Made by a program: the position numbers and the translations under genes. Below are positions 1 through 64,000 of a stretch of 64,000 nt of DNA, in pieces. Origin of the DNA: an uncultured Pelagibacteraceae bacterium. Its GTDB lineage: Bacteria > Pseudomonadota > Alphaproteobacteria > Pelagibacterales > Pelagibacteraceae. The stretch spans positions 1-64,000 of the forward strand of contig CACHRX010000003.1 of NCBI GenBank assembly GCA_902582385.1. Direction: 5' to 3'. The notes under the pieces are model-generated. The model saw only the letters and a list, made by a program, of their open reading frames with translations. It had not been told where the DNA came from and did no database searches. Numbering within the stretch: position 1 is the first letter of the stretch; each line of letters opens with the position of its first letter.

Positions 1-27
1 CATATGTCTGGAAATTATAAAAATAAT

Positions 28-1296
28 TTATGCAGGTTTGTTCATTGAATTGAAGAATTCTGCATTATTTTTGGTATCTTTTAATTTAGAGCTTATAAAT
101 TCAATTGCATCCATAGTTCCCATTGGGGCAATTATTCTTCTAAGAACATTCATTTTTTGTAAATCATTTTTATCAAATAAAAGTTCCTCTCTTCTTGTGC
201 CTGATTTTGTAATATCAATGGCAGGGTAAATTCTTTTATCAGCAATTTTTCTATCTAAAACAGTTTCACTATTTCCAGTACCTTTAAACTCCTCAAAAAT
301 TACCTCATCCATTCTACTACCAGTATCAATTAAGGCTGTTGAGATTATCGTTAATGAACCACCTTCCTCTATATTTCTGGCAGCTCCAAAAAATCTTTTT
401 GGTCTTTGAAGTGCATTAGCATCCACACCACCAGTTAAAACTTTTCCAGAACTCGGGATCACAGCATTATAGGCTCTACCCAATCTAGTTATTGAATCTA
501 AAAGTATTACAACATCCTTTTTATGTTCGGTTAACCTTTTAGCTTTTTCAATGACCATTTCGGCTACTGCTACGTGTCTTTGAGCTGGTTCATCAAAAGT
601 AGAACTAATAACTTCCCCTTTTACAGTTCTTTGCATGTCAGTTACTTCTTCAGGACGTTCATCAATTAATAAAACAATTAAGTAACACTCTGGATAATTT
701 TTAGCTATAGAATTTGCAATACTTTGTAAAATCATTGTTTTGCCGGCTTTTGGAGGAGAAATTATTATAGATCTTTGACCTTTACCTATCGGACTTACTA
801 AATCTATAAGTCTAGGTGTAAGATCCGTTTTTTTTTCTACTTTAATAGTTTCAACTTCCATTACTAGCTGTTTATCTGGATAAAGAGGAGTTAAGTTATC
901 AAAAGCAATCTTGTGTCTTGCTTTTTCAGGTTCTTCAAAATTAATTTTACTAACTTGAAGTAATGCAAAATATCTTTCACCCTCTTTAGGTGCTCTAACT
1001 GGTCCCTCAACTGTATCTCCGGTTCTTAAACCAAATTTTCTGATTTGACTTGGACTTACATAAATATCATCAGGTCCAGGTAAATAATTTGACTCCATTG
1101 CTCTTAAAAACCCGAAACCATCTTGAAGTAATTGTAAAACGCCAGCTCCTGTAATTTCCTCTTTTTCTGCAACTTTTTTAAGAATAGCAAAAAGAATTTC
1201 CTGTTTTCTTAGTGTGCTTGCGTTCTCTATACCTAATTCCTCTGCTTGGGTAATTAGTTGCTCGGATGATTTGAGTTTTAGTTCTTGTATGTTCAT
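28..1296 (-). CDS. rho: Transcription termination factor Rho
   Basis: 422 aa ORF with RNA-binding domain ([14 protein letters not shown]), Walker A (SPPKAGKT) and Rho-typical [15 protein letters not shown] / [36 protein letters not shown]. Confidence 0.98.
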
Positions 1297-1353
1297 GATT
1301 AGGATTATTAAGGACTTAATAATAGATTTAATATATATGTAATTTTAAATTAT

Positions 1354-1794
1354 TCAACCCCAGATAGGCTTAAATATTACAACGAATATGATCAAAATTA
1401 GTAATAATGTGGGTATTTCATTAATGAACCTATAAAATTTATGTGAATGAGTGTTTGAATCTAGTTTAAATTGGCCAAGAATTCTACCGAGATAGAAATG
1501 ATAGAAAGTTAGTAAAGTTACAAAGACCAATTTTAAAATCATCCAAGTTTGTCCTAATTTATCGAAACCTATTTCATGAATTAATATTAAACCAAACACC
1601 CAGGAAAAAACCATTGCTGGCGTCATAATGTAAAAAAAAAGTTTTCTTTCCATTATCTTAAATACCTCTGAAATAATTTGTTGAGTGCTATTTTGTGAGT
1701 GATAGACAAAAATTCTTGGAAGATATAACAGTCCTGCCATCCATGAAATTACTGCTATTAGATGTAATGATTTAAAAAGCAAATAAGTATTCAT
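1354..1794 (-). CDS. hemJ: HemJ-type protoporphyrinogen IX oxidase (membrane protein)
   Basis: 146 aa, 4 TM, LFKSLHLIAVISWMAGLLYLPRIFVYH motif; located between rho and hemH. Confidence 0.9.
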   Translation of the reverse strand: MNTYLLFKSLHLIAVISWMAGLLYLPRIFVYHSQNSTQQIISEVFKIMERKLFFYIMTPAMVFSWVFGLILIHEIGFDKLGQTWMILKLVFVTLLTFYHFYLGRILGQFKLDSNTHSHKFYRFINEIPTLLLILIIFVVIFKPIWG

Positions 1795-1797
1795 TGA

Positions 1798-2796
1798 TTA
1801 AATACTTTTTTGAATTAAAGATTTAAGTAAAGTTATATGATCATCATTATCATTTAAACATGGTACCATATCAAAATTTTCACCTCCGGAGTTTAAAAAG
1901 CTTTCTTTGCCTTGGATAAGTATTTCCTCTAATGTTTCAACACAATCTGAGGAAAAACCTGGACAAATAGCTAAAACATTCTTTTTTCCTTCAGCTGGAA
2001 GTTTTTCTAAAGTCTTATCAGTATAAGGCTGGAGCCATTTTTGAGGTCCAAACCTAGACTGGAATGTTGTCTTAATTTCAATTGAATTAAATTTCTCTGA
2101 AATAAGTCTTGTAGTTTTATGACAATAGCAATGATAGGGGTCACCTTTATCAAAATATTTTTGAGGGATACCATGATACGATGCTAATATCAAATTTGGC
2201 TTCCAGTTAATTTGCTTAATTTTTTTATTAATTGAGTTAACTAATGCATCAATATAAAGTGGGTCGGATTCATAATGTGGAACTATTTTCAAAGATGGTT
2301 GCCATCTCATCTTCATTAAAGTTCTGTAAACTTCATCACAGACGGTGGCCGTAGTTGCTGCAGCATATTGTGGATATAAGGGTAAAATAACTAAATTATC
2401 ACAACCCTTTTCGTGTAAATTTTCTATCTTACTTTTAATACTTGGATTTCCATACCTCATTGCAAAATCTATAATTAATTCTTCATTAGATATTAAGTTA
2501 GATAATTTTTCAGCTTGCTTTTGAGTATAAAATAAAAGAGGAGAGATATTATCTTTCTTCATCCATATTTCTTTATAAGCTTTGGCTGTTTTAGATGGTC
2601 TTAGATTCAAGATAAATACATTTAAAATTATTTTCCATAAGATTGGGTTTACTTCTATTACTCTTCTATCTGAAAGGAATTCTTTCAAATATTTTCTTAT
2701 ATCAAACCAGCTGGTAGAGTCGGGAGTGCCCAAATTAATAATTAAAACACCAGTTTTACCAAATTTTACTAAAGGATGATTAATACTACTGTCCAT
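1798..2796 (-). CDS. hemH: Ferrochelatase
   Basis: GVLIINLGTPDS N-terminus, ASYHGIPQKYFDKGDPYHCYC, CPGFSSDCVETLEEI. Confidence 0.97.
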   Translation of the reverse strand: MDSSINHPLVKFGKTGVLIINLGTPDSTSWFDIRKYLKEFLSDRRVIEVNPILWKIILNVFILNLRPSKTAKAYKEIWMKKDNISPLLFYTQKQAEKLSNLISNEELIIDFAMRYGNPSIKSKIENLHEKGCDNLVILPLYPQYAAATTATVCDEVYRTLMKMRWQPSLKIVPHYESDPLYIDALVNSINKKIKQINWKPNLILASYHGIPQKYFDKGDPYHCYCHKTTRLISEKFNSIEIKTTFQSRFGPQKWLQPYTDKTLEKLPAEGKKNVLAICPGFSSDCVETLEEILIQGKESFLNSGGENFDMVPCLNDNDDHITLLKSLIQKSI

Positions 2797-3798
2797 CTAA
2801 TAATCCTTTACCATTTTAACCAAATAATCCATCATTTGAGGGTCTGTTTCTGGCAAAACTCCATGACCCAAATTAAATATATAAGGATGATCTTTAAAAA
2901 TATCTAAATATTTTTTTGCCTCTTTTTTCAAATGCTCCTTACTGGTTAATAAAATTTTAGGATCCATCCCGCCTTGAATTGGTAGTTTTATATTTTTTTG
3001 AATAAAATTTGGATCAACATTATAATCTATACAAATAGCATCTGGTTTTACAATTTCACAATATTTTTTATAATCTTTTATCTCTCGTGGAAAACATATT
3101 ACGGGAACATTTAAAGATTTGGTATATTCTACTAAAGACAAAGTAGGATTATAAATATACTCGTTTAAATCTTTACTATTTATTAATCCAGCCCAGCTGT
3201 CAAAAATTTGTATTATTTCTGCACCACTATCAACTTGATTTTTGATATGAATTTTTAAAAATTTATCTAAAACATTTAGAATCTTTTTTAATAATACTTC
3301 ACTTTCAAAAAAATTATCAACTAACTTTAATTTAGGTGATTGTTTATTAATTATGTAAACTAACAATGTCCAGGGTGCACCAATAAATCCTATTGTGCTT
3401 TTATTATTTGTTAGTTTGTGGCTACTTACCAATTTTATTAATTTATAAATTGAATCAATTTTTTTAGTAAAATCAAAATCATTTAGGTTAAGAACTTTTT
3501 CTAAACTAAACTCTCCAAGTAAAGGGCCAAAATTTTTTTTAAATTCAACATGCTGATTCAATCCATAAGGCACCATTAATATATCAGAAAAAATTATAGC
3601 CGCATCTAAATCAAATCTTTTTAATGGTTGAAGAGTTATTTTAGTAGATAGGTTTTCGTTTAAACATAGTTTTATAAAATCTGGATTTTTTTTTCTTATT
3701 TCTCTAAATTCAGGTAAATACCTACCTGCTTGCCTCATAATCCATATAGGATTTATATTTGTTTTTTTATTAATTATTGTTTCCTCTATTGGTGTCAT
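2797..3798 (-). CDS. hemE: Uroporphyrinogen decarboxylase
   Basis: PIWIMRQAGRYLPEFREIR, DAAIIFSDILMVPYGL, FNLGHGVLPETDP. Confidence 0.98.
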   Translation of the reverse strand: MTPIEETIINKKTNINPIWIMRQAGRYLPEFREIRKKNPDFIKLCLNENLSTKITLQPLKRFDLDAAIIFSDILMVPYGLNQHVEFKKNFGPLLGEFSLEKVLNLNDFDFTKKIDSIYKLIKLVSSHKLTNNKSTIGFIGAPWTLLVYIINKQSPKLKLVDNFFESEVLLKKILNVLDKFLKIHIKNQVDSGAEIIQIFDSWAGLINSKDLNEYIYNPTLSLVEYTKSLNVPVICFPREIKDYKKYCEIVKPDAICIDYNVDPNFIQKNIKLPIQGGMDPKILLTSKEHLKKEAKKYLDIFKDHPYIFNLGHGVLPETDPQMMDYLVKMVKDY

Positions 3799-4082
3799 AT
3801 TAATATTTAAATATAATTAGTTGTAGTATTAATATAGCCTGTGAATAACGGTGATTTAATTTAGTAAACATTTTATAAACAAATTATCAACATTTAGAGC
3901 ATAAATTTTTCTTTAATATATAAGTAAAATTGAAGCTTATTAGTAAAATTATTAAATTCTTTAATAACTTTATACATATTTTTAGTAATGTTAATAAAAA
4001 CCATGTTTTACAACATAAATTTAAAAATGTTAAAATAATTAAATATGATTTAAATAATAAAAGGTTATTAACCATTTAATAC
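3799..4082. other. Candidate chromosomal replication origin (oriC)
   Basis: Very AT-rich gap between divergent hemE and ppsR (the known alphaproteobacterial hemE-linked oriC context). Perfect DnaA-box match TTATTCACA (minus strand, 3840-3848); one-mismatch matches TTATAAACA (3873-3881), TTATCAACA (3884-3892) and TTATACATA (3970-3978); TTAA-N7-TTAA (4039-4053). Confidence 0.6.
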
Positions 4083-4907
4083 ATGAGTAATACATATCAA
4101 ATTTACCTAATTTCTGATTCTACTGGTGAAACTTTAGATAGAATTTTTATAGCTATTAAAGCTCAATTTAAGAATATAAATTACAAAATTCACACATATT
4201 CATTTACAAGAACTGAAAATCAAATTTTAAAAATTTTATCTGACTCAGAAAAATCTACAAATTCTATAATTTTATATTCTATAGTTGATAATAATTTAGC
4301 CAAGTATTTAGCAAAAACAAGCAGTGAAAAGAAGATACCTTGTTTTGGTGTTTTGGGAGATTTAATATTAAGTTTTTCTAAACTTTTAAATCAAAAAGCA
4401 TCTCATCAACCAAGCGGACAATATGCATTAAACGAAGAGTACTATGATAGGATTGCTGCAATTCAATTTACTATGAATCATGATGATGGAAATTTAATTA
4501 AAGAAATTAACAAATCTGATATAATATTATTAGGTGTTAGCAGAACAAGCAAAACACCCACTGCAATCTATTTGGCTAACAAAGGCTTTAAAACATCTAA
4601 CATACCACTCGTAAATGAAAAATCTATTCCTGAAACTTTAAAAGAAAATCCAAAAATTGCTTGTGTGGTCGGCTTAAACACTGAGCCAGAACGTCTTGTT
4701 GATCTTAGAAAAAATAGAATGAGTACAATTAAAGAAAATGAAAATAAATCTTATACAGATATAGACAAAATTAAAAAAGAAGTAAATGAAGCTAAAAAAA
4801 CCTTTAAAAAATACAAGTGGCCAACGATAGATGTTACAAGAAAATCTGTAGAAGAGACTGCTGCATCAATAATTAAAATATACGAAATTTATAAAAAAAA
4901 TGGTTGA
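4083..4907 (+). CDS. ppsR: PPSR / DUF299 family kinase-pyrophosphorylase (pyruvate,phosphate dikinase regulator-like)
   Basis: YLISDSTGETLDRI, DIILLGVSRTSKTPTAIYLANKG motifs. Confidence 0.9.
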   Translation: MSNTYQIYLISDSTGETLDRIFIAIKAQFKNINYKIHTYSFTRTENQILKILSDSEKSTNSIILYSIVDNNLAKYLAKTSSEKKIPCFGVLGDLILSFSKLLNQKASHQPSGQYALNEEYYDRIAAIQFTMNHDDGNLIKEINKSDIILLGVSRTSKTPTAIYLANKGFKTSNIPLVNEKSIPETLKENPKIACVVGLNTEPERLVDLRKNRMSTIKENENKSYTDIDKIKKEVNEAKKTFKKYKWPTIDVTRKSVEETAASIIKIYEIYKKNG

Positions 4908-5481
4908 AATAATTCTTGCCTCAAAGAGTAAAGTAAGAAAAGAAATTCTTGACAAAAATAATATACCCAATCAAGTGGAGCCTTCTAACGTAGATGAAGA
5001 CGTCATCAAAGAAAGCTTAATAAAAGAAAATGTTCCACCAGAAATTATCTCAAAGAACTTAGCTGAATTAAAATCTTGTAAAGTAAGTCAAAGAAATAAT
5101 GATTTACTGGTTTTAGGAGCAGATAGTGTTATCGACTTGGATGGTGAATTAATATCAAAACCTGAAAATAGGATTGAAGCTTTAAACATATTGAGAAAAC
5201 TAAATGGTAAAAAACACAATTTAGTAAGCTCCGTTTGTATTTCAAAAAATGGGTCAATGATTTGGAATTATACTGATAAGGCAACTTTAACTATGAAAGA
5301 TTTTAATGAAGAAGATTTGATTAATTATTTATCAAAAATATCCGACGAGTCATTGTTTGCTTACAATGTTTATCAAATTGAAGGTGAAGGAAAAAGCTTA
5401 TTTTCAAATATTGATGGAGATAAAGATACTATTATGGGTCTCCCAATTAAAAAGATTAAGGAATATTTAAGTAATTATTAA
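4900..5481 (+). CDS. maf: Maf-like nucleotide pyrophosphatase
   Basis: ILASKSKVRKEIL start, LGADSVIDLDGELISKP; overlaps ppsR as in other alphaproteobacteria. Confidence 0.9.
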   Translation: MVEIILASKSKVRKEILDKNNIPNQVEPSNVDEDVIKESLIKENVPPEIISKNLAELKSCKVSQRNNDLLVLGADSVIDLDGELISKPENRIEALNILRKLNGKKHNLVSSVCISKNGSMIWNYTDKATLTMKDFNEEDLINYLSKISDESLFAYNVYQIEGEGKSLFSNIDGDKDTIMGLPIKKIKEYLSNY

Positions 5482-5492
5482 TAAATTTTGTT

Positions 5493-6287
5493 ATGAAAAA
5501 ATATTTAGTTATAGGCAACCCAATCGGACATTCGTTGTCACCAAAAATACATAATTTTTGGATTAAAAATAATAATATAAATGCTGTTTATGAAAAAAAA
5601 CAATTAAATAAGGAAGATTTAAAAGATTTAATTTCAAAAATAAAAAAAAAAGAAATCGATGGTATTAATGTAACTGTTCCTTTTAAAAAAGATATTTTTT
5701 TTTACTTGGAAGAAATTAGCGCCGAAGCAAAATATACAAAATCTGTTAATACGATTTATTTGAATGATAATAAAATTACTGGTCATAACACTGATATTGA
5801 TGGTTTTAAATTTGCAATTAAAGATACAAAGTTTGATGTGTCTAATAAAAAAATTTTTATAATAGGTGCAGGGGGCGTGACGCCCTCTATTATTTATGCT
5901 TTAAATAAAATGAAAGTTTCCAATATTACATTAACTAATAGAACGAGAACAAAAGCAGAAAAATTAAAAGATCAATTTAACTATTTAAAAGTAGTAGATT
6001 GGGGAGTAATTCCTGATTTTGATATGATTATTAATGCTACTAGTGTTGGATTAAAAGAAGATGACAATTTAAATTTAGATTTTACAAAATCTAAAAATGA
6101 TAAATTTTATTATGATGTAATTTATAATCCTAAAGAGACAAATTTCTTAAAAATGGGTAAAAAATTAGGAAATAAAACTGAAAATGGAAAAAAAATGTTT
6201 ATTTATCAGGCAGCTGCATCCTTTAAAGTTTGGCATGGAATTGAACCTGAAATTAATGAGGAACTTATTGATATTTTAGATGACTAG
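5493..6287 (+). CDS. aroE: Shikimate dehydrogenase
   Basis: YLVIGNPIGHSLSPKIHN, NVTVPFKK, GHNTDIDGF, IIGAGGVTPSII. Confidence 0.96.
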   Translation: MKKYLVIGNPIGHSLSPKIHNFWIKNNNINAVYEKKQLNKEDLKDLISKIKKKEIDGINVTVPFKKDIFFYLEEISAEAKYTKSVNTIYLNDNKITGHNTDIDGFKFAIKDTKFDVSNKKIFIIGAGGVTPSIIYALNKMKVSNITLTNRTRTKAEKLKDQFNYLKVVDWGVIPDFDMIINATSVGLKEDDNLNLDFTKSKNDKFYYDVIYNPKETNFLKMGKKLGNKTENGKKMFIYQAAASFKVWHGIEPEINEELIDILDD

Positions 6288-6849
6288 AATTGGAATTTTA
6301 GGAGATATAGGTTCGGGCAAGACTTATGTAGCTAAGAGCTTTGGTTATCCAGTATTTAATGCAGATAATGAAGTAGCAAAGTTATATAAAAAAAATAGAA
6401 AAGTCTTTAATAAATTAAAAAAAATTCTTCCAAAATATATTTTTTCTTTTCCAATAAAAAAACATGAAATCTCCAATGCAATATTGGCAAATGATATCAA
6501 TTTAAAAAAAATAGTTAAAATAGTTCATTTTGAAATTAGAAAAAAAATGAATATTTTTTTAAAAAATAATAAAGGTAAAAAAATTGTAATTTTAGATATT
6601 CCTCTTTTATTAGAGAACAAGATTGATAAAAAAAAAGACATTCTTATATTTGTCCAATCCAACAAAAAGGATGTATTAAAAAGATTAAAAAAAAGACCAA
6701 AATTTAATGTGAGATTATTTAAAAAATTTAAAAATATTCAACTCTCGCTCGACTATAAAAAAAAAAAATCTCATTTTATAATTAAAAATAATTTCACCCA
6801 AAAAACAATAAAAAAAGGTATAAAGAACATTTTAAAAGAAATTATATAA
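6280..6849 (+). CDS. coaE: Dephospho-CoA kinase
   Basis: P-loop RIGILGDIGSGKTYVAKSFG, VFNADNEV, LDIPLLLEN; position between aroE and dnaQ. Confidence 0.88.
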   Translation: MTRIGILGDIGSGKTYVAKSFGYPVFNADNEVAKLYKKNRKVFNKLKKILPKYIFSFPIKKHEISNAILANDINLKKIVKIVHFEIRKKMNIFLKNNKGKKIVILDIPLLLENKIDKKKDILIFVQSNKKDVLKRLKKRPKFNVRLFKKFKNIQLSLDYKKKKSHFIIKNNFTQKTIKKGIKNILKEII

Positions 6850-7515
6850 ATGAGAGAAATAGTTTTAGATACTGAAACAACTGGCCTTTCTGTTAAAGAT
6901 GGACATAGAATAGTGGAAATTGGGTGTATAGAATTAGATAATTTAGTTCCAACTAAAAATAAGTTTCATTATTATTTAAATCCTGAAAGAAAAGTTTCTG
7001 AAAAAGCATTAGAAGTACATGGTTATACGGATGAATTTTTATCTGATAAAAAGAAATTTAGTGAAATTGCTGATGAATTTTTATCTTTCATAAAAGATAA
7101 AAAACTTATTATTCACAACGCAGAATTTGATCTTTCTCATTTAAATAACGAATTAGAAATATTAGGTAGGAAAAAATTGAATAATGAAATTAGAGATACT
7201 TTAACTTTGGCTAGAGATAAATTTCCTGGCTCTCCTTCAAGTTTGGATGCTTTATGCAAAAGATATAGAATTGATAATTCTAAAAGAGCAAAGCATACAG
7301 CACTTATAGATTGCGATTTATTAACTAAAGTTTATATCAATTTAATTGATCAAAAAGAGCCAACTTTAGATTTTCAAAAACAAGATGAAAAATTAATGGA
7401 TATTCAAAAATCAAATATTTCATATTTTAAGAAAGTTATTAAACCTACAAATCAAGAAGTATTAAGTCATAATGAATTTTTAAAAAAAAATTTTAAAAAA
7501 AATTTTTTTAATTAA
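6850..7515 (+). CDS. dnaQ: DNA polymerase III epsilon subunit (3'-5' exonuclease)
   Basis: REIVLDTETTGLSVKDGHRIVEIGCIEL ExoI motif, HNAEFDLSHLNNEL, KRAKHTALIDCDLL. Confidence 0.96.
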   Translation: MREIVLDTETTGLSVKDGHRIVEIGCIELDNLVPTKNKFHYYLNPERKVSEKALEVHGYTDEFLSDKKKFSEIADEFLSFIKDKKLIIHNAEFDLSHLNNELEILGRKKLNNEIRDTLTLARDKFPGSPSSLDALCKRYRIDNSKRAKHTALIDCDLLTKVYINLIDQKEPTLDFQKQDEKLMDIQKSNISYFKKVIKPTNQEVLSHNEFLKKNFKKNFFN

Positions 7516-7930
7516 ATCTTTCATTATAAAGCTTTTCAAAGTCAATTTTTTTTTCTAATTTTATGCCTGGAAAACCTGAGTTATGAATCAAGTTTAAAAA
7601 AGAAGTTTCAAGATCAGGATAAATTTTAGTTGGGACATCACATAAAATGATTTTTTCTAAATCTTTTTTTTCTTTTATTTCATCATTTACTCTTATTACG
7701 GTTGCATAAACTATTTCAAAATATGATTTTTTTTTGTTTGATTCTTTATCTTCAAATTTAAGAGTCGTATTTATTTCTACCATTTTATTTTTTAATGGGC
7801 TTGATGATATATCTATATTAAGTTGATACTTAGTTATATTGTCTTTTACAAACAGATATGTTTCAACATCATTAGTTTCACTAGACATATCTTTTATGTA
7901 TTTCATTAAAATTTTAAATTTTTCTGTCAT
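7508..7930 (-). CDS. secB: Preprotein export chaperone SecB
   Basis: 140 aa, IKDMSSET and YPDLETSFLNLIHNSGFPGIKL; syntenic next to dnaQ. Confidence 0.85.
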   Translation of the reverse strand: MTEKFKILMKYIKDMSSETNDVETYLFVKDNITKYQLNIDISSSPLKNKMVEINTTLKFEDKESNKKKSYFEIVYATVIRVNDEIKEKKDLEKIILCDVPTKIYPDLETSFLNLIHNSGFPGIKLEKKIDFEKLYNERFN

Positions 7931-8336
7931 CGTCGTCCTCTATATCTTCAAATTCTCCATCTATAAAATTCTTCTTTTCTTCTTTTTTTTTAAATTTATT
8001 TGATAATTTTCCAAAAATTAATTTTCTTGTGATTGGTAATATTAATAGAAATCCTAAAATGTCTGTCGCAAATCCTGGTATGATTAAAAGTATAGCTGCA
8101 AAAGCTATTGCAGCCCCAGAAATTATTTCATAGGCAGGGACTTCATTTCTAACCATTTGTAAAAAACCAGATCTTGCAGTATTTAGCCCTTCGTATTTTG
8201 CATAATAAACACCAATAAATGCGGTTATAAATATCAATAAAATTGTATTAAAGGCCCCAATTTGTGAGCCAATTTTTATAAATAAGTAAATTTCTAAAAT
8301 TGGAACTAGAATTATTGATAATATTACTGAGTTCAT
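7914..8336 (-). CDS. fxsA: FxsA family membrane protein
   Basis: PILEIYLFIKIGSQIGAFNTILLIFITAFIGVYYAKYEGLNTARS; IIPGFATDILGFLLILP. Confidence 0.88.
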   Translation of the reverse strand: MNSVILSIILVPILEIYLFIKIGSQIGAFNTILLIFITAFIGVYYAKYEGLNTARSGFLQMVRNEVPAYEIISGAAIAFAAILLIIPGFATDILGFLLILPITRKLIFGKLSNKFKKKEEKKNFIDGEFEDIEDDDDRKI

Positions 8337-8393
8337 TTGTCTTTAATGTAATTGTTAGTTGAAATTAATCAACATAGTAATTACATTTAGGCT

Positions 8394-8990
8394 ATGAATT
8401 ATAGTTTCGAATATATTGATATTATTTTGTTAGCAATGATTGCTGGTTTCATTTTTTTAAGATTAAGAGGAATTTTGGGTAAAAGAACTGGATTTGATGG
8501 CAAAGCACCTTCTCAATTTCAAGAGGTATTAAATAATGTTCAAGCAGAAAAAAAATTTTATCAGAAAGAAAATTTTGATGAAAAGGCTCAACAAGAATTC
8601 TTAAAAGGTGCAAAAATAGCTTACGAAACAATTATTACTGATTTTAGTGATAATGATAATAAACTGATAGCAAGCAAACCATTACTTAGTAAAAAAATTT
8701 ACGATCAATTTAATGAAGCTTTAAAAGAAAGAAATAAAAGAGGACATTATGCTGAAATTACTTTTATTGGTGTAAATTCAGCAGTTATCAAAGAACATAA
8801 AAAAATAGACCAAATTTTAAATGTGACTGTCGATTTTGTTGGGGAAGTGATTACTTGTATTAAAGATCAAGAAAAAAAAATAATTTCTGGACATCCAGAA
8901 AAAATCAAAAAAATTTATGATACTTGGGTATTTTCTAGAAACACAAAGTCAAATAATCCAAATTGGCAGTTAGTTGAAACACTTACTTAA
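8394..8990 (+). CDS. Tim44/TimA-like domain protein
   Basis: Single N-terminal TM followed by Tim44-like domain (FLKGAKIAYETIITDFSDND..., DTWVFSRNTKSNNPNWQLVET). Confidence 0.88.
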   Translation: MNYSFEYIDIILLAMIAGFIFLRLRGILGKRTGFDGKAPSQFQEVLNNVQAEKKFYQKENFDEKAQQEFLKGAKIAYETIITDFSDNDNKLIASKPLLSKKIYDQFNEALKERNKRGHYAEITFIGVNSAVIKEHKKIDQILNVTVDFVGEVITCIKDQEKKIISGHPEKIKKIYDTWVFSRNTKSNNPNWQLVETLT

Positions 8991-9425
8991 TTGAGTAGAA
9001 AAATTTCAGATAAAGATATCAAAGACTGGAAAAATTTTCTATCGAACAAAGAACCTTTACAAAATAAAGATACAGACTTTAAAAAAAATTTTTTTAATCA
9101 AACAAAGACTATTGACTTACATGGATACAGCTTAGAAAATGCAAATGAAACTATAAGAGATTTTATTAAAAAATCTTATGATGAAGGTATAAGTAAATTA
9201 TTAATTGTTACTGGAAAAGGGCTTCATTCTTTAAATGAAAAGGATCCATATGTATCAAAAAAATTGGGTATTTTGAAATATAGTGTGCCAGAATATATTA
9301 AAAATAACTTTGAATTAATGAAAATAATAAACAATATTGAAAGTGCAGAAATAAAAGATGGTGGAGATGGAGCCTTTTATATTTTTTTAAAAAAAAAAAA
9401 GAAAAAAATTTCTAAAAAATTATAA
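8991..9425 (+). CDS. Smr/MutS2 C-terminal domain protein
   Basis: [37 protein letters not shown]...; TTG start. Confidence 0.88.
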
Positions 9426-10790
9426 AATAAATTTTGATAAATCTGTATCTTTAACCAAACTATCTAAATTTTCATCGATATATTTTTTATTAATAATAAT
9501 TTTTTCTCCTGACCGATCAGTTGCTGTGAAACTTATCTCATCTAGTATTTTTTCAATTATAGTATGCAATCTTCTGGCCCCAATATTCTCGACTGTTGCG
9601 TTTACTTCCGAAGCTATATTAGCGATTGCTCCAATTCCATCTTCTGAAAATTCAAGATCAACATTTTCAGTTTTAAGTAATGCAACATATTGTTTAATTA
9701 AACTAAAATCTGGTTCTTTTAAAATTCGTTTAAAATCATCACTTGTTAGAGCTTCAAGCTCTACTCTTATAGGAAGTCTACCTTGTAATTCAGGAAGTAA
9801 ATCAGAAGGCTTAGCTAGTTGAAATGCACCCGAAGCTATAAATAAAATATGATCAGTTTTTATAGGCCCATATTTTGTACTTACAGTAGTTCCTTCAATT
9901 AAAGGTAATAAATCTCTTTGTACACCTTCTCTAGACACATCACCACCCACTCTATCAGTTCTTCCTGAAATTTTATCAATTTCATCTAAAAAAACTATCC
10001 CATTATTTTCTGTTGAAAGTTTAGCAGCTTTGATAATTTTATCTTGTTCAATTAATTTGTCGGATTCATCGTTAATTAATATTTCATGAGACTCTTTCAC
10101 TGACATTTTTTTCTTTTTCTCTTTATTTCCCATAGATTTTCCAAGCATCTCACCAATGTTAATCATTCCAACATTAGCGCCGGGCATTCCAGGAATTTCA
10201 AAAGAAGTATTATTTACTCCAGCATCATTCACTGCAATTTCAATTTCATTATCATCTAAATCTCCATTTCTTAATCTTTTTCTAAAACTTTCTCGGGTAG
10301 CTAAACTTGCTTTTTTTCCTACTAAGGCATCTAATACTTTTTCTTCAGCTGATTTTTGTGCTTTTGTGTAAACTTCTTTTCTTTTTTTAATTTTTTCCAT
10401 TGAAATTGCAATTTCAACTAAATCCCTTACAATTTGTTCTACATCTCTTCCAACATAACCAACTTCAGTGAATCTAGTTGCTTCCACTTTTACAAATGGC
10501 GCTTCAGCAAGTTTTGATAATCTTCTGGAAATTTCAGTTTTACCAACACCAGTAGGTCCAATCATAAGAATATTTTTTGGTAAAACCTCATTCTTCATTT
10601 CCCCCATAAGTGCTTGTCTTCTCCATCTATTTCTTAAAGCTACAGCAACAGCTTTTTTAGCTTTGTTTTGACCAACTACAAACCTGTCTAATTCTGAAAC
10701 TATTTCTCTTGGTGACAATGAACTCACTAAAAATTCATTTTCAGATTTTTTATCCTTAGGAACCAGAGGAGTTACATTTGATTTTTCCAT
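9420..10790 (-). CDS. hslU: ATP-dependent protease ATPase subunit HslU
   Basis: [76 protein letters not shown]. Confidence 0.98.
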
Positions 10791-11305
10791 TATATTTTTT
10801 CAACTTTAATATTATTATTTGTAAAAACGCAAATTTCAGATGCTACTTCAATTGCTTTTTTAGCAACTTCTTCAGCGTTCATATTTGTTCCTAATAACAC
10901 TTTTCCAGCAGCTAAAGCGTAGTTACCTCCGGAGCCTATTCCTATTATATCCCCTTCAGGTTCAAGAACATCACCGGTTCCAGAAATTATATAACTATTT
11001 TCTTTATCTCCAATTGCCATTAACGCCTCAAGTCTTCTTAAATATTTATCAGTTCTCCAATCTTTTGCCAATTCCACTGCCGCTCTTGACAAGTTTCCAG
11101 CATGTTTTTCGATCTTTGCTTCCAATCTTTCAAATAAAGTTAATGCATCTGCTGTAGATCCTGCAAAACCAGCAACAACATCTCTTTTTTCAATTTTTCG
11201 AACCTTTGAGGCTGTACTTTTAACCACAGTATTTCCCATACTAACTTGACCGTCGCCTGCTACAACTACTTCGTTGTTTTTCCTTACTAATACAATTGTT
11301 GTCAT
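10790..11305 (-). CDS. hslV: ATP-dependent protease proteolytic subunit HslV
   Basis: [45 protein letters not shown]. Confidence 0.98.
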
Positions 11306-11397
11306 ATCTATTAAATGGATATTAATTTTGATAGTTCAAGTCCAGGTTTTAGTATTATTGCCATAATTGAATAATATATGTATACCTCTTTTTATTT

Positions 11398-11988
11398 ATG
11401 AAACGTAAAGGTAAAATTAGCAGAAAAACAAAAGAGACCAGTGTAATCGTCGAACTTAATATTGATGGCAAGGGTAAGTATAAGATTAATACTGGAATAG
11501 GATTCCTTAACCATATGTTAGAGCAATTATCTAAACACTCATCTATTGATATGAATATAAAAGTCAAAGGTGATACTCATATAGATCTGCATCATACAAC
11601 TGAAGATTCTGGGATCGCAATAGGTGAAGCATTGAAAAAAGCTTTAAAGAAATCTGTTGGTATCAGAAGGTATGCGCATGCAATGATTCCAATGGATGAA
11701 ACTTTATCGCGTGTTGCAATTGATATTTCAAACAGACCTTATTTAATTTGGAAAGTTAATTTGAAAGTTGAAAAACTTGGTGAGATGGATACTGAACTTT
11801 TTAAAGAGTGGTTTCAAGCTTTTTCTCAAGCAGCAGGAATTACTTTACACGTCGAAAACATTTATGGTGATAATAGTCATCACATTATTGAGTCATGTTT
11901 TAAAGGATTGGCAAGATCATTAAGAACTGCATTAGAAATAGATCCAAGGAATAGAAAAACAATTCCATCTACTAAAGGTTCTTTATAA
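11398..11988 (+). CDS. hisB: Imidazoleglycerol-phosphate dehydratase
   Basis: [47 protein letters not shown]. Confidence 0.98.
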
Positions 11989-11993
11989 GTTTA

Positions 11994-12620
11994 ATGAATA
12001 TTACAATTGTTGATTATAGTTCGGGCAATATAAGCTCGGTAATAAACTCTTTTAAAGAAGTTGCTAAGGATAAAGTAAATATTGAGGTAACTTCTGAACT
12101 AAATAAGATTAAATTGAGCGATAAAGTAGTTTTACCGGGGCAGGGCTCTTTTAAGAGCTGTGTAGGTGCTTTAAAGAAAATTAAGGGTCTTGAAGATACA
12201 CTTAATGAATTTGCAATTAATAATAAGAAACCACTTCTTGGAATATGTGTTGGATTACAAATGTTTGCAGATATAGGATATGAGGAGACTGAAACCAAAG
12301 GTTTAGGTTGGATATCAGGTAACGTTTCTAAAATAAATAATCAAAATGGAAATTATAAACTTCCTCATATTGGCTGGAATCAAATCAACATTCTTAAAGA
12401 TAGTAAAATTTTTAAAGATATAGAGAATAATTCTCATATGTATTTTGTGCATAGTTATGAGTTTATTCCAAAAGATAAAAATGTAGTTTCTGCGACAACA
12501 GATTATTCATCAAATATTGTTTGCTCTGTCGAAAAAGAAAATATCTTTGGAACCCAATTTCACCCTGAAAAGAGTGATAAAATTGGACTAAAAATAATAG
12601 ATAACTTTATGAATTTATAA
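11994..12620 (+). CDS. hisH: Imidazole glycerol phosphate synthase, glutamine amidotransferase subunit
   Basis: VLPGQGSF, LLGICVGLQMFADIGYEE, YFVHSYEF, FGTQFHPEKS. Confidence 0.97.
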   Translation: MNITIVDYSSGNISSVINSFKEVAKDKVNIEVTSELNKIKLSDKVVLPGQGSFKSCVGALKKIKGLEDTLNEFAINNKKPLLGICVGLQMFADIGYEETETKGLGWISGNVSKINNQNGNYKLPHIGWNQINILKDSKIFKDIENNSHMYFVHSYEFIPKDKNVVSATTDYSSNIVCSVEKENIFGTQFHPEKSDKIGLKIIDNFMNL

Positions 12621-13337
12621 ATGAAAATATTTCCAGCAATAGATATTAAAGACAAAAAGTGTGTGAGGTTAGTCAAAGGAGACTTTGATAATAAAACTGA
12701 ATATAAAATGTCACCATTTGAACAAGCTGAAAAATATAAAGATCATGGATTTAAAAATTTACACATTGTTGATCTTGATGGAGCTTTAACTGGTAAAACA
12801 ATAAATCTAGGTATTATTCAAGATATAGTTTATAAATTCAATTTAAAGGTTGAGATAGGTGGTGGTATTAGAAATCTTGACAGTATTCAAAAATATATCG
12901 ATGTGGGTGTTGATAAAGTAATTTTAGGTAGTGCTGCTATAAAAGATAAAGATTTTTTAAAAAAAGCGTGTGAAAAATTTCCAAACAAAATTGCTTTAGG
13001 CCTAGATGCTAAAAAAGGTTATTTATCTGTATCTGGGTGGAAGGAAAATTCTAATCAATCGACTATGGATTACTTAAAGGAAGTTAATGATTATGGTGTT
13101 AGCAGATTAATCTATACTGATATTAATCGTGATGGAATGAAGCAAAGCCCAAATTTTGATGAAACATCAAAAGTTGCCGAGAAATCAAATTGTCCTGTTA
13201 TTATTTCTGGTGGAGTTTCATCATTAGAAGACATTAAAATAGCAAAAACATTGCAAAATATTGAAGGTATAATAGTTGGTAAAGCTATTTATGATGGTGA
13301 TATTCAATTAGAGGAATTAGTGAAAGAAGATGCTTAA
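12621..13337 (+). CDS. hisA: ProFAR isomerase
   Basis: [41 protein letters not shown]. Confidence 0.98.
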
Positions 13338-14085
13338 AAATAGAATAATTCCTTGTTTAGATGTTAAGAATGGACGTGTAGTTAAAGGTATCAACTTTGT
13401 AGATTTAAAAGATGCAGGAGATCCTGTTGAACAAGCCAAAATTTATAGTGATGGTGGAGCAGATGAAATTTGTTTTTTAGATATAACAGCATCTAACGAA
13501 AATAGAGATATTATTTATGATGTTGTAGAAAAAACTTCAAAAAAGTGTTTTGTTCCCTTAACAGTCGGTGGAGGAGTTAGAAGTATAGAAGATATAAATA
13601 AACTACTCAATTGTGGTGCCGATAAAGTTTCTATAAATACAGCTGCAGTAGAAAATTCAAAAATTGTTATTGATAGTTCAAAAAAATTTGGATCCCAATG
13701 TATTGTTGTTGCAATTGATGCAAAAAAAAATGGAGATAAATGGGAAGTTTTTACTTACGGAGGCAGGAATAATAGTGGTATAGATGCTTTGGATTACGCA
13801 AAAAAAATGGAAGAATATGGCGCTGGAGAATTATTAATAACTTCTATGGATAGAGATGGAACTCAAGTTGGTTACGATATTGAATTAATGTCAAAAATTT
13901 CTTCTAAAGTAAATATTCCAGTAATAGCCTCAGGAGGTGTTGGTAATTTAGATCATTTAGTTGATGGAATTAAATTAGGGAAGGCCAGTGCAGTTCTCGC
14001 AGCATCTATTTTTCATTACGGGAAACATTCAGTAAAAGAAGCGAAGGAATATTTGGACTCAAAAGGAATACCTGTTAGAATTTAA
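13330..14085 (+). CDS. hisF: Imidazole glycerol phosphate synthase, cyclase subunit
   Basis: [56 protein letters not shown]. Confidence 0.98.
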
Positions 14086-14086
14086 T

Positions 14087-14359
14087 ATGCTTAATACTTT
14101 GGAAAGTTTGTTTAATCTTGCTAGAGAAAGAAAGAAATCCCCTATAGATGACTCTTACACAAATAAGTTACTTAGTGATAAATCTTTAAGTAAAAAAAAA
14201 GTCCTAGAGGAAATTAATGAACTAATTGAGGCGGTTGACAACGACTCAAATAAAATTCATGAGGCTGCAGATGTTTTTTATCATTTAATAATGTACCTAG
14301 AGGCGAATGATATAAAAGTAGAAGATATTATGAATGAACTTAATAAAAGAAAAAAATGA
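14087..14359 (+). CDS. hisE: Phosphoribosyl-ATP pyrophosphohydrolase
   Basis: 90 aa MazG-like fold, SYTNKLLSDKSLSKKKVLEEINELIEAV...EAADVFYHLIMYLE; end of his operon. Confidence 0.92.
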   Translation: MLNTLESLFNLARERKKSPIDDSYTNKLLSDKSLSKKKVLEEINELIEAVDNDSNKIHEAADVFYHLIMYLEANDIKVEDIMNELNKRKK

Positions 14360-14721
14360 GTTACGATGATAATAATATTTTTGCTAAAATTTTAAGAGGA
14401 GAAATACCCTGTAAAAAGATTTACGAAGATAATTTTGTATTATCATTTTATGATATAAATCCTCAAAAAAAAATTCATGCTTTAGTAATACCAAAAGGTA
14501 AATATGTTGATCTTGATGACTTTAGTATAAATGCGTCATCAGATGAGATGGTGGGCTTATTAAAAGGAATAAACACTGTTGCTAAAAAACTTAAAATTTC
14601 TGTTGATACAGGAAAAGGTTATAGGGCTCTGGCAAATATTAGTGAGGATGGAGGCCAAGAGGTGCCACATTTACATTTCCACTTATTTGGAGGTGAAAAA
14701 GTAGGTAAAATGGTTGAGTGA
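14356..14721 (+). CDS. HIT family protein
   Basis: DNNIFAKILRGEIPCKKIYEDN..., histidine triad HLHFHLFGG. Confidence 0.95.
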   Translation: MSYDDNNIFAKILRGEIPCKKIYEDNFVLSFYDINPQKKIHALVIPKGKYVDLDDFSINASSDEMVGLLKGINTVAKKLKISVDTGKGYRALANISEDGGQEVPHLHFHLFGGEKVGKMVE

Positions 14722-15218
14722 AAAAAGTTAAAAGAAATTATTTAGAAATAAATTTTTTAAAGGATTTAAAAGAGTCCCCTCCTTTTTCAAAGAATTATTC
14801 AGTTACTCTTGTAGATCCAACTGATTTTCAACTTAATAAATTTTTTTATAAAACTATTGGAAAAAAACACCATTGGGTAGATCGTTTAGTTTGGACTCAA
14901 AAACAATGGATTGATTATGTCTCAGATAAAAATGTAAAAACTTATGTTTTAAAAAATGAAAAAGAATTAGCAGGTTATTTCGAGCTTATTTTACATTCAG
15001 AAAAAGATGAAGTTGAGATAGCTTATTTAGGACTATTAGAAGAATATCAAAACAAGAGATTAGGTTCGTATTTATTATCAGTGGCTATCAAAAATTCATT
15101 TTTGAATAAACCAAAAAGAGTTTGGGTACATACTTGTTCTTTAGATCACAAAAATGCATTAAATAATTATTTGTCTAGAGGTATGAAAATTTTTATGACA
15201 AAAACTGCTGAAATTTGA
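14718..15218 (+). CDS. GNAT family N-acetyltransferase
   Basis: EVEIAYLGLLEEYQNKRLGSYLLSVAIKNSF acetyl-CoA-binding region; non-ATG start. Confidence 0.82.
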   Translation: MKKVKRNYLEINFLKDLKESPPFSKNYSVTLVDPTDFQLNKFFYKTIGKKHHWVDRLVWTQKQWIDYVSDKNVKTYVLKNEKELAGYFELILHSEKDEVEIAYLGLLEEYQNKRLGSYLLSVAIKNSFLNKPKRVWVHTCSLDHKNALNNYLSRGMKIFMTKTAEI

Positions 15219-16090
15219 TAACCGTATATTTTATGGGAGTATTTAGGAAAATTAGAGATTTTATAACTTTTAGAAATTATAGAAAAAGAAATGACAGGGT
15301 AGCAAATTATCTAAAAGATATTAGGGAATTGATTTTGAATGATCAACAAGATTTAATTATAAGCCAAAGCAAAAATCCTCTCAATAAGTATGGTAAAAAA
15401 TTTTTTTCTCAGTCTGATGAAGACGGAATTACAATTGAAATAATAAAAAGAATTAATTGTTTAAAAGGGGGGACTTTCATTGAATTTGGTGTTGGAGATG
15501 GAACAGAAAATAATACCCTAATTTTGAAAGCTTTGGGCTGGAAGGGTTTTTGGGTTGGGAATGAAAAATTAAAGATTAATTATAATAATTCAAAAAATTT
15601 TTCATATATTCAAAGTTTTGTAGATTTAGAAAATATTATTGATTTACTAAAAAAAGGTTTAGCTTCTATAGGAGATGACCAAATAGATATTATTTCAATA
15701 GATTTAGATGGAAACGATTATTACTTTTTAGAGGAAATAATTAAGAATAATTTTAAACCAAAATTATTTATAGTGGAGTACAATGGAAAATTTCCACCTC
15801 CAATTAAATGGCAAATTGAATACAAAAAAGATCACAAGTGGAAGGGAGACGATTATTTTGGTGCATCTTTGTCGACTTACGATAATTTCTTTGAAAAAAA
15901 TGGTTATAAACTTATATGTTGTAATGCCCATACAGGTGCGAATGCTTATTTTATAAAAAAAGAATTTTTTAATTTGTTTAATGAAGTACCGGATAAAATT
16001 GAAGATATATATATGAAACCAAGATATATGCTAAATAATTATTTAAGATTTCCAATTTCTTTAAAAACTATTAATAAATTTTTTAGTTAG
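15215..16090 (+). CDS. FkbM/SAM-methyltransferase-like protein of unknown substrate
   Basis: FFSQSDEDGITIEII...GTFIEFGVGDGTENNTLIL...WKGFWVGNEK...DIISIDLDGNDYYFLEEI; ATG at 15233 is a plausible alternative start to the TTG at 15215. Confidence 0.6.
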   Translation: MITVYFMGVFRKIRDFITFRNYRKRNDRVANYLKDIRELILNDQQDLIISQSKNPLNKYGKKFFSQSDEDGITIEIIKRINCLKGGTFIEFGVGDGTENNTLILKALGWKGFWVGNEKLKINYNNSKNFSYIQSFVDLENIIDLLKKGLASIGDDQIDIISIDLDGNDYYFLEEIIKNNFKPKLFIVEYNGKFPPPIKWQIEYKKDHKWKGDDYFGASLSTYDNFFEKNGYKLICCNAHTGANAYFIKKEFFNLFNEVPDKIEDIYMKPRYMLNNYLRFPISLKTINKFFS

Positions 16091-16628
16091 TGGGTAAAAG
16101 AAAAATATTTTTATTTATTTGTTTGTTTTTAATAAAAGAAGACAAGTAGGTAATACTTAAATTTTGATATATATCAACTGTTTGCCACCCAATTAGATTA
16201 TATGTATCTCTATCAAAAAAAATATTTATTTCATTTTCATTTTCAAAAAATTTGTAATTTATAAATTTATTATTTATATTTTTGAATTCAAGATTTTCAA
16301 TTTTACTAAGTAAATATTTTTTATCTAAAATTTGACTCAGAGGGGTTTTGTCTATTGGATAGATGTAGTAGCTACTTGAAGTTTTGATAACTAATGATTT
16401 TCCATTAGATACCATAATTTTTTGGTTCCCTAAGTCATATTTACAATAAATCTTTTTTGGATATTCTAGAATACAATTACCTTTTTCAGTTTTCCCACCG
16501 ATATTTTGCTCAAACTCAAAAGTAAGATTATCAATATTTTCAAGATTTTGAATTATATTTTCTTTTATTGACGCCCTAGTGTCTGTAAAAGAAAATATTA
16601 TAAAAAAAAGGATAAAAAATTTTTTCAT
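16083..16628 (-). CDS. lolA: Outer-membrane lipoprotein carrier protein LolA-like
   Basis: Signal peptide plus NLTFEFEQNIGGKTEKGNCILEYPKKIYCKYD; adjacent downstream of ftsK as in other alphaproteobacteria. Confidence 0.82.
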   Translation of the reverse strand: MKKFFILFFIIFSFTDTRASIKENIIQNLENIDNLTFEFEQNIGGKTEKGNCILEYPKKIYCKYDLGNQKIMVSNGKSLVIKTSSSYYIYPIDKTPLSQILDKKYLLSKIENLEFKNINNKFINYKFFENENEINIFFDRDTYNLIGWQTVDIYQNLSITYLSSFIKNKQINKNIFLLPTN

Positions 16629-18751
16629 TATAGAACATCTCTTTTTCCAACATGATTTGCTTTGCTTACAATTCCATCAACCTCCATCATATCAATTATT
16701 CTTGCTGCACGATTATAACCAATTTGAAGTTTTCTTTGAAGAAAAGATGTTGAAGCCTTTCCCTCTGATCTTATTATTTCTACCGCTGTTTGATAAAGCT
16801 CATCTTTATCACCCTGATTTGGTGATTTCTCACTAATTTCTTTTTCATCAACATAATTTAAAATTTCATCTACATAATCTGGTTCAGCTTGAGATCTTAA
16901 AAAGTTATTTATTTTTTCAATTTCATTATCAGATACAAAAGGGGCATGAATTCTAAGAATCCTATTTGCTGAAGACATATATAACATATCTCCTTTACCC
17001 AATAATTGTTCAGCTCCTTGTTCCCCTAAAATTGTTCTACTGTCTATTTTTGAAGTCACTTGAAAAGAAATTCTGGTTGGAAAATTTGCTTTAATAGTCC
17101 CGGTAATGACATCCACACTTGGCCTTTGAGTAGCCATAATAATATGAATGCCAGCTGCTCTAGCCATTTGAGATAATTTTTGAATATAGTTCTCTATTTC
17201 TTTACTTGCCACAAGCATTAGATCAGACATTTCATCTACAACAACCACTATATAAGGCATAGGAAGTTTATGTTTAGTATTATAACTATCAATATTTCTA
17301 ACACCTTCTTTTGTCATCAACCTATACCTACTTTCCATTTCTTTTACGACCCAGCCTAATACTGAGGCAGCTTTTTTAGCTTCAGTAATAACAGGACATA
17401 ATAAATGTGGAATACCTTCATAAGCCGAGAGCTCTAACATTTTAGGATCAATCAAGATAAATTTACATTTGTCTGGAGTATGTCTGTAAAGAAGTGATAA
17501 AATTATTGTATTAATGCAAACTGATTTTCCTGATCCAGTAGTACCAGCAATTAGCAAATGTGGCATTGAAGCTAAATCCCCAATAATTGGATTTCCTGAA
17601 ATATTTTTTCCTAACGCTACAGGGAGTTTTATTTCTCTTTTCTTAAAGTCAGTATTATTTAAAATTTCACTTAAGTAAACATTTTCTCTAGAATTATTTG
17701 GCAATTCAATACCTACCGTATTACTACCAGAAATAGTTGCAATTCTGGCTGATTCTGAACTTGTATTTCTAGCAATATCATCTGAAAGATTTACAATTTT
17801 AGAAACTTTTACACCAGGAGCTGGTTCAAATTCATTTAAAGTAACCACTGGACCTCTGCTAACTTTTTTAATATTTCCATTGACACCAAAATCTAATAAA
17901 ATTTTTTCAAGAAATTTAGGATCATATGCTTCCTCATTATTTAAATCCCTGTTTTCTCTTTTGTCTATTTTTTTTAATAATTCTAAGTTTGGCAATCTAA
18001 ATTTCATTTTTTCACTTTCTTTAATTTTATCAGCTTTAATGAAAGGTAAATCTTCTTGAATTAAATTTTTAATTTCATCTTGAGGTATATATTCTTCAAT
18101 TATTTCACTTTTATCAGTATAGTTTTTACTTTGATTTTTATTTTTTAAATCAAATATGATTTTTAGAAATCCCCAAAATTTTCTTGGACTAAAGTTTACA
18201 CTTACTAAAAATAAAATAATAATTAAAATAATTAAAAAATAGTAAGCAATTTGATTATTTAGATTAATTAAATTTTGTAGAAAAGTGTTATTTAGATAAT
18301 TTCCAATGAACCCACCATTGCCATTTATATAAAGGCTAAAGGCGCTTTTATAAAAAAAACTAAAAAATAATGATCCAAAAATAGAATACAAAATGAGAAA
18401 AAAAGCATTCTCAACTATTAAAAAAAAATCTTTACTTCTAAAAATATTAATACCTGTAAAAATAAAAGTGAAAGATACAAGATATGAAATTAGACCAATT
18501 GATTGAAGAAAAAGATCTGATACATAACTTCCCTGAAATCCAAGTAAATTTTTAATTTCTGTATTTTTAGGAAAAATAAAATTAGGATCTTCGGGGGAAT
18601 ATGAAATCAGAGCAATAAATAGTAAAATTCCAAAGCATATTATTATAATACCAAATGCTTCTATTAGTCTATGAATTGAGAATTGTAATGCAGTATTAGC
18701 TATCTTTTTAATATTCATATTTAAAAAATCTAATTTATCACTTTGTATCAT
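16628..18751 (-). CDS. ftsK: DNA translocase FtsK
   Basis: Four N-terminal TM segments, LLIAGTTGSGKSVCINTIILSLLYRHTPD, C-terminal gamma winged helix (STSFLQRKLQIGYNRAARIIDMME). Confidence 0.97.
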   Translation of the reverse strand: MIQSDKLDFLNMNIKKIANTALQFSIHRLIEAFGIIIICFGILLFIALISYSPEDPNFIFPKNTEIKNLLGFQGSYVSDLFLQSIGLISYLVSFTFIFTGINIFRSKDFFLIVENAFFLILYSIFGSLFFSFFYKSAFSLYINGNGGFIGNYLNNTFLQNLINLNNQIAYYFLIILIIILFLVSVNFSPRKFWGFLKIIFDLKNKNQSKNYTDKSEIIEEYIPQDEIKNLIQEDLPFIKADKIKESEKMKFRLPNLELLKKIDKRENRDLNNEEAYDPKFLEKILLDFGVNGNIKKVSRGPVVTLNEFEPAPGVKVSKIVNLSDDIARNTSSESARIATISGSNTVGIELPNNSRENVYLSEILNNTDFKKREIKLPVALGKNISGNPIIGDLASMPHLLIAGTTGSGKSVCINTIILSLLYRHTPDKCKFILIDPKMLELSAYEGIPHLLCPVITEAKKAASVLGWVVKEMESRYRLMTKEGVRNIDSYNTKHKLPMPYIVVVVDEMSDLMLVASKEIENYIQKLSQMARAAGIHIIMATQRPSVDVITGTIKANFPTRISFQVTSKIDSRTILGEQGAEQLLGKGDMLYMSSANRILRIHAPFVSDNEIEKINNFLRSQAEPDYVDEILNYVDEKEISEKSPNQGDKDELYQTAVEIIRSEGKASTSFLQRKLQIGYNRAARIIDMMEVDGIVSKANHVGKRDVL

Positions 18752-18780
18752 CTAATTTTTATTGTTAAAATTAATTTGTT

Positions 18781-19863
18781 ATGAAAGTTTGTATTATAGG
18801 AGGTGGACTTGTGGGGTTAGCTCTTGCCAGAGTCTTAGCTCTGAAAGAGATATCAGTTGATATTTTGTCTGATAGGAATATTAATAAGTATAAAATAGAC
18901 CGTACTATAGGTATTTCAAATTCTAATATCAAATATTTTAATGAAAATATTGAAAATATCGAAAAAATTTTATGGGACGTAAATAATATAAAAGTATATA
19001 CGGAAAATTTTCTTAATAATGAAATCTTAAATTTTGAAAATACAAATGAAAATATTTTTTCAATAGTTAAAAATTATGAATTATATGAAATTTTAAATAA
19101 AAATTTAAAAAAAAATAAATTTGTAAAATATAAAAAAGATATGAATTATGAAAACTTACTAAAAGAAAAATATAAACTGATAATCAATTGTAATCCCAGC
19201 CATCAAATAACTAAAAAATTTTTTTCTAATAAATTAGAAAAAAAATATAATAGTTATGCATACACAACTTTAATAAATCACAAAAAAATCTATGAAAATA
19301 ATACCGCAGTTCAGATTTTTACAAATAATGGACCTATTGCATTTTTACCAATTTCTAATACCCAAACTTCAGTTGTTTACTCTTTAAGAGTAAAGAGTTC
19401 TAAAAAGGAGACAAATGTTAAAGATTTAATAAAAAAATTTAACCCCAATTATAAGATTATTAGCATTAATGATATTTCTAGGTTTGAATTAATATCCTCT
19501 AATTTAAGAAATTATTATAAGGGTAATATTTTAGCTTTTGGGGATTTACTTCATAAAATCCACCCACTTGCAGGACAAGGTTTTAACATGTGTCTAAGAG
19601 ATATAAAACTTTTATCAAAAATAATTGATAATAAAATGAACATTGGTTTAGACCTTGACAATTCTGTTTGTTATGAATTTCAAAAAAATATTAAGGATAA
19701 GAATTTTATTTTTTCAATGGGTATTGATCTGATATATGAATTATTCAATTTTGAAAGTAAATTTAAAACTCAACTAATTAGTAAATCTATAAACATGATA
19801 GGTAAGAATAAGTCTATAAATTCTTTTTTTAAAAAATTTGCTGATAGTGGATTACGAATTTAA
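18781..19863 (+). CDS. UbiH/UbiF-family FAD-dependent hydroxylase (ubiquinone biosynthesis)
   Basis: GGGLVGLALARVLALKEI; FGDLLHKIHPLAGQGFNMCLRDIKLL. Confidence 0.85.
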   Translation: MKVCIIGGGLVGLALARVLALKEISVDILSDRNINKYKIDRTIGISNSNIKYFNENIENIEKILWDVNNIKVYTENFLNNEILNFENTNENIFSIVKNYELYEILNKNLKKNKFVKYKKDMNYENLLKEKYKLIINCNPSHQITKKFFSNKLEKKYNSYAYTTLINHKKIYENNTAVQIFTNNGPIAFLPISNTQTSVVYSLRVKSSKKETNVKDLIKKFNPNYKIISINDISRFELISSNLRNYYKGNILAFGDLLHKIHPLAGQGFNMCLRDIKLLSKIIDNKMNIGLDLDNSVCYEFQKNIKDKNFIFSMGIDLIYELFNFESKFKTQLISKSINMIGKNKSINSFFKKFADSGLRI

Positions 19864-19865
19864 AT

Positions 19866-20513
19866 TTACTGGAGTGTAGTATTGTTATATTGATCGTAAT
19901 TATATGTACTTAAAATTTCTGAAATTTTAGTTTTTCTTATACTTAAATTTTTGGTTTCTAGTAAAACTTGTTTTTCCTCTAAGCTAAATGGTGATGCCAT
20001 AGCTAAAGCGTTTATTGTTTCATCTAAACTTTGTTTTTCTAGTGCTTTCCAATTTATTATAAATCCTTTTTTTTCAAATAATGATTTTAAATCTTTAAAA
20101 ATTAATTCTAAATCAGAAAATTTAACTTCTTCTTTATTTTCATCTAAATCTTGTAAGTAATTTTCGAAATTTATTTTATATTCTCTATATTTTTTTTCAT
20201 TTTTTGTTTCTTCTATAATTTGAAACCTAATAATCCCTTTTAAATCAATTTCATATCTTCCATCTTCAGTTTCCTTAAAACTTGTTATTCTACCGAGACA
20301 ACCTATTTCGTGAAGTTCAACTGAATCTTCTTGAGAATTTTTAAGCAATTTAGGTTGTATCATTCCTATTAGTTTATTTGTTTTCATACTATCATTTATC
20401 ATCTCAATATATCTTGGTTCAAAAATATTAAGTGGAACAGTGGTCTTGGGAAAAATTATAAAGTTACCAAGTGGAAAAACAGCAATTTTTTTTGGTAGAT
20501 CGTCTTTTTTCAT
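19866..20513 (-). CDS. LON peptidase substrate-binding domain protein
   Basis: AVFPLGNFIIFPKTTVPLNIFEPRYIEMINDSMKTNKLIGMIQPK; ELHEIGCLGRITSFKETEDGRYEIDLKGIIRF. Confidence 0.92.
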   Translation of the reverse strand: MKKDDLPKKIAVFPLGNFIIFPKTTVPLNIFEPRYIEMINDSMKTNKLIGMIQPKLLKNSQEDSVELHEIGCLGRITSFKETEDGRYEIDLKGIIRFQIIEETKNEKKYREYKINFENYLQDLDENKEEVKFSDLELIFKDLKSLFEKKGFIINWKALEKQSLDETINALAMASPFSLEEKQVLLETKNLSIRKTKISEILSTYNYDQYNNTTLQ

Positions 20514-20582
20514 ATAACCTCATTATAACATATTTAATATTACTTGAATTAAAAAAAACAACTAATTATAATATTTTTAATT

Positions 20583-20657
20583 GCGGGCATAGCTCAGTGG
20601 TAGAGCGTCTCGTTGCCAACGAGAAGGTCGAGGGTTCGACCCCCTTTGCCCGCTCCA
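20583..20657 (+). tRNA. tRNA-Gly (GCC), CCA encoded
   Basis: Cloverleaf: acceptor GCGGGCA/TGCCCGC, anticodon stem-loop TCTCG-TTGCCAA-CGAGA, T-arm GAGGGTTCGACCCCC, terminal TCCA. Confidence 0.97.
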
Positions 20658-20664
20658 ATATAGT

Positions 20665-21009
20665 ATGAATGATTTATTAAAAAAAAAATGTGCTCCATGT
20701 GAAGGGGGTGTACTACCTTTAGATGTCTCTGAAATCCATAAATATCAAAAAAAGGTAGATGGTTGGGATATAATTAAGAATAAAAAGAACATTTATTTAT
20801 TAGAAAAAAATTTTAAATTTGAAAATTTTGAAAAAAGTTTAGATTTCATAAATAAAGTTGGAAAAATTTCTGATGAAGAGGGTCATCATCCAGATATTTT
20901 GTTTGGTTGGGGATATGCAAAAATAAATATTACAACACATGCAATAGAGGGTTTGTCTGAAAATGATTTTATTTTAGCAGCAAAAATTGACCAAACTTTT
21001 AGTGTCTAA
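20665..21009 (+). CDS. phhB: Pterin-4a-carbinolamine dehydratase-like protein
   Basis: FKFENFEKSLDFINKVGKISDEEGHHPDILFGWGYAKINITTHAIEGLSENDFILAAKID. Confidence 0.93.
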   Translation: MNDLLKKKCAPCEGGVLPLDVSEIHKYQKKVDGWDIIKNKKNIYLLEKNFKFENFEKSLDFINKVGKISDEEGHHPDILFGWGYAKINITTHAIEGLSENDFILAAKIDQTFSV

Positions 21010-22534
21010 AATGTCTTGTTTTAGAAAAAAGTAAGACTGTACCAGTTTCATTTGCAAATTTAATTATCTCCTTATCTCTTATAGACCCTGCTGGTTGAAT
21101 TACAGCCTCAACGCCGGATTGAATTAATTTTTCGATTCCATCTACAAATGGAAAGAAAGCATCAGATGCTGCAACTAATCCAGCATTTGAATCAATATTT
21201 TTTTTCATTTTATCGATAGCAATTTGGCAACTATCTAATCTACTTGGTTGACCTGATCCGATACCAATAGTAGTTTTTTTAGATGCTATCACTATTGCAT
21301 TTGATTTTACAAATCTGCAAACATTAAATGCAAATATTAGATCCTTAACTTGAGATTTACTAGGTTTTTTTTTTGAAACAACTTTAAAATTTTTTATTGT
21401 AAATTTTTTATGATCTTCAGATTGAATTAGGATATTTTCATTTATAGAATTAAATTTTAAGTTTTCATTTAAAGAAAAATCAGATGCATCTATTAATCTT
21501 ATATTTTTTCTTTTTTTAAGAATTCTAAAAGCAACTTTATCAAAACCGTTTGCGATAATAACTTCAAAAAAATTTTTATTTAATTCTGAAGCCAAATTTT
21601 TAGTAATTTTAAAATTACAGGAAACAATTCCACCAAAAGCACTTATAGGATCACACGCAAGCGCTGCTTTATAACTATCAATTTTTCTTTTAAGAGCAGA
21701 CACTCCACAAGGATTTGTGTGTTTAATAATAACTGTACCTGTATTTTTTGGAAGCGATTTAGAAATAGTTAGAGCTGCAAAAATATCATTATAATTATTA
21801 TAGCTTAATTGTTTCCCAAGAAGCTGGTTAATATTTATCAAGTTATTTTTTGAATAAATTGCACTTTCTTGATGGGGATTTTCACCATATCGAAGTTTTT
21901 CAATTAAATTACCATAAATAATTTTTTTTTTGGGAAAAGAAATGTTATTAATTTTGTTAAAATAATCAGAAATTAAAGCATCGTAATAAGCTGTCTCTGT
22001 AAAAGCTATTTGAGACATTTTCTCTCTAAATTTTAGTGATGTTGCACCATTAAAATTTGTTATTTCTTTGATTAGCTCGTCGTATTGATTTATGGAAGTA
22101 ATGACAGTCACATCGTTATAGTTTTTAGCTGCTGACCTCACTATTGTTGGTCCACCAATATCTATGTTTTCTATAATTTTTTTATGATTAGAATTTTTTT
22201 TCAAAGTATTTTGAAAAGGATAAAAATTTACAATTACGAGATCTATATTTTTAAAATTATTTTTAATTAAATCTTTATTATGTAATTTGTTATCTCTTAT
22301 ATTAAGGATTCCGGCATGAACTTTAGGATGTAAAGTTTTGACTCTACCATTCAAAATTTCAGGCGATCCAGTAAATTGAGAAATTTCAATACTTTTATAT
22401 TTTAATTTTTTTATTTCTTTGAAGGTTCCACCAGAACTTATAATTTCAATGTTATTTTTTTTTAAAACTTTTAAGATTTTTTTTAAACCTTTTTTATTAG
22501 ACAACGAAATTAAAGCTCTTTTAATTTTTTTCAT
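20999..22534 (-). CDS. purH: Bifunctional AICAR formyltransferase / IMP cyclohydrolase
   Basis: RALISLSNKKGLKKIL, SSGGTFKEIKK, GRVKTLHPKVHAGIL, RYGENPHQ, KHTNPCGVS. Confidence 0.98.
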   Translation of the reverse strand: MKKIKRALISLSNKKGLKKILKVLKKNNIEIISSGGTFKEIKKLKYKSIEISQFTGSPEILNGRVKTLHPKVHAGILNIRDNKLHNKDLIKNNFKNIDLVIVNFYPFQNTLKKNSNHKKIIENIDIGGPTIVRSAAKNYNDVTVITSINQYDELIKEITNFNGATSLKFREKMSQIAFTETAYYDALISDYFNKINNISFPKKKIIYGNLIEKLRYGENPHQESAIYSKNNLININQLLGKQLSYNNYNDIFAALTISKSLPKNTGTVIIKHTNPCGVSALKRKIDSYKAALACDPISAFGGIVSCNFKITKNLASELNKNFFEVIIANGFDKVAFRILKKRKNIRLIDASDFSLNENLKFNSINENILIQSEDHKKFTIKNFKVVSKKKPSKSQVKDLIFAFNVCRFVKSNAIVIASKKTTIGIGSGQPSRLDSCQIAIDKMKKNIDSNAGLVAASDAFFPFVDGIEKLIQSGVEAVIQPAGSIRDKEIIKFANETGTVLLFSKTRHFRH

Positions 22535-24165
22535 TAAATTTTACTTAAATGCCAAATAATACTTTCATTTTGTTGATTTGTAATTCCAGAAATAAAAATA
22601 TTTTGGTTTTGAGTATATAAATTTTTATTACCGAAATATAATCCATTATCAATATTTATATCAAATTTATCACAATTAAATTTCCAGCCTTCATCCTCTA
22701 ATTCAATTAAAATGGTTTTTTTATCCTGTGTTTTCATCAATTTAACATTTGGTTCTAAATGAAATCGAATTTCAAATTTAATATTATAGTTTGTTTTTTT
22801 ATTTAAAATTTCGTCTGTACCTACGAATTTATACTCTTTAGGATAAAATTCTATTTTTCTTTCATGAATTGAATTGTATTTCTTCTGATACCCATTGTGA
22901 GATGCATTGATTTTCCAATAATCTTTTTCAAAAACTATGTCTTTTTTCAAAACTTTTAATCCATCATTGACTACATGTTCAGTTTTACCTATTTTTTTGT
23001 AGAGACAAGATGAATGATTATCAATAATTAATGTACTATGTGCTGCAGTTGATTTTGACAATTTTTTTAATTTAAGAACTTCATTATCGTAATAACCACA
23101 ATTACTAATTAATTTTTTTCCATTTGAATTAACCTCAAAAGACAAAGTTCCTGATTGATAACTTTTTGAAAACCTAGAAGCTGGAGGTGAGCCAATATCC
23201 ATCACTAAAGATATCTTTTTATCAAATAAAATTGCATATCCACCATATTCTTTATTGTCATTTTTAAACTTATATCCAAATCTTTTTAAATAGTGATCAA
23301 ACTCAGAATTTTTTGAATTGTTGTTCCCATTCATTAAAATATCACATTTAATATTTTGCCAAGTAAAAGCATACCCTTGACCTAAATAGTAAATTGATTC
23401 ATTAATTAATTCTGGAATTGGAATTTGGGCTTCTTTGAACCATTCTCTTATTAAAATTAAGTACTTTAAATAGAAAATTAATTCTTTGATATTTCTAGAT
23501 TTTGGTAGCCCATTATTATCTAATGATATTTTGGTTATTTTTTTCAAAAGATTTATTCCATAAACCAGATAGTTTTTTTCATCTTTATAACAAAGGCCAG
23601 CTAAAATTATCGCAGCACACCCAATTATTTTGTCATCTTTTAATTCTGATGAATTAATTTCATTAATTAGATGATTAATCTGTTTTTGAATCATGCCATT
23701 AAATTGAACTTGATAGTCTCTATTACTTTCTTCGAAGGTTAAATTATGATTAGAGAGCCACGCTATAATCCTTTTAGATGTCAATCTAAATTCCCAACTT
23801 CTAGAATTATACTTTGAGTTTTTTTTTATCCAGTTTGATATAATTAATTGTGTATTTTTTTTTGATGATTTTAAGTCTAAGCTAAAAAACCAATAAAAAT
23901 TATTAAGTCTTTTAAAATCTTTTGTACTTAAATTTTCATTGTCCCAGATATTTTTTGTGGAGATTTCATCAATATTAATCTTTTTTGCTTGATATTGTAT
24001 TAAGGAAGATAGTAAGTGAGGACTTGGCTTGTAAACTAAACTTTCATTTTCAACTTTTGATATTTTTTTATCATAGTAATTAGAATTTAAATAAAAATTT
24101 TTAGATTGATTAAAGATAACTTTAAAAAATTGAGAAATGAAATTCAACAGATTTTTTAAAATCAT
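22534..24165 (-). CDS. Heparinase II/III family protein
   Basis: SSYQ-like alginate lyase/heparinase fold motifs (ILMNGNN, SFEVNSNGKKLISNCGYYD, STAAHSTLIIDNHSS); conserved neighbour of purH. Confidence 0.88.
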   Translation of the reverse strand: MILKNLLNFISQFFKVIFNQSKNFYLNSNYYDKKISKVENESLVYKPSPHLLSSLIQYQAKKINIDEISTKNIWDNENLSTKDFKRLNNFYWFFSLDLKSSKKNTQLIISNWIKKNSKYNSRSWEFRLTSKRIIAWLSNHNLTFEESNRDYQVQFNGMIQKQINHLINEINSSELKDDKIIGCAAIILAGLCYKDEKNYLVYGINLLKKITKISLDNNGLPKSRNIKELIFYLKYLILIREWFKEAQIPIPELINESIYYLGQGYAFTWQNIKCDILMNGNNNSKNSEFDHYLKRFGYKFKNDNKEYGGYAILFDKKISLVMDIGSPPASRFSKSYQSGTLSFEVNSNGKKLISNCGYYDNEVLKLKKLSKSTAAHSTLIIDNHSSCLYKKIGKTEHVVNDGLKVLKKDIVFEKDYWKINASHNGYQKKYNSIHERKIEFYPKEYKFVGTDEILNKKTNYNIKFEIRFHLEPNVKLMKTQDKKTILIELEDEGWKFNCDKFDINIDNGLYFGNKNLYTQNQNIFISGITNQQNESIIWHLSKI

Positions 24166-24169
24166 TTAA

Positions 24170-24830
24170 TTATTTTGATTTTAGTAATTCAATATTTTTT
24201 TTAATATCCCCATTATTACTTTTAAAAATTGTAGTTCCTGAAACTAAAATGTTTGCACCTGCTTTAATAGCAATTTTAGAATTTTCAAAATCAATTCCAC
24301 CATCTATCTCAATATCAAAATTTAAATTTTTTTGCTCTTGAATTTTTTTTAATAATTCGATTTTCTTTAATACTTCAGGCATAAATTTTTGACCTCCAAA
24401 ACCTGGGTTTACGCTCATAATTAGAACCAAATCAATTTGATCTAAATAATTTTTGATTAATTCAACTTTAGTCTCTGGGTTTAAAGAAACACCAACCTTT
24501 TTTTTAAATCTTCTAATTTTGGAAATTGACTCACTAAGATCGTCTGTAGCCTCTGGGTGTATAGTAATAATATCCGCACCTGCATTAGAGTACGCTTCAA
24601 TATATTTATGAACTGGTGAAATCATTAAATGGACGTCAAAAATTATTGATGAATTTTTTTTAAGCGCCTTAATTACAGGGGGGGCCTATCGTTAGATTTG
24701 GAACAAAATGTCCATCCATAACATCAACATGAATCATATCTGCACCCGCTTCCTCTAATCTTTTGATTTCACTTCCTAACTGACCAAAATCAGCAGAGAG
24801 TATTGAAGGTGATATTTGTATTTTTTTCAT
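24170..24830 (-). pseudogene. rpe: Ribulose-phosphate 3-epimerase interrupted by a +1 frameshift in a C7 homopolymer (24678-24684)
   Basis: N-terminal part 24830->~24684 reads [51 protein letters not shown]-terminal part (ORF 24170..24625, extending upstream as [22 protein letters not shown]...) reads in the +1-shifted frame. Upstream frame stops at TAA just after the tract, downstream frame is preceded by TAG. Confidence 0.88.
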
Positions 24831-24858
24831 TGATTACTAGGACTACTAGTATCAATTT

Positions 24859-25215
24859 TTAAAATTTAATTGAATTAAAAAATTGGTAAATTTGTCTCGA
24901 AATTTCACTTTCTAGCGGAAAAGACAACATGCCCATAACTGAATAACCCAAAACCCACGGCATTAAGTAAAACCTAATCATGAAAAAAAACCAAGCTACA
25001 TATAAAGGAACCAAGGGCTGAATTATAAAGGATGGAGTAAGTGGTTTAAATATTTTAAGAAGAGGATTTGTGAATTTAACAAAAACTTTCATGAAGAAAA
25101 ACTGTGAATCTTCTTTTTGAAAAATATTCATTGCAACTCTTCCAATTAATGTCCACATGATAACACCAAGAATATAGTCGATTATATAGACTAAAGGATG
25201 AAAATTAGCTGACAT
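24859..25215 (-). CDS. YggT-like / small conserved membrane protein
   Basis: 118 aa, 2-3 hydrophobic segments, DYILGVIMWTLIGRVAMNIF...FVKFTNPLLKIFKPLTPSFI resembles the YggT family. Confidence 0.6.
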   Translation of the reverse strand: MSANFHPLVYIIDYILGVIMWTLIGRVAMNIFQKEDSQFFFMKVFVKFTNPLLKIFKPLTPSFIIQPLVPLYVAWFFFMIRFYLMPWVLGYSVMGMLSFPLESEISRQIYQFFNSIKF

Positions 25216-25247
25216 TTAAAATTTTTAATGAATTGGTAAAAAATTAA

Positions 25248-25271
25248 AAGGGGCGAAAATAATCGCCCCTT
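25248..25271 (-). terminator. Rho-independent terminator of the actP-like symporter operon
   Basis: 9-bp inverted repeat AAGGGGCGA/TCGCCCCTT (25248-25256 / 25263-25271) with 6-nt loop, followed on the minus strand by TTTAATTTTTT. Confidence 0.85.
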
Positions 25272-25284
25272 AAAAAGATTATTT

Positions 25285-27096
25285 TTAGTGTTGTTTGCCA
25301 AGGATCGATTTACCTGATGGTACTCGAACCTCATCAACCATTTTTTGTGTAGCAGCACTTGGTGCTGAAGTCATAAGACTTACAACTACCATAGATACTA
25401 AACTTACTGCAGAACCAAAGATACCAAATGTTAACTGTGTAATACCCAAGAATCCGCTTCCACCATTACGTACCCAAATTAGGTAACCTAATCCTGAAAG
25501 AAGACCTAAACCCATACCAGCTACGGCACCTTCTTTGTTAGCTCTCTTCCACCATACACCAAGTACAAGTGGGAAGAACAATCCTGACATCGCAAAGTCA
25601 AAAGCCCAGATTACTGAACCTAAAATACCTTGGATCTCCATTGCTGCAATAGTTGCTCCAGCAAAACCAATTACTACAAGTAATACCCTTGCAACAACTA
25701 GTCTTTTTGCAGTTTCCGCTTTTGGATCAATGATTTTATAGTAAACATCATGTGATATAGCGTTTGCAATTGCTAGAATCAAACCATCAGCTGTTGACAT
25801 GGCAGCAGCCATACCTCCAGCAGCAACTAGACCTGAGATTACATATGGTAATCCAGCTATTTCTGGAGTTGCTAACACTACGGCTTTACCACCCATGAAA
25901 AACTCATTTAATTCAAGAGTTCCATTTCCGTTAAAGTCGCTTACAAACATTAAGTTTGCTTGGTTCCAGTTTTGATACCAATCTATCGATTGAACTTCTG
26001 CAATTGATTTCCCGATAATACCCGTTGGTAATGACGGATCAATCAATGACAATTTTGAAAGTGTCGCTAACATTGGAGCAGAAGAATAAAGTAGGAAGAT
26101 AAAGAATAATGACCAACCTACTGATTTTCTAGCTGCTTTTACGCTCGGAGTAGTGAAATATCTCATCATCACATGAGGCAATGATGCTGTTCCCATCATC
26201 ATAGCAAGTGCTAATGAAATAAATGCCCATGGTGTAGCGTTAACCGCTGAGTGAGCTTTAGTTATTCCAGCTAATCCTTTTGGTACTGATTTTAGATCAG
26301 CAGCTGCATTTTTTACAAATCCAAACTGTTGTTCTAATTCACCAATTCTAGCTACTTCATCAGCTAACATAAAGTGAGGAAAAAAACCAGCACCCATTTT
26401 GTTACTGATCCAGAATACTGGAAGTAAGTAAGCTATAATTAGTACAATGTATTGTGCAACCTGTGTCCAAGTTACTCCTCTCATACCACCTAACATTGAA
26501 CATAGTAAGATACTTACTAATCCAACGTATACAGCGTATTGAAATGGAATATCAAGTGCAACAGAAGCGATAGTACCAGTAGCGTTAATTTGTGCAGTCA
26601 CATAAGTAAATGAGGCAACAGTTAAAACTACTACCGCAAGAAACCTAGTTAAATTACCACCATATCTTGTACCAATAAAATCTGGAACTGTGTAACAGCC
26701 AAATTTTCTTAGGTAAGGTGCTAATAAAGTTGCAACTAACACGTATCCACCAGTCCAACCAACAAGTAGTGCCATGTAGCCATAGCCTTTAAAGTAAATA
26801 CCACCTGCCATTGCAACGAATGATGCACCAGACATCCAGTCTGCTGCAGTAGCCATTCCGTTAAATACAGTCGGTACTTGCCTTCCAGCTACGTAATACG
26901 CATCTGCTTGAGCTGTACGTGATAGATAACCAATGATCGCATAGATGAAAACTGTAAAAGCAACGAAACAAATTCCAATTGCTTTAGATGACATTCCCAT
27001 CTGTTCACCAATTGCCATAAGGATTATGAAGCCTACAAATCCACCTGTGTAGATTCCATAAACTTTAGGCAAGTTGTCTATAAAATTACCTTTCAT
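25285..27096 (-). CDS. Sodium:solute symporter, ActP/VC_2705 subfamily (probable acetate/monocarboxylate uptake)
   Basis: 603 aa, multi-TM, AYYVAGRQVPTVFNGMATAADWMSGASF, AAAMSTADGLILAIANAISHDVYYK; paired with DUF4212 and near acs. Confidence 0.93.
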   Translation of the reverse strand: MKGNFIDNLPKVYGIYTGGFVGFIILMAIGEQMGMSSKAIGICFVAFTVFIYAIIGYLSRTAQADAYYVAGRQVPTVFNGMATAADWMSGASFVAMAGGIYFKGYGYMALLVGWTGGYVLVATLLAPYLRKFGCYTVPDFIGTRYGGNLTRFLAVVVLTVASFTYVTAQINATGTIASVALDIPFQYAVYVGLVSILLCSMLGGMRGVTWTQVAQYIVLIIAYLLPVFWISNKMGAGFFPHFMLADEVARIGELEQQFGFVKNAAADLKSVPKGLAGITKAHSAVNATPWAFISLALAMMMGTASLPHVMMRYFTTPSVKAARKSVGWSLFFIFLLYSSAPMLATLSKLSLIDPSLPTGIIGKSIAEVQSIDWYQNWNQANLMFVSDFNGNGTLELNEFFMGGKAVVLATPEIAGLPYVISGLVAAGGMAAAMSTADGLILAIANAISHDVYYKIIDPKAETAKRLVVARVLLVVIGFAGATIAAMEIQGILGSVIWAFDFAMSGLFFPLVLGVWWKRANKEGAVAGMGLGLLSGLGYLIWVRNGGSGFLGITQLTFGIFGSAVSLVSMVVVSLMTSAPSAATQKMVDEVRVPSGKSILGKQH

Positions 27097-27356
27097 TAGT
27101 CATCCTCTCTTTCTGAAAAGCCAAATTCCTCATCAATTTTTTCCTGTCTATTTGCAAACCAGAAAATTAGGATTACAAAAATTCCAAGAGAACCCTGACA
27201 AGTGAACCAATAAGTTAACGGGTAACCAAATGGTCCCGTTGAAGTGTTCATTTCGGCTCCGAAAAGGAAGATGCCAATTGAGAATACAAACCAGATTGCT
27301 AAAGTCATGAATAGCAAACCCCTGGTTTTTTCCCAGTGTTGTTCTTGTTTTGACAT
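27096..27356 (-). CDS. DUF4212 small symporter subunit
   Basis: HWEKTRGLLFMTLAIWFVFSIGIFLFGAEMN...GYPLTYWFTCQGSLGIFVILIFWFANRQEKID. Confidence 0.93.
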   Translation of the reverse strand: MSKQEQHWEKTRGLLFMTLAIWFVFSIGIFLFGAEMNTSTGPFGYPLTYWFTCQGSLGIFVILIFWFANRQEKIDEEFGFSEREDD

Positions 27357-27462
27357 TTATACCTCTCTCTTTTAGTTATAACTGGCGAAAACCATAACCA
27401 TTATGAAAGAATTTTAAAGTGTTAAAATTGTTCATATTAGTTAGTTTTTTGAGGTATAATGA

Positions 27463-28104
27463 GTGAAAATACTGATTTTTATGGAAAAATATAAGTTTAC
27501 TTGGAAAGACCTGTCATTAACTGATTTTAAGGTATACCTTTTTGCACTATTTAAGGCTTTCATACCCAAAAAAAAAATAAGAAATTTAGATGATCTAGAG
27601 GAATTTATTCAAACCAAAGCGGCGTGGGTAAGCCAAGTAACTTTATATGGGTATCTAAAAACTAGGATGGGGACAAGATATGTTCTTCATTTTGATAATG
27701 ATGAATTTATAGGGTCAGTAAACTTAGCTAAGTGGAATATTTATGCAACAGCACTTCAAGATTTAACATTTTTCACTTTTTCCTATTTAAAAGTTAATTT
27801 CAATTATGAAGATTTAGAAAAATCTCAAGAAATCTTTTTAAAAATTCTTGATGATGAAATTTCAAATAAGATGCCATTAGATGTGATCGAAAATGCAAAA
27901 AAAGATTTTGATGCAAGAATACAAGGTATAAGCTGGGATGATTATTGTTATGATCTACCGTTTAATCCAAGTGCACTATCATTGTATAAGTGGGCGCCTA
28001 TTGCGGATGAGCTTAAAACACTTGACCGAAAAATTGTTTTAAATTCTGTAATCTTGAAATGGGATGTTGTAAAAAAAGAATTTATTGAGAGAGTAAAGTT
28101 TTAA
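27463..28104 (+). CDS. Conserved hypothetical protein
   Basis: 213 aa ORF with RBS-like context; between symporter and acs; ATG at 27481 is the likelier start. Confidence 0.75.
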
Positions 28105-30188
28105 ATATTTTTTCTATTTTCTACTAAACTTTCAACTACACTTGGGTCTGCAAGAGTAGTAGTATCTCCTAGTTGTCCATGTTCATTTGCTGCTATCTTT
28201 CTTAAAATTCTTCGCATAATTTTTCCAGACCTTGTCTTAGGTAGACCCGGAGTAAAATGAATTAGATCTGGAGTTGCTAATGGTCCAATTTGTTTTCTTA
28301 CCCAAAGTTTTAACTCTCTATCTAGATCACCCGTTTCTGTCTCTCCAGCATTTAAAGTTACATAACAATATAAGCCATTTCCTTTTATATCATGTGGATA
28401 ACCAACGACCGCTGCTTCAGCAACTTTTGGATGTGCAACGAAAGCGCTCTCTATTTCCGCGGTTCCAAGATTATGTCCTGAGACAATTATTACATCATCT
28501 ACCCGACCAGTAATCCAGTAGTATCCATCTTTGTCTCTTTTGCATCCATCTCCGGTAAAATATTTTCCATCAAATTGGGAAAAGTAAGTATCAATAAATC
28601 TTTGATGGTCTCCATAAACAGTTCTCATTTGGCCTGGCCATGATTGTCCAATACAAAGTCTTCCCTCTCCAGGACCCTTTATTTCTTTTCCATCCTTATT
28701 GACTAAAATCGGTTTTATTCCATAAAAAGGTTTTGTAGCTGACCCTGGTTTAAGAGGAATAGCCCCAGTTTGAGGAGCTATAAGTATACCTCCAGTTTCT
28801 GTTTGCCACCAAGTATCAACAATTGGGCATTTTGAATTTCCTACTGTTTTATAGTACCACATCCAAGCTTCTGGATTTATAGGTTCACCAACAGTACCAA
28901 GTAATTTTAGAGATTTTCTTGATGTTTTATTAACTGGATTATTTCCTTCTCTCATTAGAGCTCTTATTGCGGTCGGAGCAGTATAAAATGTATTAACTTT
29001 AAACTTATCTACGATTTGCCACCATCTTGAGCTATCTGGGTAATTAGGAATACCTTCAAACATTATTGTTGTTGCTCCATTAGCCAGTGGTCCGTAAATA
29101 ATATAACTATGACCGGTTACCCATCCAATATCTGCTGTGCACCAATAAATATCTTTTGGTTTATAGTTGAAAATGTATTGATGAGTCATGGAAGCGTAAA
29201 CCATATATCCACCAGTTGTATGTAGTACTCCCTTAGGCTTACCTGTTGAACCGGAAGTATAAAGAATAAAAAGAGGATCTTCAGCACTCATTTCTTCAGG
29301 CTCACACTGATTTGGTACATCTTTAATTAATTCATGATACCAAACATCTCTTTCATTATTCCAAAATACATAATTTCCTGTTCTCTTGACTACTATACAT
29401 TTTTTTACATTAGGACAATTTGTAAGTGCTTCGTCTGTGGTAGCTTTCAAAGGTATAATTTTTCCTCCCCTTACCCCTTCATCTGCAGTTATTATATATT
29501 CCGATTTACAGTCATTAACTCTTCCAGAAATTGAGTCTGCTGAGAATCCCCCAAAAATTATTGAGTGAATTGCCCCTATTCTAGCACATGCAAGCATTAG
29601 AATTGCTAATTCTGGTATCATTGTTAAATAAATAGTAACTCTGTCACCTTTCTGGATACCTAATTTTTTTAAACCATTTGCTGCTTTAGAAACTTTTTGG
29701 TGTAATTGTTTATAAGAAATTTTTTGATTATCTTTTGGATCATCACCTACCCAAATTATAGCGGTTTTATCTTTCTTGTCTTTTAAATGTCTATCAATAC
29801 AATTAGCTGATGCGTTAAGTGTTCCATCTTCAAACCATTTAATTTTTACTTCATTTTTACTATACTTTATGTCCTTAATTTTTTTATAAGGTTTAATCCA
29901 AGAAATTCTTTTACCTTCTTTTTTCCAGAAAGCGTTATTATTCTTAATCGATTCGCTATATTTTTTTTGGTATTGGGATTTATTAGCTAAACTATTTTTT
30001 ATCCACTCAGGTTTTGTCTTAATAATTAATTCTGGAGATGATAAATTTTCAGTTTTCTTATTTCTTTTTTTTTTATTTTTAGGACGTTTTATTTTTACTC
30101 TAGATTTTCCTATTAATTTTTTTCTTTTATTATTAGATTTACTTTTTCTAGATTTATTTTTTTTTCTTTTCTTTTTCTTTTTTATCAT
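28101..30188 (-). CDS. acs: Acetyl-CoA synthetase with Lys/Arg-rich N-terminal extension
   Basis: Adenylate-forming motif [81 protein letters not shown]. Confidence 0.97.
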
Positions 30189-30202
30189 TTAATTTTTTTT
30201 TA

Positions 30203-30616
30203 TTAAAGTTTACCCATCTTATCTAAAATTTTCCAGCTTTTAGAGTCAATTGACATTACAGACAATCTACTTTGTTTTAATAGAGATAAGTGGCTTAATT
30301 GCTTATTTTTTTTGATCTCATCTAAAGTTACAGGTTTATCAAGTTTTCTTAAAAATTTTACTGTAACAGCAACAAATCGACCAGATTTATCTGTTTTATC
30401 TATGTAATGCTCCTTTATTACCTCTACCACTCCTACTATTTCTTTTCCAATGTTTGAATGATAAAAAAAACATTGATCACCTTTCTTCATATTTTTTAAA
30501 TTTTTTGCAGCCTGATAATTTCTTACACCATCCCATGGAGCACCTTTTGCTCCAGCTTTTTTTTGTTGTTCTATTGACCAGACATCAGGTTCAGATTTCA
30601 TTAACCAGTATTGCAT
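30203..30616 (-). CDS. EVE domain-containing protein
   Basis: YWLMKSEPDVWSIEQQ...WDGVRNYQAAKNLKNMKKGDQCFFYHSN. Confidence 0.95.
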   Translation of the reverse strand: MQYWLMKSEPDVWSIEQQKKAGAKGAPWDGVRNYQAAKNLKNMKKGDQCFFYHSNIGKEIVGVVEVIKEHYIDKTDKSGRFVAVTVKFLRKLDKPVTLDEIKKNKQLSHLSLLKQSRLSVMSIDSKSWKILDKMGKL

Positions 30617-31689
30617 TATAGTTGTACTCCAGCACCTTTTAAAAAAGCAGCATTTTCATCTAATTGCCATCTTGGTTTTGCTGGATGATCTAAATTATTA
30701 AATTGTTTTTTTTTAAATTTCTCTAAACCAACCATTGCGATCATTGCAGCGTTGTCACTACAAAGATCTATTGGAGGGAAAATACTTTGGTAACTTTCTT
30801 CTTTGCATAAATTTATTAACATAGATCTAATTTTTTTATTTGAAGCTACACCTCCTGCAACAACAAAAATTTTTTTATCTGTCTTATTTTGTTTTTCAAA
30901 ATTCCTAAATGCAATTTTAGTTTTTTTATATAATATTTCTTCAACCGTTTTTTGGAAAGATGCAGCAAGGTCAAATTTTTCTTGATCAGTTTTAATATTT
31001 TTAGTTATTTTTAAAATCGCAGTTTTAAGTCCAGCAAAAGATAAGTTGCAACCTCCTTTGTGAAATATTGGTTTAGGTAAATTATATTTATTTGGATCAC
31101 CTTTTTTAGCCATAATTTCAATTTGTGGTCCTCCAGGAAATTCTATACCCAAAAGTTTTGCAGTTTTATCAAATGCTTCACCTAACGCGTCATCAATTGT
31201 TGTGCCCAATCTTTTGTATTTTCCAAGCCCTTGGACATTTAAAAATTGTGAATGTCCTCCTGAAATTAATAAAACTAAATATGGATAATTTAAAGTTGAA
31301 TTAATTTTTGGACTTAAAGCATGACCCTCTAAATGGTTGACCGCTATAAAAGGTTTATCTAATGATGCAGCAAAAGCTTTACCAAAACTCAAACCCACTG
31401 ATAAACAAACTATTAAGCCTGGACCAGCAGTTGATGCTACAGCATCAATCTCTTTAATTGTTCGTCCACTATCTTTAATAGCTTTCTGAACAATCCAATC
31501 TATTTTTTCTATATGTGATCGAGCAGCAAGCTCAGGAACTACCCCGCCAAACTTTTTATGAACTTCAACTTGGCTTGAAATAATACTAGATAGAATAATT
31601 GGTGTTCCATCTTCATTTTCGGTTATTATAGATGCTGCGGTCTCATCGCAACTAGTTTCTATTCCAAGAATTAGGGGTTTTTTACTCAT
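30616..31689 (-). CDS. tsaD: tRNA N6-adenosine threonylcarbamoyltransferase
   Basis: ILGIETSCDETAASI, NHLEGHALSP, LISGGHSQFL, VAGGVASNKKIR. Confidence 0.98.
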   Translation of the reverse strand: MSKKPLILGIETSCDETAASIITENEDGTPIILSSIISSQVEVHKKFGGVVPELAARSHIEKIDWIVQKAIKDSGRTIKEIDAVASTAGPGLIVCLSVGLSFGKAFAASLDKPFIAVNHLEGHALSPKINSTLNYPYLVLLISGGHSQFLNVQGLGKYKRLGTTIDDALGEAFDKTAKLLGIEFPGGPQIEIMAKKGDPNKYNLPKPIFHKGGCNLSFAGLKTAILKITKNIKTDQEKFDLAASFQKTVEEILYKKTKIAFRNFEKQNKTDKKIFVVAGGVASNKKIRSMLINLCKEESYQSIFPPIDLCSDNAAMIAMVGLEKFKKKQFNNLDHPAKPRWQLDENAAFLKGAGVQL

Positions 31690-31745
31690 TCAAATAGTTT
31701 TTATTAATTGTACAATCCCAATACAAGTAAGAAATAAATTTATTT

Positions 31746-32663
31746 ATGAGTAAAAAAATAATCATTGGTTCTAGAAGAAGCAAGCTAGCATTGATTTATG
31801 CTGAAAATGCTAAAGATAAAATTATTCAAAAAACTAATTTAAATGAAGAAGATGTCTTAATTAAAGAAATTTCCACAAAAGGTGATCAGGTAACCGATGT
31901 TAGATTATCGGACTTAGGTGGCAAAGGTTTATTTTCAACAAATATTGAAAAAGAACTTCAAGATAAAAAAATTGATATTGCTGTACATGCGCTCAAGGAT
32001 ATGCCAGCTATAGAAACTTATGGTTTAAGAACAAACACATTTTTAAAAAGAAACGATCCTAGAGAAATTTTAATTACTAGAAGTAAAAAAAAACTTAAAG
32101 AGTTAGAAGATCATCCATTAATCGGTACGTCTTCTTATCGAAGAGAATTTCAAATAAAAAAGATTAGATCAGATCTAACTTGTAAAATTATAAGGGGAAA
32201 TGTTGATACAAGAATCAAAAAACTTTATGATGGATTATATGATGGAATAATCTTATCATACGCAGGAGTTAAATCTTTAAAGTTTGAGGAAGAAATTACA
32301 GAAATATTTTCAACCGATGAAATAATTCCAAGTGCAGGACAAGGAATCATTGCACTTCAGTGTCGTTATAATGATGATGAGATTATCTCAATTTTAGATA
32401 AAATTAATGATATAGAAACATTTCAAAGAGCTCACGCAGAAAGAAATGTTTTAAAAGCTTTACATGGTGATTGCGAAACAGCTGTAGGAGTTCATGCTAT
32501 TGTTGAAGATGATAAGATAATTATAGAAGCTGAACTTTTTTCATTAGATGGCAAACAAAGATTTTATGAAAAAAAAACTTCAACTGTTGAAAATGCTAAA
32601 GAGCTTGGTAATGAGGTGGGGCAGATATTAAAAAAAAAATCAAATAATTCTTACAAAAGATAA
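31746..32663 (+). CDS. hemC: Hydroxymethylbilane synthase
   Basis: IIGSRRSKLALIYAE, DIAVHALKDMPA, IIRGNVDTRIKKL, SAGQGIIALQCR. Confidence 0.98.
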   Translation: MSKKIIIGSRRSKLALIYAENAKDKIIQKTNLNEEDVLIKEISTKGDQVTDVRLSDLGGKGLFSTNIEKELQDKKIDIAVHALKDMPAIETYGLRTNTFLKRNDPREILITRSKKKLKELEDHPLIGTSSYRREFQIKKIRSDLTCKIIRGNVDTRIKKLYDGLYDGIILSYAGVKSLKFEEEITEIFSTDEIIPSAGQGIIALQCRYNDDEIISILDKINDIETFQRAHAERNVLKALHGDCETAVGVHAIVEDDKIIIEAELFSLDGKQRFYEKKTSTVENAKELGNEVGQILKKKSNNSYKR

Positions 32664-32664
32664 T

Positions 32665-33363
32665 ATGCATATTTTATTAACAAGATCATTAGAAGACTGT
32701 TCCGAAATGATTATAAGATTTAAATCTCTAGGTCATCAAGTTTCTCATCTTCCGTTATTAAGCATCGATAAAATAAATTATGGAGAGATTAATTTCTCTG
32801 AATATAAGGGAATCATTTTTACCAGCACTAATGCTGTCAAATTTTTAAATGTAAAAAGTATTGATAAAAATCTTTTATGTTTTTGTGTAGGAAGTGCTAC
32901 GGAAAAAAAAACTAGAAGTCTTGGTTTTCAGAATGTTATTAGCGCTGAAGGGAATGTTTCAAATTTAAAAGAGTTAATTTTGCAAAATTTTGATCAAAAA
33001 AATGGAAAGCTTATTTACGTAAGTGGTGAATTAATTTCATCTGATCTTGATCAGCAACTAATAAAAGAAGGTTACCGTATAAATAGAATTATCAATTACC
33101 GTGCAAATCATAATAAAAAATTTGACGAAATTTTTCTTAAAGATTTAAAGAAGAATATGCCAGATATTGTCTATATTTATTCTCAAAATAGCGCATTAAG
33201 TTTTTTGAATTTTGTAAAGATTTACAAATCTGAAAAACTCTGGATGAATACAAATTTGATGTGTATAAGTGAAAAAACCTCATCAATACTGAACGAAATA
33301 AAGTGGAAAAAAATATTTCTTTTTAATCCTGGAGAAGAAGAGTTTTTGTTATATAAAATTTAG
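32665..33363 (+). CDS. hemD: Uroporphyrinogen-III synthase
   Basis: ILLTRSLEDCSEMI, IIFTSTNAVKFL; directly follows hemC. Confidence 0.88.
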   Translation: MHILLTRSLEDCSEMIIRFKSLGHQVSHLPLLSIDKINYGEINFSEYKGIIFTSTNAVKFLNVKSIDKNLLCFCVGSATEKKTRSLGFQNVISAEGNVSNLKELILQNFDQKNGKLIYVSGELISSDLDQQLIKEGYRINRIINYRANHNKKFDEIFLKDLKKNMPDIVYIYSQNSALSFLNFVKIYKSEKLWMNTNLMCISEKTSSILNEIKWKKIFLFNPGEEEFLLYKI

Positions 33364-33365
33364 TT

Positions 33366-34451
33366 ATGGAATTATTAAATAATTTTTCAGAAATATTTTT
33401 ATCCGTATGGAACAAAGGGATCCTAGGTGTAGATATTTTTCAAATTTTAATTGGAATTGGAATCTTTCTAATATTTTTAATTTTTAGAGGTTTAATCAGC
33501 AAACTTATTATTAAAAAGTTAGAGATAATTTCAAAAAGAACTACTAACAAATTAGATGATACTTTTGTAAAAGCTTTAGAGGGTCCAGCAAGGTTTTTAC
33601 CAATAGTTCTAGGTTTTTTTATTGCAAGCTACTATATGACTTTTTCAATTGAAGGGAGAGAAGTAGTCGATACAATCAATAGAACATTAATTACTATTTT
33701 AATATTTTGGGTCATCCATCAAATTATAGAACCAGTATCTTATATTTTAAGTGGATTAGATAAACTTTTAACTCGAGAACTTATCGGATGGATTATAAAA
33801 TCTTTAAAAGTATTAATATTTATTTTAGGGCTTGCAGCGGTTTTAGAATTATGGGGAATTAAAATAGGACCAATTATAGCAGGATTAGGCTTATTTGGTG
33901 TAGCAGTCGCTTTAGGTGCTCAAGATTTATTTAAGAATTTAATTTCAGGGATTTTAGTGCTTGTTGAAAAAAGATTTAAAATTGGTGACTGGATTTTAGT
34001 TGATGGAATTATTGAGGGTATAGTAGAAAAGATTGGTTTTAGATCAACAACTATTAGAAAATTTGATAAATCTTTAGCAATAATTCCTAACTTTCAATTT
34101 GCTGAAAATGCAGTTGTTAATGTCAGTGAAACTTCTAACTGGTTAATAAGCTGGATTATTACTCTTCAGTATGACACGACCGTTGATCAACTTAAAACTA
34201 TTCGAGATCAAATTGAAGATCATATAAAAAAAAGTGAGGATTTTAATATAAGTATAGGAATTGCAGTAAGAGTTGATAAATTTTCAGATAGTTCAATAGA
34301 CATGTATGTACGTTGTTTTACTAAAACAAATAGTTGGAATGAATGGCTTTCAGTAAAGGAAAAATTAGCAATTGCAGTTAAGGAAATTGTAGAAAATAAT
34401 AAAGCCTCATTTGCATTTCCTAGTTCTTCAATTTACATCGAAAAAAAATGA
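33366..34451 (+). CDS. MscS family mechanosensitive channel
   Basis: GLGLFGVAVALGAQDLFKNLISGILVLVEKRFKIGDWILVDGIIEGIVEKIGFRSTTIR. Confidence 0.95.
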   Translation: MELLNNFSEIFLSVWNKGILGVDIFQILIGIGIFLIFLIFRGLISKLIIKKLEIISKRTTNKLDDTFVKALEGPARFLPIVLGFFIASYYMTFSIEGREVVDTINRTLITILIFWVIHQIIEPVSYILSGLDKLLTRELIGWIIKSLKVLIFILGLAAVLELWGIKIGPIIAGLGLFGVAVALGAQDLFKNLISGILVLVEKRFKIGDWILVDGIIEGIVEKIGFRSTTIRKFDKSLAIIPNFQFAENAVVNVSETSNWLISWIITLQYDTTVDQLKTIRDQIEDHIKKSEDFNISIGIAVRVDKFSDSSIDMYVRCFTKTNSWNEWLSVKEKLAIAVKEIVENNKASFAFPSSSIYIEKK

Positions 34452-34738
34452 TAGCTATTTTTTATTTGGTTTTACAAATATTAAAACTCTATTCGTATGT
34501 TGTGATAATAAATGTTATTATTAGTTGGTTAATAGCTTTTAACATTTTAAATACCCAAAACAGATTTGTTTATTCTATTTTAGAATTAAGTTATAGACTT
34601 ACAGATCCTATACTAAATAAAATAAGACGTTTTTTACCCAATTTAGGGTCTCTAGACATATCACCTATAATTTTACTTCTATTGATTTGGTTTATAGAAA
34701 TGTGTATGAAGCTCTACATTGCCCCAATAATATTTTAA
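34448..34738 (+). CDS. YggT family protein
   Basis: VIINVIISWLIAFNILN...LSYRLTDPILNKIRRFLPNLGSLDISPIILLLLIWF. Confidence 0.93.
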   Translation: MIAIFYLVLQILKLYSYVVIINVIISWLIAFNILNTQNRFVYSILELSYRLTDPILNKIRRFLPNLGSLDISPIILLLLIWFIEMCMKLYIAPIIF

Positions 34739-34741
34739 ATT

Positions 34742-35587
34742 ATGATATTAATAGATGGAAAAAAAGTAGCTGCAGAGCTAAGAGAAAAACTTAAAAAAGA
34801 AGTTTTGGACCTAAAGAAAAAATATAATAAAGTTCCTGGTTTGACAGTTATTTTAGTTGGCGATCTGACTCCTAGTCAAATTTATGTTCGAAATAAAGAA
34901 AAATCAGCTAATGAAGTAGGATTAAAATCTGATGTAATTAAATATCCAGACTCTGTGGATGAAAAAATAATATTAGATAAAATTAATGAATTAAATTTAG
35001 ATAATACTGTTTCAGGAATTTTAGTTCAGTTACCACTTCCAAAACATATTGATAAACAAAAAGTGATTGAAGCAATAGATCCATTAAAGGATGTGGATGG
35101 ATTTCATCCTAAGAATGTTGGAAATCTTTCTTCGGGTTATGAAAGTTCTGTGCCATGCACGCCTTTAGGGTGTTATTTGCTAATTAAAAAGATTGAACCA
35201 AATTTGAGTGGGAAAAAAGCTGTCATAGTTGGGAGATCCAATCTTAATGGTAAGCCAATGACACAGCTTCTTCTTAAAGAAAATTGTACAGTAACTATAA
35301 CACATTCAAAAACTAAAGATTTAAAAGAGGAATGTTTAGCTGCTGACATTATTGTTGCAGCAGTTGGTATTCCAGAACTTATTAAAGGTGATTGGGTTAA
35401 AAAAAATACAATAGTAATCGATGTTGGTATAAATAAAACAGAAAAAGGAATAGTTGGTGATGTGGCATTTGATGAAGTCTCAAAAAATGCAAAAGCTTTA
35501 ACTCCTGTTCCAGGCGGGGTAGGCCCAATGACAATCGCCTGTTTGCTTAAAAATACAATAGACTGTTTCAAAAGATCGCAAATTTAA
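34742..35587 (+). CDS. folD: Methylenetetrahydrofolate dehydrogenase/cyclohydrolase
   Basis: GLTVILVGDLTPSQIYVRNKEKSA, GILVQLPLPKHI, VGRSNLNGKPMTQLLL, PGGVGPMTIACLL. Confidence 0.98.
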   Translation: MILIDGKKVAAELREKLKKEVLDLKKKYNKVPGLTVILVGDLTPSQIYVRNKEKSANEVGLKSDVIKYPDSVDEKIILDKINELNLDNTVSGILVQLPLPKHIDKQKVIEAIDPLKDVDGFHPKNVGNLSSGYESSVPCTPLGCYLLIKKIEPNLSGKKAVIVGRSNLNGKPMTQLLLKENCTVTITHSKTKDLKEECLAADIIVAAVGIPELIKGDWVKKNTIVIDVGINKTEKGIVGDVAFDEVSKNAKALTPVPGGVGPMTIACLLKNTIDCFKRSQI

Positions 35588-35624
35588 CAATTAGAACAAT
35601 AAATTTTTTTTGATAAAGTAGGTT

Positions 35625-35828
35625 ATGAAAAAACCTAAATACCCATTCAGAATTGCTATTCTTATGGCGATACTCACAATTCCTCCTATAGGTGCTACAC
35701 AATTAGGATGGTATCTGTATGATATTCAAACAGGATTTGATTATGGTATGATTGTAGGAACATTTTCAGTAATATATGCAGCATGGTTAATGTATGAAAA
35801 AAACTGGAGAGAAGAAGATGAGGATTAA
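35625..35828 (+). CDS. Small membrane protein, unknown
   Basis: 67 aa, two hydrophobic segments, close spacing to next gene. Confidence 0.65.
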   Translation: MKKPKYPFRIAILMAILTIPPIGATQLGWYLYDIQTGFDYGMIVGTFSVIYAAWLMYEKNWREEDED

Positions 35829-35831
35829 TAT

Positions 35832-36098
35832 ATGGAAAAAATAATATTTTTTGGATTAATTATACCTATTTTAATTTTTATGCTCTATTTAGGTGGTAGA
35901 GCTATAAAGACAGGGTTTAATGCTAAAAGTTCAAATAAATCCGATACAGAAAATGAAAAAAATATAGAAGAAGAAAATTCATTAAATGATAAAAAAAACT
36001 TAAGTGATGAATTAAATAAATTAAATGAACTCTTGAAAAGTGGTGTTTTAACACAAGAGGAATTTGAAAAAGCTAAAAAAAAGATTCTAGATAATTAA
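35832..36098 (+). CDS. SHOCT domain protein
   Basis: N-terminal TM and C-terminal LSDELNKLNELLKSGVLTQEEFEKAKKKIL. Confidence 0.82.
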   Translation: MEKIIFFGLIIPILIFMLYLGGRAIKTGFNAKSSNKSDTENEKNIEEENSLNDKKNLSDELNKLNELLKSGVLTQEEFEKAKKKILDN

Positions 36099-37159
36099 TC
36101 TTTTTCCATTACCCACAGATTATTCCCTGCCAAAAAAAAAATTTTTCCATTACTTGGGTGAACTTGTATATCTCTTATTCTTCCAATTTTATCTTTAAAA
36201 ATAATCTCTTCCTTAACATCTGACTTATCATCAAATATTAATTTTCTTAATGACTTGTCCTTAAGAGATGTAATTAAAGCATGACCATTCCATTCGCTGA
36301 ATTCTTCGCCCTTATAAATAGTTATCGCACTAGTAGCTATAGAAGGTACCCAGTATTGAATTGCTTTAGTAAAACCTGGCTTCCATTTAGGTCCAATTTT
36401 AGTCCCAGTATAATTTTTTCCTCCCCAACCTAATATTTTCCAACCATAGTTTTCACCTTTTTTTACCTCTCCAAACCAGTCACCTCCTTTTGCACCATGG
36501 TTGCTCATATAAATTTTTCCATCAAAAGGCGATAAAGACAAACCTTGAGGGTTACGAACTCCGATTTGATAAATCTCAGGAAGCCAGTTTGAATTACCTT
36601 TAAACTTAGGATTGTCAATGGGTATACTTCCATCCAAATGAATTCTTATAATACTTCCAGGATGATTTGTGGGGTCTTGTGCAATCATACCCTGTCCTCT
36701 TTCTCCAGCTGATGCGAAAAGGTAATTATCTTTAATTACTATTCTTGAACCAAAATGATAACCTGAGTCTATAGGTGGTTCTGCTTGAAAAATATTTTTA
36801 AAGTCTAATTTAATTTTATCAAATTTTGCTTTTGCTATTGAGGTACTTGACTTCCAATTACCTCTATTTTCAGAATAGGATATGTAAACAAACTTATCTT
36901 TAAAGAGAATATCTAATAGGCCTCCTTGACCATAATCCAAAAAATCTAAATTATGTTCTACTTCAGAAACTTTATTATTTTTTATATTAACAATTTTTAT
37001 TTTTCCGCTTTTTTCAGAAACAATCAATTCATTATCATTTAAGAACGATGATCCCCATGGTCCATCTAATTTTACTAATTTTTGAAAATTATAATTTTGA
37101 GAAAAAGATTTTGAGTTAAAGAAAAAAAATAATAGTATTAAAAATAAAACTTTTTTCAC
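36095..37159 (-). CDS. PQQ-dependent soluble aldose sugar dehydrogenase family protein
   Basis: Signal peptide; LDGPWGSSFLNDNELIVSEKSGKI, GNWLPEIYQIGVRNPQGLSLSPFDGKIYMSNHGAKGGDW; GTG at 37159 gives MKKVLFLILLFFFF, more plausible than ORF-track start at 37186. Confidence 0.9.
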   Translation of the reverse strand: MKKVLFLILLFFFFNSKSFSQNYNFQKLVKLDGPWGSSFLNDNELIVSEKSGKIKIVNIKNNKVSEVEHNLDFLDYGQGGLLDILFKDKFVYISYSENRGNWKSSTSIAKAKFDKIKLDFKNIFQAEPPIDSGYHFGSRIVIKDNYLFASAGERGQGMIAQDPTNHPGSIIRIHLDGSIPIDNPKFKGNSNWLPEIYQIGVRNPQGLSLSPFDGKIYMSNHGAKGGDWFGEVKKGENYGWKILGWGGKNYTGTKIGPKWKPGFTKAIQYWVPSIATSAITIYKGEEFSEWNGHALITSLKDKSLRKLIFDDKSDVKEEIIFKDKIGRIRDIQVHPSNGKIFFLAGNNLWVMEKD

Positions 37160-37160
37160 T

Positions 37161-37871
37161 TTAAGAAAGTTTTGATCTTCCACCATCTACTGCAATTATT
37201 TGCCCTGTGACCCAAGAACTATCTTTAGTAATAAGAAACTTTGCTAGTGAGGCAGAATCTTTTCCCTCACCCAATCTTTTAAGTGGATGAGCTTTTGCTA
37301 TACCATCAGCTAGAGCTTTATTTTTTAACATTGGTTCAGCAATTTTAGAATGTGTCAGACTAGGAGCTATACAATTAACTCTGATGTTTGGTGCAAATTC
37401 AGCTGCTAAAGAAACAGTTAAACCTTCAACCGCAGCTTTTGCAGAAGCTATTATAGCGTGATTAGTAAATCCTCTTTGAGCAGCGACTGTAGAAAATAAA
37501 ACCACTGATCCTTTATTTTTTTTTAAACTTTCCTGGTATCCTTTTATTACTTCAACTGCAGAATAAAGATTTAGTTTCATACATTTATTAAAATCTTGCT
37601 CTGTAACCATTCTCAAAGGTTTTAAATCGATTGAACCTACACAATAAGCAACTCCCATTGTTTCAGGGACATCGCTTTTTACTTTATCAACAAATCCATC
37701 CTCTAAAACATCAGCCACTGTAGATGTACAACCGAGTTTGTCAGAAATATTTTTAAGTTCACCTTCATTTCTTGCAACTAAATGGACACTGTTTCCTGAA
37801 CTTATTAATTGCTCTGCCAAACTAGATCCGATTGAACCTGTCGCACCAAAAACAATATATTTTTCTGACAT
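37161..37871 (-). CDS. Short-chain dehydrogenase/reductase
   Basis: VFGATGSIGSSLAEQL, VVLFSTVAAQRGFTNHAIIASAKAAVEGL, VTGQIIAVDGGRS. Confidence 0.95.
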   Translation of the reverse strand: MSEKYIVFGATGSIGSSLAEQLISSGNSVHLVARNEGELKNISDKLGCTSTVADVLEDGFVDKVKSDVPETMGVAYCVGSIDLKPLRMVTEQDFNKCMKLNLYSAVEVIKGYQESLKKNKGSVVLFSTVAAQRGFTNHAIIASAKAAVEGLTVSLAAEFAPNIRVNCIAPSLTHSKIAEPMLKNKALADGIAKAHPLKRLGEGKDSASLAKFLITKDSSWVTGQIIAVDGGRSKLS

Positions 37872-37898
37872 AAAAAATTTTATTAGTTATATTTAATT

Positions 37899-39389
37899 AT
37901 GAAGTTATTTTTTATACTTGGAAATCAATTATTTCCACCAAAATACCTCGACCGCTTCAAAAAAGACCATCTATTTTTCATGGCTGAAGATTACGAATTA
38001 TGTACTTATGAAAAACATCATAAACAAAAGATACTTCTTTTCTTATCTTCAATGCGTTCACATGCTGAAAGTTTAAAAAAAGATAAATTTAAGTTAGAAT
38101 ATATTAAAATTGAAGATAAAGAATTCAGAGATGATTATTTAAAGAAATTAAAGAAAGTCATAATTTCAAAAAAAATAAAAGAAATTTCAAGCTTTGAGAT
38201 TGAGGATAAATTTTTTGAAAAAAAAATAAATCAATTTATTAAAAAAGAAAAAATAAATTGGAATATTATACAAACTCCAATGTTTTTAAATTCAAGAGAA
38301 GAATTTAAACATTATTTATCTAAATCAAAAAAACCCTTTATGACAACCTTTTATAAGGATGTCAGAAAAAAATCAGGAATATTAATGGGTTCAGATGGAA
38401 ACCCAATAGGAGGTAAATGGAGCTTTGATGAGGATAACAGAAATAAATTACCAAAAAATATTTCTATTCCAAAATTTCCAAAAATTAATGAAACAAACCA
38501 CACAAAAAAATTAAAACCAATTATTGAAAAATTATTTAAGGATCATCCTGGTACAACAAACAATTTTTGGCATGCAACAGAATATAACGATGTCATTAAG
38601 CTTTTAAATTTTTTTATAAAAGAAAAATCAAATTTATTTGGTGATTATGAAGATGCAGTTGATCAAAAAGATAATATCTTATTTCATAGTGCTTTAAGTC
38701 CTTATATCAACTTAGGTTTAATAACGCCTGAGTTAATCATAAAAAAAGTTCTTGACTTTCATAAAAGTAAAAAAATTAAATTAAATTCTTTAGAGGGTTA
38801 CATACGTCAAGTAATTGGTTGGAGAGAATTTATGAGAGGAATTTACCAGAGTTACTCAAATGAAATGGAAACTGGAAATTTTTTTAAACAAAATAGAAAA
38901 ATGAAAAAATCTTGGTATGATGGAACAACTGGTTTACCACCACTCGATTATGCAATCAAAAATGCTCTTAATCATGGATGGTCCCATCACATTGAAAGAT
39001 TAATGATCTTATCCAACATCATGAATCTTTGTGAGATAAAACCAACTGTTGTTTACAAGTGGTTTATGGAGATGTTTGTAGACTCCGCCGACTGGGTAAT
39101 GGTGCCAAATGTTTATGGAATGGGGTTGTTTAGTGATGGAGGAATATTTGCTACGAAACCGTATATTTGTGGATCAAGCTACTTTATGAAAATGATGGAT
39201 TTTAAAAAAGGTGATTGGTGCAACATAATGGATGGTTTGTATTGGAGATTTATTGATCGAAATAGAAAATTTTTTTTGAAAAATCCTAGGCTATCCATGA
39301 TGGTTAGAATATTCGATAAAATGAAAACTGATAGAAAAAAATTAATTCTTCCAGCTGCAGAAAAATTTATTAAACAAAATACACTTTAG
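37899..39389 (+). CDS. FeS-BCP/(6-4)-type photolyase-related cryptochrome family protein
   Basis: [113 protein letters not shown]. Confidence 0.95.
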
Positions 39390-39520
39390 TGAAAAAAGAA
39401 AATCTTCCCTCTAAAATCTGCATTATTTGTAAAAGACCTTTTACTTGGCGAAAAAAATGGAAGTTAAATTGGGAAAAAGTTAGGTATTGCTCAAAAAGAT
39501 GTTCTAGCAAAAAAATATGA
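39389..39520 (+). CDS. DUF2256 zinc-finger-like small protein (43 aa)
   Basis: GTG start overlapping the photolyase stop; translation [46 protein letters not shown] overlaps the ATG of the next ORF. Not in ORF track because <60 aa. Confidence 0.88.
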
Positions 39521-40050
39521 ATTTAGGAAAATATAAATGGAAAAGTAGAATTTTACTTGTTTCTACCCCAAATTATAAGGATAAAATTTATCTAGAGGCG
39601 AAAAAAATATATCAAGATAAAATAAAAGATTTTCATAAAAGATATGTAAAATTGATTTGCAAAATTAACAATAAGGAAAAATCTTCTATTGATCTAATTG
39701 GTTTTGATGGAAAATCTAAAAAGATGATGGATAAACTTAATTATAAAATAGTGTTTAAAATCATAGACAAAATGCCACTAAGTAAAAAATCCAGACCTAT
39801 TAATTTATCGCTTTACTCAGATTACAATCCAAAAACCACTACTCAAGGTTTGGGGTTTAAAAATAAGGAAAAAGCTCTTTATACAATTAAAAATATTAAA
39901 AATCGTTCAATTAAGTATCAGGTGAATGTCATCGCAACCATGCTGGGTAGAGCAAAGAACCATCCTAATAAAACTGGGGATATGGAGGATGCTATAAAAA
40001 TATTTAGTGATTGGATGAAAAAATATAAAAATAAAAAAAATGAAAATTAA
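39517..40050 (+). CDS. DUF4174-like N-terminal domain joined to a conserved uncharacterised C-terminal domain
   Basis: N-term [39 protein letters not shown] resembles DUF4174; C-term [65 protein letters not shown]. Confidence 0.65.
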
Positions 40051-41482
40051 AATAAACAAATTTTTAACAAAAATAGTAGTTTTATTTTTTCTATTTACCC
40101 CAAATGGTTTATATGCTGATTTTTTTGAGGATATTACAAACCAAATTGTTGATAATCCCAAAAGACTTAGTTACGGAGTTTCTGTAACGGACGTAAATCA
40201 AGATGGAAATTTTGATTTTGTAGTCACAGGTTTTGGTTATCTTAATCTAGCTTTATCTTACGAAGACGGAAAATTAATTAATATTGTAAAACAAAAAAAA
40301 TTTACAGACGAGTATAGAAGAACAATTGGTGTAGCTGCATGCGATATAGATAAAGATGGATATGAAGAAATATATTTTCTTAACACTGATACTTATAGTG
40401 GTACAAAAAAATATTCAGATAGATTTATAGATTTAGTAAAAGATGAATATATAGATTTATTTGAAATCGAAAAAAACAAGAGAGACCTTAATCTAACAGC
40501 CGGCAGGTCAGTTGTCTGTGTCGACAGAAAAGGTGATGGAAATTACGGGGTTTATGTTGCTAATTACGGAGGACCAACAAGGTTTTATGAATATACTGAT
40601 GACATAATAGCCGATAAATCTGTACAACTAAATCTTGCAAAGATTACCGGTGGTCGAGCAGTCGTAGCTGGACATATTATTTCTGATAAGATTGATGTGT
40701 TTGCTGCTAATGAGAGAGGAGCAAATTTTCTTTATAAAAATAATAATGGAAATTTTGATGATGTAGCATTTGATTATAGAGTAGATGATGCAATCCAAAA
40801 TGGGAGAGGGACAGCTTTATCAGACATATATTACCGAGGTAGATTGGATATTTTAAGTGGTAATTGGCTTGGATATCACAGAGCTTGGGTTTTGGAAAAT
40901 AATGAATTTAAAGACATTGGAAATAAAGATTTTGATGAACCCTCTAGAATCAGAACAATTATTTCTGCAGATTTTGATAATGATGGTTTTGATGAAGTTT
41001 TCATGAATAATATAGCAGAACCAAATAAGTTATTTCGTATTAAAGATAATGGAAAATTTGAGCAGATAAATTTTAAACTAGGACTCGAAGCTAATGGATA
41101 TGGAACTGGGGCTGCAGTCGCGGATATAGATAATGATGGAATTTTAGAATTATTAGTTTCTCGTGGTGAAAGTAAAGCACAAACATTAACTTTGTATAAA
41201 GCAAAAGTTAATAAAGGAAGTAAATACTTAAGGATTAAACCATTAAATAAATATGGTGCGCCAGCAAGAGGAGCCACTGTTACCTTAATAACTAATCAAA
41301 GAAAACACTCAAAAACAATTGATGCAGGATCCGGTTACTTATGCCAAATGGAGCCTGTGGCACATTACGGAATTAGAAAAAAAGAAAAAAATTTTAAAGT
41401 AGAAATTAGATGGACAAATGGAAGTAAAGAAATGATTGATATAAAGAGACTAAACCAAACAATTATTATAAGGCAGAAATGA
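40040..41482 (+). CDS. Secreted CRTAC1-like FG-GAP/VCBS repeat protein with ASPIC/UnbV C-terminus
   Basis: Signal peptide; repeated D-x-D-x-D-G motifs (VNQDGNFDFVVTGFG, CDIDKDGYEEIYFLN, DFDNDGFDEVFMNN, DIDNDGILELLVSRG); C-term PARGATVTLITNQRKHSKTIDAGSGYLCQMEPVAHYGI. Confidence 0.88.
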   Translation: MKIKINKFLTKIVVLFFLFTPNGLYADFFEDITNQIVDNPKRLSYGVSVTDVNQDGNFDFVVTGFGYLNLALSYEDGKLINIVKQKKFTDEYRRTIGVAACDIDKDGYEEIYFLNTDTYSGTKKYSDRFIDLVKDEYIDLFEIEKNKRDLNLTAGRSVVCVDRKGDGNYGVYVANYGGPTRFYEYTDDIIADKSVQLNLAKITGGRAVVAGHIISDKIDVFAANERGANFLYKNNNGNFDDVAFDYRVDDAIQNGRGTALSDIYYRGRLDILSGNWLGYHRAWVLENNEFKDIGNKDFDEPSRIRTIISADFDNDGFDEVFMNNIAEPNKLFRIKDNGKFEQINFKLGLEANGYGTGAAVADIDNDGILELLVSRGESKAQTLTLYKAKVNKGSKYLRIKPLNKYGAPARGATVTLITNQRKHSKTIDAGSGYLCQMEPVAHYGIRKKEKNFKVEIRWTNGSKEMIDIKRLNQTIIIRQK

Positions 41483-42168
41483 AAAAAACATTTAATATAT
41501 TTTTAATTGTATTTTTAATATCATTTCAGTTTAAGTCGTTTGCTGGAGAAAAAAATTATCACAAGGAGCTTATTACTGATTGGTCTAGAATATTCCCAGA
41601 TAAAAATAGAAATGCTGCAGGACCAAAATTTTTTAAATACATCATAGATAAAAAAATTACTTACAAAGACTTTGTTGAATTTAACAAATTATATTGTGCA
41701 GTTTCTGGATCTTTAATTGACCCAAATAGTGACTCAGAGTTCTTATTTATAAAAGAAAGTAAAACGAGCAAAAAAATTTGTGGAAACTATTATAGGTGTT
41801 GTGTTCCATGTTCGTGTGATCTTATGAAGTATTCTGAAGCCCAAAAGATGAAACATAAATTTGAGGATGGTTTTAAAGAATTCTACGTTTTGACAATAAA
41901 AAATCCTTGTTCTAAAAAAGATTTTCCCAATAGAGTAAATAAAGATTATTTTTGTAATGGTGAAAAAATCAACAAATCAGAAGTGTATAGTCTTAACGAT
42001 CGAATAGTAATAGGTTTATTGCACAATGGGAAAAATTGTGCGAAAGATGAGATAGACTTTGTTAAAAGTCATCAAGTGACTGGTAGATATTGTGAGTTGA
42101 GAAATAATACACCTTTAGAAAATTTAGATGCTGGAATGGGTGATATTTTTATAAAACTTGCAAGATAG
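41479..42168 (+). CDS. Secreted Cys-rich conserved hypothetical protein
   Basis: Signal peptide MKKTFNIFLIVFLISFQFKSFAG; SKKICGNYYRCCVPCSCDLMKY; overlaps upstream stop by 4 nt. Confidence 0.7.
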   Translation: MKKTFNIFLIVFLISFQFKSFAGEKNYHKELITDWSRIFPDKNRNAAGPKFFKYIIDKKITYKDFVEFNKLYCAVSGSLIDPNSDSEFLFIKESKTSKKICGNYYRCCVPCSCDLMKYSEAQKMKHKFEDGFKEFYVLTIKNPCSKKDFPNRVNKDYFCNGEKINKSEVYSLNDRIVIGLLHNGKNCAKDEIDFVKSHQVTGRYCELRNNTPLENLDAGMGDIFIKLAR

Positions 42169-42174
42169 ATAAAT

Positions 42175-42396
42175 ATGAATAATAAAATTTTTGAATGGGC
42201 AGGAGTTATTACGGCAATATTATATTCATTATTTGTAGCTATGAATATTGGTATAGAGTTCTTTGGTTTTTGTTTATTACTTATATCTGCAATCTTAATT
42301 GGAATTTGGGCTTATAGGGGTGGTCACAGAGGAATATTATTTTTACAATTCTTTTATGCGACGGCTGGAATTATCGGAATGTTTAGGTGGTTTTAA
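42175..42396 (+). CDS. Small membrane protein
   Basis: 73 aa, three hydrophobic segments; tight spacing in the same transcript direction. Confidence 0.65.
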   Translation: MNNKIFEWAGVITAILYSLFVAMNIGIEFFGFCLLLISAILIGIWAYRGGHRGILFLQFFYATAGIIGMFRWF

Positions 42397-43535
42397 TTAA
42401 AAGTTGTAATTATTTTTGGAATATAATTTTTAAAATTAAAAAAACCTTTATTACAATATTGCCAAGAAAATTGGTCTAATTTTCTATAAAGAAATTCTAT
42501 TTTTAAATTATTTGTATTTATAAAGTCTAGGTTTTCACCAACTGTAGGATATAAACCATAAGAAGTTTCATTAATATTTTGTATATCACTCAAATTTATA
42601 ATTTCAGTATTGATTGATTTTTCTTCTAATCTCTTTTTTTGATCTTCAATTAATTGTGACTTGAATTTTATTAATTTTTCACTGAGCTTTATGGTTCGAT
42701 TTTCATTTTTGTTAGAGATTAAAAAAACCTTTTTAAATTTTTGATCTTTAAAATCACCTATTTCAAAAGACAAATTATTCTCAAAAATAAGAAGATTTTT
42801 TTCTTCAAGATTTTGTGGATTGTTAAACTCCAATTTAGATGCAGCATAAGTTTTATTGCTTGTTTTTGGGGGAGCATTTTCATTAAGTTTAATATTATTA
42901 AATCTGTTGTTAGTAAATTTTTTAATGTTCCATTCACTAGCTAGATAATTTTTTCCTTGTGTTTGAATCCCAGCAACCCATCTCCATCCTAAAGTATTGG
43001 ATGCAGCATCTCCATCATAAAGATGTTTCATAAAAAACTCTGCACCTAATTGCCAAGGTAAATCCAAAGTAAAAATCCAGATGCTTGCAAACCACATTCT
43101 AACGTGATTGTGTAAATAATTAGTTTCTTTTAATTCTTTTACCCATTCATTAAAACATTTGATGTTTGTATTACCTTCAATAGCATTTTTATAATTGGGG
43201 TTGTCTTTTAATTCTTCACGAATTTTTTTTAATTCATTTAAATAATCAGTCCAAACATTAGGTCTTAACTCTAACCAACCCTTCCAATATGTTCGCCATA
43301 AAACTTCTTGAATGAATTTTTCATTTTTAGAGAATGAAAATTTGCTTAGTGATTTTTTGATTACTTCTAATTCCGAAATAACCCCATGAGTAATATAAGG
43401 TGAAAGGCATGAAATATTTGATCTATTGTCTGGACCATAATCAAAATTTCTTAACCTAGAATATTCAAATAAATTTTGGTCTACAAATCTATTAAGATTT
43501 TCAATAGCCGAAGCTCTTGACGTCCCAAAATTCAT
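42393..43535 (-). CDS. Photolyase/cryptochrome FAD-binding-domain protein with C-terminal alpha/beta-like region
   Basis: SCLSPYITHGVISELEVIKK, FIQEVLWRTYWKGWLELRP, HNHVRMWFASIWIFTLDLPWQLGAEFFMKHLYDGDAASNTLGWRWVAGIQTQGKNYLASEWNIKKFT. Confidence 0.9.
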   Translation of the reverse strand: MNFGTSRASAIENLNRFVDQNLFEYSRLRNFDYGPDNRSNISCLSPYITHGVISELEVIKKSLSKFSFSKNEKFIQEVLWRTYWKGWLELRPNVWTDYLNELKKIREELKDNPNYKNAIEGNTNIKCFNEWVKELKETNYLHNHVRMWFASIWIFTLDLPWQLGAEFFMKHLYDGDAASNTLGWRWVAGIQTQGKNYLASEWNIKKFTNNRFNNIKLNENAPPKTSNKTYAASKLEFNNPQNLEEKNLLIFENNLSFEIGDFKDQKFKKVFLISNKNENRTIKLSEKLIKFKSQLIEDQKKRLEEKSINTEIINLSDIQNINETSYGLYPTVGENLDFINTNNLKIEFLYRKLDQFSWQYCNKGFFNFKNYIPKIITTFN

Positions 43536-43540
43536 TAAGA

Positions 43541-43921
43541 TTATTTATTTTTTTTTCTTTTAAGACCTAATTTATCACTATGTCTTAATCTTAAGATAAC
43601 AATCGCGCCAGCGATGAGAACTATAGCTACTGCCTCATAAACTAATGCTGTTGGATCCATTTCTTTTCCTTGAAGAATAATAAATCGTGCAAGTGCAGTG
43701 ATCGCTATTAAAAGTGGTAAGGTTATGCTAATCGATTGTTGATCCCAAAAGACTCTAACCATTGCTAACACTTCTAAGTAAAGAAACATTAAAAGCAAAT
43801 CAGCTAAAGTTACTGACTTAACAAGGAACATTTTATTAATTTCTATTCCAACAGCAATGACAGTACTAATTAAAATAATTACCATTAATACTAACTGTAA
43901 GTTTTTAGCAATCTTCTCCAT
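43541..43921 (-). CDS. PsiE family membrane protein
   Basis: 126 aa, LLMFLYLEVLAMVRVFWDQQSISITLPLLIAITALARFIIL. Confidence 0.82.
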   Translation of the reverse strand: MEKIAKNLQLVLMVIILISTVIAVGIEINKMFLVKSVTLADLLLMFLYLEVLAMVRVFWDQQSISITLPLLIAITALARFIILQGKEMDPTALVYEAVAIVLIAGAIVILRLRHSDKLGLKRKKNK

Positions 43922-44379
43922 TACTTATCTTTACTAAATGGTAGCCATTTTTCAAACACTGATTTTGAGGAGCCATCGTAAGGAATTGAATAAGAGTAGG
44001 GGTTAGGACTTGTTAACACTTCAATCCCTTTTGAAAAAACAAAGATAAACACTATCACAAAAACAATGACCATTATCTTAAATGGATCAAAATTTTTTGT
44101 TTTAAAAACGCTAGCAGAACTCTGTTCAGCTCTGTGAAAATGTTTAAAAGTTGTATACACAGCAAATATCAATCCAATATGAGCTATAAAAAGACCTGCC
44201 CAACCAAATGCAAAAGTAGTGTAGGAAAATACATATAAACTAAAAACAGTAGTCCAAATAAAACTTAAGACTAACAGAATTTGCAATCTGACAGTTTTTG
44301 GAAGAGCTCTTAAATCATTTTTACTATCATCAAATAAAATGTTTGCTGCTTCTTTCATCCAATTTTTAAATGATTCCAT
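43921..44379 (-). CDS. Conserved membrane protein, unknown
   Basis: 152 aa, several TM segments; 1-nt overlap with psiE-like gene. Confidence 0.7.
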   Translation of the reverse strand: MESFKNWMKEAANILFDDSKNDLRALPKTVRLQILLVLSFIWTTVFSLYVFSYTTFAFGWAGLFIAHIGLIFAVYTTFKHFHRAEQSSASVFKTKNFDPFKIMVIVFVIVFIFVFSKGIEVLTSPNPYSYSIPYDGSSKSVFEKWLPFSKDK

Positions 44380-44436
44380 GATTACAAGATATAGTTTCTA
44401 AAAAATTAAACAAATGATAAATTGACCTAAACCTTA

Positions 44437-45624
44437 TTAAGAACGTAGTTTTTTCTTATGAAAATTAATAAATTTTTCAACATTAGATTTATTGAATGTT
44501 TTATTTTCTTCAAATGAAACTTTTTTTAATGAGTATGCAGAACTTTTAGTTTGTCTAGAAATTATAGTAATATTTCCCTTATAAAGTTTAAGTTTAACAG
44601 TTCCATTAACTTTATTTTTTTTTAAATCGACAATTTTTTGGAGTTTAAATCTTTCTTTTGAATACCAATAACCGTTATAGATAAGCTCAGCATATCTTGA
44701 CATTATATTTTCTTTTTTATGCATTGTTTCTTTATCTAAAGTAACAGACTCTATTGATCTATGAGCATGAATTAACAAAGTTCCTCCAGGAGTTTCATAA
44801 ACTCCTCTTGACTTAATTCCTAAAAATCTATTTTCAACAAGATCAACTCTACCTATTCCATTTTTCCCAGCTAATTGATTAAGTTTTTCAAGCAACTTTG
44901 CTGGAGTAAATTTTTTTCCATTAACCTCTATTGGATCACCGTTTCTAAAACTAATTGAAATAAATGTCGGTTTATTTGGTGCTTTTTCTGGTGAAACGGT
45001 TCTTTGAAAAATCAATTCTGGTGCAGAGTTTTTTGGGTTTTCTAAAACCTTACCCTCAGTTGAAGTATGAAATAAATTATCATCTACTGAAAAAGGTGGA
45101 GCACCTTTTTTATCTTTTGGAACAGAAATTTTATTTTTTTTGGCATAATTTATTAAGTCTGTTCTTGATTTTAATTTCCATATTCTCCACGGAGCAATTA
45201 TTTTTATTTTTGGACCAAAGTAATGATAGCCAAGTTCAAATCTAACTTGATCATTCCCCTTTCCAGTTGATCCGTGAGATACAGCATATGCTTTATATTT
45301 TTTTGCAACTTTTATTTGATCTTTTGCAATAAGTGGTCTCGCTATTGAAGTTCCCAACAAATAAACCCCCTCATATACCGCATGACCTCTCAACATTGGG
45401 AAAACATAATCTTTTATAAATGTATTCTTAAGATCTTTTATAACTATATTTTTAACTCCAAGTTTTTTAGCATTTGAAATAATTTTTTTCTTATCAATTT
45501 CCTGACCAATATCTGCAGTATAACATATTACCTCTGCCTTATAATTTTCTTGAAGCCATTTAAGGATTATGGATGTGTCTAAGCCACCAGAATAAGCTAA
45601 TACAATTCTTTTTTTTGATTTCAT
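44437..45624 (-). CDS. argG: Argininosuccinate synthase
   Basis: RIVLAYSGGLDTSIILKWLQENY, SHGSTGKGNDQVRFELGYH, GRVDLVENRFLGIKSRGVYETPGGTLL. Confidence 0.98.
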   Translation of the reverse strand: MKSKKRIVLAYSGGLDTSIILKWLQENYKAEVICYTADIGQEIDKKKIISNAKKLGVKNIVIKDLKNTFIKDYVFPMLRGHAVYEGVYLLGTSIARPLIAKDQIKVAKKYKAYAVSHGSTGKGNDQVRFELGYHYFGPKIKIIAPWRIWKLKSRTDLINYAKKNKISVPKDKKGAPPFSVDDNLFHTSTEGKVLENPKNSAPELIFQRTVSPEKAPNKPTFISISFRNGDPIEVNGKKFTPAKLLEKLNQLAGKNGIGRVDLVENRFLGIKSRGVYETPGGTLLIHAHRSIESVTLDKETMHKKENIMSRYAELIYNGYWYSKERFKLQKIVDLKKNKVNGTVKLKLYKGNITIISRQTKSSAYSLKKVSFEENKTFNKSNVEKFINFHKKKLRS

Positions 45625-45627
45625 TTA

Positions 45628-46140
45628 TTAACTGCAGGCTTTTTTTGCAGTATTATAAGCTTTTGTAAATCCTAACAACGAGTAGTGATCTATTGTTTGA
45701 GATCCTTTTTCATTATATCCCGCCACCATTATTCTTGATCCTTTTTTCATTACTTTGACCATAATATTTTCTTTTTTATTACTAGTCATCCAAGCAAAAC
45801 CTTGCTGTTTTATATCAAATTTAAATTTATTATTTCCTGAAGTTGCCAAGACTGAATTATTCTTATTAAATTCATATCCTGCAGTTGCACTTATTTCATT
45901 AGAAATTTTTTCTCCAGGTCTAAAAGTTACAAATAATCTAGCATCTCTTTTATTTTTTTTAGGTGCTTGTAAAACTGGGATTGATTGAGCAAAACATACT
46001 TTGCCAGATGTTTCAGTCATTACCATTACCTCCCAATCCTTGTATTTTCCAACTTTTTTTAAATCTTCTGCAAAAGTTTTTGAGATACTTAAAATTAAAG
46101 TTATAAAAGAAAATAATAAAATTTTTTTAATTATGGGCAT
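45628..46140 (-). CDS. Invasion-associated locus B (IalB) family protein
   Basis: Signal peptide; KDWEVMVMTETSGKVCFAQSIPV, VKVMKKGSRIMVAGYNEKGSQTIDHYSLLGFTKAYNTAKKAC. Confidence 0.85.
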   Translation of the reverse strand: MPIIKKILLFSFITLILSISKTFAEDLKKVGKYKDWEVMVMTETSGKVCFAQSIPVLQAPKKNKRDARLFVTFRPGEKISNEISATAGYEFNKNNSVLATSGNNKFKFDIKQQGFAWMTSNKKENIMVKVMKKGSRIMVAGYNEKGSQTIDHYSLLGFTKAYNTAKKACS

Positions 46141-47171
46141 GGGTTTGGATATATTTTTTGAACTTTGTTAATCTCATTAATAATTTCGTTTGTTAGACTT
46201 ACATTTACACTTTCTATATTTGTTTTCAACTGTTCCATTGTTGTTGCACCTATGATCACACTTGTTACAAAAGGCTGGATTTCACAAAATTTCAATGACA
46301 TTTGAGTAAAATCAATATCAAATTTTTTTGATATTTCATAATATTCTTCTATAGCGTTTTGACCATTTTCATTTTTATATCTTGTAAAATCTTTAAATAA
46401 TTTCATCCTTGATTTATCAGGAAGATTATTATTTCTATATTTTCCTGTTAGGTATCCGAATGCTAGCGGCGAGTATGCTAATAATCCACTTTTTTCTCGT
46501 ACTGATATTTCAGCTAATCCAACCTCATAAGATCTATTGAGTAAATTATAAGGATTTTGAACCGACATCATTTTTGGAAGTTTTTTTAATTTTGATAGTT
46601 CCAGAAATTTTGACAAACCCCAAGCGGTTTCATTAGATAATCCTATATATCTAATTTTACCTTCACTAATAAATTTATCTAAACTTTCTAGAATTTCCTC
46701 AAAAGGTGTCCAATCATTATCTTTTTCATCATGCTCATAGCCGTGCATGCCAAAAAAATTTGTATTTCTCTCTGGCCAATGCAGTTGGTATAAATCTATG
46801 TGATCAGTCTTTAATCTTTTTAAACTTTCCTCTAAAGCCTGGGTAATTTTTTTTTTTCCAAAATTGTATCCCCCTCCTCTAATGTATTTGTTAGAAGTGT
46901 TTCCACAAACTTTAGTTGCAAGTATAATTTTATCTCTCTTTTTTGTTTTCTGAAACCAATTTCCAATTATTCTCTCTGTTTCTCCATATGTTTCCTCTCT
47001 CATCGGAATAGAGTAAATTTCAGCTGTATCCCAAAAATTTACCCCTTGGTCTAAAGCGTAATCCATTTGTTCAAAACCCTCGTCTTGAGTGTTTTGTTCT
47101 CCCCAAGTCATTGTACCGAGACAAATTGTACTCACATCAAGATCTGTATTTCCTAATTTCTTGTAATTCAT
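46131..47171 (-). CDS. Aldo/keto reductase (Tas-like)
   Basis: LGNTDLDVSTICLGTMTWGEQNTQDEGFEQMDYALDQGVNFWDTAEIYSIP, DHIDLYQLHWPERNTNFFG. Confidence 0.96.
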   Translation of the reverse strand: MNYKKLGNTDLDVSTICLGTMTWGEQNTQDEGFEQMDYALDQGVNFWDTAEIYSIPMREETYGETERIIGNWFQKTKKRDKIILATKVCGNTSNKYIRGGGYNFGKKKITQALEESLKRLKTDHIDLYQLHWPERNTNFFGMHGYEHDEKDNDWTPFEEILESLDKFISEGKIRYIGLSNETAWGLSKFLELSKLKKLPKMMSVQNPYNLLNRSYEVGLAEISVREKSGLLAYSPLAFGYLTGKYRNNNLPDKSRMKLFKDFTRYKNENGQNAIEEYYEISKKFDIDFTQMSLKFCEIQPFVTSVIIGATTMEQLKTNIESVNVSLTNEIINEINKVQKIYPNPCP

Positions 47172-47252
47172 TAAGGGTTTTTTGAATTTATATTTTATTA
47201 AACTTTTAAGGCATCTTGAATAATTAGTAAAAGACTATATATTTAAGTCATC

Positions 47253-48014
47253 ATGGAATTTGATAAAAAAGGAATACTATCGAGAGCGCGTGAAGCTCAA
47301 CAATCATCAATCGTTATGGACGAGGGCTTACGAGCCTACATGCTTAAAGTTTATAATTATATGGCTACAGGAGTGCTGCTTACAGGTATTATAGCTCTTT
47401 TATCTTTCAAAATGTCTGTAGTGACAGATTCCTCTGGCGCTATCACTGGATTTACAAGTATAGGTAACGCTTTATTTTTTTCAGGCTTAAAGTGGTTGGT
47501 TATGTTAGCTCCACTTGGAATAGTTTTTTATATGAGTTTTGGAATAAATAAAATGAGTGCCTCAAGAGCACAAACAGTTTTTTGGGTATTTGCTGCACTG
47601 ATGGGTTTGTCATTATCTTGGATACTACTAGTCTATACTGGTGCGAGTGTAGCAAGAGTATTTTTTATAACATCGGCCACATTTGGAGCAATGAGTTTAT
47701 ATGGTTATACGACTAAAAGAGATTTAACAAAATTAGGATCATTTTTAATGATGGGATTAATAGGAATTATAATTGCATCTTTAGTGAATATTTTTATGAA
47801 ATCTTCAATGATGTATTTTGTTATTTCGATTTTAGGTGTTTTAATTTTTGTTGGTCTTACAGCTTATGATACTCAAAAAATTAAGAATATGTATGTTGCT
47901 AGCGACACAGGAGAGCTCGTTGGTAAAAAAGCCATAATGGGAGCCTTAACTCTTTACTTAGATTTTATCAATCTATTTATAATGCTTCTAAGACTTTTTG
48001 GTCAGAGAAGATAA
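47253..48014 (+). CDS. Bax inhibitor-1/YccA family membrane protein
   Basis: LRAYMLKVYNYMATGVLLTGIIAL, 7 TM, LTAYDTQKIKNMY, ALTLYLDFINLFIMLLRLFGQRR. Confidence 0.95.
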   Translation: MEFDKKGILSRAREAQQSSIVMDEGLRAYMLKVYNYMATGVLLTGIIALLSFKMSVVTDSSGAITGFTSIGNALFFSGLKWLVMLAPLGIVFYMSFGINKMSASRAQTVFWVFAALMGLSLSWILLVYTGASVARVFFITSATFGAMSLYGYTTKRDLTKLGSFLMMGLIGIIIASLVNIFMKSSMMYFVISILGVLIFVGLTAYDTQKIKNMYVASDTGELVGKKAIMGALTLYLDFINLFIMLLRLFGQRR

Positions 48015-48023
48015 TTTCATTTT

Positions 48024-48365
48024 TTAAAGTTTTTTCCAATTAGTATTTTTTAAAAGTACATTTAGATCAAATGAGTTCTTTAATATTTTTCCGTTAGTAT
48101 CTGTTATCAAATATTTAAGATTTTTGTTTTTTGGGTTAAAATTTTTACATATTTTATACAGCGCGTTTTCTGTGGCATTCTTAAAAACACTGAAACCGAC
48201 CTGTTTACCTGATATATTGAGACCATAGTCTTTCCACGATCCTTCAGAAACCATTTTCGCATACAGGTCTAAAATAATTTTCAATTCTTCTTTTTCAAAA
48301 AAATGTTTATCTTCTAATTTTTTATTATTGGAATTATTTATTATCAATTTTAAATTATTATTCAT
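48024..48365 (-). CDS. DUF2794 family protein
   Basis: FFEKEELKIILDLYAKMVSEGSWKDYGLNISGKQVGFSVFKNATENALYKICK. Confidence 0.85.
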   Translation of the reverse strand: MNNNLKLIINNSNNKKLEDKHFFEKEELKIILDLYAKMVSEGSWKDYGLNISGKQVGFSVFKNATENALYKICKNFNPKNKNLKYLITDTNGKILKNSFDLNVLLKNTNWKKL

Positions 48366-48909
48366 TAGTTTTATATCTGTTGATTATTCCTATTTGGAAA
48401 GCAGTAAATATAAAAGTTATAGGTAATAAACCCCATACTTTAAAATTTACCCAAAATTCTTCTGATTGGGTTCTCCACACCAATTCATTTAATAATGCGA
48501 GTCCAAAGAAAAAATATATCCATCTTTTATTTAGGATTTCCCATCCTTCATTAGTTAAGGAAACAGATTTTCCCATTAGTTTTTTAAGAACAGGTTCTTT
48601 TGTAAAGTATTTTCCAAATATTAGTGCTAGCCCAAATAATATATTTATAATTGTAGGCTTTACATAAATAAAAACAGGGTTGTCAAAATAAATTGTTAGT
48701 CCACCAAAAAAAGTGATTAGAAAACCACTAATCAATGGAACTTTGGGAATTTTTTTTTCTAAAACCCACATTATTACTAATGATATTATTGTCGCAATTA
48801 TAAAAGGAGGAATGGCTATTTTTAAATCTTTTCCACTATCGTAGTAGTAGTAAAAAAAAATTATTAATGGTCCAAAATCAGTAAGAAACTTTAAAAAAGA
48901 TTTGTTCAC
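48358..48909 (-). CDS. Inner membrane-spanning protein YciB / septation protein A
   Basis: FLTDFGPLIIFFYYYYDSGKDLKIAIPPFI, LTFFGGLTIYFDNPVFIYVKPTIINILFG, LNELVWRTQSEEFWVNFKVWGLLPITFIFT. Confidence 0.95.
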   Translation of the reverse strand: MNKSFLKFLTDFGPLIIFFYYYYDSGKDLKIAIPPFIIATIISLVIMWVLEKKIPKVPLISGFLITFFGGLTIYFDNPVFIYVKPTIINILFGLALIFGKYFTKEPVLKKLMGKSVSLTNEGWEILNKRWIYFFFGLALLNELVWRTQSEEFWVNFKVWGLLPITFIFTAFQIGIINRYKTNE

Positions 48910-48995
48910 TAAAAGATATTAACATAAATAATATTTTTACAAAAATTTAAAATTTTTCTTATTGATTTTTAATTTTAAATACCCATACTAAAGAT

Positions 48996-49316
48996 ATGGC
49001 AATTCAAAAAGCTAAATTCTCAATAGGAGATATTGTAAAACACAAGCACTTTGAGTTTAGAGGTGTAATTTATGATGTTGACTTTGAGTTTAATAATTCT
49101 GAAGAATGGTATCAATCAATACCAAAAAACGTAAGACCAAGGAAAGATCAGCCATTTTATCATCTTTTGGCTGAAAATGATGAAATTACTTATGAGGCAT
49201 ACGTATCAGAGCAAAATTTATTAATGGATGATTCTGATGAGCCAATTAAACACCCTCTTATAGAGGAAATTTTCTCAGGAAAAAAGGGATCTAGCTATTT
49301 TAAGCTATCAAACTAA
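48996..49316 (+). CDS. hspQ: Heat shock protein HspQ
   Basis: FSIGDIVKHKHFEFRGVIYDVDFEF...QPFYHLLAEND...YEAYVSEQNL. Confidence 0.93.
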   Translation: MAIQKAKFSIGDIVKHKHFEFRGVIYDVDFEFNNSEEWYQSIPKNVRPRKDQPFYHLLAENDEITYEAYVSEQNLLMDDSDEPIKHPLIEEIFSGKKGSSYFKLSN

Positions 49317-49384
49317 ATAAATCACTTTTTAAACACAATTAGCTCAAATCTTTGTCACAGGAATTTACTAAATTAAGTTATATT

Positions 49385-49446
49385 TCTGGTCAAGAGTGTT
49401 AACTATTTACCCTTCGTTATTATCTCCCTCTACATTCTTGATCAGA
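49385..49446. ncRNA. Candidate structured RNA: 15-bp stem, 32-nt loop, upstream of ccmC
   Basis: TCTGGTCAAGAGTGT (49385-49399) pairs with ACATTCTTGATCAGA (49432-49446), 13 Watson-Crick plus 2 G-U on the plus strand. Confidence 0.35.
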
Positions 49447-49496
49447 TTATAGTTTCATAATAAAAATCTATAAATTAATTAAAATTGTAATTAAAA

Positions 49497-50204
49497 ATGT
49501 TTAAATATTTTGAACCAAGTAGAATTTTTTCGATAACCTCTAAAGCTCCTAGATATGTTATGTTGTTATTCATCATAACCCTTGCAATTGGTTTGACTGA
49601 GGCGCTTATCTTATCACCTGAAGATTATAAGCAAAGTCATTCTGTTAGAATTATGTATGTTCATGTGCCAGCTGCTTGGATTACCCTTGGAATATTTTCG
49701 AGTATGACTTTTTTATCCATAATTGGATATATTTTTAAAATAAGAAATTTTTTTTTAATTTCAAAAAGTTTGGCACCATCTGGTTTAGTCTTCAATATTA
49801 TAGCTTTAGTAACTGGTTCAATTTGGGGAAAACCAACATGGGGAACATGGTGGGCGTGGGATGCTAGAATTACCTCAATGCTTATTTTAGGTTTGTTTTA
49901 TTTTATGTATTTAGTTGCTTGGAGAATTTTTGAAAATAAAGATAGTGCTTTTAAAATAACTACTATTATTACAATATTGGGAATAGTTAATGTTCCTATA
50001 ATTAAATTTTCAGTTGATTGGTGGAATACATTGCATCAACCAGCTTCAATCAACATTTTATCAAAGTCATCCATTCATATCTCAATGCTATTTCCTTTGC
50101 TAATCATGACTGCGGCATTTGCTCTATTTTCTCTATTAATTTTTTTAATGAAATATAATACAGAACTGATAAAGATTAAAAATAAAGGCTTAGATAGATT
50201 ATGA
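49497..50204 (+). CDS. ccmC: Heme exporter protein CcmC
   Basis: SVRIMYVHVPAAWITLGIF, GSIWGKPTWGTWWAWDARITSMLIL, VDWWNTLHQPASI. Confidence 0.97.
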   Translation: MFKYFEPSRIFSITSKAPRYVMLLFIITLAIGLTEALILSPEDYKQSHSVRIMYVHVPAAWITLGIFSSMTFLSIIGYIFKIRNFFLISKSLAPSGLVFNIIALVTGSIWGKPTWGTWWAWDARITSMLILGLFYFMYLVAWRIFENKDSAFKITTIITILGIVNVPIIKFSVDWWNTLHQPASINILSKSSIHISMLFPLLIMTAAFALFSLLIFLMKYNTELIKIKNKGLDRL

Positions 50205-50428
50205 TCAAAGAAATTTTATTTATGAATGGTTTCGGACTTTATGTTTGGTCTGCTTTTGCATTTACTATATTGAGCTTTGCATTACTTTATGTTGTGACAA
50301 AAACACAGTACATTAAAGAAAAGAATAAATTTATTTCTAAGTTTGGAACTTTAAACCCTGAAAGAGCAACTTCTGCAAAATCACAAAGTATTAATAAAGA
50401 AATTTTGTCTAACACATCAAGTATTTAA
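50201..50428 (+). CDS. ccmD: Heme exporter protein CcmD
   Basis: Single TM small protein, GLYVWSAFAFTILSFALLYV, between ccmC and ccmE. Confidence 0.88.
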   Translation: MIKEILFMNGFGLYVWSAFAFTILSFALLYVVTKTQYIKEKNKFISKFGTLNPERATSAKSQSINKEILSNTSSI

Positions 50429-50438
50429 CTTTTAAAAC

Positions 50439-50858
50439 ATGTATGGTCGTAAAGTTAAATTAAGATTTTTTTTTGTATTACTAATCTTAATTACCTTAAT
50501 TTTATCAGTTTATCTTATTTTAAAATCTCTTGAAGAGAACGTTGTTTATTTTCAGTCTCCAACTGAAATAAAAATCTTACCAGAAATAGAAAAAAAAAAA
50601 ATTAGAGTTGGGGGCATGGTAAAAAATAATTCATTATCTATGGGAGCAAAAGAAATAAAATTTATTATCACTGATTTTAAAAACGAAATAAACGTAATTT
50701 ATTCGGGATTAGTTCCAAATTTATTTACAGAAGGAAAAGGCGTTGTTGCAGAAGGTTATTTGAAAGATAAAAACTTTTTTTTGGCCACTAAAATTTTAGC
50801 AAAACATGATGAGAATTATATGCCTCCAGAAGTAAAAGCAGCCTTAGAGGAGAAATAA
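50439..50858 (+). CDS. ccmE: Cytochrome c maturation heme chaperone CcmE
   Basis: [45 protein letters not shown]. Confidence 0.97.
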
Positions 50859-50861
50859 ATC

Positions 50862-52739
50862 TTGGCTAGTTTAATCGGATTTTATTCTTTAATTTTTGGT
50901 CTTTGCTTATCTTTTATAATTATTTTTTATTCAGTTAGAAATTTTAAAGACTCAATGGTTTTTGATAATAAAATAATATTCTCAACTTTTTTACAATTTT
51001 TTTTTGTTATAGTAAGTTTTTTAGGTTTGATTTTATCTTTCGTATATTCTGACTTTAGTAATGAAACCGTTTTTAACAATTCACACACTACTAAGCCTCT
51101 TTTTTACAAAATTTCAGGAACATGGGGCAATCATGAGGGAAGTCTATTATTGTGGTTATTAGTATTAACATTATTCATTTTTTTATTTTTGATCAAATCT
51201 AAAGACCAATCTAAAAAATATAGAATCTTAACTTTATTATTCCAGCAAGTAATTATTATGGGTTTTTTTATTTTTTTAATAAAAACTTCAAATCCGTTTA
51301 ATTATATTTTTCCAATACCAAAAGAGGGATTAGGACTTAATCCTATTCTTCAAGATCCAGCACTAGCAATTCATCCTCCAATTTTATATTTAGGTTATGT
51401 TGGGTCTTCAATAATTTTTTCATCCACTCTTGCTGCAACTTCTCTTAACTACATTTCCAAAGAGTGGGCAAAACATCTCAAACAGTGGGTTTTAATATCT
51501 TGGATTTTTTTAACATTAGGAATTTTGTTAGGTTCAGTCTGGGCATATTATGAGTTGGGATGGGGAGGTTTTTGGTTTTGGGATCCTGTTGAAAACGTTT
51601 CCTTGATGCCATGGTTGGCTCTAACAACTTTGCTTCATTGTATTTTAGTATTAGAAAAAAGATTAACCTTAACTTCTTGGGTTGTTATTTTATCAATATC
51701 AACATTCACATTAAGCATGTGTGGAACTTTTTTAGTGAGGTCAGGTATTCTAAACTCCATTCACACTTTTGCGAATGATCCAGAAAGAGGACTATTTATT
51801 CTGATTTTTTTATTTTGTTTAATTTTTTTGTCATTATTCATTTTTTTCTTTTTTCACAAAAATAACGATAAAAATGTCGATAGTTTTTTCTGGCTTAGTA
51901 AAGAGACATCAATTTTAGTCAATAATTGGTTTATGATGTATTTTCTATCTGTTGTTTTAATCGGAACTGTATATCCAATATTTTTAGAAGTTATATCTTC
52001 AGAAAAAATTTCTGTAGGACCACCTTTTTACAATAAATTGATAATTCCCTTTTTAATTCCTTTTTTGTTAGCTATGGCAATAGGTCCAAAATTAAAATGG
52101 ATTAAATCAGATTTACAAGATAAGAAATATTTGATTTTATTTTTTATTATTTCATTTTTGTTATCAATATTTATTATCAAAATTCTAAATATTAATTTTC
52201 TTTTAAATACTATTCTAGTTACTTCTGCATTTTATTTATTTTTTATCACTTTGAGAGATTTTTTTACTAAGAAATTTAAAAATTTATCTCAGAATATATC
52301 TCACTTTGGATTTAGTTTATTAATTTTAAGTATCTTGTTTAATAATATCTTTTCAAATGAGATTATAACTAATTTAAAAGTTGGAGAAACTTTTCAGTCT
52401 GAAAAATTTAAGATAAATTTTGAAAACATAGAAAAAAGAAATGATCAAAATTTTTTAGCTATTATTGGAAAGCTCAAAATAGAAAGTTTAAATGGTAATA
52501 TTGAGACTTTAAGACCAGAAATAAGAATATATAACCAACCTAATATTACTACTAGTGAAGCAGATATTAAAACAAATTTATTAACAGATAAATTTATGAC
52601 TATGAATTTTATTCAAAACCAAGATTATTTTAATATCAGATATCAAGTAAAACCTTTTATGATTTGGATTTGGTTTTCAGTTCTAATTATAAGTTTTGGG
52701 GGTTTATTAAGTTTATTGCAAAAAAGATATGAGAATTAA
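50862..52739 (+). CDS. ccmF: Cytochrome c heme lyase subunit CcmF
   Basis: TTG start; FYKISGTWGNHEGSLLLWLLVL, AIHPPILYLGYVG, WAYYELGWGGFWFWDPVENVSLMPWL, FLVRSGILNSIHTFA. Confidence 0.97.
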   Translation: MASLIGFYSLIFGLCLSFIIIFYSVRNFKDSMVFDNKIIFSTFLQFFFVIVSFLGLILSFVYSDFSNETVFNNSHTTKPLFYKISGTWGNHEGSLLLWLLVLTLFIFLFLIKSKDQSKKYRILTLLFQQVIIMGFFIFLIKTSNPFNYIFPIPKEGLGLNPILQDPALAIHPPILYLGYVGSSIIFSSTLAATSLNYISKEWAKHLKQWVLISWIFLTLGILLGSVWAYYELGWGGFWFWDPVENVSLMPWLALTTLLHCILVLEKRLTLTSWVVILSISTFTLSMCGTFLVRSGILNSIHTFANDPERGLFILIFLFCLIFLSLFIFFFFHKNNDKNVDSFFWLSKETSILVNNWFMMYFLSVVLIGTVYPIFLEVISSEKISVGPPFYNKLIIPFLIPFLLAMAIGPKLKWIKSDLQDKKYLILFFIISFLLSIFIIKILNINFLLNTILVTSAFYLFFITLRDFFTKKFKNLSQNISHFGFSLLILSILFNNIFSNEIITNLKVGETFQSEKFKINFENIEKRNDQNFLAIIGKLKIESLNGNIETLRPEIRIYNQPNITTSEADIKTNLLTDKFMTMNFIQNQDYFNIRYQVKPFMIWIWFSVLIISFGGLLSLLQKRYEN

Positions 52740-53247
52740 AATTTTACCATTATTTTTAGTCATTAGTTTTTTATTTATATTTTTTATTTTTTTTAAAGGA
52801 CTACAAAATTCCAATATATATTCACCAGATATTAATAATGAAAAAGATATTCCATTTTTTGAGACAAAAATACTTAATACAAATGATAAGGTTAACTCTA
52901 AAGAAATTTTTATCAGTGATAAATTTTATTTATTGAATGTATGGGCATCATGGTGCATTCCTTGTAAAGATGAACATCCTTACCTCATGGATTTAAGTGT
53001 ACAAAACAATATAGAAATTATTGGTCTCAATTACAAAGATAATGATAAAAATGCAAAAAACTTTTTAAAAAATATGGATAATCCTTATAAAGTTATTTTT
53101 TTAGACAAAGATGGCACTATAGCAATTGAATGGGGTGCTTACGGTGTTCCCGAATCTTTTTTAATTTATAATAAGAGGGTGATAAAAAAGATAATTGGTC
53201 CATTAAATAAAAACTCATACTCAGAAATAATTAATTTAATTAAATGA
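52729..53247 (+). CDS. ccmG: Thiol:disulfide interchange protein CcmG/DsbE
   Basis: LLNVWASWCIPCKDEHPYLMDLS; GVPESFLIYNKRVIKKIIGPL. Confidence 0.95.
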   Translation: MRIKILPLFLVISFLFIFFIFFKGLQNSNIYSPDINNEKDIPFFETKILNTNDKVNSKEIFISDKFYLLNVWASWCIPCKDEHPYLMDLSVQNNIEIIGLNYKDNDKNAKNFLKNMDNPYKVIFLDKDGTIAIEWGAYGVPESFLIYNKRVIKKIIGPLNKNSYSEIINLIK

Positions 53248-53612
53248 AAAAAATAAAATATTTGATTGTTATATTTTTAATAACTAATTTAAGTTTATCT
53301 AATGCTCAAGAGTCAGATTTACAGAATAAAATTACTAAAAATTTACGTTGTCTAATTTGTCAGGGCCAGTCAGTTTATGAGTCAGACTCCGAATTTGCAA
53401 ATAGTTTAAAGTTAGTAGTTCAAAATAAGTTAGACGAAGGTCTTAATGAAAAGCAAATCTATGGTTATCTAAAAACCAAATACGGTGAGTGGATATTATT
53501 TGATCCAAATTTTGGTAAAAATACATATTTTCTTTGGTTATTGCCAATATTTGTGTTTATTATTGGTGGTGTAATTATATTTAAATTATTTATTATAAGA
53601 AAAAACAAATAA
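53244..53612 (+). CDS. ccmH: Cytochrome c maturation protein CcmH (short form)
   Basis: NLRCLICQGQSVYESDSEFANSLKLVVQNKLDEGLNEKQIYGYLKTKYGEWILFDP. Confidence 0.96.
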   Translation: MKKIKYLIVIFLITNLSLSNAQESDLQNKITKNLRCLICQGQSVYESDSEFANSLKLVVQNKLDEGLNEKQIYGYLKTKYGEWILFDPNFGKNTYFLWLLPIFVFIIGGVIIFKLFIIRKNK

Positions 53613-53622
53613 AATTTTATTT

Positions 53623-54135
53623 ATGAAATTTAAAAGAATATTGATATTCTTAACTTTTCTTTTAGCGGGCTTCCCGTTAACAGCTGATGAGTTGAACTTA
53701 AATAAAAGTAATAATGAATTTAGTTTGTTTACAGGAATGTTTGATTTTAGTGATGATGGTAAAAGTTCTTCTTTATTCGGCATTCAACATCTAAATGAGG
53801 ATTTAAACCGTGATACTTTTTTAGGAAATTTGTCTCCTGTCACTGGAGCTATGATTACAGCTGATAATGCCTCGTATTTTTATACTGGCGTTCAAGCAAA
53901 TTATAAGATTGGATCAATAAATGTAATTCCAAGCTTTACCCCGGGGTATTACCATCAAGGTGATGGAAAGGACCTTGGACACGTTTTGGAGTTCAAAAGT
54001 GAGGTCAAACTCTCTCTAGACTTACTGAAAGATAGTAAACTTGGTTTTTCTTATAATCATTTGTCAAATGCGAGCTTAGGGGATAAAAATCCTGGGGCAA
54101 ATAGTTATATGTTTAATTTTCTTAAAAAGTTTTAG
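53623..54135 (+). CDS. PagL-like acyloxyacyl hydrolase / lipid A deacylase family outer-membrane protein
   Basis: Signal peptide; GYYHQGDGKDLGHVLEFKSEVKLSLDL; C-terminal LGFSYNHLSNASLGDKNPGANSYMFNFLKKF resembles PagL His-x-Ser motif. Confidence 0.75.
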   Translation: MKFKRILIFLTFLLAGFPLTADELNLNKSNNEFSLFTGMFDFSDDGKSSSLFGIQHLNEDLNRDTFLGNLSPVTGAMITADNASYFYTGVQANYKIGSINVIPSFTPGYYHQGDGKDLGHVLEFKSEVKLSLDLLKDSKLGFSYNHLSNASLGDKNPGANSYMFNFLKKF

Positions 54136-54146
54136 ACAAACATATT

Positions 54147-55304
54147 ATGATAATGAGATTAAAAGATTGTCACAATTTTAGTGATTTTAGAAAACTTGCT
54201 AAGCTTAAACTTCCATCACCTATATTTCATTATATTGATGGTGCAGCTGATGATGAAATCACATACGCTCGAAATACAAGTGCTTTTGATGATGTTGATT
54301 TAGTTCCAAATGTTTTAAGAGGTGTTGAGAATGTCGATTTATCTACAACGATTTTTGGTAAAAAATTAGATTTACCATTTTATCTTTCACCAACAGCACT
54401 ACAAAGACTTTTCCATTATGATGGTGAAAGAGCGGTTGGAAAAGCTGCTAAAAAATTCAATACAATGTTTGGTGTCTCAGCATTAGCTACTGTTAGTGTA
54501 GAAGAAATATCTTCCATGATTGATACTCCAAAAATGTTTCAGTTTTACTTTCACAAAGATAGAGGTTTGAACGACTCTTGCTTGGAGCGAGCTAAAGCCG
54601 CTAAGTTTGATGTGATGGCTTTGACAGTTGATACTATTACTGGCGGAAATCGTGAAAGAGATCTAAGAACTGGTTTTACTTCTCCACCAAAATTGACTTT
54701 ATCGAGCTTATTTAGTTTTGCGACCAAACCAATGTGGGGAATTAATTATTTAACAAAAGGTAAATTTGAATTACCTCATCTTCAAGATTTTGTAAAAGAG
54801 GGCACAAGCACAAACTCTTCGATAGGAAACTATTTTTCAACGATGTTAGATCAATCTATGAATTGGAAAGATGCGGAAAAACTTTGCTCTCAATGGGGAG
54901 GTCATTTTGCTCTTAAGGGAGTAATGAGTGTTGAGGATGCAAAGCGAGCTGTAGATATAGGATGCACAGGTATAATGGTTTCAAATCATGGTGGAAGACA
55001 ACTTGACGGATCTAGATCTCCATTTGATCAACTTGCAGAAATTGTAGACGCAGTTGGTGATAAATTGGATGTAATTTGTGAAGGTGGAATTCATAGGGGC
55101 ACACATATGCTTAAAGCGTTATCTTTAGGTGCTAAAGCTTGCTCCGGTGGAAGATTATATCTTTACGCATTAGCAGCTGGAGGCCAAGCAGGTGTTGAAA
55201 GGGCAATAGAAAAATATAAATCAGAATTAGTAAGAGATATGAAGTTAATGGGATGTACAAAAATTAGTGATCTAAATCGAGATAACCTAAGATTTAGAAG
55301 ATAA
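54147..55304 (+). CDS. FMN-dependent alpha-hydroxy-acid oxidase/dehydrogenase (LldD-like), copy 1
   Basis: FHYIDGAADDEITYARNTSAF, LTVDTITGGNRERDLRTGF, ALKGVMSVEDAKRAVDIGCTGIMVSNHGGRQLDGSRSPFDQL; ATG at 54153 also possible. Confidence 0.95.
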   Translation: MIMRLKDCHNFSDFRKLAKLKLPSPIFHYIDGAADDEITYARNTSAFDDVDLVPNVLRGVENVDLSTTIFGKKLDLPFYLSPTALQRLFHYDGERAVGKAAKKFNTMFGVSALATVSVEEISSMIDTPKMFQFYFHKDRGLNDSCLERAKAAKFDVMALTVDTITGGNRERDLRTGFTSPPKLTLSSLFSFATKPMWGINYLTKGKFELPHLQDFVKEGTSTNSSIGNYFSTMLDQSMNWKDAEKLCSQWGGHFALKGVMSVEDAKRAVDIGCTGIMVSNHGGRQLDGSRSPFDQLAEIVDAVGDKLDVICEGGIHRGTHMLKALSLGAKACSGGRLYLYALAAGGQAGVERAIEKYKSELVRDMKLMGCTKISDLNRDNLRFRR

Positions 55305-56455
55305 TGAGTTTAAAAAACTGTTATAATTTTGAAGATTTCAGAAAATTAGCAAAAAAAAAATTACCATCGCCAATTTTTCATTATATAGACGGGGGTGCAG
55401 ATGATGAGTCGACATTAAGAAGAAATACAGATTCTTTTGATGATTGTGATTTAATTCCTAATATTCTAGCAAGTGTTGGAAAACCAGATTTATCCACTAC
55501 TTTGTTTGGTCGAAAAATAGACATGCCTATTTTTCTTTCCCCTGCCGCTATGCAAAGACTTTATCATCCAGATGGAGACAGAGCTTCTGCAAGAGCTGCG
55601 GAAAAATTTAATACTTTTTATAGTATGTCTTCGATGGGAAACAATACTATTGAAGAGGTATCTAATATTTCAAGTGGACCAAAGTTATTTCAGCTTTACG
55701 TTCATAAGGATCGATCAATCTCTGATGATTTAATAGATAGATCTAGAAGATCTGGTTTTGATGCTATGTGTTTAACAGTAGATACTTTAGTTGCTGGTAA
55801 CAGAGAAAAAGATCACAGAACAGGATTTACTACTCCTCCAAAACTTACTCTTCAAAGTTTAATGAGTTTTGCAATGCGACCTGGATGGGTCTTTAATTAT
55901 TTTACAGGTAAAAGATTTGAATTATCAAATGTTAAAAAAAAAACAGATAAAGGCACAAATATAGCTAAATCAGTTATTGAATATATTAATGAACAATATG
56001 ATCCTGCCATGGGTTGGGAGGATGCGGAATATTGTGCAAAAAGATGGAATGGACCTTTTGCATTAAAAGGAGTTATGTCTGTAGAAGATGCTAAAAGAGC
56101 AATTGATATAGGGTGTACTGCAATTATGATATCTAATCATGGAGGTCGCCAACTCGATGGATCAAGATCGCCTTTTGATCAAGTAAAAGCAATTTCGGAT
56201 GCTGTAGGTGATAAATTAGAGATTATTTTGGATGGGGGAATTCGAAGAGGAACTCATGTACTGAAAGCAATTGCTGCCGGGGCTAAAGCATGCAGTTTTG
56301 GTAAAATGTTTTTGTTCTCTTTGGCCGCAGGAGGCCAACAAGGAGTCGAACATTTGCTTCAAAATATGCATGATGAGATAAACAGAAATATGGTTTTAAT
56401 GGGATGTAAGAATTTAAAAGAGTTGAATAGTTCGAAATTAATATATAGAAAATAG
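55304..56455 (+). CDS. FMN-dependent alpha-hydroxy-acid oxidase/dehydrogenase (LldD-like), copy 2
   Basis: FHYIDGGADDESTLRRNTDSF, LTVDTLVAGNREKDHRTGFTTPPKLTLQS, ALKGVMSVEDAKRAIDIGCTAIMISNHGGRQLDGSRSPFDQ; tandem paralog of preceding ORF. Confidence 0.95.
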   Translation: MSLKNCYNFEDFRKLAKKKLPSPIFHYIDGGADDESTLRRNTDSFDDCDLIPNILASVGKPDLSTTLFGRKIDMPIFLSPAAMQRLYHPDGDRASARAAEKFNTFYSMSSMGNNTIEEVSNISSGPKLFQLYVHKDRSISDDLIDRSRRSGFDAMCLTVDTLVAGNREKDHRTGFTTPPKLTLQSLMSFAMRPGWVFNYFTGKRFELSNVKKKTDKGTNIAKSVIEYINEQYDPAMGWEDAEYCAKRWNGPFALKGVMSVEDAKRAIDIGCTAIMISNHGGRQLDGSRSPFDQVKAISDAVGDKLEIILDGGIRRGTHVLKAIAAGAKACSFGKMFLFSLAAGGQQGVEHLLQNMHDEINRNMVLMGCKNLKELNSSKLIYRK

Positions 56456-56466
56456 GGGTAAAATAA

Positions 56467-57633
56467 ATGAAACTGGCAAAAAGTTTAGATAGATTAGGCA
56501 CTGAGTCTGCATTTACCGTTCTAGCAGAAGCAAAAAAATTAGAAGCTCAAGGAAAACCAATGATTCATTTAGGGCTAGGACAACCAGATTTTAAAACTCC
56601 AAAACATGTCGTTGAAGCAGCTAAGAAAGCATTAGATGATGGACACCATGGATATGTTATGTCAAATGGTATTCCAGAGTGTCGTCAAGCTGTAACTAGG
56701 TGGATAAAAAAACGTTACAGTGTTGATGTTGATTTTGAGAGAATCCTTATCATGCCTGGTGGAAAACCAACAATGCATTATGCTATTCAATGTTTTGGTG
56801 AACCAGGTGCTGAAATTATACATCCTACACCAGCTTTTCCAATTTATGAGTCTATGATTAATTATACAGGGTCAACTTCAGTCCCATATGATCTTACAGA
56901 AGACAAAGACCTAAAATTTAATCCTGATAAAATTTTATCTTTGATAACAGATAAGACTCGATTGTTAATTTTAATTAATCCAAATAATCCCACAGGAAGC
57001 TTTGTCGAAAAAAGAGATATTGATTTTTTAGCTGATGGCCTGAAGAAACACCCTCACGTAACAATATTAAGCGATGAAATTTATAGTAGACAAATTTTTG
57101 ATGGTAAAGAAATGCCCTCATTCTTTAATTATCCAGAGTTGAGAGAAAGATTAATAGTATTAGAGGGATGGAGCAAAGCATACTCAATGACTGGATGGAG
57201 ACTTGGTTGGAGTTTTTGGCCTCAACACTTAATTGAACATGTAAATAAATTATTAATAAACAGTGTTTCTTGTGTCAACGCTGCAGCTCAATTTGCTGGG
57301 ATTGCTGCATTAGATGGGCCTGATGACTCAATCAATGAAATGATGGAAAAATTTAATCAAAGAAGAGATTTAATTCACAAAGGTCTAAATGATTTACCAG
57401 GTGTAGAATGTAGTTTGCCTGGAGGAGCCTTTTATGCATTTCCTAAAGTCATTGGCACTGGAATGAATGGTGCTGAATTTGCAAGAAAGGCTATGCATGA
57501 AGCTGGTGTAGCAATTGTGCCTGGATCTGCTTTTGGTGAAACTTGCCAAAACTATGTTAGATTTAGTTTTGCTGCTTCAAGAGATAATATTTCTCAAGCA
57601 CTAGAAAATATAAAGAAAATGCTAACTAAATAA
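56467..57633 (+). CDS. Class I/II pyridoxal-phosphate aminotransferase
   Basis: GLGQPDFKTPKHVVEAAKKALDDGHHGY, INPNNPTGS, LSDEIYSRQIFDG, EGWSKAYSMTGWRLGW. Confidence 0.96.
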   Translation: MKLAKSLDRLGTESAFTVLAEAKKLEAQGKPMIHLGLGQPDFKTPKHVVEAAKKALDDGHHGYVMSNGIPECRQAVTRWIKKRYSVDVDFERILIMPGGKPTMHYAIQCFGEPGAEIIHPTPAFPIYESMINYTGSTSVPYDLTEDKDLKFNPDKILSLITDKTRLLILINPNNPTGSFVEKRDIDFLADGLKKHPHVTILSDEIYSRQIFDGKEMPSFFNYPELRERLIVLEGWSKAYSMTGWRLGWSFWPQHLIEHVNKLLINSVSCVNAAAQFAGIAALDGPDDSINEMMEKFNQRRDLIHKGLNDLPGVECSLPGGAFYAFPKVIGTGMNGAEFARKAMHEAGVAIVPGSAFGETCQNYVRFSFAASRDNISQALENIKKMLTK

Positions 57634-57671
57634 GCTGTATTTTTGCTTAGATTTTTACTAATATTCATAAA

Positions 57672-59045
57672 ATGAATGATCTGGTTCAAGCAGAATTAAA
57701 AAAAATTTTTAACGGAAGATTTTCTACTTCAGAGTCTACAAGAGCAAATTATGCAAGAGGCGAGGATACTTATGATCCCATCTTATCAAAGGCAGTAGTT
57801 TTTCCAGAAACAAACGAGGAAGTCTCAAAAATATTAAGTTTATGTAATCAACACAAGATTCCTGTAGTTCCCTTTGGAACTGGAACATCTTTAGAGGGAA
57901 ATGTTGTCGGAAATGATAAAGGGATAACTATTTCACTTGAAAAGATGAATAAAATTTTAAGCGTTAATGCTGAAGATTTTGATTGTAGAGTGCAAGCTTG
58001 TGTTACTAAAGAACAGCTAAATGAATATTTAAGAGAGGATGGAGTTTTTTTCCCAATTGATCCTGGTGCAAATGCTGCAATAGGTGGCATGGCATCTACT
58101 TCAGCCTCAGGAACTATGGCAGTTAAGTATGGTACAATGAAAACAGTAATCACTGGTCTTACAGTTGTTTTGCCAAATGGTGACATTATTAATACCGGGA
58201 GTAGAACTAAAAAAACCTCAGCTGGTTATAATCTAACAAATCTTTTTATCGGTTCTGAAGGCACTTTAGGAATAATTACTGAAATTCAATTGAGATTATC
58301 TCCAATTCCAGAAAGTATTATGAGTGCGGTTTGTCATTTTCCCTCTTTAGAGAGTGCAGTTAAAACAGCACAACAAGTAATTCAATATGGTGTTCCCATA
58401 GCAAGAATTGAAATGTTAAATAAAGAACAGATGGAAATTAGTATCAATTATTCAAAACTACAAGATATTGAAGCTGTACCAACTTTATTTTTTGAATTTC
58501 ATGGTTCTGAGGTATCAAATAAAGAAAATATAAAAATAGTAGAGGAGATTTCAAAAGATAACAACGGAAGCTCCTTTAAATGGGCAAAAGATTTAGAGGA
58601 AAGAAATAAACTTTGGAAAGCTAGATGGGATGTTTATTATTCTGTTAAAGCTTTAATAAATAATGGTAGAGTTTATTCAACTGATGTATGTTTACCAATT
58701 TCAAATATAACTGAATGCGTAAATTTTGCTGAAGAGCAAACGAAAAAACTTGGTCTCAGAGCTCCTATGGTAGGGCATTTAGGGGACGGTAATTTTCATG
58801 TAATTTTACCTTATGATCCTAAAGAAGAAGGTACATATAATAAGATAAGGGATTTTAGTGATTTATTAATTAAAAAAACATTAGAATTAAATGGAACAAT
58901 AACAGGTGAACATGGAGTTGGATTACATAAAAAAGCTTACCTGTTACAAGAGCATGGTGATTGTATCCCTTTAATGAAATCTATTAAAAAAAGTATTGAT
59001 CAAAATAATATAATGAATCCAGGAAAGATATTCGATCTTAATTAA
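57672..59045 (+). CDS. FAD-linked oxidase, GlcD / D-lactate dehydrogenase family
   Basis: VVFPETNEEVSKIL, VPFGTGTSLEGNV, TKKTSAGYNLTNLFIGSEGTLGIITE, VGHLGDGNFHVIL, NGTITGEHGVGLHKK. Confidence 0.96.
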   Translation: MNDLVQAELKKIFNGRFSTSESTRANYARGEDTYDPILSKAVVFPETNEEVSKILSLCNQHKIPVVPFGTGTSLEGNVVGNDKGITISLEKMNKILSVNAEDFDCRVQACVTKEQLNEYLREDGVFFPIDPGANAAIGGMASTSASGTMAVKYGTMKTVITGLTVVLPNGDIINTGSRTKKTSAGYNLTNLFIGSEGTLGIITEIQLRLSPIPESIMSAVCHFPSLESAVKTAQQVIQYGVPIARIEMLNKEQMEISINYSKLQDIEAVPTLFFEFHGSEVSNKENIKIVEEISKDNNGSSFKWAKDLEERNKLWKARWDVYYSVKALINNGRVYSTDVCLPISNITECVNFAEEQTKKLGLRAPMVGHLGDGNFHVILPYDPKEEGTYNKIRDFSDLLIKKTLELNGTITGEHGVGLHKKAYLLQEHGDCIPLMKSIKKSIDQNNIMNPGKIFDLN

Positions 59046-59062
59046 AAATCCAAAAAATACTT

Positions 59063-60016
59063 ATGAAAAAAATTTTAATTACTAGGAAATTAATTAAAGA
59101 TAGTGAAGATAAAGCTATAAAAACTTTTGAAGCTAAGCTCAATTCAAATGATGAATTATATTCTCAATCAAAATTAATAGAAATGAGTAAAGGTTGTGAT
59201 GGCATCCTTTCATCCCTGACAGAAAAAATGGATAAAGATACAATAGATAAGTTACCAGATACTATAAAAATTATCTCAAATTTTGCAGTTGGTTTCGGAA
59301 ATATTGATTTAGATGCAGCAAAAAAAAGAGGCATTGTAGTTACAAATACTCCAGAAGTATTGTCAGACGCAACTGCAGAAATAGGAGTGTTATTAATTTT
59401 AGGAGCATGTAGAAGAGCTGCTGAAGGAATTGAGTCTGCAAGAGAAGGTGGTTGGAAATGGTCAGCAGATTATTTGATTGGAAAACAATTAACTGGAACT
59501 AGATTAGGTGTTTTAGGAATGGGAAGGATTGGACAAAAAATTGCAAAAATTGCTAAATCTTTAGGAATGATAATTCATTATCATAATCGTTCAAAACTTA
59601 GTGAGGAAAAAGAACAAGGTGCTACTTATCATGATAATATAAAAAGTCTTTTTTCTGTTTCTGATGTTTTGTCAATTTGTTGTCCTGCCACTAAAGAAAC
59701 TGAAAATATGATTAACAAAGAAACTGTTGAATATTTTCCGAAGGGTGCTGTAATTACTAATGTAGCAAGAGGAGATATTGTAGAAGACGAGGCTTTAATT
59801 GATGCTTTAAATAGAAGAAAAATTTACGCTGCGGGTCTTGATGTTTATAAAAATGAGCCAAATTTAAATCCAGGTTATTCTAAAATAAAATCAGTTTTTA
59901 TTTTACCCCATTTAGGGAGCGCCACTAAAGATACTAGAATTGCTATGGCAAACCTAGCAATAGATAACATAGATGAGTTTTTTAAAACTGGAAACAGTGT
60001 TAATAAAGTGAATTAA
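59063..60016 (+). CDS. D-2-hydroxyacid dehydrogenase (glyoxylate/hydroxypyruvate reductase-like)
   Basis: ISNFAVGFGNIDLDAAKKRGIVVTNTPEVLSDATAEIGVLLIL, LGVLGMGRIGQKIAKIAKSLGM, GLDVYKNEPNLNPGY. Confidence 0.96.
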   Translation: MKKILITRKLIKDSEDKAIKTFEAKLNSNDELYSQSKLIEMSKGCDGILSSLTEKMDKDTIDKLPDTIKIISNFAVGFGNIDLDAAKKRGIVVTNTPEVLSDATAEIGVLLILGACRRAAEGIESAREGGWKWSADYLIGKQLTGTRLGVLGMGRIGQKIAKIAKSLGMIIHYHNRSKLSEEKEQGATYHDNIKSLFSVSDVLSICCPATKETENMINKETVEYFPKGAVITNVARGDIVEDEALIDALNRRKIYAAGLDVYKNEPNLNPGYSKIKSVFILPHLGSATKDTRIAMANLAIDNIDEFFKTGNSVNKVN

Positions 60017-60133
60017 TTCTACCTTAGATTGTATAAATTTCAAATTCTGCGACATCTACGCTTTTTTTTAGAAAGACTCCAATCAGATTCTATGTTTAAT
60101 TATTGCAGTTAATTAACTATTAGAGGAGAAATA

Positions 60134-61288
60134 ATGACTAAAGAAAATAAATCATTGAAGATTAAAACATCTTCAAGACGTAAGTTCTTTAAGACTGCTG
60201 CTAAAGCGAGTGCTGTAGCTGCAGCCGCTGTTGCAATGCCATATGTAAAGGCAAATGCTGCAACAACATTAAAGATGCAAGCTGCTTGGCCTAGTGGAGC
60301 AAACATCTTTTTTGAAATGGCTGGAGACTACTGTAACATGGTTAAAGAGATGTCTGGAGGATCACTTCAGATCGATCTTCAGCCAGTAGGTGCAGTTGTA
60401 AAAACTTCAGAAATTGGACAAGCAGTAAGTTCAGGTGTAGTAGATATGGGTCACTGGGTGACAGCATATTGGTACGGAAAAAACCCTGCCGCATCTTTAT
60501 TTGGAACTGGTCCTTCATACGGGATGTCATCTCAAGAAGTTATGGGATGGATGGAATATGGTGGAGGAAGAAAACTATATGACGAGACTCTTGCAAAAGT
60601 AGGTTTTGACTATATTGGTTTTTTCCATATGCCTATGCCAGCACAGCCTTTTGGTTGGTTTAAAAAGAACGTAACTAAAGTATCTGATGTTAAAGGTATG
60701 AAGTACAGAACAGTTGGTTTAGCGACTAACGTTTTAACTGCAATGGGAATGGTAGTTAGACAATTACCAGGTGGTGAAATTCAGCCAGCGATGAAAACGG
60801 GTTTGATTGAAGCTGCTGAGTTTAACAACCCTACTTCAGACTCTCAGTTTGGTATGCAAGACGTTTCTAAGCACTATCACTTAGGAAGCTTCCACCAATC
60901 TCAAGAGATGTTTGAGATACCGGTTAACAAAAAAACATATAACAGTTTATCACCTGCGCACCAAGCAATTTTGAAAAATGCTGCTTATGCTGCAAACAGT
61001 GATAACTACTTTAAAGCTTTAGTAAGATACTCAGCTGACTTAGCTAAGTTGATGAATGAGCATAAAGTAAATGTTTACCAAACTTCAGATGAGATCTTAG
61101 CTCAACAATTAAAAGGTTGGGATAAAGTAATCGGCGACTTTAATAAGAAAGATGCTTTCTTTAAAAAAGTTGTAGATTCTCAAAAATCTTATGCAAAAAG
61201 AGTAATGAAGTACTTGCTGATGAATCAGCCTAATTACAAACTTGCATACGAAAATGAGTTTGGACCAATCGGAAAAGTTAAGATATAA
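60134..61288 (+). CDS. TRAP transporter substrate-binding protein (DctP family) with Tat signal
   Basis: SSRRKFFKTAAKASAVAAAAVAMPYVKANAA twin-arginine signal; LKMQAAWPSGANIFFEMAGDYCNMVKEMSGGSLQIDL; RBS gaggag upstream. Confidence 0.95.
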   Translation: MTKENKSLKIKTSSRRKFFKTAAKASAVAAAAVAMPYVKANAATTLKMQAAWPSGANIFFEMAGDYCNMVKEMSGGSLQIDLQPVGAVVKTSEIGQAVSSGVVDMGHWVTAYWYGKNPAASLFGTGPSYGMSSQEVMGWMEYGGGRKLYDETLAKVGFDYIGFFHMPMPAQPFGWFKKNVTKVSDVKGMKYRTVGLATNVLTAMGMVVRQLPGGEIQPAMKTGLIEAAEFNNPTSDSQFGMQDVSKHYHLGSFHQSQEMFEIPVNKKTYNSLSPAHQAILKNAAYAANSDNYFKALVRYSADLAKLMNEHKVNVYQTSDEILAQQLKGWDKVIGDFNKKDAFFKKVVDSQKSYAKRVMKYLLMNQPNYKLAYENEFGPIGKVKI

Positions 61289-61309
61289 TTAACTTTTTAT
61301 AAATATTTT

Positions 61310-61337
61310 AAAGGGGGGCTATGCCCCCCTTTTTTAT
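61310..61337 (+). terminator. Rho-independent terminator / attenuator after the TRAP substrate-binding protein gene
   Basis: AAAGGGGGGC-TAT-GCCCCCCTTT (61310-61332) followed by T tract; between dctP-like and dctQ-like genes. Confidence 0.88.
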
Positions 61338-61375
61338 TTGATTAATCAAAGACAATTCAATAAAACTCTTTATTT

Positions 61376-61966
61376 ATGATAAGATCATTTATAAAATTTG
61401 CCGACCGCTTAAGTGTTTCAATGGGAAAAGCTTTTTCTTGGTGCATAGTGATCTTAATGGGCGGAACTTGTTATGAAGTTTTTATGGCATACGCATTAAA
61501 TGCACCAACTTTATGGAATTTCGATTTTAGTCTTCAAATGTATGGAGCTATATTTATGATGGCTGGTGCTTATACATTATGTACCGAGGCACATGTAAGA
61601 GGAGATGTGATTTACAGATTATTTTCTCAAAAAACACAAGCTAAGATAGATTTTGTTTTATATTTTATTTTCTTTTTTCCTGGAGTAATTGCTCTTGCTT
61701 TTTATGGTTATGAATATGCATCACTTGCATGGAAAATTAAAGAGACAAGTTGGAACAGTCCAGCACAAATCCAAATTTATATGGCTAAATCTTTAATACC
61801 TTTATCTGGAACGCTTTTAACTATTCAGGGAATAAGTGAGGTGTTTAGATGTATTATATGTATTCAAACAGGTAGTTGGCCAGAAAGAAACATAGCCGAC
61901 GCAGAGGAAACTGAAAAAATATTAATGAGAACTTCTCAGAAAGGCAATTCAGACGATGTTATTTAG
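61376..61966 (+). CDS. TRAP transporter small permease (DctQ family)
   Basis: 4 TM, QMYGAIFMMAGAYTLCTEAHVRGDVIYRLFS. Confidence 0.94.
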   Translation: MIRSFIKFADRLSVSMGKAFSWCIVILMGGTCYEVFMAYALNAPTLWNFDFSLQMYGAIFMMAGAYTLCTEAHVRGDVIYRLFSQKTQAKIDFVLYFIFFFPGVIALAFYGYEYASLAWKIKETSWNSPAQIQIYMAKSLIPLSGTLLTIQGISEVFRCIICIQTGSWPERNIADAEETEKILMRTSQKGNSDDVI

Positions 61967-63317
61967 TCTTACAAATCCCGAAGTTGCAATAATGATGATG
62001 GGTATATTTTTATTTGCTGTCTTATTAGGTTTTCCAATTGCATTTACTTTAATGGCAATGGGTTTAGGTTTTGGGTATTACGCTTATTTTGATCCAACTA
62101 AAATGGAACATCTATTTGATAACAGGATATTTCAATTATTTGTTCAAAATACTTATACGGTAATGGATAATAACGTCTTAACCGCCGTGCCACTCTTCTT
62201 GTTTATGGGGTATTTGGTTGAAAGAGCTGGAATAGTTGCAAAATTATTTTTTGCTATAAGATTGGCTTCTCATAAACTTCCAGCCTCTATGGCAGTTGCA
62301 GCTTTAATTACTTGTACATTATTTTCAACAGCAACAGGTATAATTGGTGCGGTAGTAACTCTTATGGGACTGTTGGCTTGGCCAGCTATGGTTAAAGCAG
62401 GTTATGATAAAAAATTTGCATCTGGAATTATCTGTTCTGGCGGATGTTTAGGTATCTTAATACCTCCAAGCATAATGTTAATTGTTTATTCTGTGATAGC
62501 TCAACTTTCACCCTTAAGGTTGTTTGCTGCTGCAATTTTCCCAGGATTAATGTTAGCTGGATTATATATAGGTTATGCAGTTTTTAGAGCATGGTTAAAT
62601 CCATCTATTGCTCCAAAACCTGCAGCAGAGGAAATTCCGCCTACTGCAGTTATTATGAAAGAAGTTTTAGTTTCATTCTTACCTTTATTTTCATTAATTA
62701 TTTTGGTTTTAGGTACAATTCTAGCAGGAATAGCGACACCTGCTGAAGCTGCTGCGGTAGGAGCTTTTGGAGCCTTAGTATTATCTTATTTTTATAAAAC
62801 TTTAAAATGGAAAAATTTTAAAGAGTCTGTTTTTTTAACAGCTAAGACCACCGCAATGATTATGTGGTTATTCATTGGTTCCTGGACGTTTGCATCTGTT
62901 TTTTCATATCTTGGAGGACATGAGGTATTTGAGCACTTCTTTAAATCATTAAACCTTCAACCTTGGCAGTTTTTGGTTATTACTCAAATAATTATATTTT
63001 TGTTAGGTTGGCCTCTAGAGTGGACAGAAATATTGATTATTTTTGTGCCAATATTTTTACCTTTAGTAGAATTTTTTGGAGTAAACCCTTATTTTTTTGC
63101 GATGTTGATTGCTTTGAATCTACAAACTTCATTCCTAACACCCCCCATGGCAATGTCAGCTTATTACTTAAAGGGAGTTCAATCGAAAAATGTAGAACTT
63201 ATGCAAATTTTCAGTGGAATAATGCCTTTTTTAGGCATTGTGATTTTAGCAATGGTTTTAATGTATTTATTCCCAGGAATAGCTCTTTGGTTACCAGAGA
63301 CATTATTTGCAAATTAA
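61956..63317 (+). CDS. TRAP transporter large permease (DctM family)
   Basis: LLGFPIAFTLMAMGLGFGYY, ATGIIGAVVTLMGLLAWPAMVKAGYDKKFASGIICSGGCLGILIPPSIMLIVY. Confidence 0.96.
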   Translation: MLFSLTNPEVAIMMMGIFLFAVLLGFPIAFTLMAMGLGFGYYAYFDPTKMEHLFDNRIFQLFVQNTYTVMDNNVLTAVPLFLFMGYLVERAGIVAKLFFAIRLASHKLPASMAVAALITCTLFSTATGIIGAVVTLMGLLAWPAMVKAGYDKKFASGIICSGGCLGILIPPSIMLIVYSVIAQLSPLRLFAAAIFPGLMLAGLYIGYAVFRAWLNPSIAPKPAAEEIPPTAVIMKEVLVSFLPLFSLIILVLGTILAGIATPAEAAAVGAFGALVLSYFYKTLKWKNFKESVFLTAKTTAMIMWLFIGSWTFASVFSYLGGHEVFEHFFKSLNLQPWQFLVITQIIIFLLGWPLEWTEILIIFVPIFLPLVEFFGVNPYFFAMLIALNLQTSFLTPPMAMSAYYLKGVQSKNVELMQIFSGIMPFLGIVILAMVLMYLFPGIALWLPETLFAN

Positions 63318-63323
63318 TTTTGA

Positions 63324-64000
63324 ATGAAAGATATATTTTCTTTAAGTCTTGAAGAGTTAGCAAAAAAAATAAAAGATGCTCAGTTTTCATCAGTCGAGGT
63401 ATGTGAAACATATATCGAAAGAATAAATAAGTTTGAAAAAGATGTTAAAGCTTGGGCGCACTTCGATAAAAAAGTTTTATTAGAAAAAGCAACCGAGGCT
63501 GATGATCACAGAAAGTCAGGAAAACCAATAGGACCGTTGCACGGTGTACCAATAGCAGTAAAAGATATTATCGGTACTGTTGATATGCCTACTGAATGTG
63601 GAACTGTAATTAGAAAAGGAAAATCGTATTCTCAAAATGCTGAAATAATTGACTTGCTCCATGCATCAGGAGCAATTGTTATGGGCAAAACAACGACTTC
63701 AGAACTTGCATATTTAGGACCCCCAGCTACGACCAATCCTCACGATAAAAATAGAACACCTGGTGGTTCATCTAGTGGATCAGCTGCTTCAGTTGCTTCA
63801 TTTATGGCACCAGCATCTATCGGCTCTCAAACAGGTGGCTCTGTAATTAGACCAGCATCTTATTGTGGCGTTGTTGGTTATAAACCAAGTTATGGACTTA
63901 TTTCGAGAAATGGAGTGTTAAGAACATCATATAACTTAGATCAAATTGGCATGTTTGGTCGTAAAGTTGAAGATGTAGCCATGTTAGCAAAGGTATTGAT
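63324..64000 (+). CDS. Amidase signature family protein, truncated by window end
   Basis: My own translation from 63324: MKDIFSLSLEELAKKIKDAQFSSVEVCETYIERI...PLHGVPIAVKDIIGT...TPGGSSSGSAASVASFMAPASIGSQTGGSVIRPASYCGVVGYKPSYGLISR (Ser-cisSer-Lys amidase motif); open at 64000. Confidence 0.95.
   Translation, partial: MKDIFSLSLEELAKKIKDAQFSSVEVCETYIERINKFEKDVKAWAHFDKKVLLEKATEADDHRKSGKPIGPLHGVPIAVKDIIGTVDMPTECGTVIRKGKSYSQNAEIIDLLHASGAIVMGKTTTSELAYLGPPATTNPHDKNRTPGGSSSGSAASVASFMAPASIGSQTGGSVIRPASYCGVVGYKPSYGLISRNGVLRTSYNLDQIGMFGRKVEDVAMLAKVL

Follow-up and report, generated by a model that had tools for sequence, protein, structure and literature searches.

The chromosomal origins of Caulobacter crescentus (Cori) and Rickettsia prowazekii lie between hemE and a gene of the COG1806 (ppsR) family. 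CtrA sites are frequent but not universal in hemE–COG1806 origins, and members of the group without them have been listed (PMC1914354). A second point of reference is the basal unwinding system (BUS), defined by three or more NAN trios no further than 16 bp from a DnaA box, with 3'-GAT-5' the commonest trio and a spacer of about 4 bp (PMC8287927; PMC6669920). An incomplete literature search returned no description of the anatomy of a SAR11 origin, and DoriC may list a predicted one.

The window analysed here is a stretch of 64,000 nucleotides from a SAR11 (Pelagibacteraceae) draft genome (973,546 bases in 44 contigs, 82.6% completeness). We assign the oriC of this SAR11 chromosome to the hemE–ppsR gap of the window with a probability of about 0.94. 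The flanking genes are the same divergent pair as in Cori and the R. prowazekii oriC, and the gap shares with them an AT-rich composition and several DnaA boxes (PMC1914354), but at 284 bp it is shorter. hemE is located immediately upstream of ppsR in most sampled Alphaproteobacteria. The original prediction placed a hemE-linked origin in a very AT-rich non-coding gap of about 280 bp, where leftward genes (hemE/hemH/hemJ/rho) give way to rightward ones (ppsR-maf-aroE-coaE-dnaQ). The measured size and GC content (15.1%) agree with that description, as does the switch in gene direction; the flanking genes were assigned by Pfam, rho, hemJ and hemH are as described, and the gene called dnaQ is a dnaQ-type exonuclease that follows ppsR, maf, aroE and coaE in the rightward cluster. 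The origin assignment itself is supported by a skew flip, conserved boxes and the proximity of parS and parB in relatives. Location and type are those expected from Caulobacter and Rickettsia, and the base-level architecture (Table 1) is the new part.

Table 1. Features of the hemE–ppsR gap and its flanking genes (coordinates are those of the window)
Feature	Position	Strand	Sequence	Remarks
hemE, flanking gene	2797..3798	-		Pfam URO-D, E 1e-79
Probable oriC region, entire hemE–ppsR intergenic gap	3799..4082	.		15% GC; skew breakpoint in relatives
DnaA-trio array	3821..3835	+	5'-TTG TAG TAT TAA TAT-3'	Read 3'->5' away from the box; predicted first site of strand opening
4-nt spacer, trios to box	3836..3839	.	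AGCC	Distance from trio phase to box constant in the 107-gap profile
Perfect DnaA box, main box beside trios	3840..3848	-	TTATTCACA	Perfect in 52/107 gaps; <=1 mismatch to anchor in 79/107
Weak second co-oriented box-like element	3850..3858	-	GGTGATTTA (on plus strand)	SAR11 consensus yGgtgATTA; putative function
Three DnaA-box-like repeats, exact 11-bp phase	3862..3892	+		C conserved 0.94/0.90/0.87
Repeat 1	3862..3870	+	TAGTAAACA	
Repeat 2	3873..3881	+	TTATAAACA	
Repeat 3	3884..3892	+	TTATCAACA	
One-mismatch DnaA box	3970..3978	+	TTATACATA	Position -112/-113 in 48/110 gaps
One-mismatch DnaA box	3989..3997	-	TTATTAACA	Position -93/-94 in 93/110 gaps; conservation 1.28 vs 0.76 mean
Degenerate box	4065..4073	+	TTATTAACC	Intact (<=1 mismatch) at -17 in 72/110 gaps
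ppsR (COG1806/DUF299), flanking gene	4083..4907	+		PF03618 Kinase-PPPase

The location of this region and the conservation of its elements are established computationally, from box enrichment, conservation, a skew switch in relatives and linkage to parS. The gap contains one perfect DnaA box (TTATNCACA) and four with a single mismatch. Five boxes with at most one mismatch compare with a mean of 0.74 in dinucleotide-preserving shuffles of the gap, and none of the 1000 shuffles reaches five; the perfect box alone occurs in 2% of shuffled gaps (P = 0.02). No other 284-bp stretch of the window has so high a box density. Among 110 SAR11 gaps (261–289 bp) the mean is 4.61 boxes, against 0.90 after shuffling, and the boxes recur at fixed places. 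The perfect minus-strand box and three one-mismatch boxes (3873–3881, 3884–3892 and 3970–3978) named in the original prediction are all present; its list was short by one, the minus-strand box beginning at 3989. The conservation in relatives on which that prediction was to be judged is seen in more than 100 of them, where the places of the boxes are kept. A few relatives, such as L025 and L019, have no box within one mismatch at some of the conserved places. Box clusters elsewhere in the relatives (e.g. L075:2180 and L039:8320) were considered as competing candidates and rejected, being mostly intragenic and composed of one-mismatch boxes only.

The conserved core of the gap was defined with a profile anchored on the minus-strand box and drawn from 107 distinct SAR11 gaps. 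Read on the plus strand, it consists of trinucleotides ending in TAG-TAT, a 4-nt spacer, TGTGAATAA, the element yGgtgATTA and three box-like repeats phased at 11 bp. The T of the trios is found at -16, -13, -10 and -7 in 96–99% of the gaps, and the TAG/TAT phase is kept. The repeats are marked by a conserved C in DNA that contains 8% C. At the place of the second box, other Alphaproteobacteria carry CGGGGATTA. Conservation within the gap is lowest at about 3939–3968. Two further conserved blocks, at 3930–3938 (TTGAAGCTT-like) and 4005–4013 (TTTTACAA-like), are not DnaA boxes.

Judged by sequence, this core matches the BUS unwinding module of DnaA-trios and a DnaA box. The window fits the BUS rule with the trios TAG TAT TAA TAT, a 4-nt spacer and the box, and the arrangement is conserved in the 107 gaps. 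The NAN rule is readily satisfied by chance in AT-rich DNA, so the weight lies in the phase and distance conserved across relatives, which through shared descent are not mutually independent observations. The BUS of Bacillus subtilis and other bacteria is alike in having a box, a 4-nt spacer and a run of TAG (3'-GAT-5') trinucleotides with a central A in the same polarity. The SAR11 module differs in that its second co-oriented box is very degenerate, its spacer is not consistently GC-rich and one trio position often lacks the central A. In the E. coli oriC, low-affinity DnaA sites form direct repeats with an 11-bp phase that adjoin a strong box and the opening element. The SAR11 array is similar in placing weak 11-bp-phased sites beside a strong box and a candidate opening element, but it has only three sites, a different sequence and different flanking genes.

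Two divergent genes have their start regions in the gap, and the core lies only about 25–60 bp from the hemE start. The conserved elements could accordingly be read as divergent hemE and ppsR promoters at which DnaA regulates transcription. This explanation is extremely improbable given the arrangement in genus g9 (G009 and G022), where rho rather than hemE flanks the gap upstream of ppsR, as read from the sequence. The rho–ppsR gaps of both genomes keep the core, which outscores each of 200 shuffles. In both genomes the only hemE-like genes are located elsewhere (G009:C1:718121 and G022:C1:412402). Because the core persists where hemE has gone and rho is the neighbor, it is not a hemE promoter. 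A promoter function would also leave the skew switch and parS unexplained. Additional regulation of hemE or ppsR by DnaA is possible alongside an origin function. The remaining hemE-like gene of g9 is only ~31% identical and is perhaps a replacement or a paralog. The core also exceeds all 200 shuffles in G040 and in the distant Alphaproteobacteria G250 and G201, with a value of 0.005 in G246; in several other Alphaproteobacteria it is undetectable with the SAR11-trained matrix. In G040, hemE is divided between two frames (G040:C1:358209-359179), which reflects either a frameshift or a sequencing error.

Strand skew was analysed in six closed genomes of relatives; each was covered by 20 stretches, 20 kb long, that were spaced rather than tiled. 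Raw GC skew tracks gene direction in the window and in the relatives and is uninformative by itself, so a gene-strand correction was applied at fourfold-degenerate sites and the breakpoint was located by maximum likelihood. In six genomes, 58–64% of the sampled coding bases are directed away from the gap. In G026 (1,308,759 bp), G078 and G040, corrected T/A skew takes positive values on the ppsR side of the gap and negative values toward hemE; G040 belongs to another genus, so that the three skew-informative genomes span two genera. The flip falls between the stretches that flank the gap, and the best breakpoint, measured from the ppsR start, is at +0.6 kb in G026, +0.9 kb in G078 and -7.4 to 0 kb in G040. 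The original prediction had named the minimum of cumulative GC skew among its checks; a skew switch is found at the gap as this T/A flip in three relatives. Strand-corrected GC skew is too noisy to use and differs in sign between genomes. In the other three sampled genomes (G003, G063 and G009) the skew is too slight to be used. Within one SAR11 genus, T/A skew is strong in G026 and G078 and nearly absent in G003 and G063.

Many bacteria have their origin beside dnaA, which in closed relatives of the genus lies 63–65 kb from the gap on the hemE side, and some SAR11 genome alignments begin at dnaA (PMC12421898). An origin at that site, 64 kb away, with the gap merely DnaA-regulated, is nonetheless very unlikely. 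Moving the skew break to dnaA worsens the log-likelihood by 15.3 in G026, 17.4 in G078 and 25.3 in G040, and no perfect DnaA box occurs within 1.5 kb of dnaA in the four genomes checked. The position of parS also argues against it, since parS sits by the gap and not by dnaA. Each of the 11 closed relatives has a perfect or one-mismatch parS 7–20 kb from the gap, on the hemE side at 7.4–9.9 kb in the genus of the window and on the ppsR side at 16.7–19.5 kb in three other genera (four genomes), with parB ~1.5–2 kb beyond it. The partition locus has therefore changed sides of the origin between SAR11 genera. In the window's own assembly, which is incomplete (82.6%), parB and a clean parS are absent.

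Skew alone does not distinguish an origin from a terminus switch, and the DnaA and trio elements together with parS decide for an origin at the gap. The terminus could not be placed through dif, since a search with an E. coli-type consensus gave no match and P. ubique is reported to lack dif/Xer (PMC2731167). The least probable of the explanations considered is a datA-like role, in which the box cluster titrates DnaA near the origin but not at it. Several boxes, most of them weak, would suit such a site, but the combination of trios, a box and an adjoining AT-rich stretch is that of an opening module, and in two genomes the skew breakpoint lies within ~1 kb.

Its location and DnaA boxes place the SAR11 origin in the hemE–COG1806 (Cori) type, from which it differs by lacking CtrA control. 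In contrast to Cori and the Rickettsia oriC, it holds CtrA sites no more often than expected by chance, and every SAR11 protein falls below the cut-off of the CtrA model. A TTAA-N7-TTAA motif proposed earlier as a CtrA-like site is indeed present at 4039–4053. Its reading as a CtrA site fails and was rejected as chance: at least one such motif occurs in 30% of shuffled gaps, and the frequency is 0.28 per gap in both real and shuffled sequences, with no fixed place. The best SAR11 proteins scored 148 bits (response regulators) against a cut-off of 350, a comparison that is supportive only, the model being of the Rhodobacterales type. Pelagibacter has been reported to have no ctrA ortholog (PMC2877005). 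CtrA takes no part in this SAR11 origin.

By analogy with the homologous BUS mechanism, DnaA would bind the perfect box and, rightward of it, the weaker boxes (three phased at 11 bp, then the scattered ones). A DnaA filament would then extend leftward on the plus strand over the trinucleotide repeats. The AT-rich duplex beside hemE would open, the helicase would load and forks would depart in both directions.

Few cells on Earth outnumber those of SAR11, and growth estimates from metagenome coverage gradients require the position of the origin. Sequence fixes that position at a distance of 64 kb from dnaA, the gene at which some pipelines and alignments set the start, and the architecture described here provides a base-level hypothesis for origin function without CtrA. 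We consider the chances evenly balanced that SAR11 retains a stripped-down, CtrA-free ancestral core of the alphaproteobacterial origin, made up of trios, a 4-nt spacer, a DnaA box and a CGGGGATTA-like second box, that lies by ppsR class-wide and stays when hemE leaves. If this is true, these bacteria, the most abundant in the sea, would depend on DnaA and the 11-bp array of weak boxes to time initiation.
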